Source of the DNA: Cystobasidium ongulense
Taxonomy: Eukaryota > Basidiomycota > Cystobasidiomycetes > Cystobasidiales > Cystobasidiaceae
Length of the DNA: 64,000 nt
Reading direction: 5' to 3'
Assembly (NCBI GenBank): GCA_022835595.1
Contig: BQUP01000009.1
Location: 620,001-684,000, forward strand
The stretch's first letter is position 1; each line of letters opens with the position of its first letter. A program made the translations under genes and the position numbers. Positions 1-64,000 of the stretch are shown here, one piece after another. The notes below the pieces were generated by a model that did no database searches, was not told where the DNA came from, and worked only from the letters and a program-made list of their open reading frames with translations.

Positions 1-3000
1 GTCGTGCCAATCCTGCAGCTGCACGACATGCAGACTCTCGTCGTTTGACTGTCCTGGTCACTTTGGCCATATTGGTCAGTCCCGTCCTGTTCTCCTGCTC
101 GTTGCATTCCTACCAGCTGATCCAGTCAAAAACTTTCTGCTGGCAATAATCCGACCTCTTCACGTACACCGACCGCACGCCAACAGATCTCCCAGCGCCA
201 GTCTTCCACCCTCTCTTCATCACTCAAGCCTACAACCTCCTCCGCGGATCATGTCAACACTGCCATCACTTCCTCCTCACCCCCGCCACAGTGGCACAGT
301 ATGCTGCCCGGCTTATGCTGCTCGAGCGTGGACTAGCAGCACAATCAGACGAGGTCGCTTTGATGTATATGAAAACAGCAAAGCAGCTCGCAAGTCACAA
401 ACGAGACAAGCTAGAAGAGCAGGGAGATGACACAGAGGCAGAATCCCTCATCCAATACAAAGGTCGCTTGTGGAAATACATCACCGCTGCCATTCGAAAG
501 GAAAAGGATGCGAACAATGGTCACATGCCTACGAGAGATTCTTTCAAGGACCAGATATGCTTTGACAAGCGGAAAGCTTTAATTGCCGAATTCCTCAAGG
601 CCGTCACATCGAAAAAGCGCTGTAATCAATGCGGAGCGTAGGTCGAGTTACAATACGGTACGATGCAAAATAGCCACACTGACTCAACCCTCCTTTCTAG
701 CAATCATCATCGAATGCGCAAGGAAGGCCATACGAAGATCATGGCTTTCTCCCTAACGCACAAGCAGCAGTTGCAAGACGAAATGGCCGGAATCAGCCGT
801 GAGAATATCTTACTTCGAATCTCGAGTTCAGCAAAGAAAGCTTTACAAGCGAAAGCAAAGTCACGTTCTCGAGACGCGGCTATAGGCAAACAAGGACGTC
901 ACGACAGCGATGAAGAAAGCGAACAAGGCTACAATGTGGAGGAATTCGATTCAGACGCAGACAGCCAGGAGCCAGAAGGCCCCAATGGACGAGCTTCTAC
1001 ACCTGCTGACAGCGAGGATGATCATTCAGATAGCACAAGTGATACAAGCTTAGAAGATGAAGCTAAGGAAGACAATGCTTTAGAGCCTATGGAGCTAGAC
1101 GACGAAGAACAAGCTAGCCTCGAAGCCGATACTGCAGGAATTACTACAATGTCCGGAGAATCTGAAGCAGAAAAGAAAGCTGCCGCTCTGAAAGCCGGCT
1201 CAACGAAGCAAACAGAGCGAATCATGACAGCTCAAGAATGTCGCGAACATATTCGAAGGCTATTCGTCAACGAGAGCGAGATTTGCCAGCTAGTGTATGG
1301 ATCACACGGCCCTCTTCCTACGCGTGCTAGACTCGATGCAGAGAGAGGTGCATCGAAGGATATTCCTTCTCCTGTCTCTGGCGATATGTTCTTCTTGGAT
1401 GTTGTCACTGTTCCACCTTCAAGGTTTAGACCACCTGCTAGTATGGGAGATATGACATTTGAGAGCCCTCAAAACGAGCTTTTGTCCAACGTGGTGAGTG
1501 AAGCGGTACTTGTCACTATCTCATCAATGTCTGACCTGCCTGTCTTTCATAGCTTAAAGGAGTCATTACTATCCGGGATCGCAATGAAGCTCTACGGGAG
1601 GGACGCATCAAAAAGCCAATCGAAAATGGTATTGCTCCACCTGTGGTCGACACTGTCCAGCTATACGGTCGCCTCATCGAAGCAGTCATCAATCTCCAAA
1701 TTGCTGTCAACTCCTTCATGGATTCTACCAAAAATCCAGTCCAGCTCAGAGGTGGCAAGGAGCCGCCAATGGGAATTAAACAAGTCCTAGAAAAGAAAGA
1801 AGGTCTTTTCAGAAAGAACATGATGGGAAAACGAGTCAATTACGCTGCGCGATCAGTCATTTCTCCTGATATCAATATTGAAACAAACGAAATTGGTGTT
1901 CCGCCTGTCTTCGCCAAGAAATTGACCTTCCCCGAACCTGTCACACCGCATAACTTCGCAAAACTCAGACAGCTTGTCATTAATGGTCCAAATGTCCATC
2001 CAGGAGCTGCTTTCATCGAAATGGAAGATGGATCTGTGATGTCGCTGGTAAGTTCATTCAAAAGGAAGCTGTAGCAGAGGCAAGGCTGACTGTTTTGTTT
2101 GTCCAACATACAGGAGGGCAAAAGTGATCAAGAGAGAGCCAGTTTGGCGGCTCAGCTGCTCACACCGTCAGGCTCTTCGTATGCGCCACATGGCAGACCT
2201 GATATCGGCATCCCCTCGACACGCACGCCTCAACTCAACCGCAAAGTCTACCGACATCTTGATGACGGCGATATACTCATCCTCAATCGACAGCCTACCC
2301 TGCATAAACCTAGTATGATGTGTCATCGCGCTAAGATTTTGAAAGGAGAGAAGACCATTCGGATGCACTACGCGAATTGTAATTCTTACAACGCAGATTT
2401 CGACGGAGACGAGATGAACATGCATTTCCCTCAAAGTCACATAGCTCAAGCCGAAGCCAAGTTTATCGCCGATACGGACAACCAGTATCTTGTACCTACA
2501 TCTGGTAACCCTCTGCGCGGCCTTATTCAGGATCACGTTGTCGCTGGTACTTGGATGACGAGCAAGGATACCTTCTTTACTCGTGAAGAATACTATCAAC
2601 TCATCTATGGAGCTCTACGACCGGAACAGAACAGCTACGCTGGCCAAGGACGCGTCGTTACACTCCCCCCTGCTATCTGGAAACCAAAGCCCATGTGGAC
2701 AGGCAAACAGATCATCTCGACGATCGTTAAAAACATCACCCCTCTCGGATCAGCCGGTCTACACATGTCTTCTAAATCCAAAGTACCAGCAGAGGCATGG
2801 GGTCCAGCGAATAAGGAAGAGGGCGTCGTCGTCTTCTACGATGGCTACATGATTTCAGGCTGCTTGGACAAATCACAATTCGGAGCCACAGCATACGGTC
2901 TCGTTCACTCATGCTATGAGCTATACGGCAAAGAAACAGCAGGAAAACTTCTTGGTGTTCTCAGTCGACTATTCACGAATTATCTGCAACATCGAGCCTT

Positions 3001-5880
3001 CTCTTGTCGAATGGACGATCTAATCCTGACCCGTGAAGGTAATAACCAGCGAGCGGAGCGCATTAAAGAGGCGGACAGGAGAGGATACATGGCTGCCCTT
3101 TCTGTCGTCGGATTGGATAAGGAAGACCCCGATGATCCAGATACGCTGCACAATTTACGCGTTCGCTTGGAAGAGGTTCTGCGTGATGATAATAAGCTAG
3201 CTGGTCTCGATGCTATCGTTTCTGGTAAAATGGGTGAACTCAGTTCTCTTGTCATTAAGGAAGCTCTACCTAGCGGCCTCGTCAAACCTTTCCCTCATAA
3301 CAATATGCAGACCATGACTATATCCGGTGCCAAAGGTTCCAACGTCAATGCGTCTCAAATTTCATGTCTACTGGGTCAACAGTCGCTCGAAGGTCGAAGA
3401 GTACCTGTGATGGTATCCGGAAAGACACTCCCCTCATTCAAGGCTTTCGAAACTGCTCCGCGTGCCGGTGGCTACGTCGCACAACGTTTCTTGACTGGTA
3501 TCCGACCTCAGGAGTATTACTTCCACTGTATGGCTGGTCGGGAAGGTCTTATCGATACTGCCGTCAAGACTTCACGATCAGGTTATCTGCAGAGATGTCT
3601 CATCAAGCACTTGGAGGGCATCAAGGTCAATTATGATCATACTGTTCGAAACGCAGATGCATCGATTATCCAGTTCAACTATGGAGAAGATTCGCTTGAT
3701 GTCACAAGGCAGAAAATGTTGACGCAGTTCGAATTCTCTGCTCGCAATTATCGATCTCTGGTGGCACGCTACAATCCGAGCTCCCTACAAGGGCGTTTGG
3801 ACGAACACGAAGCTCTCGCCAACATGAAAGCGACTATGAAAGCCGTAGCATCCGCACCTTTAACCGCTACCGGCTTCCCAGATCTACATGGCCTACCGGA
3901 CCCAACTATGTCCATGCTTTCGCCAACATCGTATCTCGGCAGCACATCAGAAGCGTTTGCTTTCAAACTCAACGAGTACCTGTCGACAAATCCTCAAAAA
4001 CTGCTCAAGGGCAAGAAGAAGGAGCGTGCATCATGGAAAGAGTGGGAGACTTTGAAGAAAGACCAGCTTCTTGATTCCTCGTACTTTAGGCTTCTCATGA
4101 ATCTGAGGTACATGCGCAGTCTTGTCGATCCCGGCGAGGCAGTTGGTCTGCTAGCATCCCAAGGGTAGGTTCAGCTGATTTGACCTTTCCAAGACGATAC
4201 TGATTTAGTTTCTTCATAGTGTTGGTGAACCTTCAACGCAAATGACACTGAATACTTTCCATTTCGCCGGTCACGGCGCTGCCAATGTCACACTTGGTAT
4301 TCCTCGTTTGCGAGAAATCGTCATGACAGCATCAGCAACAATCAAAACTCCAACAATGAAGCTCCAGATTCGACCTGATGTTACTGAAGAGCAAGTCGAG
4401 AACTTCTGTAAGACAGCCAGCAAAGTCACTCTTGCGCAAGTCGTCGAAGAAGTATTCGTAGATCAAAAATTATCGAGCAAAACAGCGGCCAATGCTTATT
4501 CTCGAGAAACCATATACACTGTCCGAATGAAGTTCTATCCTCAAGCAGAGTATACTGAAGAGTTCAGAACGAGTCCAGAGGAAATCCTGCGCAGTCTTGA
4601 CAGGTCATTCTCGCCTCTCTTCGACAAAGAAATTACAAAAGCTCTCAAGACGGCAAATAAGGGTGCTAAGTTGAGCGATGTCGGGAAAGCCCAAAAGAAG
4701 AAGGCAGGTGAAACTACCGAAACAGGCGACGACGTCGATAACGGGGATGCTGTCGGAGCTGCTGAGGACGAGATGGCTATTCCACGAGGCAGGCGTGATG
4801 CTGAAGAGTTGGACATGGATGCCGACGACGAGAGACGTGCAAACCAGACCAAGGAGGTAGCAATGTATGATGACCCAGATGAGAGTGATTCGGAGAATGA
4901 AGGACAAAGCAAAGTATTGAAATATGCCACGGACACAGCCGCATTGGAAGCTGCGTATGCCACAGATTCGGACGATGACAACGCCGGAAGCGTGGGAAGC
5001 GACGATATAGATGAAACGGATGGAGAAGCACTTGGCAGAAAGGAGAAGAAGCTCGCACACGCTGATTATCATGACAGAATGCGACGCTTAGAGAATGCAC
5101 TCTCAACTCGCAGCAAGTACATCGCAAATGTTGAATTTGACAAGGAGAATGGTGAATGGTGCACAATGGAGCTGCAGGTACGTCTAGTCGTTGGCTATGA
5201 CATCGCGCTTGGCTAATGAATATCTTTCAGTTCACCGCCAAGCAACCTAAATTGCTCCTGGTCGGCATTGTTGAAGCATGCTGTCGCGATGCAGTCGTTC
5301 ACCAAGCACCTAAAATCCATCGCTGCTTTAAGGCTGCTCCTGAAGCGGGTTCCAAGGCAGACGATCCAAAGTACTGTATGACAGAAGGTGTCAATCTCGC
5401 CGGCGCTTGGTCGTTTGCTCATGGCATAGTGGACTTGAACTCCATCTATACCAACGACGTCGCTGCAACTCTCCGCACATATGGTGTGGAAGCTGCTCGA
5501 AGTGTCCTTATCAGGGAGATCCAAGGCGTTTTCGGGGTCTACGGTATCGGTGTAGACAGAAGACATCTGTCCCTTATCGCCGACTACATGGTGAGCAGGC
5601 CTTTTCCGATAAAGAAAGCCTTGATCTAGCTAATGTCTCGCTTATACAGACCTCCGAGGGCGGCTACAAGCCTTTCAATCGAACTGGTATCGCGAACTCG
5701 CCTTCACCTTTCCTCAAGGCATCCTTTGAAACTACTGCCGGATTCCTGTCCGATGCGACGCTATTTGGAGACTTTGAAGACCTGACAAGTCCGAGTGCCA
5801 GCATCGTTCTCGGCAAGATCGCACAGACGGGCACAGGTATCTTCCAGATCGCTGTACCAGTTGAAGGTGTCAAGGCCTAG
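1..5880 (+). CDS. RPA190: RNA polymerase I largest subunit (5' end missing)
   Basis: This is the catalytic largest subunit of RNA polymerase I, which transcribes pre-rRNA in the nucleolus. The start lies left of the window. The first exon opens inside the N-terminal zinc clamp (paired CxxC followed by PGHFGHI). Exons join at about 74/187, 637/701, 1490/1553, 2048/2113, 4165/4219, 5175/5231 and 5589/5651, and the frame holds across each junction. The active-site metal loop reads [10 protein letters not shown] near 2390-2420, and the bridge-helix/trigger-loop stretch ([15 protein letters not shown]) starts exon seven. An acidic insert rich in D/E between about 4730 and 5040 matches the Pol I-specific jaw expansion. 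The chain ends with the clamp-closing C-terminal region at GVKA-stop. No CTD heptads follow, which argues against Pol II, and the acidic insert argues against Pol III. Confidence 0.95.
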
Positions 5881-6077
5881 ATGCAAGTACATCCTCGTTT
5901 GCAGTATACCTTTTTCTCCATTATTACCTCGCTCAACTGGATTTCATTAGAATGGTGGCGGGCCTTGCAGTTCTGTGCTTGTATAACGGCAGTAGCATCT
6001 TGATCTTGTTGTGACACGTGCAAGCAAGCAGAAAACCTTACAGCGAGGCAGGACTTCAAGCAGTGACAGCTGGCAGC

Positions 6078-7460
6078 ATGAACCTCCAAGGGATATATGT
6101 GCGGTCGCATCAAGAGCGCTCTGAGCCTGACAAGCACGTCGCATTTGCTGTCGAGGTGCACTCGCCAAACCGGACATGGACAATCTGGCGGAGATACAGC
6201 GAGTTCGAGACGCTGCTCAAGGATATAGAGAGCGAGCTCGCTGCCTCTGCAACCGAGAAGGGCAAAGAGCGAGCCTCGTCGTCGTCGTCGTCATCACCAG
6301 ACAAGCTGCCTGAACTGCCGCCAAAGCGTGCAAGCCTCGGATCCGCATTCATCAAGCCATGGCATGGATTGACAGGCAAAGGCGACGAGCAATTCATCAA
6401 GGACCGCCAGCAGGGCTTGGAGACCTTCCTGCGAGGCATACTCGGCAGCAGAGAGGCGTATGGACAAGGTGCAAGAGAGAGCAGGGCGTTCCGCTCGTTT
6501 CTCGAGATTCCAGTCTCGACGTCTATGGGCGGATCAAGTCTGGGCAACACGCAAGGGTCAACAGCATCGTTTACTTCGCAATCATGGCTGGAAGAGTACC
6601 ACGCTCTCGAAGCAGTCTGTCGCGAGATCCAGTCTGCATTAAGCAAGCGTGACGGACTGGCTGATCGGGGCGACTCGACAGCTGCACACCAGTCGAACGT
6701 GCAAGCGAAGAAGCACCTTGTAGCATTGGTACATCGCATGAGTCATCTAGCGACCAGCCTGGACGATGAAGGCATCCGAAAAGCCCTCAGCGAAGGCGAG
6801 CTTCGTCGCAGAACAGACATGGTGGCAAAACTACAGGACAGAGCAGAAGTCTTGCGGAACCTATCAGCTGCTACCAGCACTGCTGCAGGAATGGAGAAGC
6901 GCAACGGTCAGCCTAATAGTCACGCGTCCGATGCTCGCCAAACTCTCCTCCAGGCCTCGAGCAAGCCTGTCACGCGTGTTTTGGGTGCAAGAAAGCCTGC
7001 TGAGGAGACAGCACAGACGCGAGTCTTGGGTAAGTCAGGTCACCTACCAGCACAAGCAGTGTCGTATGATTGTGGTGATTTGGCTAAATAATCTTTCTTC
7101 TGTTCCCCTCGTCAGATAATGGAGGCTTGCTTCAAATGCAAATGCAACAGATTGATGAACAGGACGATCGCGTGAGCTCGCTAACAGCGATAGTACGGAG
7201 GTAAGTTCAATAAGCCTGCCTGCATAGGTAATGCTAAGGAAGATCATATCTGCTTGTGTAGGCAACGTCAACTCGCCACGGCTATCAATGTGGAGCTTGT
7301 GGAGCAGAATGAATTACTGGACAAATGTAAGTGGAGCCGCATGGATTGGCCTTGAATGCTAGACTGACCAGAGCATTCCACAACAGTTTCAGAAGATGTC
7401 GATAGAACAGAAACAAAGCTTTCCGGTGCGAAGAAGCAGCTCAAGAAGCTTGGGTCATGA
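6078..7460 (+). CDS. VAM7: PX-domain Qc-SNARE, Vam7-like
   Basis: This is a vacuolar/late-endosomal SNARE expected to bind PI3P through its PX domain and to join the HOPS-dependent vacuole fusion complex. Four exons (6078-7029, 7116-7200, 7262-7326, 7387-7460) give 391 residues with all phases consistent. Residues 1 to about 150 form the PX domain (IWRRYSEFETL, then LPPKR and the RQQGLETFLRGIL helix). The middle is a coiled or disordered linker. The last 75 residues form a Qc-SNARE motif (LVEQNELLD, then DVDRTETKL) with no membrane anchor, exactly as in yeast Vam7. I start at the ATG that places the PX domain at residue 2, as in the family; an in-frame alternative at 6018 would not be ATG-led family sequence. 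A run of Ser codons interrupts the PX domain. Confidence 0.9.
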
Positions 7461-7564
7461 CAATCGGGTTCAATGCTTCTAGACTCTTCGAAAATGGCCA
7501 TTCATTGACGAAAGCACTGTTCAAGAACCTTTGGATCTATGGGTCATTGTACTTATACATGCGA

Positions 7565-10435
7565 TCACGTTTGATTGGCCCCTCCTCGGCGAGCCCTCAA
7601 GAACGACTTCATCTTTCCTTTTTTCTCTTTCTGCTTGATGGCAGCAGCTACCTCAAGCTGCAGCTCCTCCTCGTCAAGCTGGCCTCCGAAACTATACCTG
7701 TGGTCGAAAGCATTAGAAAGAAACTCTACACGGCTAGGAATTCAGTATCACTTACCATATAGCGGTAGCCATACCCAGCAAGGCCGTGATGATACAGCCC
7801 GCCATCGCTCCCTGTAGCATATTATAACAATCAGCAATGTTCCATCCTGAAAAGAAATCGTTTTCACCTACAATGCCCTTCGCGTGCCACCCAAGTCTTT
7901 GTGGGAACGGACCAACAGCAAGACCGCGGAAGTCCTGTATGAAAGGGATGCTCGAAAGGTCAGTGTGCCTCTTTACATATGAACATCATACATGTGCTTG
8001 CTGTAGAACTGTTCCACCCCGCTGCGTTGCCTGAGGTCGCATAACCTAGCGCTGCACACTGCTCTTTCACATATGAAGGAGCTCCGATATCATTTTGAAG
8101 CACATCTGGGGCTGAGACGAATACTGCGGCCAATCCACTTGACAAGTGCCAATCGATGTGGCAGTGCTTTACGGAAGCAGGTGCTGTCAGACAATGACGC
8201 ATTTGTGCAGATAGCTCAGGGAACTGCTTACGAAGAACCAAGCGCCCGGGGAGTCTGCGCGCCATCGAACAGTGCGTGCCCCACCCTCTGACGAAGCGAG
8301 TCAGTATTATACGCTGAGCCTTGTCATCATCTGGATAGAGCTTACCTGGTGGTATCATCCACGTGTCTCGTCTCATTGGATTGGCCAGGCCTTCGGGAGT
8401 GTCTGGATTAATGGTTCTGTCGTCAGATGAAACGTCATAGGACTCCGCAACCCTACGTAAGAAGAGCAACGTCAGTCAGGTAAAGGCAGTGCCAGCAATG
8501 GAGCTTGTACTTACAGTTGCACTTTATGACCGTGCAGATGGAATGGATGGAAGCCAGCGTCCCAGTTGATGACCTTTCTGTAAGATATATCCAATAATCA
8601 GCAACCATTGCCCATGCGAAATACTTAGATCGATCAGACGCACAATTCAACTACATCTCCTTTATTTAGGATGTATGTGTTCGTTTGGCCATATATTGCA
8701 GGATTGAAGCTATCGTTGCCCATAGACACTGCTGTCAGGTACGAGGGCACAATTGGCTATATGAGACGGGCGGGTGCGTCAGCAGACGACCTCTCTATCA
8801 AGAAGAAGTCTAATCCTGTGACACCGGATCTTTGGCTTGATTCAACACTTACAGTACGATAAGTGACGTTATTGAAGAAAGCCCGATTTGTGCCATCATC
8901 CGCGGTATCAAAGAACACTCCAAGCTCGATATGCACGTTGGCTACCAATTCCTCCTCAACCTGTACGGGAATCATCTCTTGATCTGGGAATTCTGTATAT
9001 TCATCGACCATCGTGCCTGGCTCCGTAGTAGCGCTCGAATCGTAGATAGCAGTAGAGGTGATGTCTAACCGAGGTAGATTAGCTTCGCACTCGTTTCACT
9101 TCTTCCCTTCCTTTTCGCTTACTCAATTGGAGGTCGTCCGGGACTACATCGAACATGTCTGGGCTCTGATAGACCGAATTGGACATCAGCAAGGGAATGC
9201 GAGGCCTCAAGCTCAGCAGGGAGTCTTACCATATTTGCATGAATCAGCCAATTTGAAGCGGTATCGTTACGGGCTGTCACTAGTACAGAGACTCTCTGCG
9301 CGACTGATACTGTCACGAGATCGATAGGATACTCTTCGACATCTGTTCCGTCAACTAGATAGGAGCAAAGCACAATGGGTGCTCAGTTTAGTTTTATTCA
9401 CGGCATCAATCAGATAGAGTGCGAGAACACACCTTCAATGACGCGCATGTCGTGACCATCGAGCTATACCAAAGGCATAACAACGAGACCGTCAGTCAAA
9501 GTCGTGCGACGAAGTACTCCAGACTTTCCAGCTTACCCAGAAACTGAACATGGCAAGTGCGCTCATGTTGATGATACGCAGACGATATGTTCGACCAGGA
9601 ACGAATGTGATGTTTGTGTTCTCAGAAAAGCCAGGAAGATACGTTTCGTTTTGGCTGAAATGCATAATAGCGGATTCTACAAATCGAACGGTTCATTTGA
9701 GCTGCGTTTCCATTATAACAGTTTTCAGATAAAGCTTACTCGGAACAGGCTCCGCGCCTGTGGGATTACTCTCCGACAGGAACCCTTTGACTAGCTCGGA
9801 ATACGGCTCGTGATACCTGATGGGGTCTCGATGTGAGCTAAACGACCGAGTCAGGAAGACAACGGAAGAGCCTCACCAGTCGTAAAGGCTGACGGTGTAT
9901 TCCTCATCATATGCATGCACCTCTGGCTGGGCATGGATGATGAGCGGTGCTCGCATACCATCGGCATACTGACCCGCGTAGTGACTGTGATACCAGTAAG
10001 TACCTGTTTGGTTACCTGATACCGTGTCGACCTCATAGGTAAAAGTCTGACCAGGTGGAATACCACACTGCGTCACGCCGACGGCGCCATCGAACCAAGA
10101 AGTGGCATTGAAGAACATGCCATGGTGGTGAACAGCGGTGTTTACGTCGAGTTTATTGGTTGCATGGACTAGGAGTTTGTCTCCATAGTTGATTTCGATG
10201 GGCGGAGGGCTGCATACAGAGACATGGGACAAGGAGAGGCGGAAGGTTCGATCAGCACGAGTTTCTTCCCGATAGCAAGCACAAGAACTCACGGCCAGGA
10301 TCCATTCACAGTGAGGACCTCTCTGTCCAGCATGCCATCTGGGTTGCCTCTGGCTGTGGTAATGTCGTAATAGATCTCGCGCGTTGCGGCCTGTGCCAGC
10401 GCCCAGAATGGAGCGGTCGCGAGCAGACCTCGCAT
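7565..10435 (-). CDS. FET3: Multicopper ferroxidase, Fet3-type
   Basis: This cell-surface multicopper oxidase oxidises Fe(II) to Fe(III) and passes it to the Ftr1 permease. A signal peptide (MRGLLATAPFWALAQA) precedes REIYYDITTARGNPDG. Copper ligands are visible in order: HHHG near 10130, WYHSHYAGQYADG near 9990, HPFHLHGH near 8540 and HCHIDWHLSSGL near 8160. After the oxidase domain, GAMAGCIITALLGMATAIW is the membrane helix that Fet3 proteins have and secreted laccases lack; a basic, charged tail (KQKEKKGKMKSFLRARR) ends at the stop at 7565. The gene is broken by about eight short introns; the last two flank the membrane-helix exon. It is divergent from FTR1, which settles ferroxidase rather than laccase. 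The residues that yeast Fet3 uses for iron were not checked by alignment. Confidence 0.93.
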
Positions 10436-11187
10436 CTTCCAGGTTTTAAGGATGCTAAGGGCTTGATATGCTGATGGAAGAGAAGGCAGTCGGATTGAGC
10501 GAAGTGCTTGCTATGAAAAGGGTGGTGGGCAGTCTCCAACGTCAGACGAAAAGCTGCCTCACCGTTCCTTTGAGTTATCTAGATTTGATCTGATTCTTTT
10601 GGATCTGTCCGCCGGTAATCCGACACGGGGCCTTCTCGCAGGGCGGGAAGTGGAGCCTTCCTGGAAAGACCGATGCTGTCCGGTTAGCAGATTCTTGCCA
10701 GCGAATCACTAGCAGGGATGGCACTGAAAGGTGGGAAGCACCTGCACTACTCTAGACCTGAGTTGACGAGGCCCGGACTGCAGATTCGGTCGAGGCCAAA
10801 TTTAGAACAATATTATCTGATCACTGATCAGGGAAGATTAGCTCTTCGATCGGGGCACGCTCTGCTTGCGGTGAAGGAAGGTCTCTGGAAGAAACGACGT
10901 GCTACGCTAAGCACTTGAAGAAGCGCTTTACTTGCTGGCCGCCTCCTTGTCCCCGCTCAATCGTTCTGCTGTCACATTAGTCGCGGAAAGATCAGATCAG
11001 CCCTAATCTGGCGAGATCCTCCGACTCGACCGGAAAGCAGATTTCGCGAATCAGATCAGGTCGCAGGAACCTGCGCGAGTCCGACGCGGCGAACAGGAAG
11101 AGCAGAGCAGATTAGAAGGAACTCCTCACAGAATCTTACTCTGTCTCCTTCAAAGCTGCCTTCCTGCCTACAAAGCCACTCGCAACC
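10436..11187. promoter_or_regulatory. Divergent FET3-FTR1 promoter with iron-type GATA sites
   Basis: This 752-bp gap is the only upstream DNA for both iron genes. It holds TTATCTGAT at 10813-10821, whose reverse complement ATCAGATAA is an exact match to the ATCWGATAA element bound by Sre1/SreA/Urbs1/Fep1-type iron repressors. A second GATAA core (TTATC) sits at 10575-10579. Shorter ATCWGAT matches occur at 10588-10594, 10991-10997 and 11050-11056, and TGATCA-type sites flank the main one. Iron repression of both genes from this one region is inference from the family. Confidence 0.7.
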
Positions 11188-12949
11188 ATGGCCAAAGACT
11201 TGTTCTCCGTGCCCAGTAAGCCTTATCAAACTTGGTACCAAGTATGCCTGTTCTCAAAGCTGACCACCCCTGCTCGCAAAAGTCTTCTTCATTGTAGGCT
11301 CCAGTCCGGTGCAAGTCGGCTAATTCTAAGCAGAGTCTGACCTTGCTCCCTTCTGTTCCTACTCAGCTCTTCCGAGAGACCCTCGAGGCGGCTATTATCG
11401 TCTCGGTTCTACTCGCTCTCGTAGAACAGCTCGTCTCAGGCACCAGTCCTGCTCATCCAGGCTATAAAAGTACGACGACTCTTGCTTTAGATGGCGCGGA
11501 GGATAGTCCAAACGCCGAGACCTCGCAAACCCTGGGGGATGACGAGGAGCTCGACAAGAACGGTCGAACCGAAACCGAAAGAAGATTGCTACGAAAGCTT
11601 AGAATTCAGATTTTCGCCGGTGCTGGTATCGGATTGTTTGTAGCTCTTGCAGTGTAAGTCTCGACGTAAAAGTGTCTGTGTCCATTGGCTAAAATTCCCT
11701 TTCTATTTTCCCGTCGGCTTTCGCGTTTACAGTGGAGCAACCTTCATTGCTGTCTTCTACACTCAAGTCAAAGATCTGTACGGCCAGTCCGAAGATCTAT
11801 GGGAAGGAGTCTTTGCTCTGGTCGCCAGCATCATGATCTGGGTCATGGCTCTTGGCTTTTTGCGTATGGACCGTTCGAAACTTAAATGGAAGATCAAGCT
11901 TGAGAAAGCTTTTGTTAAGCAGCAAGATAAATTAGCATGTGAGTAACGAAAGTACCTCTTCTCCAGGCAGGGATGTTTCTAAATTATGTGCTTCGTCATT
12001 AGCTGCGGCAGAGACCGACACTATCAAGGTCAAGCGATCGCTTGGCACCAAATACGCTCTGCTCATCTTGCCAGCTATCACGGTCGCTCGAGAGGGTCTA
12101 GAAGCTGTCGTTTTCCTCGGAGGTGTCTCCTTGGGCGAGCCTGGCTCCTCCATCCCATTGGCAGCCATCTGTGGTCTCCTAGCTGGCCTCGCTGTTGGGT
12201 ACCTTTTGTACAAGTCCTCATCTCGTCTGAGTAAGTCACTTGTATATCTGGAGAAATCAAATTTAGGATGTAGCTGATGTTGCTCACTTGTATCAGACCT
12301 ATCGATTTTCCTGGTTGCATCTACCTGCTTCCTACTGCTCATTGGAGCCGGCCTGCTCTCGAAATCTGTTGGATATTTCGAAACCTACAAATATGTTCAG
12401 CTTGTGGGAGCCGATGTGGCCGAGACTGGAACCGGACCTGGCTCGTATAACGTCCACGGGAACGTTTGGCAGTGAGTGAACATATTTCGAGATGGTAGAG
12501 AGCTCCTTCTGATAGTGTTTGACGCATTTCCTCTCGACAGCTTGAATTGTTGCAGCCCCGAAGCAGTAAACAGCGACTATGGCTGGTCAATCTTCAACGC
12601 CATCCTTGGATGGAATAACAATGCGTCGATTGGTACAATCTTATCCTACGTATTCTACTGGCTCAGTGTGATTGCTGCTCTCATCTACATGAAATGGTCA
12701 GAAGGTAGAGTTTCGCTTTTCGGAAAGCACAGCCAGGCTGGAAAGAGGCGACAAGAACGACGACAAGTGCCAGCTTCTCATCATAGGATCACGCGCACTA
12801 GCGAAGGCACTGATGTAGACGAGGAGATTCCGAAGGGTTCGCCTGAGCTCGACTTGGGAAAGCAAGTGACATCCGAAGACAACCACTTGCATGTTGTTTC
12901 GAGAGAGATTGAGGTAGATGGTCAAGAATCTAGCAGAAGACGCTTGTAG
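11188..12949 (+). CDS. FTR1: High-affinity iron permease
   Basis: This is the plasma-membrane ferric permease partner of Fet3. Exon 1 is only 28 nt (11188-11215, MAKDLFSVP plus one base), and exon 2 is a 11-nt microexon giving IFFI before the third exon starts LFRETLEAAIIVSV. That supplies the first iron-binding RExxE (RETLE). The second, REGLE, appears in TVAREGLEAVVFLGG near 12090. Remaining exons add about seven membrane helices, including GAGIGLFVALAV, ALVASIMIWVMALGFL and TILSYVFYWLSVIAALIY. The C-terminus is a hydrophilic tail (ERRQVPASHHR onward) ending at 12949. Introns follow GT-AG and keep frame. Divergent arrangement with the ferroxidase is the standard fungal iron-uptake pair. Confidence 0.94.
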
Positions 12950-13191
12950 ATTTTAGATTGACGAGATTTCAATAATGTTTGCACACCAACTTGACTGAAG
13001 AGCCTTGAAAGTGTTACAAAGCTGTCAGGTGACTGATCTGTCGATGCTTGCTTTGGATGCCGTGATGATCGACTTTCGTTGCACGCCCACAAGGCAAGCT
13101 TGCTTCTGACTGCGCTATCTGCATCTCGAATACTACGTTAGTATCTGAATACACGACCTTCACGCTCCACGAGTCTTGCAGCAGCGCTACC

Positions 13192-14182
13192 ATGGGCGGC
13201 GAAACATATCAGGATCTGGTTGGTGAGTTTCGCGCTTCCTAGCTGGATGCTCGACCTTTTTCCAGAAAGTCAGGACCGATGGGATGCTCGAGGAAACGCG
13301 TGTTCTGATGCGATCTTGCTGTTCTTCCATCTAGCACGCATCCACTACAGCGAGTACGCGGAGACTGTCGCCTTTGCTGGGACCCGGCTGCTCCTACTAA
13401 TGATTTGTTTGTGCAACTCTCGCCCGCCCTGTCAAACCAAACAATCCCACAATAGTCGATACTCGGACGACCAGTGGGAATACAGACATGTCATCCTGCC
13501 CAAGGCACTGTGAGCTTAGCCTGGACTCGTCCCTGCTCGACCTGCTGGAGTGCGCTGGGCGCTGACTCGCGCTCTTGTCTCGTTGTTTTTGCACGCGTTA
13601 AGCCTCAAGCAGATCAAGCCGGAATACTTTGAAGAGAGCGGGACGCTGAGATTGCTATCCGATAAAGTACGTACCGTCGAAGATGACAATTAATATAACC
13701 CGCGCGCCCTTGGACTAATCTGGATTCTCTGTATCTTTACCAGGAATGGCGAGGTTCGTCGGGAAAGCATGCACACCGCTGAAATTCTAGGACTGACATT
13801 ATTACGGCAGGCATTGGCATCACACAATCTATGGGATGGGAACATTGTAAGTCCGTATGAAAAGACACTGTCGTGGCCGAGCTGACTCATACTTTATCGA
13901 CAGATGAGACACACGGTATGTTGGGCACATAAATATATCAACATTTACCTATACCTGGCCTTGAAGTCCCTGATAGCTTACACTTACTTCATACATGTCT
14001 CAACTCTACCATCACCTCGATACGCCAACATACAGCCCCAGAACCGCACATCTTGCTTTTCCGACGCGAAGTTGGGTACCAAGACAAGTGGGTTCAGGCC
14101 AGACTCGTCCAGCATTGCTATACCCCTGACTGACTTGATACTATCTAGATACGGTCTTCACGGCAAGCCAGTCGCTCATTAA
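13192..14182 (+). CDS. CKS1: Cyclin-dependent kinase regulatory subunit Cks1/Suc1
   Basis: This small adaptor binds CDK and phosphorylated substrates. Nine exons (13192-13222, 13335-13353, 13456-13509, 13603-13666, 13744-13753, 13811-13846, 13904-13915, 14036-14087, 14149-14182) sum to 312 nt, giving 103 residues plus stop. The family signatures are intact: ARIHYSDRYSDD, EYRHVILPK, EWRGIGITQSMGWEHYETH, then HAPEPHILLFRRE. The exons of 10 and 12 nt encode parts of the most conserved helix-turn, so they must be spliced in. Intron phases vary (1,2,2,0,1,1,1,2). The gene starts 242 bp after FTR1, on the same strand. The N-terminus (MGGETYQDLV) is less conserved and its start is less certain. Confidence 0.93.
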
Positions 14183-15012
14183 TATAGGGAGGCTGCATCA
14201 ACGTGAACTTCCGTTCAGATTTCGTTTCTTCTAAATCGTTGCCACTTTAAGGCGACTGACCTTTCCATCGTTCGCAAAAATCTCCAAGCAAATATTTTAT
14301 GTCTGGTCTTCTTTATCTTATTCAAGACGACTTGTCGAGTACTGCTTTCTTAGTTTGGTGTTGTCCTATATATTTAATCATGCTTTACGCCCATTTCTAG
14401 CTCATGGGTATGACGGAAATTGACAGCATTGCATAACAACGAGCAGCTTCAAGAGGCGCCCCAGGGAGTCTAGAGTCTCTCACTGTATCTCTAGGAGCAG
14501 CAACATTGCTGTGTGAGTTTATCATATTGCAGCTTTGCCCGCTTGGATGGGAGTGGCAAAATTGCCTGGACTCGAGGACACGCTGCAAGACTGCTTTCCT
14601 GCCTGTCTGTCCACTACGAACACCAACTATCAAAGTATACAGCAGCAAGTTCTCTACGATACGCTCGTCACATCAGTAGCTGCAGCGCATCAACACCCCT
14701 GCGCCTCGCTCGAACGCCAGAACCGTACGGCGCGTCTCCCAAGGCCTATCGCAACTTTCATTGTTTGACTGGGTCAGCTATTGACACGTTCATCAAGCGA
14801 CTCGTCGTCACTGGTATGCAAGTCCAACAGGCAACGAGGTGCTGTGCTGACGCTCGTTCTCTCCCGCTTCCTTCCTCTGCGCCGTTGTGCTCGCGTTCCT
14901 GTGCGCTAATCGGTGACATTGCCCAGCAGCACTTCGACGTCAGGGACGAGTATTATTGCGGTAGACAGCACACACCAACTCGTGTCCCTACTATCTTACG
15001 CTATCAATCATC
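14183..15012 (+). other. Intergenic, no gene seen
   Basis: This 830-bp stretch holds the CKS1 3' end and the promoter and leader of the next gene. Open frames exist, but they lack codon bias or a family match. The last 60 bp before the ATG at 15013 are rich in C and A, as expected for a leader. Confidence 0.5.
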
Positions 15013-17606
15013 ATGTCCGGCTCTCCATCTGGCTCGCCCGCACCATCCCCAGCTAAGCCTGCGCCCTCTGGCGGCAGCGCGTTCAAGAACAAGATAGCAG
15101 CATTTGAGAGTGGAGCTGCAGCGAATGCCTCGAAGCGAGATCAAGCAAAGCATATCCCTCATGCAGACTTATCGAATCTACGCTCTCGTTTCGATAGAGA
15201 GGGAGAAAAACCATTAGAGGTCAAAGGCTCTTTTGGCCTTGGTGCTGCTCCGCCGAACGCTAGAACTGGCGGTCTCACTCCATCTAGAGAAGGTAGCCGC
15301 GCCGTCTCGCTCGGTGGTGGAAGGGCTACATCGCCTATGTACAGTCCATCCGTCGCGGTGGTCGCCCCTGGATCTTCCTCCCAAGCAGATACAGGCAGAA
15401 GTGCCAGCTCGAATACCGTCAGTACTCCAAACAATAGTGGTGGCAACAGCGAAGGACGGACTCCTTCCTCCTCCTCCAGACCTCATATCACTCGTTCAGA
15501 TTCAATGGGCTCGAATAGCACGTCAGCAACCTCCACTTCCATCTCTGGCGCTACTGCCACATCGACAGCCTCCTCCCTTCTACCTGGGCCACTCGCCGCT
15601 CTAAGAGCGAGCGGCAGTATAGCACCGTCAAATTCTCCTTATGGTGGAGACGACTCGCTGTCTGCTGGGATGAGGACCCCAATGTCAAGCATTAGCATGT
15701 CATCCCTTCACGTCGAAGCTGGCTCGGTTGCTGGAGATGTCGCATCCTCCGCCGGTGACACTACAGCCAACGAAGATGAAGAAAAGATACTAGACCGCGA
15801 AGACTTGGTCACAACACCGCATAAAGAACGTTCGCCGGAAGATATTCCGACCTTGAAAGCTGGAGAAGCAGAAGACGTTATGCCGGACGAAAGTATAGAG
15901 CTTTCCGCTGCGGCTCTCGAAAGACGTAAAGATATGCAGGCGGACAAGCTGGACACAGTATCGAAAGCCAAGAAAGCTTCCTCTATCTTAAGTCAGGACT
16001 CACTAGATAGCCAACAGCCTCCACAAGACGCCGTGGAGCGCGCAGCGGAGGAACTTGGCAAATACACACTGGAAAAGCCTTCTACAACTGCAGTATTTTC
16101 GCCTACAGCTGAAGAACATGCCACCTTTCCCAAATCACCCTCGTCAGCTTCTCTCACCGTCCCAGATGCCTCTGAGACAAGTGGTGGCTCACCCGCCGGC
16201 GAAAGGCTGCCAACACCTCCTGCGAGTACATCAGCTCCTAGGTCCCCTGCCCGAGGGACTTTCGCTTCGTACTCCCCTAAAGATAGACTCAAACGTTCAA
16301 GTACGGCAAACTCCCTAGCTTCGCATCCCGAAAGCGACCTTGCCGACACGAACCTCGAAACTTTCGACGAAGTTGACGACGCTGGAAAGGCTAGAATGAT
16401 TGGAGATTCTATGGTACCTCCCCCTGTGCATGGTCAATCAAGTGATATACCTATTGTTACATCGGGACCCGAACCTGAAGCAGATCTTGCTAGTCCTGGC
16501 GGACAGCATAGTCCGCTGGACGAGCTCCTGCAGGAACAACAGGATTATGCACCTATTGACGCACTTGCAAGCACAGAGGAAATAGATGAAGACGGCATGC
16601 CGCTCGTTAAATGTTCAGACTGTGGCGATAAGGTTTCGCTTATCAAGCTGGCAGAACACGTATGCGACTCTACGGCTACGCCAGCTGCCGGCAAATTAGC
16701 TTTTCCGAGTAGTGCCAGAAGTAGCGATGAGATCTTGAAGCCTTCTTTCCGAGATAGGAGAGAAACTGGACCTGAAGATGTTCCCAAAGGTGCTTTGAGC
16801 CCTGAAACTGTTCATTCACCTCAAATGTCTCATCGGAGCATAACTTCGTCAAGACCTGACGTGCCAGACGATGAGTCACTGTCAGCGGCTAGCCTAAGTC
16901 GCGATTTGGAAGATGCTCATATCGACGAGGAAGATGATTTTTCAGGTGCGTAACAGCAGTTTCTTCATCCCGACGAACGGAAAAAAGGGCTTTTGTGTCA
17001 TCACCACCGCCATATCCGTTCAGTCGTTTGCAAAAGTGTTAATTTTTTGACCATTTCTCTTCCCCAGTCAGACCAGAAAACATCCCCTCGCTTCCTCTTG
17101 ACAGTGAAGAAATCGAAGAAGACTACATGACAGCCTTGACCTCTCATAGAGATTCAATAGATACAAGTAACACCCCAAGGCCTGACTTTAACAATACTTT
17201 ACCTGAATCAATTTCCGATCCTCATTCACTTTTTTCTGGTAACAATGTAGACTATTATGAAGACGATGAAACGGAGGAATTAGCATTGGGGATGGCAGCT
17301 GCGCCTGTGGGTACGCCGAGAACTGGAGCATTCCCGAACGGAACTCGTCAAGCTAGACAAATGCACCCCGATTCACCCACTCCTGAACAAAGACAGATAC
17401 TTTCCCCCGTTGCCACTAACGGTTCAATCGACCAGACTACTCCACAACTCAACAGGACAAGCGAAAGGTTAGCTACGCCATCAACCGATTTCTCTGGAGC
17501 GACAGGAGTCAGAAGACGATCTTCTGCTGGTAAAAGAAACAAGAACCTGGGTGATACAGATTCAGAAGGAGAACTTGAACCTGGTACAGTGACCATAATC
17601 CGATAG
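15013..17606 (+). CDS. Ser-rich protein with small Cys/His motif, function unknown
   Basis: I do not recognise this protein. Two exons (15013-16945 and 17068-17606) join in phase 1 to give about 823 residues. The N-terminus is Pro/Ser-rich followed by FKNKIAAFES and LSNLRSRFDREG, short amphipathic motifs that could be peptide ligands. Most of the rest is disordered and rich in Ser, Thr, Pro, Asp and Glu. Near residue 533 lies a compact C-x2-C-x11-H-x-C arrangement (CSDCG ... EHVC) that resembles a one-metal zinc knuckle. The C-terminus has a basic patch (RRRSSAGKRNK) and ends TVTIIR. Fungal cytoskeleton and polarity proteins often look like this, but that is only a guess. The gene is convergent with the AP-2 mu gene, with 377 bp between stops. 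Confidence 0.75.
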
Positions 17607-17983
17607 TAAAGGAATTGGTCTTTAGCTTTTCTCGTTTTCTTGCAGTCGTTTCCTTGTCGAAACCAATCTTTTCTTACCAATAAAATTAGATCGTCATTTG
17701 CGCCGGCAAATCATCTTTAGTGGTAGTCTGTGCTGATATCACATTCTAGAGCGGTTCTAGCTTTTCGATTTTCGTTCTCGGTTATCCTCGCAGCTGTACT
17801 GCCGTGTGGCAGCCAATCAGTCAAATGCAAATCTTGTGCTAGGCAATGCAACATCGTTTTGTCGTTATGTCCAATTGGCAACAACTCATTCGTTATAGAA
17901 AAAAGTCGTACTGTTCTAGGCGTACAACAAGAGCACTTCTAACTAACTGCAGCTTCTCGCCCATCCGACAGTACGCAAAGGCA

Positions 17984-19833
17984 CTAGAACTGATTGAAGA
18001 GTGGAAGGAATATAGTCAGTGTCAAGCTGATGCGAACAATAGTGGCAGACTTGATCTGCATAAAAACTCACCCTAATCTGATAGGTACCATTGGCTTTAG
18101 TAAGGTATCTAACCCACTTTACAGAGTTATAGCCACTCTTCTCGAAGACCTTGAGGAACCGAACCATCAATCCAGAAGCTGTGAACATCAATACTTGAAA
18201 GTCGACTGAAATAGGTGGTCTCGACCATGCTTTTTGCAATGTTGTACTTGTACGCGTCGCTTCTGCTGTGAAGGTAATATCCGATTGACCTTGTATTCTT
18301 GGTATCCTATAATTTCAATCAACAACAGTCGGGTGGGAGCGGTTTGTCAGAACAAACCCTTTTCAAGCTTAGAACAATTCGATACGAAAGAGAAACTCAC
18401 TTCCAGACTATCATGTTATCTGCGGCAATATATTTTGCTTTGCCTAGAGAGACTTTGCAATCCACTTTTGCCGTATTGAGCGGAGTAGGTATTTTCAGGC
18501 TAACATTTGTAGCTGCTAATTTTGATGAGAAAGTCGTTCGCACTCGTATGGTATACTCTACTTTGGTCTTCCCTATTTCTTCGACGATTGGGTGTACCTT
18601 GAAAGGTAGGTTTACATTCGTGGTAGAGCGATATCTGACAATGTCACGCAATTCAGAAATCAGCTCTGATGCGGGAGAACACAATAACAGTCAATAAAGT
18701 TGGGAAAGCTTACCTCATCAACTCGAATTCACCATCTGGAGGAATGAAAGAAATAGTTCTATCGTTATCAAACTTGCCCAACTTTACACATTGATGGAAT
18801 TGACAATCATCCAATTCCACAGCTGGATTATCAGGGCCATCTATTGTAGATTGTAGTTTTTGTGATAATTCTGCTCTTCTGTCTAGTACCAGTTTGTCAT
18901 TCAGACCAAACTTGCATTCGGGTGTTCCTGATAAGTAGGCACGCATGAGGATTTGACCATCTACGTCTGCTCGGAGAACGGTGCCTGATTGAGCAAAAAG
19001 AACGAGAGAGTGTTGGTAATTAGCATATGACCTTAGCGGCTTATCATATCATGAGAACACACACCCTTGCTCGACATGAGTAGATTGACACTCTCGATGA
19101 CATCGACAAAGGCTTCATTCTTTCGATATTTAACGTCGGACCGCCGCCACGAAGTCGCACCTGTTGCCTGTATGGTGATTTTGGACGAGTCTTCGCGCTG
19201 CATGCAAGGAAGACAATCGCAGGGTTCAGCATTCGGTCGATGCCTTCGCATGTCCCATCCAGACACCACGCACCACTGCTTGCTCGCTCTTGACGCCCTC
19301 AGTCGTGATGTACATCTTGAGGGTATCCGTTTCCGAGTTTTGAGGGTATCCAAAGTCGAGTATCTCTGCATGGCGCGGTATGTGAGCCAGGTGGGGTCTT
19401 CGTATGCAAGTACACGCTCAAGGCGCCACTCACCATCCAGCAGTTCGTAGATGAGCACAAAGTTGTTCTTGACGCTCTCTTCGTCCAGCTTGCCAAAGTA
19501 ACTTCTTCCGATGCTTATCAAGCGATAGCAGAACTCGAACACGAGCGCTGCGTTGACGTTGCCTTTTGTAACGCATGCTATGTATATGTTCAAGTGGCGG
19601 ACGTGGAAGAAGGTCGTGCTCCCGAGGGTGAGGATGGGCGACTTGACTGAAGGGTTTGCGACTACGTGTATTCTGAATATCTCTGCTATGGAGCGTCTGT
19701 AGAGGTTAGGCGTGTCAACAGGCTGCGACGAGTACTACTATCCATGATACAGCACCCACTTGATCTCTGGACGGAACACCCTGCTGATGAGGACCTCGCC
19801 CTTGAGCGAGTAGATGAACACGCCGCTGATCAT
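17984..19833 (-). CDS. APM4: AP-2 adaptor complex mu subunit
   Basis: This is the medium chain of the clathrin AP-2 adaptor, which recognises YxxPhi cargo at the plasma membrane. The first exon encodes [18 protein letters not shown], then [18 protein letters not shown] and [20 protein letters not shown], the longin-like N-terminal domain. The linker leads to [19 protein letters not shown] and [16 protein letters not shown], the start of the mu homology domain; [14 protein letters not shown] favours AP-2 over AP-1, AP-3 or AP-4 mu. The last large exon ends in [17 protein letters not shown], and a final tiny exon (about 17984-17989) supplies Phe and stop if the intron from the GTGAGT near 18073 is used; otherwise the frame reads on. 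Multiple short introns. Its ATG is 147 bp from the next gene's likely start, so the two share a promoter. Confidence 0.9.
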
Positions 19834-19979
19834 GGTGTATGGTTGGAGATGCGAGTGTCCAAGCTGTCCATGTATTGCTGTATTGGCGGGTGGAGCAGAA
19901 GCAAGAGCGGCCTCACGCGGGATGGCGGCTCTTCATGACACCAACCAGCAGATCACCAAAGGCAATGCCAGACTGCAAG

Positions 19980-20798
19980 ATGAAGGTCGCTCTCACTGGT
20001 GGAGCACGAGGGATTGGGCGAGGACTGGTGCGCCTGCTGCTGCAAGAGGGCCATTCTGTGTATGCTCTCGACTCGAACCAAGCTGAGCTCCATCATACGC
20101 GCGAACGAGCGAAAGAGTGGGCCAGCTCAGGTAAAGGTGTATTTCACTGCAAGCTGGTCGATTTGAGCGACAGAAAAGCACTCCATGCTTCAGTCAAGGA
20201 CATTTCAGCAGCATTCGACAACAAGCTGGACCTCCTCATCAACAATGCCTTTGCAACGCCACACACCTGGACAGGCAATAAGAGCGTGGACGACATTGAT
20301 GCCGACATTGAAGAGCAATGGGATCACAAGGTCGCTGTTGGGTTGACCGCGCCTTTTGTGCTGTCTCGCTTGTGTACTTCAATGCTAAAGAGCGGTGATA
20401 ATAGTACGCGAAGACCTGGGTCCATCATCAATATAGCATCTACTCGAGCACATCAGTCTGAAGATAATCACGAAGCATATAGCGCGTGCAAAGCCGGTCT
20501 TCTCGGTCTCACCCAGTCTATGGCTGTTTCATTAGGGCACAAACACAATATACGCGTGAATGCCATCTCACCTGGGTGGATAAGTGTGGATAATGAGAAT
20601 AAGGAAGCTGACGAGAAGGGCGTCAATTGGGAAGACGGGATGTCAGATCAAGATCACCGATGGCATCCTGCTGGAAGAGTGGGCAAAGTAGAAGATATAC
20701 ATAAAGCTGTTACCTTCTTAGCAGAAAGCGAGTTTGTGACGGGTCAGGAGATTGTAGTGGATGGTGGAGTGACGAAGAAGATGGTTTATCCAGAGTAA
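19980..20798 (+). CDS. Short-chain dehydrogenase/reductase
   Basis: This is a single-exon classical SDR of 272 residues, substrate unknown. TGGARGIG near the start is the dinucleotide-binding turn, NNAF replaces the more common NNAG, and the catalytic Ser-Tyr-Lys can be traced as ASTRAHQ, then YSACK. The region SPGW closes the cofactor pocket, and GQEIVVDGG is the usual C-terminal SDR signature. I start at the ATG directly before KVALTGG. Upstream in-frame ATGs at 19965 and 19839 add residues outside the fold, and the second would run nearly into the divergent AP-2 mu gene. The fold is certain; the pathway is not. Confidence 0.88.
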   Translation: MKVALTGGARGIGRGLVRLLLQEGHSVYALDSNQAELHHTRERAKEWASSGKGVFHCKLVDLSDRKALHASVKDISAAFDNKLDLLINNAFATPHTWTGNKSVDDIDADIEEQWDHKVAVGLTAPFVLSRLCTSMLKSGDNSTRRPGSIINIASTRAHQSEDNHEAYSACKAGLLGLTQSMAVSLGHKHNIRVNAISPGWISVDNENKEADEKGVNWEDGMSDQDHRWHPAGRVGKVEDIHKAVTFLAESEFVTGQEIVVDGGVTKKMVYPE

Positions 20799-20907
20799 GG
20801 CGAGGAGGTTAGCGACCAGTAGTAAGGCTTTTGATCATCGTAATGCCACCATCTGTATCATATGTTATTGCTACATAGTTTCCGCATACCGTGTAAGTCT
20901 ACGATGT

Positions 20908-21683
20908 TCATGGACCTGCAGCCACCTTTTCTCCGGCTGAAGCAGGAGGGGTTTCGACAGCTTCTTCTGAAGCATCTTCCATTCCTGCTTCTTTCGGTGT
21001 CTTAGCTTTGATGACAAGGGCGTGTAGACCAGCATCCAGCTCCGCTTGGAGTGTCGAATAGATCAAGCGATGCCGTTGCATTTGACGCTGGGTGGTGCGA
21101 GGATAAGCATATGGACAGCATGAATGCGATGTCCCGTAGCTCACCTTTCCCTCGAATTCAGAGCTGACCACTTCGACTGTAAAGTGCGACTCTCCATTTC
21201 CACCACCTTGAGCTCGCATCGCTGCGTGGTGTCTGCATCGTCCAGATGTAGTCAGTCTCCAGGTCAGGCTGATCCGATGTTGCGATGCAGCATTGACGAG
21301 CTCACGCATGCAGGTGGGAATCATTCGACACTTCCAAGTGCACCGGCTTCAATGCCTCTGTGAGCTGCATGCAATTGAGAATCAGTCAATAATGGTGCTT
21401 GATCACGCTCGACACCACGACGCACCTTGGTTCTGATGGCGGTCTCGACAGGACCAGCATCCTCGACTGGCGACGACATGAACGACCTTCTGATACTTCT
21501 CGGTAGCTGACGAGGACTTGTACTGGCAATCCCTGCGAGCGAGAAGGACCGCGGCGATGATGCTGCAGCCGACGCTGTCGAATGAAGCTGCCGTCTTTGC
21601 GCAACAATGCTGGCGGTCGACTGTGACAGACCTCTTGAAGAGGAGCGGGACAAGCGTGTCAAGCACTGACAGGATACACGCAT
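20908..21683 (-). CDS. BOL1: BolA1-like protein, mitochondrial leader
   Basis: This BolA-family protein partners monothiol glutaredoxins in Fe-S cluster delivery. Four exons read from 21683. The first encodes a strongly Arg/Ser-rich, acid-free leader (MRVSCQCLTRLSRSSSRGL and on) typical of a mitochondrial presequence. The BolA core follows: LTEALKPVHLEVSNDSHLHA, GESHFTVEVVSSEFEGK, QRHRLIYSTLQAEL and HALVIKAKTPKE. SHLHA and ESHF match the BOLA1 branch rather than BOLA3. The tail after KTPKE is acidic and disordered. An in-frame ATG at 21480 (MSSPVEDAGPVETAIRTK) begins right after the leader and could give a cytosolic form. The stop is at 20908-20910. Confidence 0.87.
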
Positions 21684-22498
21684 GTATGGTGTGGACTGGT
21701 AAAGCTTGAGTTCGCTAGATCAGTGGAAGAACAAGCATCAAGACGATGCAGTCGCGAAATCTGGTTTCCTTCGATTACGGATTCTCAACAGGATATGTAC
21801 ACATTTGTATTGTCAATGAGCAGCTGAACATACTCGGAAACTGACGGGTTGTCTATCCTACTGGCACTAAGAATTACATGGCTGCGACCCATGGCACTCT
21901 CCATACCACACCACAAGATGATGATGAAAGGTGCGGAAGAAGTGACACTTTCTATTCCACTTTCAGGCCATTCACCGTAATTTAATCAGCATTGGCCGGG
22001 AGGACTAAGCGTCCCCATCCAGCCGTTCATGTTTGTAGGCTGCAGGTCAAACTTCCTCGCGGACCCGCTCTCGGCTTGATGAGAACATTGAATATACCTC
22101 ACATGTTCAGGCGGCCGAATTAGCTGCAAAGACACTTCAAAGACATATCCTATGTTTCAGGCTGGTCTCACAAATATATGATTCAGTCCGATACTCCTAG
22201 GCAGTATGACGCAGGTATCGATTTGCTGAAGGCAAAGGTGAGGCAAAGGCTACAACAACCAGTGGGCGAATATGGTAGCACGAATTGCATTGCGTTCGGG
22301 TATAGAAGAGAAGCAGACTAAGGGTATACTGCAATGGCATAGTGCAAAGATAGTGGCAGAGCGAGCAAAGCAACATCAATCAAGAGGACAAGACGAGCGT
22401 AAAAGAAACGCTTGCAGCTCTTGGAGGATCCGGTAGACCAACTAACCGGAATCTCGAGATATGGTCAGCGTGCGCGCCGGAGCACTTTGTGCCTAGAC
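21684..22498. other. Intergenic, no gene seen
   Basis: This 815-bp stretch holds the BolA promoter and the 3' side of the first secreted-protein gene. No open frame with family similarity or convincing splice pattern was found on either strand. Confidence 0.5.
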
Positions 22499-23238
22499 TT
22501 AAGGCTGTGTGCAGAGGGTCACATCTATCGGCAGTAAAAAACAAAACGGGTTGGTGAGGTGGACAGAAATATGCATCATCAGTAATGTTGGGCCCATCAC
22601 AGATTGAAGGGAGGGGCTTCGTCAAGGGTCAGAGAAAAAGATTGGACTTACTCATTGTTATACTAGGTGTCCGAGGATCAAACATGTCTGTGTTCGTAGA
22701 GTCGCAGAACGCAAACCGCACAGCTTCCGCGGGGCCGGGTATGCGATTGGGGCCGAACTCGAACTCCAATGGTTGCTCATCCAGCACATTGATCGCTTGA
22801 TCCTTAACATGGATGTGCCTGACTTTAGCCTCGTTGTTGTATCCAACATCGAACATCATTTTTTTTTGCCCCTGGGGTAAATTTTCATCGTCTACATGAA
22901 CAACCATCACGTACGTAAAATTCGCCGATTCCTTAGGCTTAGCAAAAATATCTGCTTGCGCGCCATTCAGTCTATGCAAATGCTCGGGCATACAATTGAG
23001 AATATGACCCACAGATAATTTCCGTGTCCAAGGGCGCTGCTGGCTTTGCTGAAGACCAGTCCAGCTCGTACTGACCATACAAGTAAGGGCCTTTCTGGTC
23101 TCGCTGGCATGTTTCGCTGAGGTGGGTGAGCTCAATTCCTCGAAACTTTATTCCGCCTTGCAGCTCAGCAGACGCCACCGTGGCGCATACAAAGAGGAGA
23201 CCTAGGTGTAGCTTCATCATACCATGTGTGAGCTTCAT
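22499..23238 (-). CDS. Small secreted protein, copy A of a tandem pair
   Basis: This is a predicted secreted protein with no family I recognise. Exons 23238-23013, 22951-22652 and 22524-22499 give 183 residues with consistent phases. The signal peptide is MMKLHLGLLFVCATVASA (a second Met lies six residues downstream of the first). The mature part carries CQ..., PYLYGQYELDW, an intron after a codon split T|AT, then YIFAKPKESANFTYVMVV and LEFEFGPNRIPGPAEAVRFAF. The C-terminus depends on a 127-nt second intron; without it the chain ends at 22629. Support for the intron is that copy B has a donor at the same codon and an intron of similar size leading to a matching VTxC peptide. Secretion makes an effector or surface role possible, but nothing shows it. 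Confidence 0.72.
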
Positions 23239-23290
23239 TGTTTCGGTACTACTTGATGCCGAGGACGCTTAAACTGGGATTGGGGATGAG

Positions 23291-23346
23291 ATGGAAAGAA
23301 GAGAGAGAGAGGGAGGGAGAGAGAGAGAGAAAGAAAGAGAGAGAGA
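23291..23346. repeat. GA-rich microsatellite
   Basis: A nearly pure purine tract of GAGA and GAAA units lies 53-108 bp upstream of the copy A start codon. On the coding (minus) strand it is a CT tract, a common feature just upstream of fungal start codons. A weaker purine-rich tract occupies the equivalent place before copy B (24478-24535). Confidence 0.85.
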
Positions 23347-23405
23347 AATTGATTTCTGCTACTCATCTCTTTGTGAGCCATAGTGCGGTGCAGTCAGATG
23401 ATCGC

Positions 23406-23470
23406 AAAATCTGGAAGTCAAGCGGCTTTGCTGGGACTGTTCCAGGCAAAAGGGTGGTGCTGAGGAGATA
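23406..23470. repeat. Upstream duplicate, copy A side
   Basis: This segment matches 24621-24694 with scattered changes (shared blocks AGTCAAGCGG, TTTGCTGG, CCAGGCAA, GGAGAT). It lies about 170 bp upstream of the copy A ATG, so promoter DNA was duplicated along with the secreted-protein gene. Confidence 0.8.
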
Positions 23471-23653
23471 ACACCTTTCTAGGACGTGGCGATGGGACGA
23501 TGGTATTGCTGTTGGGTATTAGTACACGAGCGGAGTATATCAAGAACTGAAAAGGTAGTGAGCACGGACGGGTGCCAAAGCGCATAGGCGGGCGGGGAGT
23601 CTCAAAGCTTAAGAAAGCGAGGAATGCTTTAGTCATGGGTGTAGGTAGACATG

Positions 23654-24412
23654 CTAGCCTATGTACCAAGCAGTGGCCAGAAAGATTCGGCGGATCGCTT
23701 TGTTGGCGGCGGCGGCGCGTAATACGCATGGAGTCACCCCTGATTTGCCATAATAATTTGACCGTCATGGTTTGAAGGCCGGAACAAAAGCGTGCTTGTC
23801 AGTAATGCTTGTCAAAGGCAGACTAGCTCCAGGAGGATACAGCGATGAAGGCGTGCTTACCCATAGTTCGGCGAGGTATGCTGGCGTCATCATACTGAGG
23901 CTTGCCTGTGCCAAATGCAATGTACAGGTTTTCTGGGTTGCCATCGTAGCTTTCGTAGGTCTCGTATCCATCCGGTGTTGTGTAGTAGAACAGTGACGTA
24001 CGATTGGCTCCAACTTCAATCTCTATCATACAGTTTGGGCTTTCTTTTATGAAATTGTCTACGGGAATGACTGTCTCCAATGGAGGCAATGGTGAGTCGT
24101 CTGTAGCGTTCTTCAGCTCAAGCCAAATATCTACCCGTATGAAGATTGTCACTCGGTTCTCATGTGAGTGTATAGGGGTAACACAACTCACAGATATTAT
24201 GAGGCTGATTTTCATCGACTTTCCAGTCCTCCACTCCCCCCCACCGTAACTGGTACTTGTCATAAGCGTAGGGATCGTCTTCAATGGCTTGGCAGCCATT
24301 ACCGAAAATTCGCGATAGGGTGGATGAGTCCTTTATCGGTAGTAGACTGAGATATAGACTCAGCCAATGCAGCGGTTACGCAAGCGAAGAGTAGGGCTAG
24401 GTATGACTTCAT
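23654..24412 (-). CDS. Small secreted protein, copy B of a tandem pair (frame interrupted)
   Basis: This is a paralogue of the gene at 22499-23238. A signal peptide (MKSYLALLFACVTAALAE) starts at 24412. The mature part reads NGCQAIEDDPYAYDKYQLRW, matching CQ, PYxYxxYxLxW of copy A; then comes an intron in the same place (codon T|AT) and YIWLELKNATDD. A second intron near 23860-23740 leads to a short last exon (GVTPCVL and on) if copy A is a guide. The leader and the mature region are in different frames with no intron-sized gap between them, so the gene has either a one-base assembly error or a disabling frameshift. A run of seven G/C nearby is a plausible error site. Function is unknown. Confidence 0.6.
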
Positions 24413-24620
24413 GATACTGTGAGCTTTGATGTGACGCGCTTGTACTGGTAACGATTCGATGGGGAAGCGTTTGTATTGGGTGGAGAGGAAAAGAGATGAA
24501 GCCACACCAAGACACAGAAAGAGTGAGAGGGACATGAACCGGGGGGTATCTCACTCCCCATCGCGACGAGCAACAGTACGTCCGGCCCAGCCACATCCGG
24601 AGCACAAATAGATAGACATT

Positions 24621-24694
24621 AGAATTTGGCAGTCAAGCGGGGTTTGCTGGAACGGCCCCAGGCAAGCGGGCGTCTGACCCTTCAAGGAGGAGAT
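24621..24694. repeat. Upstream duplicate, copy B side
   Basis: This is the partner of 23406-23470 and lies about 210 bp upstream of the copy B ATG. The order gene-promoter, gene-promoter on one strand shows that the pair arose by tandem duplication of a unit of roughly 1.2 kb. Confidence 0.8.
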
Positions 24695-25165
24695 TCCGAG
24701 GGAGCTCTTGCGATAAGTGAGAGATCAAGCGTCGATGACAATGGCGATAGTCGGGGTAAGTAAGTCGGCGAGGTCGAGCCTTGATGATTTCAATTGAGAG
24801 CAAGCAAAAGGCCGATCACCTCAAGCATGTAGTTTTCGAACCTCTAGATGGATGGCTTTCTTGCATTCGCCGAACTGGACAGTAAGTCAAGTCTCCTCGT
24901 ACATCTGTCTGCTTTGACGTACGGTATCTGGGAGAATGCTGATTGCACTCAGCCATGGCCTAGGCAGGTCCCAACGCTTCGGAATCCTCCATTGCTGCCC
25001 ATGCAGATGATCGGAACGGCACATACTTGACAAGTACACACTTTTCGCCTGAGGACCGCCGTCCAGGCCAGTCGGTATCGTTGCAGCCGGGTTTTCGCTG
25101 GCGATGTGGAGGCGTGTTTTGCATACGCATCCTCGCGGAGGCTTTACAATATCGGGCGTGAGCGT
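24695..25165. other. Intergenic, no gene seen
   Basis: This lies between the copy B promoter and the 3' end of the NmrA-like gene. A 60-codon open frame at 24848 has no recognisable features. No third copy of the secreted-protein gene was found here. Confidence 0.5.
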
Positions 25166-26148
25166 CTAGTCATAATCTTTCCACGGTTTGCCTTGTGTCT
25201 CGATAGCAAGATCCTCCATATCCTTCCACTTCCAGTATTTCTGTTCTGGATTGATGATCTCGTTGCTACTTCCCAGACCCTCTACGCTGTGGTCGATCTT
25301 GCCCTCGCCCATCAGGAATCGCATATACTTCTCAAGACGGTCTGATCCCTCCTTGATGACGCTCGCTTTATAAGGCCCAAGCGGAACAGTAGCGACTTCT
25401 ATAAACCCCGAGCCTTGAGATTGCATGATTCGGGCGACCTCGTTGAAGCTTTCATTGGTGCCTGAAATATGGACCTCGCTTGGGATGCTTTCCAACGGTA
25501 ATGAGGCGAGAAGCGCTAAAGCCTTGCCTACGTCTGACATGGCGGTGTATGAGGTTCGAGCATTAGCATCACCGACAGCTTCGTATCTTCCCTGCTTGGT
25601 ATTGAAACCGAACCAAGGACCAATTGAGTCTTCCAGGAATAGACCGGCGTACACACGCGAGATCTTTACATCTGGAGCCAGAAGCTCTTTGGCGAGCTCG
25701 AAGTGGCGTTTCTTGGAGTCCCACTCTTTTGCTGCAAAGTCGTGGACGTAGTGGTCAACCCCAAATTCGGAGGGAAAGTATACCTTCACCGACGAGCCGG
25801 AAATCGCGCGGAGCAACTTTTCTTTGAAAGTGTGACCAGTGGGCCCGACCCTGCCGACCGACTCTCTTATCGTACGCCTAAGAAGAACAGACGCAAAAGA
25901 AGTCGGACGTACGTATTCACCAAAACATCCACGCCGTCCAATGCGCTTGCTAGATCCTCTTCGGAATACAACCGCAATCTTGCCCCAGCTCTCACCAGCT
26001 CTTGTGCTTTGTCGGAGTCTGAACGCGACAATATAAAGATCTCCCTAAATCTGACTTTGAATTCGGGCAGGAGGATGGATTTCGTCACATTAAATCCAAG
26101 GTTTCCTGTGGCCCCCGCAATTGCGAGCGTAGGGAGGCTCGCCGACAT
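25166..26148 (-). CDS. NmrA-like / isoflavone-reductase-like NAD(P)-binding protein
   Basis: This is an atypical short-chain reductase of the NmrA or phenylcoumaran-benzylic-ether-reductase group. Exon 1 encodes MSASLPTLAIAGATGNLGFN with the GxTGxxG-type nucleotide turn (GATGNLG). A single intron of about 60 nt then leads to VGPTGHTFKEKLLRA. The second exon carries FPSEFGVD, the family motif, and the helix AAKEWDSKKRHFELAKELL; this Lys lies where reductases of the group place the catalytic Lys. The C-terminus ends GKPWKDYD. The protein has about 307 residues and could be either a redox-sensing regulator or a true reductase. It is divergent from TRM9 with 218 bp between ATGs. Confidence 0.82.
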
Positions 26149-26366
26149 AGACAGAGGGAAGGTGCTACCGCAGTGAGACCGCTTAGGATATTACAATCTA
26201 GCAGCAGTGATATGTTGATGGTATTGGTAATTGTCAGAGTTGGTTCTGATTGCGACAGTTTAGTACTTTGGTGTCGAGGAAAAAGCCGATCACGGTTTTT
26301 GTCGCTGCAGTTGAGTGATTGATAGCTTTCTTTCGTTCAACGAGGTGACCTTCTGAACGTTTCACA

Positions 26367-27512
26367 ATGAAGTCTTGTCCTCCAATGGCTGACCACTCGC
26401 AGTCCGACTTGGACGAGCTTGCTCGCAAGGATGAGGCGCAGTATGTCCATCAAGTATACGAGACGATAGCATCGCACTTTTCATCAACGAGGTACAAGGT
26501 GAGGAGCAGTTGTTAGTGGGAACTGCATATTGTATGTCTACCTGTCTGACTTACACAGCAGTAAACTTGTCTGTCTATTTACGCAATTCTCTGGAAAATG
26601 GATGATATTAAACAGCCTTGGCCAGGCATAACACAATTCCTTGAAACTCTTCCTGCTGGATCGTTAGGTCTTGATGCAGGGTGTGGGAATGGAAAATATC
26701 TTGGATTGCGAAGCGTCCTCCAGGCTGGTCAGTCACAATCTCAAACCGACCAAGGCACATCTTCCCAACCCAGTTCCTCAAAAGCAAAAGGCAAAGGCAA
26801 AGCTTTACCTGCAGACTCCATTCCAGAGACGGACGAGTCGCATTCGAAAGTAACTCAACCCGGAGCAGTATTGACTATCGGCCTAGACTATTCTACCAAT
26901 CTCATCAAAATAGCAAAAGGTCGTTCACATGAAGTCCTAGTAGGCGACGCTATAGATATGCCATGGCGAGAAGGTACTTTTGATTTTGCAATTTCAATCG
27001 CTACGATACATCACTTCACTACGCCTTCGAGACGGATAGCAGCTGTTCGAACGATGCTACGTGCGTTGAACAAGAGGCATGGCAAGCTCATTATACAAGT
27101 TTGGGCAGTAGAGCAAGTACCACCGCAGGAACAGAATAAGGACAGCAATAGCACGCCGCATAAGCCCTATCTAAAGCGGCAAAGAGATATGGATAAACTA
27201 GAATCTGCAATCACCACACTGCAAAGTCTGAACCTGTCACAAGCTGAAAAACAAGAAGTCTTTGTGCCTTGGAAGCTGCAGCCAGCGCAACAGGCAGACC
27301 GGGGAAATCCAGACTTGGCAGGAGCAGAGGGAACGGCTACAGAACCGGTGTATCAACGATACTATCACCTCTTCAAGGCTGGAGAACTGCGGGACATGGT
27401 CCAAGAGGCTGCGAGACTGGAGCTCAGCGAGTCACTGTTCCAGTCGCTGAAGATTGACGAGGACGAGACGTGGGAGTCTGGGAACTGGTCTATAGTGGCA
27501 CGCTTCGAGTGA
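26367..27512 (+). CDS. TRM9: tRNA (carboxymethyluridine) methyltransferase Trm9
   Basis: This SAM-dependent enzyme, with Trm112, completes mcm5U at the tRNA wobble position. Exons 26367-26498 and 26616-27512 give 342 residues. The start region YVHQVYETIASHFSSTRYK joins PWPGITQFLETL across the intron exactly as in yeast (HFSNTRYKPWP). GLDAGCGNGKYLG is SAM motif I, and TFDFAISIATIHHFTTPSRR is the acceptor-side motif. Two low-complexity inserts are fungal embellishments: one Gln/Ser/Lys-rich after motif I (about residues 85-125) and one before the C-terminal SLFQSLKID. The C-terminus NWSIVARFE matches the family end. A second ATG at 26385 is possible. Confidence 0.92.
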
Positions 27513-27790
27513 TGTGGTCTTGTCATCAATGTGAAGCCCTTCGCGTTGTACCGAGTTATCTGAATTGTCGTGCGTGTATACAATGTGGCGGAGTTGCCAC
27601 CCGGAAACGACGGCGGAAAGTTGCAGGGCGAGACCGGGCATTTTGAAAGCGAGTCAACGAATTGAAGAAGCTCAAAGTGGCTTTGACTTGGACACATTCA
27701 CTGGATATACATTGTCAAGCAGATTGGTGCACTCTGCAAGGCACACTCAAGGCACGACCCCCCTCCTCCAGCCTTTCTATTCCAGCAACC

Positions 27791-30332
27791 ATGGCCTCGC
27801 TTGCGTTGGCCGCCTCGAGAGCCGCCGCGACTGTCACTGCGAGGAACGGTGCAGGAGCAAGCCGCCTAGTCCTCTCGAAGCTGCACAGGAGACACTATTC
27901 AGCGTCCAAGAGCGCATCCACCGACAGAGCGGCTCCCATTCCATCCGAGGTCAAACGCCGCATACGCTCGATCCAGAGCGAGCGAGAAAATCAAAGAGTT
28001 GCAAGCCAGCTGCAGAATGGCGAACAGCGCAGATCCATCACTGGAAGTGGTGCTTCCCAAGCTAGCGTTGATGCTCGGTGCGTCCTTGCTCTCCGTGTCT
28101 ACCTTTATTCCAAGTCTGCCTGCTGACTCGCGAAAGCTTCTTTTCTTTTCTGCACGCCCCACTGTCACCCCATATCTCACCCGCATGCTTCCTACGTCCT
28201 GGCTTTCCTCTTGTCTGGATGCATGGCCGACTTGTCACACTGCCCTGCATTCGTGAATCCGCTCCACCGTCTTGACACCTCATCAACTACTGCAGGCGGC
28301 CTGTCCCATCACCGGCCTTCCAAGCGCCACCACCACCCCCCGTCACGCCTGAAGGATTCCCTAGCCAATTCCCAGGAGCCATCTCGAGACATGCGGGAGC
28401 TCAACCTGGTGAAGAAATGGATCACTCATTCATCGGCATGACAGGAGGTGAAGTCATCCACGAAATGCTCCGCCGTCATGAAGTCAAACAGATGTTCGGA
28501 TACCCCGGAGGAGCTGCCCTGCCTATTTTCGACGCCATCTTCCAGAGCAAGCATGTCGAATTCGTTTTGCCCAGGTGAGTTGAAATGGCTGTTCGTATCG
28601 CTATATCCATACATGCTCATTGCCTTGTCTGCCCATTCCCTGACCTAGACACGAACAAGGAGCCGGACACATGGCTGAAGGTTATGCTCGCGTCACTGGA
28701 AAGCCAGGTGTCGTTCTCGTTACTTCCGGACCAGGAGCTACCAACGTTGTAACACCCATGCAAGATGCTCTTTCCGACGGTACCCCAATGGTCGTGCTAT
28801 GCGGACAAGTCGCCACATCAGCCATCGGCTCCGATGCTTTCCAAGAAGCAGACATGGTCGGTATCTCTCGAGCATGCACAAAATGGAATGTCATGGTCAA
28901 GGATGTAGCCGAGATCCCTCGTCGTATCAATGAAGCCTTTAAGATTGCCACATCTGGCCGACCTGGACCAGTCCTCGTCGATCTACCCAAGGATGTAACA
29001 GCAGGTATTCTCAAAACACCCATTCCTGCACGATTCTCGCATCCTCATCGTACAGATGAGCATCTAAGAACTATCGGTCGAAGGCAAAGCCTAGGCGCTA
29101 TCGCTTCAGCACCAGCTAGTGCGACTGAACCTCAATCTTTCCCCGAGCCTGATATGCACCTACTCCGTCGAGCAGCGCAACTCATCAACGGCGCGAAGAA
29201 GCCTGTCATTTACGCTGGAGCTGGTATTGTCAATTCAGAGGATGGACCTGGTCTACTAAAGCAACTGTCTGACCTCGGCAACATTCCCGTGACCACTACC
29301 CTTCAAGGCCTAGGTGGCTTCGATGAAGAATCACCGAGAGCTCTACATATGCTTGGAATGCACGGATCTGCCTACGCCAATCTTGCGATGCAAGATGCCG
29401 ATGTCATTATAGCCCTCGGAGCTAGATTCGATGACCGAGTCACAGGCAAAATCGAAACATTCGCCCCTGAGGCGAGACGAGCCGCCCTGGAAGGAAGAGG
29501 TGGTATCATCCACTTCGAGATCTCACCCAAGAATATCAACAAGGTCGTCGAAGCGACATGCGCCATTGAAGGTGATGTCTCCCACAGCCTGTCCCACCTT
29601 CTACCTCTCATCAACCAAGAAGCCGCTGCTGGTCGTGCCCCATGGCACGATACAATCGCAGCGTGGAAGAAGCGCTTCCCATTTGCGTACGACAAGGCTG
29701 TCGAGGGAGAATTTGTCAAGCCTCAACAGGTCGTCGAAGCACTTAACGACTGGGCGAATGTGAACAATAAAAAGGACGATATTATTATCACTACAGGTGT
29801 TGGACAACATCAAATGTGGGCAGCTCAGTTCTACAGATGGACAACACCACGGTCTTGGGTCTCTTCTGGAGGTCTAGGAACAATGGGCTTTGGTCTGCCA
29901 TCAGCTATCGGAGCTAAAGTCGGAGCGCCAGATAAGATCGTTGTTGATATCGATGGCGACGCCTCTTTCTCCATGACAGCTATGGAAATGGCGACAGCCA
30001 GTCAATACAGCATAGGATGCAAGATTCTAGTTCTAAACAATGAATTCCAGGGAATGGTACTACAATGGCAAAATCTATTCTATCAAGAAAGATATGCACA
30101 TACAAGAATGACGAATCCAGATTTTGTTAAACTTGCAGAAGCAATGGGAGTAAAAGCTATACGCTGCGAAAGTCCTGAAGATTTACCCGGGAAAATGAAA
30201 GAGTTCATGGAATATGATAATACGAAACCTATTCTGTTTGAATGCCGTGTGCACACTCAAGAGCATGTCTATCCTATGGTACCTGCTGGAAAAGCTCTAC
30301 ATGAACAACTAGTTCACCCAAAACTACGATAG
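27791..30332 (+). CDS. ILV2: Acetolactate (acetohydroxyacid) synthase catalytic subunit
   Basis: This ThDP/FAD enzyme makes acetolactate and acetohydroxybutyrate, the first common step of Val, Leu and Ile synthesis, in mitochondria. Three exons (27791-28077, 28296-28574, 28649-30332) give 749 residues. The first 95 are an Arg/Ser/Ala presequence. The N-terminal ThDP Glu sits in [12 protein letters not shown], the central FAD domain in the middle, and the C-terminal ThDP motif is [16 protein letters not shown] to VLNNEFQGM. Trp of VLQWQNLFY (the herbicide-site Trp) is kept. At codon 244 (28812-28814) GQVATSAIG has Ala where yeast and plants have Pro. The gene starts 278 bp after TRM9. Confidence 0.95.
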
Positions 30333-30947
30333 GTCACGACAGCAATCTCAACTCAGCTTGAAGATTTATCAAATCCAATATAAAAATGGCCTGTTTTGGC
30401 CGATTTTCCTAGCTTGTTTTGTCGTTACGATTCGTTTAAATCTTGTGCCATCCTTGATGCGCCGGAAGATAGCATTCAAGTCGGCTTATCCTTTTCTTGA
30501 GCTTGTAATCACGACAGAGCTCCCAATGTAACATAGGCTGTACCCTTTTTTGCGCATATCTAGTAGGTACCATCAGTGATCATTGTTGGCTTTTTCCGTA
30601 TGGAATTCAAAGGTAATCTTGGACTTTCCTTGTCCCTGCAAGCCAGTGACGGCAGTCTAGTCTGCATGCATTGCTTTCACGTTTGCCTGGAGGTTGTAGC
30701 CTGCATGCAGAACCGTCGCTCGACTGGTCTGCAAAACAGAGTCACGTGACCGGTCGACTGTTGACTGTGTATTTGTTGACAGCTCTGGCTCGTTGGCTCT
30801 TGCCGTATAAGCAACCGACGCAAGCCTGGTTTGAGAGCGTGTCTGGTTGTCTCGTTCACAACAGAGAGAGTCACGCCATCTGCAGTCTGCGTGTCAGCGA
30901 GGCGCAGAGCCACACACAGCCAGCCTGAAGTGGAGGAAGCAGCAATC
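30333..30947 (+). promoter_or_regulatory. Chitin synthase upstream region with CACGTG E-box
   Basis: A perfect 10-bp palindrome GTCACGTGAC at 30741-30750 contains the CACGTG core bound by bHLH factors (Cbf1/Pho4/SREBP classes) about 200 bp before the chitin synthase ATG. Its role here is inference. The ILV2 3' end occupies the left part. Confidence 0.45.
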
Positions 30948-33900
30948 ATGGCAGGATACTCGGGGGTTCCCAACAACCTCCCTCACATCGACATTGATGC
31001 GGACGACATGTTCGCTCCAGAGGCATACAGACGCTGGGTAGAAGGGCAAGAGAATGCGGGAGAGGTCCCGTCGGCGCCTGCAATGGAGCAAGCACCAAGT
31101 TACCGCGAGGTCCCTCTATACAGAGAGCAGCCATTCGACTATGGCGCCTATGTCGCTCCGAACGATGAAGCGCAGTACTACGTCGAGGACGAAAAGTACG
31201 AGCAGGATATTGGACATACCCCCGTGCGCCATGTTGACTTTGCTCGACGAGCTACGCGCTACGCGACGCCGGAATTGGAGGGACAAGCTCTCAGAGGCGA
31301 AGACGCGAGCTTTGATGGGCCTGAAGAGTATGCGAGCACTACAGATCATGCACATCATCATGTTACCCCTCTGCATGTCAGAGCGACGGGCCGCTCGCCA
31401 ACTGTTACAACTACAACTCCACGAAGACGCTTCGGTCTCTATCGATCAACAAACAGTAAACAGAATGGCGACTCGAACAAATCATTAGCGAGAAGCTTGG
31501 ATGATGAAAAAGCTTCAAGAGATGAGGATGATGTACCCTTGAATCCACATTTCGGACCTGTGCCAACTGTCCAGCTCCGAAGAAATCGCACAAAACGGAG
31601 AATTGGCCTTACAGCTGGAAATCTAGTCATTGATGCACCAATCCCTTCGCGACTTGCTGGCTTCTTGCCCAGAAAAGGCTCTGAAGAATTTGACAAGATG
31701 AGGTAAGAGGGTTCCGTGTGTAATAATGGCCTTTATCTGACATGGCGTTTCTTCATACAGGTATACAGCCGTAACCTGCGATGTAGGTCGAAGAACTGTC
31801 GCCACCGCCTCGTAGAGACAAACTGACTTGCCCGACGTGTTTACAGCCAGACGATTTTGAGAAGAATCAATACACCCTTCGTCCAGTGATGTACAACCGC
31901 GAGACTGAGCTTGTCATTTGCGTAACAATGTACAACGTAAGCCGAACGGGCGTCATGAATACATCGATGTGATTTGACCGAAATTCATTACTTGCAGGAG
32001 GATGAAATCCTGTTGACGAGGACACTACATGGTGTGATGAGTGAGTTTTCTCTTTTCGAATACGTAGGTCGGCCGGTACACAACTAAGGCCTATCTACAG
32101 AAAACATCGCGCATCTGTGTTCGAGACAGAAGAGTCGGACCTGGGGCAAAGATGGGTGGAAAAAAGTGCGTGCATGTTTACAACCTTAACACAGCTAAGT
32201 CAAACTAAGCCTTGCATGCGTTTAGATTGTGGTCTGCATCATCGCTGACGGACGCAAAGTAACCCATCCGAGGGTATTAGACTGGTAAGTAACCACTTCA
32301 CCCGCACAATTGCTCGAAACACGTACTGATTGGCATACTCTCTTAGTCTGGCAGCTCTGGGAGTGTATCAAAAAGATGTTGGTAAGAACAAAGTAGACAA
32401 CAAGCAAGTGCAGGCGCATGTGTACGAGTATACTACGCAACTGTCAATCGATCCGGACCTCAAGTTCAAAGGTTTGGAAAAGGGTATTGTTCCAGCTCAA
32501 GTAATTTTCTGTCTGAAAGAGAGGAGTAAGTGCATCCCACGTTCAATGGTGAAGAGCCAACGTAGCTCACCCATATCGTCCAGATGCCAAAAAGCTTAAT
32601 TCACATCGTTGGCTCTTCAATGCCTTCTGTCCTCTACTCCAACCAAATGTGGTCGTCCTTCTTGATGTCGGTACCAAGCCTAGTCCGAAGAGTATATATC
32701 ATCTCTGGAAAACATTCGATCTCAATAGTAATGTCGGAGGAGCAGTAAGTTGCAGCTTGTGCATGGTTTTGTTATATTGCGTGCCAGCTAATGAGTTCTC
32801 CCCCATCTAGTGCGGCGAGATCTGTACTATGAAGGGCAAATTTTGGACTGGCCTACTGAATCCCATGGTGGCTTCTCAGAATTTCGAATACAAAATGTCG
32901 AATATCCTTGACAAGCCAACCGAATCGCGTGAGTCTGAACTCAAGTTAGGTAGCTCAGAGAATCCGACTGATCCGCATTTGCTTTTTTTACTTTCAGTCT
33001 TTGGTTATATCTCGGTTTTGCCAGGTGCTTTCTCCGCCTATCGTTACATTGCCTTGAAGAATGACGACATGGGTCGGGGTCCATTGGCAAGTTACTTCAA
33101 AGGTGAAACACTGGCAGGGCATGATGCAGATGTCTTTACAAGCAAGTGCGTAACACGAGCCTGCTTCGCTACCTCTGCAGACACATGGCTGATATCACTG
33201 TTCTTTGCAGCATGTACTTAGCTGAAGATCGTATCCTCTGTTGGGAGCTTGTTGCTAAACGAGGCGACAGCTGGGTTCTCAAGTTTGTCAAAGCGGCTCA
33301 GGGAGAGACAGACTGTCCCGATACTATTACCGAATTCATATCGCAAAGGTAAGGCTGTACGAACAAAGAAGTCCCATCATCAGCACTGCTAACTATACCT
33401 AATGCTGCAGACGTCGCTGGCTTAACGGTTCTTTCTTTGCCGCTATCTACGCCACATCGCACGTACTGCAGCTTACTCGGACTGAGCATTCAATGGGCCG
33501 AAAATTGGCGCTATACCTCGAAACGCTCTACAACACCATCAATCTGATCTTCTCGTGGTTCGGTATCGCAAATTACTACATTTTCTTTACCATCCTCACT
33601 GCATCATTGCAAGATGTATGTCCTGTCTTCTTGTTTTCATTATGAGAGATTGATTTGAACACTCGCTGATAGTCTGTCTTTGCACTAGAAACAGTACGGT
33701 ATTAAGAATATTCAAGTACTGAACATTGGTATGCAGTATACCTATGCCGGAACGCTCGCTGCCACATTCTTGCTTTCAATGGGTAACAGACCCGTTGGAG
33801 CCAAATGGAAATATATGGCTGGTAAGTCAAATTCATTTATTTGATGAGAACTTCCAGACGCTGATATGGCAACCGCAGTCATGATCATCTTTTCTATTCT

Positions 33901-34943
33901 CACGACATACATGATGGCCGCGACCGTGTTCTGCCTGGTTCGATCTTTCCAAACGAAACAGACAGGCGGCGTCTACGTGCAGTTGATAATCTCGCTGTTG
34001 TCAACATATGGAGTCTACGTACTCAGCTCTCTCTTGGCTCTCGATCCTTGGCATTTGTAAGCATAAAGCCCTGTGGGAGACTGTCGTATGGGATGATCTG
34101 CTCACGACTTGCACATTCCAGGATTACATGCATGCTACAATACGTTCTATGTTCCCCAATCTGGATCAATGTGCTCAATATATACGCCTTCTCAAATCTG
34201 CACGACTTCTCCTGGGGCACGAAAGAAGATGGTGTCGAGGAAGATTTAGGAAGTGCCGCTGCGAATAAAGATGGTACCGTCGAGCTGGAACTGCCCACTG
34301 ATCAAGCCGATATCGGTGAGAGGACGGCGCGAGCTTGTGCAAGCAGAACCGGAAGCTGATGCCCTCTTCCTGTAGACGCTGGCTATGACGACTCACTGCA
34401 CAGCTTACGGACACGCCCGAAATTGCTTCCTAGAGCGAGAACGCAGGCTGAAAAAGATCGCATGAAGGTAAGCATCACAGCGGACAGACCCTCACTGACA
34501 TATGCTGATTGATAAAGTGATAAAGCACGACTATTACGCTTCGACTCGAACGAACGTTGTGCTCGTCTGGGCCCTGTCCAATGTAAGCTACTCTGGATAA
34601 CTTCTGATTTGCCTTTACGGACCCATTACTGATTGGTCTGTAATAGGGTATCCTCGCTGCGGCAATCTTGCATGGCTATGATGGTTCCACCTTCACCAGC
34701 AGCTCAACGAAACAGAGCGTCTGTACGTCCCACCGAATATGCCTTTTTACACGAACACTTCTGACCCTTTCTGCTGCTACACAAGACATGCTTGTCATTC
34801 TTGTGCTTGTGGCCATCCTGGCGGTATTCCGATTCGCAGCTTCTACAGCATATGCAATTGTACGCCTGGTGAGTTGTTATGTTTGCCCTCACCGTGTCCG
34901 CATCATAGCGCTTGCTAACCCCTTCTCATAGGTATCCGGATGA
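30948..34943 (+). CDS. Chitin synthase (division 1, probably class III)
   Basis: This integral membrane enzyme polymerises UDP-GlcNAc into chitin at the plasma membrane. The N-terminal 250 residues are hydrophilic and disordered. After many small exons the catalytic domain reads: [59 protein letters not shown], the EDR of [15 protein letters not shown], and [13 protein letters not shown]. Membrane segments follow ([57 protein letters not shown]), then a cytoplasmic loop with [10 protein letters not shown] and a last helical hairpin. The final exon after 34932 gives Val-Ser-Gly-stop. There is no myosin motor, which excludes classes V-VII, and no class IV-type N-terminal domain. I favour class III by the look of the [14 protein letters not shown] region, but did not align it. 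Confidence 0.93.
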
Positions 34944-35772
34944 TCTTGGAAATGGACAATGAACGACAACTTTCATTCAGCTAGATCTAGTCGGATTTTA
35001 TGTAACTTCAGCCTATGTATCGACCTTATACTTTCGTGTTTCTTTCGTTTGTTATACTTGCAGCTTTCCCTTTCGAAGATAACCGTCTGCTTGATACGAA
35101 CAGTTTTTACTGCATGATCTCCTCTTGTTGTGAAGCCTCCTGCCATGCTGTGCCTTGCGACGTTGCCTTGCCGTTCATAGATCTGGCCTAAGCTGTCGCT
35201 GTACCGATCGGTTCGTTCATAGCTAGGATACAACCGAAACTTGACATCCGGGTCAAAATAGCCAGCCAAGGCGTGCCTGCGGACGGCGGTAGTCGCCTTA
35301 CGGGTGATAGAGTAACAACATCGATTCAACGAGGTAGAGACCAGGCAATGACGAGGCTAAGGGAGTCGGTGGGCACGATCTTTGGAACCATATGCGAGCG
35401 GGTCCGAGGCGACCGACCCCGATACCGATCAACCATAGATATGACAATCAGATCTCGGAATACCGGAAACTGCAGCACTGCATCCAGAGCAGCGGGGCCA
35501 TGAAGCTTGCGTCTGCCTTTGGCTAGAGACGTTCTCCAGACGCCGCCCTCGAGGTTTGCAGGACAAGAGTGGAGCAGACGCCAACCTCATGGTTGAGGCA
35601 GACGTCCGGCGCGGGCGCGGGAAAGTACGGTGAAATGGCGCAAAACTGCTGGAAACCCGTTGGTGGTTGGGAAAGAGCATAGGATTCGTGTCTGTGATGA
35701 TTGAGGCGTCAGTGTCATCCAAAGAAAAGATGGTAGTGCGACCGAATCGATAGTTTGAAGGCTCGGTTCGCG

Positions 35773-35806
35773 TGACAGGGGAGATCTTCCCAGATCTTCC
35801 CTGTCA
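35773..35806. repeat. 15-bp stem hairpin
   Basis: TGACAGGGGAGATCT and AGATCTTCCCTGTCA pair with one G:T-type mismatch around a 4-base TCCC loop. No T-run follows on either side, so it does not look like a Pol III terminator. No gene lies adjacent. Confidence 0.7.
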
Positions 35807-36734
35807 TCAAGCGCGGGTGTATAGCGGCTTTATCGACTTGAAAACAAGCGAGATCCAGCCAGCATAGCTAGTCAGTGCGGCCTACCAGGGAGGGACTGTG
35901 CAATACCGGACACGTCCTGTCCAACCTATCAGTAGAGGCGCTCCTCACGCAGGATGGCGCAGGGCTGGATGAGACGGGTGGACAGCAAAGTGATCACATC
36001 AGCCAGAACGAGCCGTCGAAGATGGACTCAGCAACACCTTCATACATTTACGGCACCATTACCTTCGAGAGCTGTCAGTACTGTGTCTCCTCAGCAAGCT
36101 CTTTCCATCGGTGCTCTTCATCTGCCCGTGTCTGCAGGCCAACGCAAAACTAGGTCCCAATTTACGCAGCTTGCGAATCTCTATGCACCCGCTGCATGGC
36201 CTGCAGGATCAACAAGGAGATAGCGTAGCCTCGAGTGAAAGTATATCCTGGACAGCTACCATCAGATTGTACGTCTTTTGCGGTGTTTAAGCCTGTAGGT
36301 ATGGTAAATTTCTGGGCGAGGTTGAGTTTTGTCCTCCGTATAGTCTCGAGTGTCCCGACTTACACCGAGCGGTTCCCTTCCATTTCATCCACTCACAGGT
36401 CCGATGGGCAGACCTACTACTTATATCATTCTGGAATTGACCAGCCTGTAGCAAGACGGGCCACTCCCGCCAGAAGTTCTGCCTTGTTTCCATTGGGACA
36501 TCGGTTCGCCACCACAGTACCCCCGCCAGTTGACCTGGGGGGCCGTTGACCTGAAGGCATTCCCCTGCAGCGGGCAAGACCTTTGCAAGCATATCAAGTC
36601 TTCCACAATCAAGATATTTATTTGGAAATAACTGCTTGTCGTTCCATTTTCTTTTGGCTGGTGCCTGCGAACGATGGGTGAGAATGTTCGCCGACAGAGG
36701 TCATACTACAGTACTGCGATGATGCTGTCGCATA

Positions 36735-36750
36735 CCGGTATGCATACCGG
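36735..36750. repeat. 16-bp perfect palindrome
   Basis: CCGGTATGCATACCGG is self-complementary over all 16 bases and overlaps a second perfect palindrome, CATACCGGTATG (36731-36742). About 60 bp downstream GTACTGCACAGTAC is a further inverted repeat. Role unknown; dimeric regulator sites or chance are both possible. Confidence 0.65.
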
Positions 36751-39700
36751 CAGGCAAGTCTACCCCTGTCAAGATGATCGCGGTGCCACGGTTACGGTAC
36801 TGCACAGTACGAATGGTACCGTATTTGGCGCCCTGTCACCTCTGGCGGAACGCGTTCCGGGCGGGCGGCACGTCTTCCTTGGCACACCCGGTATGTCCGA
36901 GTCCAACAAGATTTGTAGGGCATCAGAGAGGCATCGTAGATGGTTCAGACTCTGCTACGCGTGCAGTGCGAAACAGTGAGGCGTCCAGACGAGTCCTTTG
37001 AGGCATGCGTTGGTTTAGCTGAAGATCATCTTCGGCGCTTTTGTAAAGCTCCGACGGCAGCAGGTACCGGCCGGGCAGTCGGTCAGCAGAGACAACATTG
37101 CAGCAAACTTTCTATCGCATTCTACAATCTCCGTGAATCTGGATTCAACGAATGGAAGCTTCTGGATTGCAGGACGAAGACTCCGGTGTCCACTCGAATG
37201 CTGGGAAATTTACTGAGCCCAGATGAACCTGCCGACAGGATCATGAAGGCGTAAATCTGTCGCAAAAGCCACAAACACTCTGCGCAATCCTGGGTTACCG
37301 TAGATGAACTTTTCGATCTGATAGCTGTCACCCTTTCCCCTCTTTATTCAGGACTGTCACTGAGTACTGTAGTTGACAGCGTTCGCCACGCGATGAGCCA
37401 TATACAGAAATCTGACAAGCATATCATACATAACGGGGCTGATGGCACCGTTCATAAGCTCATATATTCGGCTTCTCATAGCTAAGGAGATATAGGCTCG
37501 GTAGCAGGTACTTGTGTTAGAGAGCTCCTGGACGACCGTAATTCAAGCGAGGGGATACCCATATCCGCTGCCTTCAACATACGCTCTCCTCTCCCCTTCA
37601 TCTTACGTCACTTGAATAGAAATCTGTCGGTGCGCACCTGAGCTTCCTGTCACAAAAGTGCACAGCAAAAGGTTAATTCGGCTAGACAGGCGGAAAAAGC
37701 CAAATTGTCAAATTGAACAAAAAAAAAAGGCGTGATAGGAACAACCTCGTGTTTGAAACTAGAAAAGTGAGCTTGAAGCAAAGAGGCCAAGAAGACCTAG
37801 CGATAGCGAGATATGAGAGGAAAGTGTTAACTTAAGTGAAAGAACATCACATACAGTAATCAGTGGGAACAGGAAGTCGGTAAAGGTCAAAAATTCCCAA
37901 TCTCGACTTTTTTCTTGGTCGCGCAGCTGTCATCTCTGATATTTTCCTCCCTTCTTGATACCAAGTTGGAGTCGGGATAGCAGTAACCTCCAGCAAACAT
38001 CTGTACGAGGCTGCCACGTAGACGGCTTAGCGCGTGGAGTGCAGAAGCCTGAGCGCTCTTCCTTCGATAGCAATTAGTGGCGGCGCAACCTGCGGAGACA
38101 GAGAGATCGTAGGCTTGAAAGGTTGAAAGAGCCAACGGGCACAGGAGAGTAGCAAGGGTCAAAAGAAAGTCCTGGGAGAGTACAAGTACGATTACCTACG
38201 CGATATCGGTCGACGACGTATTCAAACAGTACGACTGGGTCTTTTGACGAAAGCAACGGCGCAGAGACGGGATAGTGAAAAGGAAAAAAAAGAAAAGAAG
38301 CGGCCCAGAACAGCAAAGTCAATCAAACTTGAAAAGGGAAGACGTTGGAATGACATAGGGTAGTAAAATAAACCGGTCCAATTCAACCCATCGCCAGCTC
38401 CATACAGTGAATTCAGCCGCATAGCGGTTAACAGCCATATCTTTCAACAAAGGCCAGCTCGTGCAATCAGTTTCTTTGCCGTGTGGTGGAGGGCTTCAAG
38501 CTGTTAAGAAGGGAGAGAAAATTGACAAGCTTGATTAGATTGGACGATCCTACATATCATCTCTTTCACGGCAGAATTATTAGTCCCACAAAGCACAGCA
38601 AGCCTTTTTACTCGGTTCCTTCCATCCTTCTTCCCCTCTCTTTCATTCATCTCCTGTCGCTTTCTTTGACGTGCATCGTCCGGCGCCATCTCAAAAACGG
38701 ACTCGTGCAGGACCTCTACATTATCGACGAAATTCAAAGATCCTCCTCCGCAAGTACCGTACCACGTGCTCCAGAGAGCGAGGCCAACCTTACGGCGCCA
38801 TCCCAGCAATTCACAATCGTTAACGAGCTGCATGAAGAAAGAGCACGGGCAGCAATAAAACACACATACATACAGCACAGAAGACTTTGTATTCTGGCCA
38901 TCAAGCCCTGCCCGCGTCTTGCGATTCCAATTAGCGAGCCGTTCTTCGGCAAGTCCGGCCGCAAAAGAAAGCACAGGCTCGAAAAGCAAAGAACAGGCCG
39001 AGTCGACTGGAGGTTGAAGAAGAGTGTCAGAGGTGCCCGTCAATTGCGTGGAAGGAAGGTCAGAGTGTGCATATTAGAGTAGCCTAGAGGGTTTCTGCAA
39101 GGTGCAGGGGCCATCGTCATCGCCATTGCCAATAATATATCTCCATCACCCGTCGACCATCCTCCAGACGAGACAGATCAACGGCACGTCTGTCGGCGCT
39201 ATCAGCAGCAACAGCAGCAGCAAGCAGGACTCGTACACGCAGAGCAGCGGTCGTCGCCATCGTTATATGTTGCATTCCGTCCATCGGGTCCTCATAGCTC
39301 AATAGCCCATCGACCCATTCAGCGAGCGCGCGAGCAGTCCATAGCGCCTGTCAAGCGGCAACTTTGAAGACTGATTCGCCGTTGACATTGTTCGGGAATT
39401 CGATATCCAGGGCCATTGGACAGCCAGTTGGATATTTGTACACTTGCTGCAGCTTGTGCTTGCACGACTAGAACCATCTCGGCATAGCGTACCGTATCCT
39501 GGAGCTCCATCCAGACAGCCGTCGCCGACTATCAGAGCATAGCGTGGGGTGATTGCGATTGTGAGTAGGATGTAGACGCAGACAGACGCACACCGGGACA
39601 CCGCTGACACTGCTGCACCCGTGTCTGCGATAATGCTGCCTGTCTGCAGCTCATCAGCGTCACCGGCATCCCCATCACATCGTCAAGTCTGACCCACAAG

Positions 39701-40000
39701 ACGGACTCGACAGCAGTTGAGAGCTTGGAGCTGTCATTCGGACAAGAGGACGGTCTGAAGCAGCAAAAGAGAGAGAGGACAAGCTTGCCGTCTATACGAG
39801 CAGCAGGTGAGCAGGTTGCTGAGTCCAGACTGCTGCATCGTGCCATGCTGACTGACATGCCCTCGCCCGCTTTGCCCGACTGTCAAGCAGGCAGTCAATT
39901 GGAGAAGCAGGCAAGCAAGCAAGAGGCTTCGACCTGTACATCCAGCGACAGTATAGTCTCCCAGATAGACCACATCTGGTCAGGCCCGTCTGTTGGTCGG

Positions 40001-40017
40001 TCAGTCAGTCAGTCAGT
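40001..40017. repeat. TCAG tetranucleotide repeat
   Basis: Four tandem copies of TCAG followed by degenerate units, a short microsatellite within the gene-free stretch. A similar CAGG run occurs near 40387-40400. Confidence 0.7.
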
Positions 40018-40615
40018 CACTCACCCGATCCAGGTCGAAGTGCCAGGTCCCAGGTCCTGCAACTACACACAACTACAGTCCTCGTTGCACAGCAGGCTGC
40101 GAGTCGGCAAAGGCAAGAGTAAAGCGGGTCAGCTCAGCTATATTGCAAAACACGAAGCAATAGCAAGCACCCCCTCCACCCTTCCGATTCCACCTGCTCG
40201 TGCTTCAGGCCACCCCCGTCTACGAAACCATTATCAAGCAAGAAGCTAGCACTGACAAGACTGCTAGAAGTACGTACCCACCTTCCCACAAGAGTCACCT
40301 CCCCACACAAGCCATCCTCATACACTCTCCTGCACCTACCCCTGCTCTTGCTCTTTGACGTCCGATTATCGCTACGTCCAGCAAGCAGACAGGCAGGCAG
40401 GCAACTATTTCTCATTCAAGCAGAGCGGCAAGCGGACACGACTGTGCTCTTACACCAAGACCCTCTGCCTCTTCAGCCAGTTCAGCCTGCTGCAAGACTG
40501 CACAAGCATTCGAGCTCAATTCCTATCCTCCACTACCCACCGCTCCTCCGTTCGGCGAGGTCAGCTTCGAGATACCGACTCGACTCGGCAGCGATCACCA
40601 CCCGCCTTACGTAAG

Positions 40616-40682
40616 GTAAGCAGCAAGCAGCCCTACTTGGTACCAGAGTCTGGGATATACTGATTAGTCATCCTATCTACAG
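40616..40682 (+). other. Probable 5' UTR intron of the homeobox gene
   Basis: A 67-bp segment starts GTAAGC, has TACTGATTAG as a branch-point candidate 18 bp before its end, and ends CTACAG. These signals match the introns of coding genes in this window. It lies upstream of any plausible start codon for the next gene. Confidence 0.5.
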
Positions 40683-40717
40683 CAGCATCCACGACTCTAC
40701 GCCCGTCGAGTGCACTT

Positions 40718-40868
40718 GTACGTACACCCACACACACTCTCTCTCCGTAAATTACGCACTCCCTCTCCGCACCGGTGCCCGACTTACATCCGATACTGAT
40801 GGCTGGCTTGTTTGGCTCATTCTTCGATAATTGTGATTTCTTTGTTCTGGAAACTGCATCTTCTGCAG
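40718..40868 (+). other. Second probable 5' UTR intron
   Basis: A 151-bp segment starts GTACGT, contains TACTGATGG and ends in a pyrimidine-rich TTCTGCAG. Together with the intron at 40616-40682 it suggests a transcript that begins well upstream of the homeobox ATG. Confidence 0.45.
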
Positions 40869-41105
40869 GCATCTTTCAGAAAGCCTACTCGTCTCTTCGT
40901 TACTTTCAAGACCAAAAGCAGCTTATCGCCTAGATTCGCTATTCAAGATACGCAACAAACACAATCTCATCAGCACTAAATCACAGCAAAGCACAGCCAG
41001 CACAGCATAGGATCCGACTACATCCCATCTCATCTCCCACGCTTTCACAATAGATACAGTGGCTCTACCTTCTAGCTTTTATTCCGCTCGACTCCTGCCA
41101 GTCTA

Positions 41106-41719
41106 CTGTCAACTGTCTCAAGCTTCATTACCATCTTCTAGTCCTGTCAAGACACCAAGTGGGGAGCGACAGGAGTCCAAACTGTTAGTCTCTCACGCTA
41201 CTGCACCTCGTCAGTCATTCGACAGGCAGTAAGCAAGAAAAGACCCTAGCCCACGCTTTCAAGACAGACTTGACAACGCTAGGCAATTAGACCTGTCTCA
41301 CTTCCTGTCAAGACGTTCTCTGGCAGCACGCCGATCCCACAAGCCTTTTGAACGGAGCTACGCTAGAAGATCAGCGAGTGTCGCAAGAGTTCCTGGTCAC
41401 ATCTTGTCCTTACCCCTGTCTTGTCGCCCTTGTCCAAAAACAATCATATCACCCAACAGTCCCTTTCAATTGGCTTTTAACAAGCGACAAGATCCTCCGC
41501 CCTACAGCCTGTCTCCTGTCGAAAACTCTAATCACAGCGAGCTGTCTTGAAAGGAAGACTGTCAGGATCTCGCAAGCCATTGTACAGTGCCCCGAAGAAA
41601 GCTTAGAGAACCCCACCCGCCTGTCAGACAGTACCCCAGCTCGGAACACGCGAACAGACTCGCACGTGCCTTACATAGTAAAACAGTCATAAAAAGGCTC
41701 GACCTGGTGTGAGCTGTCA
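41106..41719 (+). promoter_or_regulatory. Cluster of CTGTCA motifs upstream of homeobox gene
   Basis: CTGTCA occurs at 41106, 41144, 41305, 41559, 41621 and 41714, six times in 614 bp and all on the plus strand; additional CTGTCT or GACAG variants lie between. TGACAG/CTGTCA is the known core of animal TALE homeodomains (MEIS, TGIF), and yeast Cup9/Tos8 prefer a related TGACA site. The gene immediately downstream encodes a TALE homeodomain. Confidence 0.55.
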
Positions 41720-41780
41720 CGCTAAGAAATATTCGGCAACACTACTACACCTCCCGCCATACCTTTGGCCAGTCCATGTC

Positions 41781-44071
41781 ATGACTAGACTAGCTCCAGA
41801 ATCTCTCGCCTTAGAGGGTGTGGATCGGCAGGAGATGCCATCGTCTGCTGTTGGTCCCGTGCCAATTCCGCCACGGCACTTGCAGAACATCACCACAACA
41901 CGGCTGCACCACCCCACTCCTCCTCTGTCTTCTGCTCCTTCTCCTTCTTCTCTTCTCCTTCTCTCAACATCCACTACCGATCCTTCCCTCTTCTCTTTTG
42001 ACATTGTCAGAAAATTGAATCAGGAACATCTAGCTACCATTCCTCCAAACCCTTACTCTGCCATCTCTGTTGCTCAACACCAGCAACAACAACAATCCCA
42101 ACAGGTTCGTAGATTTTGTCTTTTCTGTTTCATCTATATCCCTCTTCTCCTCTTACCTGTGCTGACCTGGCTCTTGTCACGCCCCAGAATACTGCTGCCC
42201 CCAGTTCCGCTGCATCCTGTGCTGCTGTCCTCCAACAGCAGCAACAGCAATCTTCCACAGGGCCTGCAGAGGGCTCATCGAATCACCACCCCATATCTCA
42301 GCTCAGAAGAGCATCTGCTCCTGATATAGTTTCTCCTCATCCTCCTCAGCCAGGGCTTTCAGACGAGCGCGAAGGTCCGCATTCCCGACCCTCTAGACTC
42401 AATTCGTCGCCCAATAGATCTCTTTCTTCTCACCGAAGATCACTGGACGACTTGGCTCTTCGTCGACTAGCTCACCAAAGCTCAGATCATCCCAAACAAA
42501 CTGGTCAAAAAGATAGCAACATGACAGCTACACTAGGATATGGTCCTTCTGACATGTTTGGTAGGTCTATTGGCGGCTAGTGTGGCACTCTCGTTGACAA
42601 CACTGACGACATTATTCCTTCCGTTCCTGTTCCGAAGGTCGTCGACCTACAGTTGTTCCTCAAACCCGTGAACTCTACCTCCATCCATCTCAAATATTCT
42701 CTCCCGATGGCACTTTCAACGGTGACATATCAGGATACTTCAATTCATCGCTCCAAGTCAATAACAACAGTAACAACAACGATAATAATGATGGATTAGG
42801 TATCGAATCTACTATCTCTCTACCTCCAATGCTGACTCTGGAAGAAATTATGCAACCTCACGTCTTCGCAAAAGCAGAACATGGTGATCATCGTGACAAC
42901 ATGAATACCTCGTTTTCCGATCCCACACCTGAACCATCAAGTTTTGCAGGCCATCCTGATTTCTCTGTAAGTTTGTCATACAAGTAGCCTTGTTCAATAA
43001 GTGAATACTTGCGCCCAAGCTAAAATTCGAAACTGTTCATCAATACAGAATGAGAATCACCATTCTTGGTATGGACCAGCCTCGCAGATTGATGCACGAG
43101 GTAAAGGCGTATGCTCTCGTCTTTCACTTAGCGGTCACCGAAGCTGATAATCACTTTGTTGTCCTCTCGTTTCTCTGCATGCAGGCAATGCCTACTCCAG
43201 CTATATCTCACCCAGTCAGCAACAAGGAGCCTTTGGCCCAGCTACCAATGGTCAACGCAAGCCAGGCTCACCATCACTTCAACATGCTCAAGACATTATG
43301 GCTTTCAGCGAGCGTGTTGCAATGCCGCCTATGCCTGAACCTGCACCAGGATCTCGAAGCCCTTCATCACTGTCCCCCGACTTCAAGCGTAGAGACTTCT
43401 CACCCACTAGACCAACCAGCAAAGACGGTCTTGCATCTCAAAGGAGTGATACTTCTCATGATGCACTTCCTCAGAAAAGGTCAGGCAAATTGCCTGCGTC
43501 AGGTGAGTGCTTTCTCCTTGTTTAGTAGTGTGCGATCAACGATGAAGGACTCTGAAGCTGATCAACGTCTTCTTTCACATCCAGTAACTGCTACCCTCAA
43601 AAATTGGTTGTTGGAACACACACAGCATCCATATCCGACTGAGTAAGTTTGAAGTGGCTATATTCGTGCCTTGAAGACTATGCTGACCAAGACTTGACAC
43701 ATTCTCGCAGAGAGGAGAAACGTGCACTGTGCAGCGCTACTTCCCTGACCATGAACCAAGTATCAAATTGGTTCATCAACGCTCGACGTAGAATCTTACC
43801 CCATTTGGGCAATGTTGCTATGTCTGGGAATAGAAAGCAACTCACACGATATAACCCACCTGGACCACGAAGGGTATTCACGCAGGATCATCCGCAGGCA
43901 TACCCTCCTTTCCATGCTGAGCCTGAAGGGATGTATCCACTCAATGGATCATCGATGGCATCTGCTCGAATGCGGAACCATCCGTACGCAAACTATGGCC
44001 CCCCGCCGCCGAATCCCATGCATGGCTCAATGGCAACGTACAAGTACAACTCCGAAGCGGGCCCATATTGA
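41781..44071 (+). CDS. TALE-class homeobox transcription factor
   Basis: This is a nuclear DNA-binding regulator of 604 residues. Seven exons (41781-42104, 42188-42560, 42638-42966, 43049-43100, 43185-43502, 43585-43642, 43711-44071) keep frame throughout. The N-terminal half is Pro/Ser/Thr-rich with Gln runs at the exon 1/2 junction. The homeodomain spans exons 5-7: KLPASVTATLKNWLLEH, then HPYPTEEEKRALCSATSL, then MNQVSNWFINARRRILP. WFINARRR is the recognition helix, with the three-residue loop extension (PYP) that defines TALE proteins. The C-terminus is Pro/Tyr-rich and ends EAGPY. I chose the ATG at 41781 as the first in-frame Met; the frame is open upstream without ATG. Confidence 0.9.
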
Positions 44072-45535
44072 ATTCTCATACATCTCTCCTTCTCGCTTCT
44101 TATGTCGCAATCCCAAACCTTACATACGTACCCACCAAAGCAATACTGCAAGCTGTTCCTTTTGTACCTGCTACCCATCTTTCGGCTCTGAACAAATAAC
44201 CCGCCATTCGTACAAGGCAACGCCTCTTTTCGATTTACCCTCAAAAATAAGTCCTAAGAATCTTTTAGTAGAAATATTGGTGAAGAGTTTCAATGAAACG
44301 TAATTCCCGAAATATTCAGTTCAGTCCCCTCCAAAAACATCAATTTCGTACATGCAGAATTGTCGATATCTTTTCCTGGCAATGAAACAGGACTTACAGC
44401 GATGACCATACGAGCTAGCCCGCTCTTTCTCCTCCCTTTGTAACGACTAGCTTGATTTATCCCATGTATTCCTGTTCTACCCAGGTCGTTTTATACGATT
44501 GCTCAAATTACCAAGACAATACTTGAATACTGTAACTGTCTGCAGAAACAGTGTAATGAATTCTAATCTGTACTTCCCTTGTTTCGAAAGGTATCGTCAG
44601 GGCCGGGGCGAGAAAGTAGGCGAGGAAGATTTCCTGTGTTCGTCTCTTCACTTGCTACTCTACCTTCGCCTTTCCTGCAATGTCTTTGCAGAAACGCATA
44701 CAATGGGCAAATTAAGTATCGCACAGACAGAACGGGAGAGGTGAGACAAGGGGGCAACGTATGCTTCACTGGTTCAAATGGCGGCTTTCCCGGTCAGACT
44801 TCAAGTTGCAACCCGGTCCTTGTACATGATCTGACTCATTGACGCGCCTATTGTATAAGAGACATGACCTTGCCAGTTGCAGACTGACCCATTCAACTTC
44901 AAAGGCATTGGACAATTTGGAAAGTACAGAAGCACAGATCAAACTAGCCACGTTTCGAAACTTTTCATAATTTGGTGAAATTTCACTAAAGGTATATATG
45001 GGGTGCTAGTAGTACAACGAAGATTGAGGCATAAAAGGAGGAAAAGGAAGGATCGCACGCCCTTTACAAGAAGCGAGTGACTTGATTTTAAAAGAGGGGG
45101 AAAAGTTCACTTGTCTCCTGTTCGGTTTGTGTTATGATTGAAAAGAGTGTTCGAATAATAAACACGACATCAAGCCATGTTATGATATAGGTAAAGGGAA
45201 AGAAGATGGAAAAAGAACCTGGTGCCCGGAAAGAAACAGCAGACAAACCTAATACTGATTTACTAAATTGAAAAGGAGGAGGATGAGAGGCAGAAGCTTT
45301 TTTAACGAAGGAGCTACTGCTTCTTGAGGATGGGTCTGAGAAGGTGGGTATACTTCAGGAAAAGAGCAAAGCAATGGAAAGAGCGCTCGATGTGCGCGAA
45401 GTTCTACTAAATAACTGAAACTGATTATGAAAGGGTTGACTGCAGACTGATTTTATATCGGAGGAAAGGCTGATTGGATGTATATACGATGTATATAATC
45501 CGGGGATGCTTCTCTTGCTAGATTCCCTCTCCGTC
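44072..45535. other. Convergent 3' intergenic region
   Basis: This 1.46-kb stretch lies between the stops of the homeobox gene (plus) and the mucin gene (minus). It is A/T- and purine-rich with no gene seen, and probably holds both 3' UTRs. Confidence 0.5.
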
Positions 45536-48500
45536 TTAGAGCATCAGAGAATTCTCTTGCATTTGAGGTCTGGATATCGAACTACTATAATCACCCCTAG
45601 GTCCACGTTGTATATTGAGTCTTCTCGTAGAGTTCCTAACATGAGCTCTACCTGAAGTTGCAGAGATGGGGCTAGTAGCTATGAGATCACCAAATTGCGA
45701 AGCGGATTGATGATGATTGAACTGTTGTCCGCCCGTCCCTGCTGATGTTGATGGTGCATATGGTGCTGCAGTAGTAGCAGTAGAAGGAGAGAAAGCTCTT
45801 CCAAATCCATCACTAAATCTCCACCAAGAATTTCTAACTTGATCTGGATCAACAGAATTGAAGTCAATACTTGAACTTCTTCCAGAGGTATTATTATTAT
45901 TGTGATGACGATGTTGAGAAGCATTCCTTCTTGGTCCTGTCCAATGTTGTTGTTGATAACCACTTCCATCACTGGAATGAGTAAAAGCAGAAGACCCATG
46001 TGAATGATCTGATCCTGATCTATCTGAAGAAGAAGCATCTGAATAACCACTTATACGGAATGGATTCTGCTGATGATCTTCAGAATGTTGACGTTGCGAT
46101 CGCTGTGTAGCATATAGAGGTTGTCCAGTTGCGAATCCGTAAACTCTTGAAAGAGCGCTGGTACGATGAGCTGATTGGGAAGGTGGCATGTATACGTTTC
46201 TTGATTGACCATGCTGAGACATCATCGGAGGTTGTTGTTGCTGAGATCCAGAATTATGATGATTATAGCTCTGACTATCACCTCTATCACCTTGAAGCTG
46301 GAATCCTCTTAGATTATTCTGCATTTGAGGAGTTCTCATAGCTGAAGATCCTTTACTATTTTTTCTAGCTGCTTTTATAGCAAAGAAAGCTAATAAGCCC
46401 AATAAGAAAACTCCAATAGAAGTGACTACAGCAATAATAATAGTTTTCTTCTTTTCACTTGAACTAGTATTCGAGGTACTTGCCAAATCTGCATTTGCAA
46501 GATTACTAGAATCAACAGCGGTGTTTGAAACACCTTGTTGAGCGTATGCAGTGATTGGTAAAGTAGGATTAACTACTTTAGCTAATTGAGCAGCTATACC
46601 AGAAGATTTTGTATAAAAAGCAGAATTAGGTGCTTTAATAGCAGCTGATAGTGCATCTACGTATGAAGTAGGAACGTAACCTAAATAAACTGATAAAATA
46701 GTACCAGAAGATCCATCGTAATTATCAGGTTGATAAGCGACTAGTTTATCCGTTAACACTTGAGAAGTAGTGATATTGATAGCTGTACTAATCAAACTAG
46801 GCATGAAAGCGAATACTTGTGCAGAAGCATCTCCATTAGCACATAACCAAGACCATTTTAATTGATCATTGAATAAAATGCTAATGTAAGTATTGCCTTG
46901 TGGGACATTTGACGTACTCATCACTTGAGCATTGGTAGGAACGATGACGGAAGGCCACTCGGAAGGGAAAGGAGCGAATGAGGAAGTAGTAGATGTACTT
47001 TCATCATTTGAGGAATCTTCTCCATCGGAAGGTATGTCACTAGGTAAGACGGTACTGCTTTCTGTGGTAGTAGGTTCGGCAGAGTTGGCGAGCAAGGTTG
47101 AAGTAGGAACCCAAGCGTAAGGACTGCAGAAACAACCGAAAAGTTAGCAAGTTTCATTAGACCGACCAGAAACAGACAAACTTACTCAGAAGTACTAGTT
47201 TCGACTCGACTTTCCGTATTAATCACCTCACTTGTCGAATTGATACCAACAGTAGGAGAAGTGCTCAAAGTACCTTTATCAGAAGCGCTTGTCGTTCCGT
47301 TTCCAGTAGCGATAGGTGTAGTAGTGATAGGATCGGTAATAGTAGACGTTCCACTTGGTGACAGGATAGGAGTACTAGTGATAATTCTAGAACTTTCATA
47401 AGAAGAATGAGGAGGAACATCTGTAGTAGTACCATTTTGAGAAGTACCATCTGTTGCAGATGAACTATCCGATCCAGGTAATCGAGTACTTTCTTCCGAT
47501 CCACTGGTTGGGCTTACGTATGAAGATTCTGCAGTAGGAGTAGGAGATTGTTCTACCTGACTTGTTGATTCTCCAACACCATGTCGTGTAGTGTCAGAGG
47601 GTTGTGAAGAGATAGGTGATACACTGCTGCTATTCTCTTCTCCTCCGGATATTATAGTACTTTGATTAGATTCAGAAGGGACAGAAGAAATAGATGGATA
47701 TTCCGTTTGTCGGCTGATAGTTGATTCTTCACTAGCTGAACGAGATGGTGTTGTACTTCCAAGCAAGACGCCAGATGGAGACGAAGATTCAAATACACTA
47801 CTAACGACTGAAGATACTGCTGACTCTGAAGAAGTAGTATCATAAGTTGGCAGGGGTAGAGTCAAACTGCTCGATGAGTAAGAGGTCTCGACGCTAGTGG
47901 TGGATTCGGCAGTGCTGCTAGCTTGCACGAGTGGTGTTCTGCTTGTGATTTCTTCACTTCCACTTGAAGTAGTAGCATCGCTGCTCCTGCTTGAAGAGCT
48001 AGATTCGGTGGACGAGGAACTCTCCTCTCTGCTCGACGATGGAGAGGTAGACTCAACTGACGAGGATGACTCTTCTCTGCTTGATGATGGGGACGAGCTA
48101 GACTCGGATGCAGGCGAAGCGACAGAAGAGGGAGCTTCCGAACTTGAAGTTGGTACGGTAGAGCTCTCTTCGATAGACGACAAAGAGGACGACGACGTGG
48201 GTTCAGTGAGGGACACACTCAGACGCGTACTCGAGCTAGAGCTAGAGACAGAGCTTAAACTTGAGCTTGAGCTTGATCTTGAAGTCGAGGTGGTCTCGTC
48301 TTCTCGAGACGCCCTAGTCGAAGTGGGTACGACGGATGAAGTCGTATTTTCTTCAGACGAGCTGGAAGCTGACGATGGCCTGTTCAATGAGATGGAGCTT
48401 GAGGTTGTCCTATCCTCTGAAGACGTACGAGGTGCACTGGAGTCGGATTCCCTGCTTAGAGAGATGGAGGAGGAGCTGCTTCTGGTCGAAGTAGGTGCGC

Positions 48501-49385
48501 TCGAGGTAGGTGCAGAGCTAGAAGCCCTTTGAGACGAAGCATCTCGCGAGCTGGATGAGCTGGAAGAGCTAGCAGAGGAAGGAGAGCTCGAGCTTGCAGA
48601 TACGCTTGCTGACTGTGCTGCTGCTCCATTCAAGGGTGTCCTGCTGGATACAGCGTGTTCCGAGCTGCTCGAAGGGGATGCAGTGGGTGTAGGTACGATG
48701 TGGAGGGTGACTCGTTCGGTGACGGTGGCTGCGGGAAGAAAGCAAGAGTCAGCTCGTCAATCTACGTCTGTCCATCACGCTCTTCCATCCATCCATTCAC
48801 ATTCCCTTTCCATTTCATTCCTGTGCATTGTGTGGCGCATTGTTTGCAGCGAGGACAGGCGCGTGCGATGCCGTCGAGAGCGAGTCGCGCAGGAAAATGC
48901 CCCATCCAGACGGGGAATGGCGAGGGAAGGGTGGACAGCAGGATGGAGAGCATGCTGGATGGAGTGTGCTCACTTCGTATTCCATCCTCACTCGTCACAT
49001 AGGTCGTCGGATACACGCTCGTCGTCGATATGCTTCCCGAGGTGAGTGTGCCGCCTTGGAGGAGGACATTGACGGGAGCAGCGAGGCTGAGGACGTCGCC
49101 TTCTTCACCGAGGACATCGCTCAGCAGCTGAGGTGCTCTCTTGCGTCTCTGCTCCCGCTTGATGCGCTGGTGTCCTCGTTCAAGCTGCTGGCCGCCGTGT
49201 CCTCCTCCCTCTGCGACGCTGGCCAGTCCGACCTTGAAGGCAGCAGCGGCGAGTGCAGGGCTGAAGATGTCGTGTTCGGATCGCTGGTCGATGCTGTTGT
49301 TGCTGTTCGCTTCTGCTCGTGCACTCGCTGCCCCTCCCAGCAGGACGCATGGCAGAATGCATGCCAGCAGAATAACGCGGCGCAT
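45536..49385 (-). CDS. MSB2: Msb2-like signalling mucin
   Basis: This single-pass plasma-membrane mucin is expected to act as an osmo- or surface sensor upstream of a MAP kinase cascade. Three exons (49385 to 48992 or 48974, 48728-47186, 47123-45536) give about 1174 residues. The signal peptide is MRRVILLACILPCVLLGGAA. A Ser/Thr-dominated stretch of about 500 residues encoded by exon 2 is the mucin part. Exon 3 carries the Hkr1-Msb2-type homology domain (NTYISILFNDQLKWSW, then AQVFAFMPSLISTAINIT and TILSVYLGYVPTSYVDAL). The membrane helix TIIIAVVTSIGVFLLGLLAF follows, then a His/Gln/Ser-rich cytoplasmic tail ending ENSLML. An upstream in-frame ATG at 49445 would weaken the signal peptide. Two donors for intron 1 differ by 18 nt and both keep frame. 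Confidence 0.85.
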
Positions 49386-50551
49386 GCTCGAGACACTCAA
49401 GGGAGAGTGAGGCCGACGACTGGCTTGAGCATGCTCTGTGTGCATGCGTGGGTGTGGTGTGTAATGAGTGTGGTGTGTCTCGCTCTCTTGACTGATGGAG
49501 AGTGGTCGAGTGCTGTCCTTCCTGCTATTTATGCTGCGGATGTGGTGTGTGTCGACAACGAGGGTGGTGGGTTAACGGCGGATGGCTGAGTATCCTCCGT
49601 GTAGTGTGGTCTATCGCTCGTCCAGTCCTGCTGCTCGATGGGATGTGGTCTATTGATGATGAGAAGAGCAAGGCCGTCCTCCATCGACTGCATCCATTCA
49701 GCCGTCAGCTTCTCACCACCATCAAGCAAGCATCAAAGGTGGATGAAAGGAAAGTAGAGCATTCAATGCAGGACTAACAGCACATCATACTTTATCATGG
49801 TGCTCGTTCTGCTGCATCTGGTCTGGCTGGCTTGGACTGCTCTCCAACACGCTCATGCCATGCCTCACTCACTCACCCACCCAACAGTCAGTATCGCCCG
49901 TCATCAACTACAGCACACACTGCAGTCAGGCATTACTCGCTACTCCATACATTACACTCGCACAAATCACGCGTAGACAAGCAACCATCGCGCTATTCTC
50001 CTGTCCAGCGCCCCGTCTAACTCGCTTGCTTCACCCAAGGCGCATGCGCACGTGCACACATCTAGTCAGCAAAATAGGCTACCTTTTCACAGAGAACAGA
50101 AGACAGATCCAGGGCGGGCGGAGGGAAACATTTCTAAGAACAAGCAAAACAGAATTGAATCTGCCGCGCGGGCCTTGCAAAATGCTAGAGAATGTAAAAC
50201 AAACCGGGAAGATCGGTGAGAGTGAAAGAAAAGATGAATATTGCAGGGAAAAAACGGCAAAATGATCTAGAGAAGAAAGAAGAATTTTGAATAAGACATG
50301 AAACAGGAAGAAATGAGTAAATGATAAGTCAATGAGAGGTCTATAAAAAAAGTCTATGATAAGTCTGTGAAGTTTATGAAAAGTCTATGAAAGTTTATGA
50401 TAAGCCAATGCAACGGATTTGAAAATAAACAAGAATAAAAAAGTCTAATAAGAGGTTGAAAAAAGAGGAAAGTCCAACAGGAATCACTCAGTATAGATTG
50501 GAGAAGAGAAAGCTAAGTTTAACGAGGGGGGGGGGGGGGAAAAAAAGAAAA
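49386..50551. other. Mucin promoter region up to the gap
   Basis: TG-rich sequence (GTGGTGTG repeats, 49448-49480) lies close to the mucin start. Further right the DNA becomes purine-rich with degenerate AAGTCTATGA-type repeats and ends in a run of 14 G before the gap. No gene seen. Confidence 0.5.
50320..50412. repeat. Degenerate AT-rich short repeats
   Basis: Units such as AAGTCTATGATA, AAGTTTATGAAA and AAGCCAATG recur with spacing of about 12-15 bp. They sit close to the assembly gap and may have contributed to it. Confidence 0.6.
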
Positions 50552-50561
50552 NNNNNNNNNN
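50552..50561. other. Assembly gap (10 N)
   Basis: Exactly ten N follow a run of 14 G (50526-50539) and an A-rich tract. The true distance across the gap is unknown; ten N is a usual placeholder. Confidence 0.98.
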
Positions 50562-50723
50562 CTACACCAATGGATACTCCCACTGAACACGCCCGTGCAG
50601 AGAATATCACCAAAGGGATGACGGAGGCTCTAGAGAGTGGACACTTGTTCATGTGTGCTTTCCATCAGTTTCCTCTGGTTTCTTGTTGTTACCGTTTTCT
50701 GTTCGATCCGTCTTGCTTAGTTA

Positions 50724-53538
50724 TTAAAGCGAAGAATTTTTGGCAGGACCTCTTCTCTTTGGCTTTGGTGGTTCGGCTGATGGAGCCACTAAAGGAGAAG
50801 AACGGGAACCTAAAGGAGAAGAACGGGAACATCAAAAGGAGTTTGTTCATTTGTGCTATTCACTTCACTAGGTGAGGCGACGGAACATGCTGTACTCACC
50901 TCCGTGAGGACTAGGTTCAGTTCCTCTTCTCTGTGCTTGCATATTTATATTGCGCGAAGGATGGGTGTGTGCTCTCATTGTTTGTGGACTCATTGCTTGG
51001 GGTAAAGAAGGGTGAAACTGAGTGCGCCTTGGTACGGGGTCTGGGTAGCCCACGTCGGTGTATGGAGGAGAATGGACAATACCATGGGGAGATCATTAAT
51101 TTTTGCAAAGTCGTTCGAATTATGTAGGTGCAAACTCACCGTACTCTCTTGAAGCACGAGGAGAACCCTGCTGGGAGACTGAGTAGAATGTCGAGGGTGT
51201 TTGGGAGTGAGCAGGGTAGCAGCGTGCGAGATCAACGATGTCACGGTAGCATCATTAGCATGTACCAATTTGTCCGCATTGTGAAACGGACAGTACATAC
51301 CTGATTCTTCAGCTTGAAGTGTACCGTAGCCTTCCGCCTGGTAAATTGAGTTAGGGCGAGAGACTGCGAGGGGAATTAGCGTGGCAGACACGAAGAACAG
51401 AGTATCGCGATTAGACGATCCGAGTTGATGACATCCCTTTTGATACAAAGGAATGAAAGACGTGCCTAACTCACCCGATTCGAATATACCTTGAAATTCC
51501 TGGGACCGTCTATTAGTGTTTGCATATTCTGTGGAAAGATGTCGAAAACACGGAAATGGGTTGCAAAGTTGTTAGAGCGAGAGTCGGGTGTCGATGGAGG
51601 CTTAGGTGAATTAGCGACTTCACTAGCAGCCTACAATACGACAATAATGTTAAACCTACGCTGAGGGTTGACACCGTAATTGTCACCAGATGAGACAGCA
51701 GGGAAACGACCTTGTACCCCTAGATCTGGAGGATCGGAATATGTTCTCGGAGCGGAAAACATCACTCCGCCTGCTCCGACACCGGTGCCTATCAAATTTA
51801 TCAATGTACGAATTGACACACAAGATCGAATCCAGAGCGGGCAATCAGACTGCTAGACATATTTTCATCACAGGAACGCTCGCAGTCGCTTAGCTCACCC
51901 CTTATCCCAGGGATACCGGTATTGCTGCTAGTGTTGCGGTAAGCTGCCAGTGTGAAATGTACAATTTGGCAACCGACAGTGAAGTGTTTCCAGACAAGGA
52001 AGGACGAAAGTTGAGAACAGTGTAATTGTTAGTCAATGCCACCTGATCCTGCGAATGAATGTCGCCCTTCTTGCTTCCCTCATCCTACCCCGAGAGGCGT
52101 ATTTCTAGGCTCGGGGCGGCAAAGTTGACTCACCTTGAGCTATTGGGCAGTTAATACGCGTTTAATGGGAAAGTGGGTTTCGATGAACAATGTCGTGGTT
52201 TAGTGAGCACGATGAAAAATAGTGTCATGAAGCTCCGCTGACATGCTTGACCCACTTTGAATTTGTACTTTTCCAGGACGTTGGGAGTCTACGGACGCCC
52301 TCCGGCTGCCTGTACCTGGGCCTATGGAAACTTCAAAGGCGCCGAAGTTAGGGGTGCCGGGGGTTGTATCCACTATGACCAGGAGAGGAGGAATCAAAGA
52401 TTGGAAATGGTCACTTTGACTCTGTTACAGTCTGATGCGTTGACTCACGTGGGGTAGTCCGTCCAGTCAGAGGGTCTTGGTGTGAAAGAGACCCTGTGGA
52501 AAAAAAACAGAAGTCGATACGATCCGGTTTTGATCGCATTGGGACAAGGGAAAGAGACCGTGAAAGATTTTAATCGGTGTGCCAGCAACCTCGTGGAATA
52601 TTGAGGGGATAAATGACTGACATACCTGATGCAAAGTTTGTGTTAAGTCCAAGTGCTTGTGGACCGGGCTGAGTCATTCCTGGGAAGTGATCATGAGGAG
52701 CATTAGAAAAGTAAGTGTTGCCAGGAAATTGTTACTTTGTATGATAACGCTTGCACTGGACATCAAGAAAGGTGAGGGTTTGACTCACCTGGATAGCCAC
52801 CGTTAGATCCAGAACTATTAGGACGAGAGCTTAGGCGGTCGGCGCCACGACTGAGTGCGCCGGTAGGAGCCGTATACACAGGATCTTGCGAGGCTGTAAG
52901 GAACGTTTGATGACAGAGACATACGAAGGAGAGTGATTAACAAGGGAGAATCAGAGGGGAGGCGGGAGAAGGGGTTCTGTTAGGCCTACCCGCAGGTGTC
53001 CCGCCGACTACACCACATTGATCAAAGGGTAGTCAGTCTGGATGCAAAGAGACACGCGGTCATCCAAGTAAGCAGCCCTTGACTCACGATCGGTACTTCG
53101 GCCGTTTACAGGTTCGAAAATGGGCTGCGGATACGGAGACGAAAATGGGTTTATCATATTGGGTCCGATAGGACTACCCTCGTCCTTGAACGCTGCAGAA
53201 GGTGGAGCCATAATCATGGATTGGAACCGGAAAAGTTGGGAGCCGTTGGTTAGTGAAATAGCACTTGCATTGTTCATGAAGAGTTGATGCGCCTCACGGT
53301 ATTGGAAGCCTACAGTCTTCATACGTTGAAGTTGAGGGCCCTTCGGCATCCCCATAGCCGAGACTAGATTACAAAAGAAGATTAGAGACATCAGCCATCG
53401 CGGTTCGAGATCCTCGCACTACTCACCTCCGGGATTGCCGGCGCGGCTTCCTCTTTGGGTTTGGCGTCCTCCATCGCGTCTCTCGTCTCCCGAGTCTCGC
53501 TTGCCTCCTCGATCTCCAGGTGGCAAGGACCTGTTCAT
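50724..53538 (-). CDS. Disordered protein built from phase-1 micro-exons, function unknown
   Basis: I do not recognise this protein. Fifteen exons read 53538-53427, 53363-53088, 53007-52990, 52893-52789, 52679-52626, 52493-52449, 52372-52256, 52139-52134, 51943-51899, 51788-51660, 51528-51490, 51363-51301, 51178-51140, 50935-50900 and 50788-50724. They total 1149 nt, or 382 residues. All 14 introns are phase 1, and every internal exon is a multiple of three (6 to 276 nt). Exon 2 may itself hide another phase-1 intron (donor after FQY, acceptor before PFKDEG). The protein starts MNRSLPPGDRGGKRDSG, is rich in Gly, Pro, Ser, Arg and Asn, has no signal peptide, membrane helix or fold, and ends in a basic tail (KPKRRGPAKNSSL). 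The 6-nt exon and exon 11 are the weakest calls. Confidence 0.62.
50789..50830. repeat. Perfect 21-bp tandem duplication of a 3' splice site
   Basis: Two identical 21-bp units lie at the end of the last intron of the micro-exon gene. Read on the minus strand, each ends in a pyrimidine tract and TTTAG, so either AG can serve as acceptor. Because 21 is a multiple of three, both choices keep frame and differ by seven residues. Confidence 0.8.
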
Positions 53539-54695
53539 CTTGATTGATAGGTGAGACTTAGGGTGATTTTCAAGCGGCGGATGAATCTAACTTTGAGGTG
53601 AAAAGAAGAGACGAGAGGAACTGTCTACCTCAGGAGTGGGCAGATGCTTAACTTTGTAGAAAAGTCTGGTGGAATGTAAAGCAGCCAAACATCGAGGCTA
53701 TAAAAGGCGCTGAAGAGATAGTCTGCTGACCGTACAGCCTGGGTTTGCCTAGACCCGGTGGTGTGAGGCTTTTGCGTGTGTAGACCATGCCAGGCTATGA
53801 CCGTGACATAGCCCAGAGGATGGTCACAAGTCAGTGCTGTGTGTGCTTCTGCTGTGTGGTACGGCCCGGTCAGGCTTTTTGTGCGTGTAAAGCAAGCACA
53901 GCGGCGACCGTGACATAGCCCAAAGGTGGGTCACGAGTCTACGCCATGCGTGCTTCTCCTGTGCTGTACAGCCAAGGCTACGAGCTTTGCGCAACAGCTG
54001 ACCTTTACGCTGTGCCCTTGTAGACTGTGCCTCCTTGTGCAAGCTTTTTGAGACGGTGCGACATCGCCCAGTCGCAGGAGACTTGCCGCATAGCCTGGTT
54101 GTATGCGTGAAATATTGGGAGAGGGAGAGGAGGACACAGAGAGCAGATGGGGAGACCAACTGAGATGGTATGAGTCGGCATTAGGTTTCAGAATTAGCTG
54201 GAGGCAGCCTTATGCCTATGCTAGCAAGTAGGGCTCTTCACCGTGCATTACGGGGACAGTAGAGTCTTGCCGGCGGAGGGTTGACCTGTATGTAGGAGCA
54301 GTGTGGAAGTGTCGGGTCTTGCGTAGTTGATGTTCTGGATAATCAGCATACGAGTGTAATGTAATGCAATGCGTTGATGTGTCTGTTACTCCTGCACTGT
54401 CTGCCATTGCTGTTCGTGTGCCCCATCGAGCGCGTCGACTCGAGGCGGGGCCAAGACCGAGGATGCGGTCCTGAATGAGAGAGTATTCCATATGGACACC
54501 ATTGACCAGCTTCTTCATTAGTGTAATGGATAGATGTCAACCTCTGTCTGCTGCTTCTTCGGACCTCAAAGAGGCTGATCGGGCCGGTCTCTCTCTTTCG
54601 ACTCGCATAACCGGAGTGAGGAAAGCGAGTCGAGCAGCAAGACGATGGGAGGCGCATAGTCAGCAAGGTCTCGTCCATTCGCTTATCCATCCAGC
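53539..54695. promoter_or_regulatory. Divergent intergenic region with tandem repeats
   Basis: This is the shared upstream DNA of the micro-exon gene (minus) and the Ser-rich gene (plus). It contains the 107-bp tandem repeats at 53760-53970. No gene is convincing; a minus-strand open frame across the repeats is a by-product of them. Confidence 0.5.
53760..53970. repeat. Diverged tandem repeat, period about 107 bp
   Basis: GACCGTGACATAGCCCA occurs at 53799 and again at 53906. Flanking blocks also match at the same offset: AGGCTTTTGCGTGTGTA with AGGCTTTTTGTGCGTGTA, GGTCAC with GGGTCAC, and GTGCTTCTGCTGTG with GTGCTTCTCCTGTG. A third, weaker echo (GCGACATCGCCCAG) follows near 54057. Confidence 0.75.
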
Positions 54696-56711
54696 ATGCT
54701 TCGTGGTCGCCGGGAGCGCGGGTCATCTACAAGCGGTGGAGCTCCAACTTCAAGTCTGCTCATCCCCCCCAATCCAGCAGTTGCAGATCCAGGATCGTCA
54801 CCTACATCTAGAGGGGGGATACTGCTGAACCCGTTAGGCAGCGATGGCTCCCCTACGACTTCCCTGCCTTCGAATCATCCCTCCACCGGATCTGTAGCTT
54901 CCATCTCAAACCGCTCTTCGTCGCTGTCCTCGAACACATCCCGCAATGCAGGCAATGGAGTAGCAAGAGGATACTTTGCAACCAGAGGTGGACGCAGATC
55001 AACTTCCCTCTCTGGAAGCAGTCATCACTCGTCTTCCTCGTCCGGCCAGCGCTCCCCTGGAAGCAACAGCAATGAAGACGCGCTTTCCGTCTCCTCATCA
55101 GCGAGCCCACGGCTCAAGTTCGCTCCATTACCTGAGAGCGGTCGCATAAAACGGAGCAACTCTATAACTCGTGAGTGTGTCCTTAGCCATGTATTCGAGT
55201 GCTATTGACCCTACATACTGACTGCCTGGTGACTCTGTTTCAACACTGGTACTCTTTCCCGCATTCATTGTGCCTTTACCCGACCCGACATTCTGTCGAT
55301 CTATTCTTGACATATTATGCAATCATCATCCACTGCAAATCATCCAATTTGATTCATCGTATCCAACAGTCGGAGTAGCTGCAAGAGCTCAGATGCTCCA
55401 AGGCAGTGGAATGGGTGGAGGTGGTGGCAGACCAGCTCCCCAAGCACCACATTGGCAGCAACAAGTGTACAACCCAACTCCTAGTGCTCCTATGTGGTAC
55501 AACGGAGGCCCAATGCCCGACAAGTGAGTATACCAGAGACTCGAGGGATGTGTGATCCATGTCGGAATCAGCGGCTGACCCAAATGACACTTCCACCTTG
55601 CAGCGTTAAAACATTGAAAGATCTAAAACCAGGAATCAAAAAAGCGTGGGGAGCTATTAGAAGAAGAAGATCTTCATCTAATGCTTCTAACGCTTCCACG
55701 TCAAGCTTAGCTACGAATGAGGGTGGTTCTGAAAATGGAAATGTCATGACGGGTGGAGCTGGAAGTGAAGCTGATATCTCGTCAATCAATGAAGAGGAAG
55801 AGCATGATTTTGTAGATACTCCTCCCTCTAATGGAGGTAGTGCTGGCAAACCTCTTCAGCAGGGACAAGGATCGCACTCTGTTACTTTAGGGAAAGAAGG
55901 TGTTCTTGTTGACGAACCTCCTGGGTCTGAGCGCTATGACAATATACAGACAGCGAATGGAGAACAAGGAGGGCAGCCACCAAGAAGGCAGAATAGTGAT
56001 GCATACAGTATATCGACTTTGGATAGTGAAGCGATCTCAGAGTCGTCGGAAATGACGACTGATTCGGATAATCTAGACGAAGAAGGAGGAGGAGTCTCTT
56101 CTTCAAGGCAGGGATTGAGTGAATCACCTTCTTATACACCTGGAATGGGACCACATGGTCATTATTATCCTCACCACCTACATTCTATGGAAGGAGGAGG
56201 AGGAGGTACGAGATCGGGAGAAGCGACACCTAGAAGACACCATTCCCCGACGTCTTCACCTGGTTCTTTATCGCGTTCTCACTCTAAGCGACACGAGGAA
56301 CAACATCATCACCACTATCAACAACAACAACAACAACAACACTGGACACCTCATATCAACGAGCAGGGAGTAGGAGGAGGGCATGGATCAACGCCTGGGA
56401 GTGGTGTCAATACGCCACGCAGGAGAATGTCATTGGGCGATATCACCGCAAACGGGATTGGGAGCAAGAAAGCAAGTTCTGCAGTATTTGGATTTGATGA
56501 AGCGCAATTAAAGAATCGACTAGGAGCTATGGATTTGAACAGTCGAAGGAGGAAACCTCATACCGATGATGACGAGGAAATGGAGGATGTTAATGAGGGA
56601 GTAGTCGATATAGAAAAGCGAGGTGGAAATCACGGGAATGATGAAGATGAAGTTCCTATGCCTGTGGATAGTAAACAAGTCAGAGGGGCGGGATTAGAAA
56701 TTGCTGTATGA
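54696..56711 (+). CDS. Ser-rich protein with FAPLPE / GVAARAQM motifs
   Basis: Three exons (54696-55170, 55370-55523, 55604-56711) give 578 residues with consistent phases. The N-terminal region is disordered and Ser-rich. RLKFAPLPESGRIKR spans a short motif and is followed across intron 1 by ITLGVAARAQMLQGSG; this pair looks like a conserved block found in fungal serine-rich proteins, recalled rather than searched. Then come PHWQQQVYNPTPSAPMWYNG and NVKTLKDLKPGIKKAWGAI with a basic patch RRRRSS. The rest is low complexity, with His and Gln runs near 56300-56340 and acidic DDDEEMED near the end. No catalytic domain is visible. The role is unknown; a polarity or phosphoregulatory scaffold would fit the composition only. 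Confidence 0.8.
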
Positions 56712-57312
56712 GCACGCTGACACACTAAGATGCATACCATGAATCAAGGACATTGACAACAACAAACAACAAGCATATGCAACCAATATACAAAGTTCAT
56801 GAAGATTGAGTGTCGTTGTAAGAGTATAAAAGCGCCATGATGCGCATATAATCTGTTTTTAGGGTGTTGTTGATTGGCGATTCATAATAGTTTTACTGGC
56901 CTCTATCAGTGCGATACATCGTAATATGGTCCGTTCGTTGATGATGACCATTCGTCTGCTCGCGCTTGACATGCCGGTTGCCCTATGGTACGGCGATCGC
57001 ATTAATCAAGTTGGACGTCATGCTAGTAATCCAAATGGACCTGATTAGCCGGAGTAGTGCGAGTTGGTAATGCTGATTAGGATTCGAGGATGACAGTTGT
57101 AATCGAGGTTAGGAAAAGGATTGCAGCGAGTCTAATGCTCGATACTAATCACCCAGTGAGAGTGGCCCACCCTCTTGCACCTTGAGCGTGAAATGCAGCA
57201 CTCGACATGGACATTGCTGTTGATTCCCTCCCATCTCACCGCCATCCACACACCCAGCAGCTGGACGCTTCAGGCATGGCGACTGCGACTACGCACACAT
57301 GAACACGCTGCG
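56712..57312 (+). other. Intergenic, no gene seen
   Basis: This 600-bp stretch holds the 3' end of the first FAPLPE gene and the upstream DNA of the second. The frame of the downstream gene is open back to 57175 with an ATG at 57193, so its start could be earlier. Confidence 0.5.
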
Positions 57313-60300
57313 ATGCCTGTCGCGCCGTCCCAGCCTCGCGGACCACCCTCCTCTGAGCGGCGAGCCAGCGGGAGTCTCTTTGTCGGCCGGGGCCTGAGTG
57401 CGGGCAAGCATAGGACAGCAGCGTCGAGCAGCAGGAGCAAGGCAGCGTCGACCTCGTCATCATCGGGCACTCTTCCACCCGCCCTCAGCTCGTCGTCGCC
57501 CGCTGAGAGCGTCCCGGTCAAGAGCATCCTGCTCGTCAATAGCGATCACAGCAGCGACAAGGCGCTGGATGACAGCAGCTCGACGCAGCATGCCCAGGAG
57601 GGCGCCAGCAACTCGCCCTCGAGCTTCCTCAAGCCCCTTCTCAAGTTCCTGCCTCGCCATATCGACCCTTCCACCATCGCCCGCTTGCTAAAGAACGTCC
57701 ATCCTTCGGCATTTGGAGCATACAGAACCAAAGAGGCTTGGAGGAGAGAGCATCCTGAAGTACTCAACACGGCTCACCACATCATACGGCAAGAGCAAGC
57801 GGAAGCGGATGGGCTACTAGATATCGAATCATCGCATGCCGTCCTGCGGCCCTCTATCAGCAGCGATGAAGTCTGCCTCGCTCACTCGCCGCCGTCTGCT
57901 ACCTTTTCATCGTCCGAGGACGATGACTTTGACGAAGAAATAGAGGATGAATTCGAACGCACTGAAGCTAAAGAGTTGGATGACTATTTCAACGATGAAT
58001 TCGATGATGACCTGGGCACTTCTCCTGAGAGCGCTTCGTCCCTACGAGATCTGTCAACACGCAGCAGAGACTCGTTTGATTCCAATTCGTCTCACAAGCA
58101 AGGTCAAGCTATTCGGACGAGAGAAAGCAGCCAGGATAGCATAACGACGGCAAAGAACGACAACCCGCCCTCTTCATCTTCCTCCCCAAGCTTCTTAGAT
58201 GAACTGGCAGCAATGACCATATCATCGCCTAAATCGCCACTTGCTATCTACCTCTCCAAGCCAGATGAAGAACAAGATTCGCCTCTCGCTGGTCCAAGTC
58301 AGCGTGTTGATCATCGGTCGAGATCATCCTCCCCGGATCGCTCGAATGACTCTTCAGTCACCGTCACTTCATCCTTCCTTGGCCAGCGTCAACACTCCCC
58401 TATAGCTTCGACCTCGGCTGCTATCCTATACCCGCGTCAGGACCTCAATACATCGAATAGACCCCGTACACCTCCCTCTCCGTCCACATCTTCTCTCTCA
58501 CCAGCTGCATCTCCGTCTCTCAAGTCGTCTTCAGGCAACACTAGGCGTCCATCATCATCATCAGCATCAAGATCTCCTTCAATGAGCAGTCAATCCCGCT
58601 CGCAACATTATCCCACAATGCCAATACCAAGGATAGTCAAAAGACAAACATCATCCTCATCATTAGCATCATCAAATTGTACATGTCGATCAAATACTTC
58701 AAATGTTTCAAACGCATCAAATGCTTCTAGATCTAGTAGTGTCACTTTTGCTCCTTTACCAGAAGAAGAGATTAAAAAAGCTAGAATGGAAAGCCTATCT
58801 AGAAATGGAGGAAGTGTAGGGAGTGACCGAAGTAAGGTTATGGGGATCAAAGGGAGACGGAACTTATTATTGGGTTTGAATGGGGACGAAGATAACGGAT
58901 CCCCTTCTTCGCCTTCATCGAGCAGAGATACGCAAAGTTTTGATTCTAAATCTACTAGAGATGCAAGCTATAGGCGACCTGTCTTGGATGAGAGCAGTGA
59001 TGATGAGGGAGACGATGGGAATGATTCACCTACTTCTTCTTCGAATGGCAGGAGTTGGAGTAGTCCGACAAGAAGTAGCTTCGATGTACTTGCTTATTTT
59101 GGAGAAGAGGATTTACTCAATCCACCTAGTCCTTCTGGTCCTTCTTCCGTCTCCTTGACTAGGGATAACACAATTAGAAAGAAGGACAATGCCAAAGGGG
59201 GTGAAAGGAAGGGATCAGATGTCACCATTCGGTATGGTAGAGATGGGGAGTTGGTTGAAACAAGACCTTTAGGAGTCACGTTAGAAGAGGTGAGTCTTTG
59301 GTTCCCCTAATGAGAGACGTACGTCTTTCATGTGATAGGATTTTGTGATCTGATTGGTTATAACCTTGTTCTAGCTCACTTTACCGATGAAAAGAGTTAA
59401 AGAAACTAGAGGGAGATCAAGAACTAAGACTGATCTCTCTGCCTTCTATACGAGTCCTAAAGCGACATTGGGGAATCTTGCATCACCTCCTATCTCTCCG
59501 CCTTTATCGCATTCAATGCAACATACCAGCGGAGGGCCTGGACCTAGTCTTCCTACTTCACCGTTGCGTACTTCCTCCAGAAAAGATGTTGAGGACATTC
59601 AAGTCATGACAGGGCAAACCGAAATCGCCTCGCCGGAATCTTGCAATGAGAAAACACCTATGCCTACCCCTCGCTTAGAGAAGTTGAATTTTGTCTTAAC
59701 TGCATCAACTCCTCCAAAGGCATCTACCAATGTTTCGACCACTTCCCTCCCTTCATCTACCACAAACATCGCGCTCTCCCCTTCAATTTCGAATACTGCG
59801 GATGATTATCAAACAAGCGGGACGAGCCCTACCGATTCATTACACTCGAATGGTATCTCAAGCGCTGGCTCGAATGATATTACTCCGATACCGACTCCGC
59901 GAGCTGGTTCACCGATAGCAGGACTCAAAATGACTGCTTCGACGCCCTCATATACACGTTGCTTCGCTGATCAATCACAAAAGTTGAATCGTCAATTCGA
60001 ATTGATAGATTCCGCCTCTTTTACTTTGCGCTCTCCTTCTTCTTCTTCAATACGAAGTGCTGAAAAGGTAGAAGGCAATAGTCAAGAGGCAGCCAATGGG
60101 AATGTGGTCCTCGATGATCAGGATAAGGCTATCCTTGAGATTTCACCTGTTGTCAACATGCTCTCTCTTGGTGGGCTGCTGGATGATACTCTTTCTCTGA
60201 ACAACGATATGCCACCAAGGTCCCCATCTTCATCTGCCGAACCGAATGCTGATCCTGCAAGCGTCACGAATGGTAATCGGCACAGGCCTGAAAGCCTAGC

Positions 60301-60565
60301 TCTGACCGAGGTTGAAAGGCCTGGAGGGGCCATCGTTATCGAAGATCTACCACAATTCTCATCAGAGGAAGAAGAAGAGGGAGAAAGTGATTTTGATGAG
60401 AAAACACCAACTCTTCAATCTACTCTCGATCTGCCGAAATTGAACGATACGACCCATACCCTCCATTCGAAATACAGAAAGAAGAGAACAGTAGGCACAC
60501 CTCATCATGTCACGGCTAGAAAGAAGGGTATATCAACTTCTTCAAGAAAGAGTAAGAAGATATGA
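57313..60565 (+). CDS. Large Ser-rich protein sharing the FAPLPE motif
   Basis: Two exons (57313-59289 and 59375-60565) give 1055 residues. After a Ser/Pro-rich start comes a compact region, FLKPLLKFLPRHIDPSTIAR and AYRTKEAWRREHPEVLNTAH, which looks folded and helical. Acidic stretches follow (EDDDFDEEIEDEFE and DDYFNDEFDDD), then long disordered Ser runs. SVTFAPLPEEEIKKARMESL repeats the motif of the preceding gene, followed by KGRRNLLLG. Near the exon junction is YGRDGELVETRPLGVTLEELTLPMKRVK, a second likely conserved block. The C-terminus is basic (RKKGISTSSRKSKKI). I chose MPVAPSQPRG as the start; an ATG at 57193 would add 40 residues. Function unknown. Confidence 0.8.
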
Positions 60566-61115
60566 AGAACTTTGTGAAGCAAAGTGTTTGCAATTCCTGG
60601 GCAAGATGCAAAACTATTCGCAGCGTAATTCTTGATATAGACAGTCAATACCTTTTAATATATGAACATGACACCTTCGAAGACACTCCTGTACGAGAGC
60701 AAAGAGGAAAGAGCAATTCCTCGTCAAAATGGCCTTTTAGCATCCTTGCTCAAGGTAATACAATATCTTCCACAAATGTAGCTATTTACTTTTTCTTCTC
60801 AATTCCCTTAACGATTCATGCATTCAAAGTTTGATTTACCTGTCGCACTTAACACATCAGTCTGGCCCGCCCACAATGTTTTCCTTTAGTTAGCATTCAA
60901 TCTTTGTTTACGTTTACCGCAATACGAGTGCATGTATCAGAGCAACGTGTTCATGAGCATTTGCATTTTGTTCATTTAATAAATTGCTCCGTCAAACAAA
61001 GTCTGCTAACTTGACATTAGGCGAATTTCTCCACTGAATGATGCCCCTCTTAGAGGACGCCGAGCAGTGTACAAGATATTAAGTCTCGGCCCTCTTCCAA
61101 ACGTCTCTAAGCACT
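60566..61115. other. Convergent 3' intergenic region
   Basis: This 550-bp A/T-rich stretch lies between the stops of the FAPLPE gene and the permease. A 90-codon open frame at 60562 runs straight out of the gene end and has no features. Confidence 0.5.
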
Positions 61116-63168
61116 CTAGATTGTATATCTAAAATCAGGGGCGTTATCACCGAGTTCGTGAAGCTCTTGAATAGTGTACTTGGTTCTCTGCTCTTCAGGA
61201 AGAGACATCTGTCTTGCGTGTTCGGCATCACGCTGCTTATTCTTGCGCGTGAGGAGATATGCATATGCTGGTGCGACGATGATACCCATCATCAAAAGGC
61301 CAAGATTGACACCGTGGCCGATCCAATAGCGACCTCCTGCTGGCTTGCGATAAATATTCGAAGCGATCAGACCTAAACACAAATACGTACGATCGTCAAT
61401 TGTGAAAAATGTTGGTATTATGTACTACGAGCCTCTCGACTTACCACCGAAGTTACCGATACCAATTTCGAAGGACACACCAACAGCGCGCTTTGTCTGA
61501 CCACGAAGATTGACGGAAAGCCAAGCAACGACAGTGGGTAGGGCGGCATAAGAGCCGGAAGCGATGAGGAATTGTGCGAAATAGCGGACGCCAGATGGTG
61601 GGTACGCTAGCTGGATAACGAATCCAATGATGCACATCCACTGGTCTAGGAAAAGGAACCAGAATCTTTTTTGCCATCTATCTGCGAGAATCGAGGAAAC
61701 GAGAACCCAGATACAGGCTACCACGTAAACTGGCACTGTAAGAAGCTGGACTTGAGGTCGCGAATACGTTCCGAACGAGTTGATGATGGAACTTGGTAGA
61801 GGACAATCACATTGTCAGATGTTGCTGTAGGCTTTCTTTTCGAAAGAAAATAGTGCTCACGGAAGGAAGAGTCCAATTGAATAAAGCGGGGTTACGATAG
61901 AAATGTAGAAAGCGGTTGCCATCCATACTTGCCAGTTGAATAGACCACTGCGGATTAGGGTCCAGTTCATGCCACTGTGTTCTCCATGTGAGGTACCATC
62001 GGTCGCTTTCTTGTAAATAGTCCACTCTTTTTCTTCTTTGGTCAAGAAAGTGGAAGTCTCCGGATAATCGCTCAAGAAAAAGTATGATAATATTCCACAA
62101 AGTGTGGTGAAGATACCCTCACTGTTCAATGCGGAATCCTCGTCAGCTCACCGGTCCGGGGTCTTTAACAGGTGATTTTGATTTCGACCTACAGAATGAA
62201 AATCCAGTTCCATCCATTCTTTCCTGCGGTGCCCGACATAAATTGAATACCGTAAGCGAGCAAACCTGAAAGCTGAAATGTGAGTATGCGTCTATGGTTG
62301 TTTCAGCTGACAAGCTGGTTTATGCTGACCTGAGAATGCGCCTGCTACTGTTGCAGCTGAGAAGAAAATAGCAATTCTGAATTGCAATCTTGAGCGAGGA
62401 TACCATAGGGACAGTAGATAGGTTGCACCGGGGAAGAGTCCGGCTTCGAATACGCCAAGTAGTACTCGCATAGCAATGAGTCCGCCAAAAGTGTTGATGA
62501 GACCCATTCCTATCATAGTGATGCCGAAGAGAGTAACGATGAGTGACAGCCAGATCTTGGGTCGTAGCTTCTTTAACATGAGATTTGCAGGGACTTCGCA
62601 TAGATTGTACGAAACGAAGAACAAACCTGAGAAAGTGTGAAATGGACTTCTTTAGCTTGTTGCAATGGAACACTGAATAGATCGTCTCCCTGACCATATT
62701 GCGGTGCGGAGCGTTCATCAGGTTTTAGGGCATGACGAAGATCACGTACTGAGTGCAAGAGCGTAGTCACCCTCTGTCATATTCAAGTCCTTCTCAAGCC
62801 CAGCCAAACGAGCATTTCCAATACTGCAATTGGGTGAAGTAATCAGATTACTTGCGGGAGGAAACAAGTGGCGAATATCGCGCAAGCTTGGCAACTGTAC
62901 ACTGGACTTGCAAAACTCACTTTCCGCGATCCAAGAAGGCGACTAGGTACAATAGAGCGAGAATCCACAGAAGTTTGGCATCAATCTTTCTGTAGAGACG
63001 ATCTTCCTGCTTCGCATCGAGATGTACAGCTGGCTCATGGACAGCGTTGAAATTGTCGCCGAAATGGCCGTCGTCAGGCGGAGTTGCGAGACCAGTCTCA
63101 GCCTGACCATGGCTTGACTTTTCGACGTGCCCTAAGCCTGTGGGCTTTTCAGCAAGATGCATTGCCAT
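61116..63168 (-). CDS. MFS permease, anion:cation symporter (Dal5/Tna1-like) family
   Basis: This plasma-membrane transporter has about 12 predicted helices and likely imports an organic anion (allantoate, nicotinate, pantothenate or similar). Exon 1 carries a hydrophilic N-terminus and helix 1 ending in FLDRG, which joins NIGNARLAGLEKDLNMT across the intron; DRxNIGNAR is the ACS family signature. Further exons give FFVSYNLCEVPANLMLKKL, RVLLGVFEAGLFPGATYLL (the RxxLGxxEAGxxPG motif) and LFNWQVWMATAFY. The loop YPETSTFLTKEEKEW is also typical. Late helices include VVACIWVLVSSILADRW and GQTKRAVGVSFEIGIGNFGG. The cytoplasmic tail ends NAPDFRYTI. The substrate cannot be told from sequence alone. 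Confidence 0.9.
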
Positions 63169-64000
63169 TCTTGCGGCGGGATGGATTCACTGATCCAACC
63201 TTGTCTAGAGGGGGCAACCCAATCTTTCGGTGGGGGCAAATCGGGATGCTGGAAGAACTGAGTCGTGAAGAGGGAAGGATGTTGGAGCACCAGAGTCGGT
63301 TCAAGAAGAGCCCCGCTTTTGCATATCCAGATACACGACATTGATCCGGGGAAACCTTGACCCTCTGTGTAATTGGGCCTGGATTGGCTGATTTCACGGT
63401 ACCGGCATCGGTGACTTGTATACGCTTTTCAAGCCCAACTGTTGTGAGCTGATTCATGTCTCCGTTCTGGGTTCAGAACTTGAAACCTTTAGCGTCAAAA
63501 GTGTCATTGCGATCGTCTTCGGGGCACCGGTTGCCGGTGCCAAGAACAGCGAAAGGTGCAGCAGCGAGGACATCGATAATTTTAGCGCTGCTTAGAACCC
63601 TGGGAAGGGTAATCTACTGTGCAGCAATTAACGTTGTAGAGCATCATGTCCGGGGCTACCAGAGAGGTGCTGCACCTGTCCAGTATGGCGCATGGGCAAA
63701 GGCGCGCATTTATAAAAGGCTGCAACCACCTTATCTTCTTTAGAGTGAGTTTCACCATTGTTATTTGCCTTGTTCATCTGCGGTACGGTAGCATTTGACC
63801 CTATTCATTAAGGTTCTAATAAAGGTGCTTGTTAATCCTGGAATGTCAGTTGCGAAACAGTAGCGTCGGCACAAGTACTCACGTGATGACTCCGAGGGCC
63901 GTCGCACCTGCCCGTGAGCTCTCAAAGCCTTGGAAGATCTCTGATAACCGTCATGAACTGACGATAAGAAAGTCTATTCGGCCGGAGGCTTCCTCCGCTA
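63169..64000. promoter_or_regulatory. Permease upstream region with GATA sites
   Basis: GATAA cores occur at 63731-63735 (as CCTTATCTT, reverse AAGATAAGG), 63943-63947 and 63963-63967. Nitrogen-regulated permeases of the Dal5 type are commonly driven by GATA factors. A TATAAAAG on the plus strand near 63710 points right, so it may belong to a gene beyond the window. No coding gene was recognised here. Confidence 0.4.

Follow-up and report, generated by a model that had tools for sequence, protein, structure and literature searches.

The gene at the centre of this analysis lies on the minus strand of the window (the whole 64,000-nucleotide stretch of Cystobasidium ongulense DNA that was analysed) and can be drawn as a GT–AG path of 15 exons, 14 introns and 429 codons, from a start ATG at 53538 to a stop TAA at 50724, in which every one of the 14 introns is in phase 1 (splitting a codon behind its first base) and each of the 13 internal exons has a length divisible by three. 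We propose, with somewhat less than even confidence, that it encodes an orphan, disordered and probably nuclear protein and that it grew via in-frame gain of symmetric exons. The uniform phase-1 design had been noticed in an original prediction made from this DNA, and the observation largely holds: the drawn minus-strand path agrees with the 15 exons, the 14 phase-1 GT–AG introns and the 13 symmetric internal exons, which had been described without a strand. The translation of 382 residues given at that time is replaced by one of 429, and of the small exons listed then, those of 18, 39, 45 and 6 nt are present on the drawn path and one of 36 nt is absent. All seven exons of the gene that are no longer than 60 nt are symmetric. 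The exons are given below, each with its posterior, defined as its share of 3000 structures sampled under relaxed site limits.

53427..53538, minus strand: exon 1, 112 nt, with ATG at 53538 and a basic, apparently disordered N-terminus, MNRSLPPGDRGGKRD; posterior 1.00
53088..53363, minus strand: exon 2, 276 nt; posterior 1.00
52990..53007, minus strand: exon 3, an 18-nt micro-exon; posterior 0.94
52789..52893, minus strand: exon 4, 105 nt; posterior 1.00
52626..52679, minus strand: exon 5, 54 nt; posterior 0.93
52449..52493, minus strand: exon 6, 45 nt, with a 3' end like that of exon 2; posterior 0.90
52256..52372, minus strand: exon 7, 117 nt, acceptor uncertain; posterior 0.39
52134..52139, minus strand: exon 8, a 6-nt micro-exon, CTCAAG; posterior 0.73
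51899..51943, minus strand: exon 9, 45 nt, uncertain, frame kept if skipped; posterior 0.38
51660..51788, minus strand: exon 10, 129 nt, with the top coding score of the gene; posterior 0.85
51475..51528, minus strand: exon 11, 54 nt; posterior 0.93
51301..51363, minus strand: exon 12, 63 nt, in the best path of the retrained finder; posterior 0.11
51140..51178, minus strand: exon 13, 39 nt, in the best path of the retrained finder; posterior 0.13
50900..51040, minus strand: exon 14, 141 nt, with a weak acceptor (third percentile); posterior 0.07
50724..50809, minus strand: exon 15, 86 nt including the stop codon; posterior 0.85

For exon 7 an alternative acceptor at 52321 (posterior 0.36) gives an exon of 66 nt, which is likewise divisible by three. 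The structures come from a custom gene finder that combines three-periodic coding statistics, models of donors, acceptors and branch sites, and intron lengths, with an equal intron cost for each phase; training drew on the window and the 200 kb to its left, a total of 264 kb with 68 genes and 337 introns. Its first run placed start and stop at the same positions and found 13 introns, each of them in phase 1, with a single exon, 51363-51145, in place of exons 12 and 13. When the finder was retrained without the gene, the best path scored 21.5 and again had 13 introns, all in phase 1, being the drawn path minus exon 9. None of 400 dinucleotide shuffles exceeded a score of 0.09 or four introns, antisense controls (n = 28) scored at most about 3, and the full span of the gene was recovered in 89.6% of the 3000 relaxed posterior samples. 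The coding score is carried by exons 1, 2, 4, 5 and 10, and that of exons 3, 6–9 and 11–15 sums to about zero. By these computations this is a real protein-coding gene, with real borders and, outside the region near 51.1 kb, real phases. Directly downstream, a run of ten N at 50552-50561, beside a poly-G and poly-A run, marks an assembly gap.

The other genes are built differently, as had been claimed for the neighbours of this gene. In the 67 other predicted genes of the 264 kb, with 324 introns, phases 0, 1 and 2 occur 115, 114 and 95 times; 81 of 260 neighbouring intron pairs share a phase, with 33.6% expected, symmetric internal exons having the same count, and the longest run of one phase is four. 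These genes are without phase clustering within genes. Only 12 of their 51 internal exons of at most 60 nt are symmetric, and a gene-finder artefact was rejected as the source of small-exon symmetry on this ground. Codon or proto-splice context was rejected as a cause of phase 1 as well, since the gene's own codon and junction context predicts phase 1 for 38.5% of introns, equal to the mean of the other genes. The chance that 14 of 14 introns are in phase 1 is 4.5e-7 to 1.6e-6 per gene, the higher value following from the 38.5%. With an estimated 225 genes of at least 14 introns in the genome, about 1e-4 genes per genome would be expected with at least 14 introns all in phase 1, and 2e-4 with all in any single phase. 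If, more cautiously, 11 of 12 introns are counted, the chance is 8e-5 to 2e-4 per gene, and 0.03 to 0.08 such genes would be expected among the 374 estimated to have 12 introns or more.

There are possible traces of duplication around the splice borders, and one plain case, a tandem copy of 21 nt at the acceptor of intron 14:

50789..50830, minus strand: tandem repeat, two exact copies of 21 nt (100% identity), carrying the intron 14 acceptor

This copy provides exon 15 with two in-frame acceptors 21 nt apart, scoring 6.3 and 5.2. Among the donor flanks, the best-matching pair is formed by the ends of exons 2 and 6, which are alike in both DNA and protein, and donors 1 and 14 are also alike. 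Compared with all donors, the exonic flanks gave P values of 0.004 and 0.028, but that null mixes phases, and a phase-1 null was therefore used: against phase-1 donors elsewhere the mean gives P 0.04 and the best pair 0.05, and in local alignments the mean gives P 0.02 and the best one 0.07. Pairs of exon peptides that reach P 0.01 number 2 of 91, against 0.9 expected. Taken together, the flanks suggest that splice borders of this gene may have been duplicated. The likeness among the intron bodies exceeds that among their own shuffles (the mean being reached in 0 of 60) but not that among introns matched for length from other genes (P 0.43 for the mean, 0.76 for the best pair). The earlier idea that the gene grew through exon duplication is weakly supported by the ends of exons 2 and 6 and finds no counterpart in the intron bodies.

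A second shared feature is found at the donors, where five of the 14 introns begin with GTRRGTCAA.

53079..53087, minus strand: start of intron 2, GTGAGTCAA

The same nine bases, GTGAGTCAA, open introns 2, 4, 6 and 8, and intron 7 opens with GTGGGTCAA. Of the 14 donors here, five have CAA at positions +7 to +9, compared with 6 of 324 in the other genes (P 5.5e-6 for CAA alone, P 8.5e-4 when every trimer is considered); beyond the first nine bases, likeness among the donor regions is weak. Genome-wide, GTGAGTCAA occurs 199 times, four of them inside this gene, against 74 for a reversed-pattern control. Among the matches listed, which cover C1 to part of C4, C2:2914087 and C2:2915222 form the sole same-strand pair within 2 kb.

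The encoded protein is an orphan in the collections searched. The whole protein shared words with 7156 candidates in the protein collection, none of which matched at E 0.001; residues 38-129 gave eight candidates, none at E 10; no Pfam domain was found in the full 429-residue protein or in the 414-residue form that lacks exon 9; and no PDB sequence matched at E 1. In the 19.77 Mb genome the locus matches only itself at E 0.001, and of 14 matches found at E 10 in a search for paralogues, 13 were the locus itself and the other was a weak match on C2 (E 0.58) with two stops, so that the gene is single-copy as far as the sensitivity of these searches reaches. Residues P, G, S, Q, N and T make up 54.5% of the protein, a share equalled or exceeded in 2 of the 67 other genes, and from this composition it would be mostly disordered. 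A single-sequence fold of exon 2 returned one long helix at low confidence (mean pLDDT 59, pTM 0.20). By reading of the translation, residues 1–40 contain no hydrophobic, signal-like stretch. The C-terminus, PPKPKRRGPAKNSSL (exon 15), resembles a nuclear localization signal and may act as one, and the protein is probably nuclear.

Since the searches gave no relative of the protein, conservation offers no view of the gene's origin or use; nor does its being an orphan tell much about its age, because close relatives seem to be poorly sampled. The latter impression comes from an MFS transporter at 61116-63168 (minus strand), which has 1993 matches: the closest five are unnamed proteins at 75–78%, and the best named among the 120 matches listed are mostly from Microbotryomycetes (Phenoliferia 60%, Leucosporidium 56%, Microbotryum 54%), so that the nearest named match stands at only 60%. 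No name from Ustilaginomycotina appears among those 120. The placement of this DNA in a smut fungus, as implied in the original prediction, is accordingly not established, although one gene is thin evidence; Microbotryum species are anther smuts, which belong to a subphylum other than Ustilaginomycotina. Elsewhere in the neighbourhood, 45536-48828 (minus strand) is predicted to encode an extremely Ser/Thr-rich protein of 1052 residues with an apparent single membrane span, which may be a surface sensor resembling mucins, and 42521-44071 (plus strand) a protein carrying a homeobox of the KN type (Pfam Homeobox_KN, E 3.4e-20).

We propose that symmetric exons were gained repeatedly in a phase-1 setting, within a stretch of protein that would tolerate short insertions. 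A gained exon would be retained only if it preserved the frame, and because only such exons would be kept, each new intron would inherit phase 1. One route of gain could be in-frame tandem duplication over a splice border, of which the 21-nt copy at intron 14 is a surviving example, and another the birth of a new exon within a phase-1 intron. A gene built in this way would forgive splicing errors, as the frame would survive the skipping of any exon or use of the second acceptor of exon 15. We would expect a single dominant transcript, with the smallest exons skipped in frame at a low level, since in the basidiomycete Schizophyllum commune exon skipping makes up 1% of splicing events in coding regions, according to the available text of that study (PMC5034255). 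Both the manner of growth and the tolerance of skipping are what we infer from the score of the retrained finder, the symmetry of the small exons, the lack of phase clustering in other genes, the codon context, the disorder-like composition, the 21-nt acceptor copy, the ends of exons 2 and 6 and the CAA donors. Weighed against them were the intron bodies, the P values of the donor flanks, the small number of alike peptide pairs, the coding scores near zero and the posterior of the phase-0 intron discussed below. With a median of only 70 nt, the introns of this genome leave little space for the birth of internal exons, and the searches found no orthologue that could show the order of exon gains.

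One alternative, which we consider distinctly unlikely, is that the drawn path is right over its 5' two thirds and wrong in its 3' part, where intron 12 would be read through and followed by a phase-0 intron, making the gene near-uniform in phase. Among the relaxed samples, 589 of 3000 (19.6%) are phase 1 throughout and 2320 of 3000 contain exactly one intron of another phase; the usual cause is a read-through of intron 12, after which a phase-0 intron, 51139-51018, follows. The posterior of this intron, which moves the exon 14 acceptor to 51017, is 0.72, against 0.07 for exon 14 as drawn, whose acceptor sits in the third percentile; the read-through form of exon 12, of 224 nt, has a posterior of 0.74, and intron 12 was also read through in the first finder run, there with all phases 1. 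However, exons 1–11 have a marked composition, rich in G, S, P, R, Q and T, by which the spliced form of exons 12–14 scores +3.1 and the two read-through forms -12.5 and -10.7, and the read-through peptides introduce a cysteine into a protein that, in its 429-residue form, lacks both C and W. At normal site thresholds the best path was all phase 1 in both finder runs. Because the spliced exons 12–14 match the composition of the protein, we prefer the path that is phase 1 throughout over that with a phase-0 intron near 51.1 kb, and hold the choice open. Another explanation, somewhat unlikely in our view, is coincidence: introns may have entered phase-1 sites independently, and a scan of many genomes would occasionally meet such a gene. 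The window was preselected as remarkable by a scan of unstated size, which limits any claim from the small chance per gene. If exons of at most 60 nt are late additions within phase-1 introns, only seven junctions are independent, and with these exons set aside a genome would be expected to contain about one gene of this kind; that the intron bodies are unrelated to each other would also fit. Against coincidence are the expectation for 14 of 14 in this genome, the presence of the shared donor extension in the same gene, with its P of 8.5e-4 when any trimer is allowed, and the length of its introns, which exceeds that in other genes (P 2e-4, computed on the 13 introns that the finder drew in its first run).

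The remaining alternatives assign more to the introns themselves. It is improbable that this is a programmed isoform gene in which small symmetric exons would be regulated cassettes and the GTRRGTCAA donors would mark introns under one splicing factor. The original suggestion that exons could be skipped without loss of frame stands in principle, in that the design is symmetric and none of the 105 possible exon–exon junctions creates a stop codon. The exons that follow the five CAA introns, of 18, 54, 117, 6 and 45 nt, tend to be shorter than the others (P 0.06), the two in-frame acceptors of exon 15 offer a further choice, and a fungal micro-exon switch has been reported for Trichoderma Xlr2 (PMC11121469, available text). 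On the other hand, coding exon skipping is scarce in S. commune, as noted above, and the donors are mostly strong, 9 of 14 lying above the median of the minus-strand donors of other genes. Intron retention is ordinary: six of the 14 introns are multiples of three and one of these six is free of stops, compared with 18 of 114 elsewhere. In its fullest form, this idea would make the gene the fungal equivalent of the uniform-phase micro-exon genes of animals, with up to 13 frame-neutral cassettes in a disordered regulatory protein and, shared by five introns, a nine-base donor element that would let one factor tune inclusion, a reading that we consider more improbable still; if true, one gene would yield many isoforms in a group of fungi in which skipping of coding exons is otherwise rare. 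Introner-like elements, mobile introns that would have multiplied in the gene and brought a fixed phase with them, are very improbable indeed. The first nine bases common to five of the 14 introns are what such elements might leave, but the self-match at E 0.001 was the only one in the genome, the bodies of the introns are unrelated, and by eye the exon junctions have no evident common target sequence; this origin was rejected for the absence of near-identical intron copies at other loci.

Set beside known systems, the gene is, by the tests applied, a member of neither the schistosome MEGs nor the aphid bicycle genes. In bicycle genes, as described in the available part of PMC9168663, almost all internal exons begin at codon position 2 and there are about 17 exons on average; all 13 internal exons here start at that position, with one exception if the 3' alternative is right, and the likeness extends to the many exons and to fast-evolving proteins. 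Bicycle genes differ in forming aphid families of putative gall or salivary effectors (PMC9168663, same portion), whereas no second genome copy was found here, and the N-terminus here, by reading, is without a hydrophobic signal stretch. The bicycle classifier returned a logit of -10.1, computed with the coefficients printed in PMC9168663 and with phase 2 there taken as codon position 2. Schistosome MEGs share small symmetric exons, down to 6 nt, but the excerpt of PMC5825161 consulted places about 80% of their coding sequence in exons of 6–36 nt, compared with 1.9% in exons of at most 36 nt here, and the earlier label of a micro-exon gene was therefore too strong. According to the same excerpt, MEG products are secreted or membrane-anchored almost without exception (PMC5825161), and no signal-like start was seen here by reading. 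Among fungi, Trichoderma Xlr2 likewise contains a micro-exon, although the text available describes a single, tested micro-exon in a transcription factor (PMC11121469) and the several small exons here are predicted. The SP7-like effectors of Rhizophagus are likewise divergent fungal proteins, for which exon–intron structure has been used as evidence of common origin, and differ in being secreted, repeat-bearing and specific to Glomeromycotina, as given in the accessible part of PMC11333574. Among the matches listed from the open-licence literature, judged by titles and the starts of abstracts, no fungal gene of uniform phase is described. The uniform-phase examples considered here are animal proteins that are secreted; a fungal case that is single-copy and apparently non-secreted would suggest that in-frame gain of exons within a disordered protein can also produce the build, and with such an origin it would not be tied solely to the arms races of effectors.
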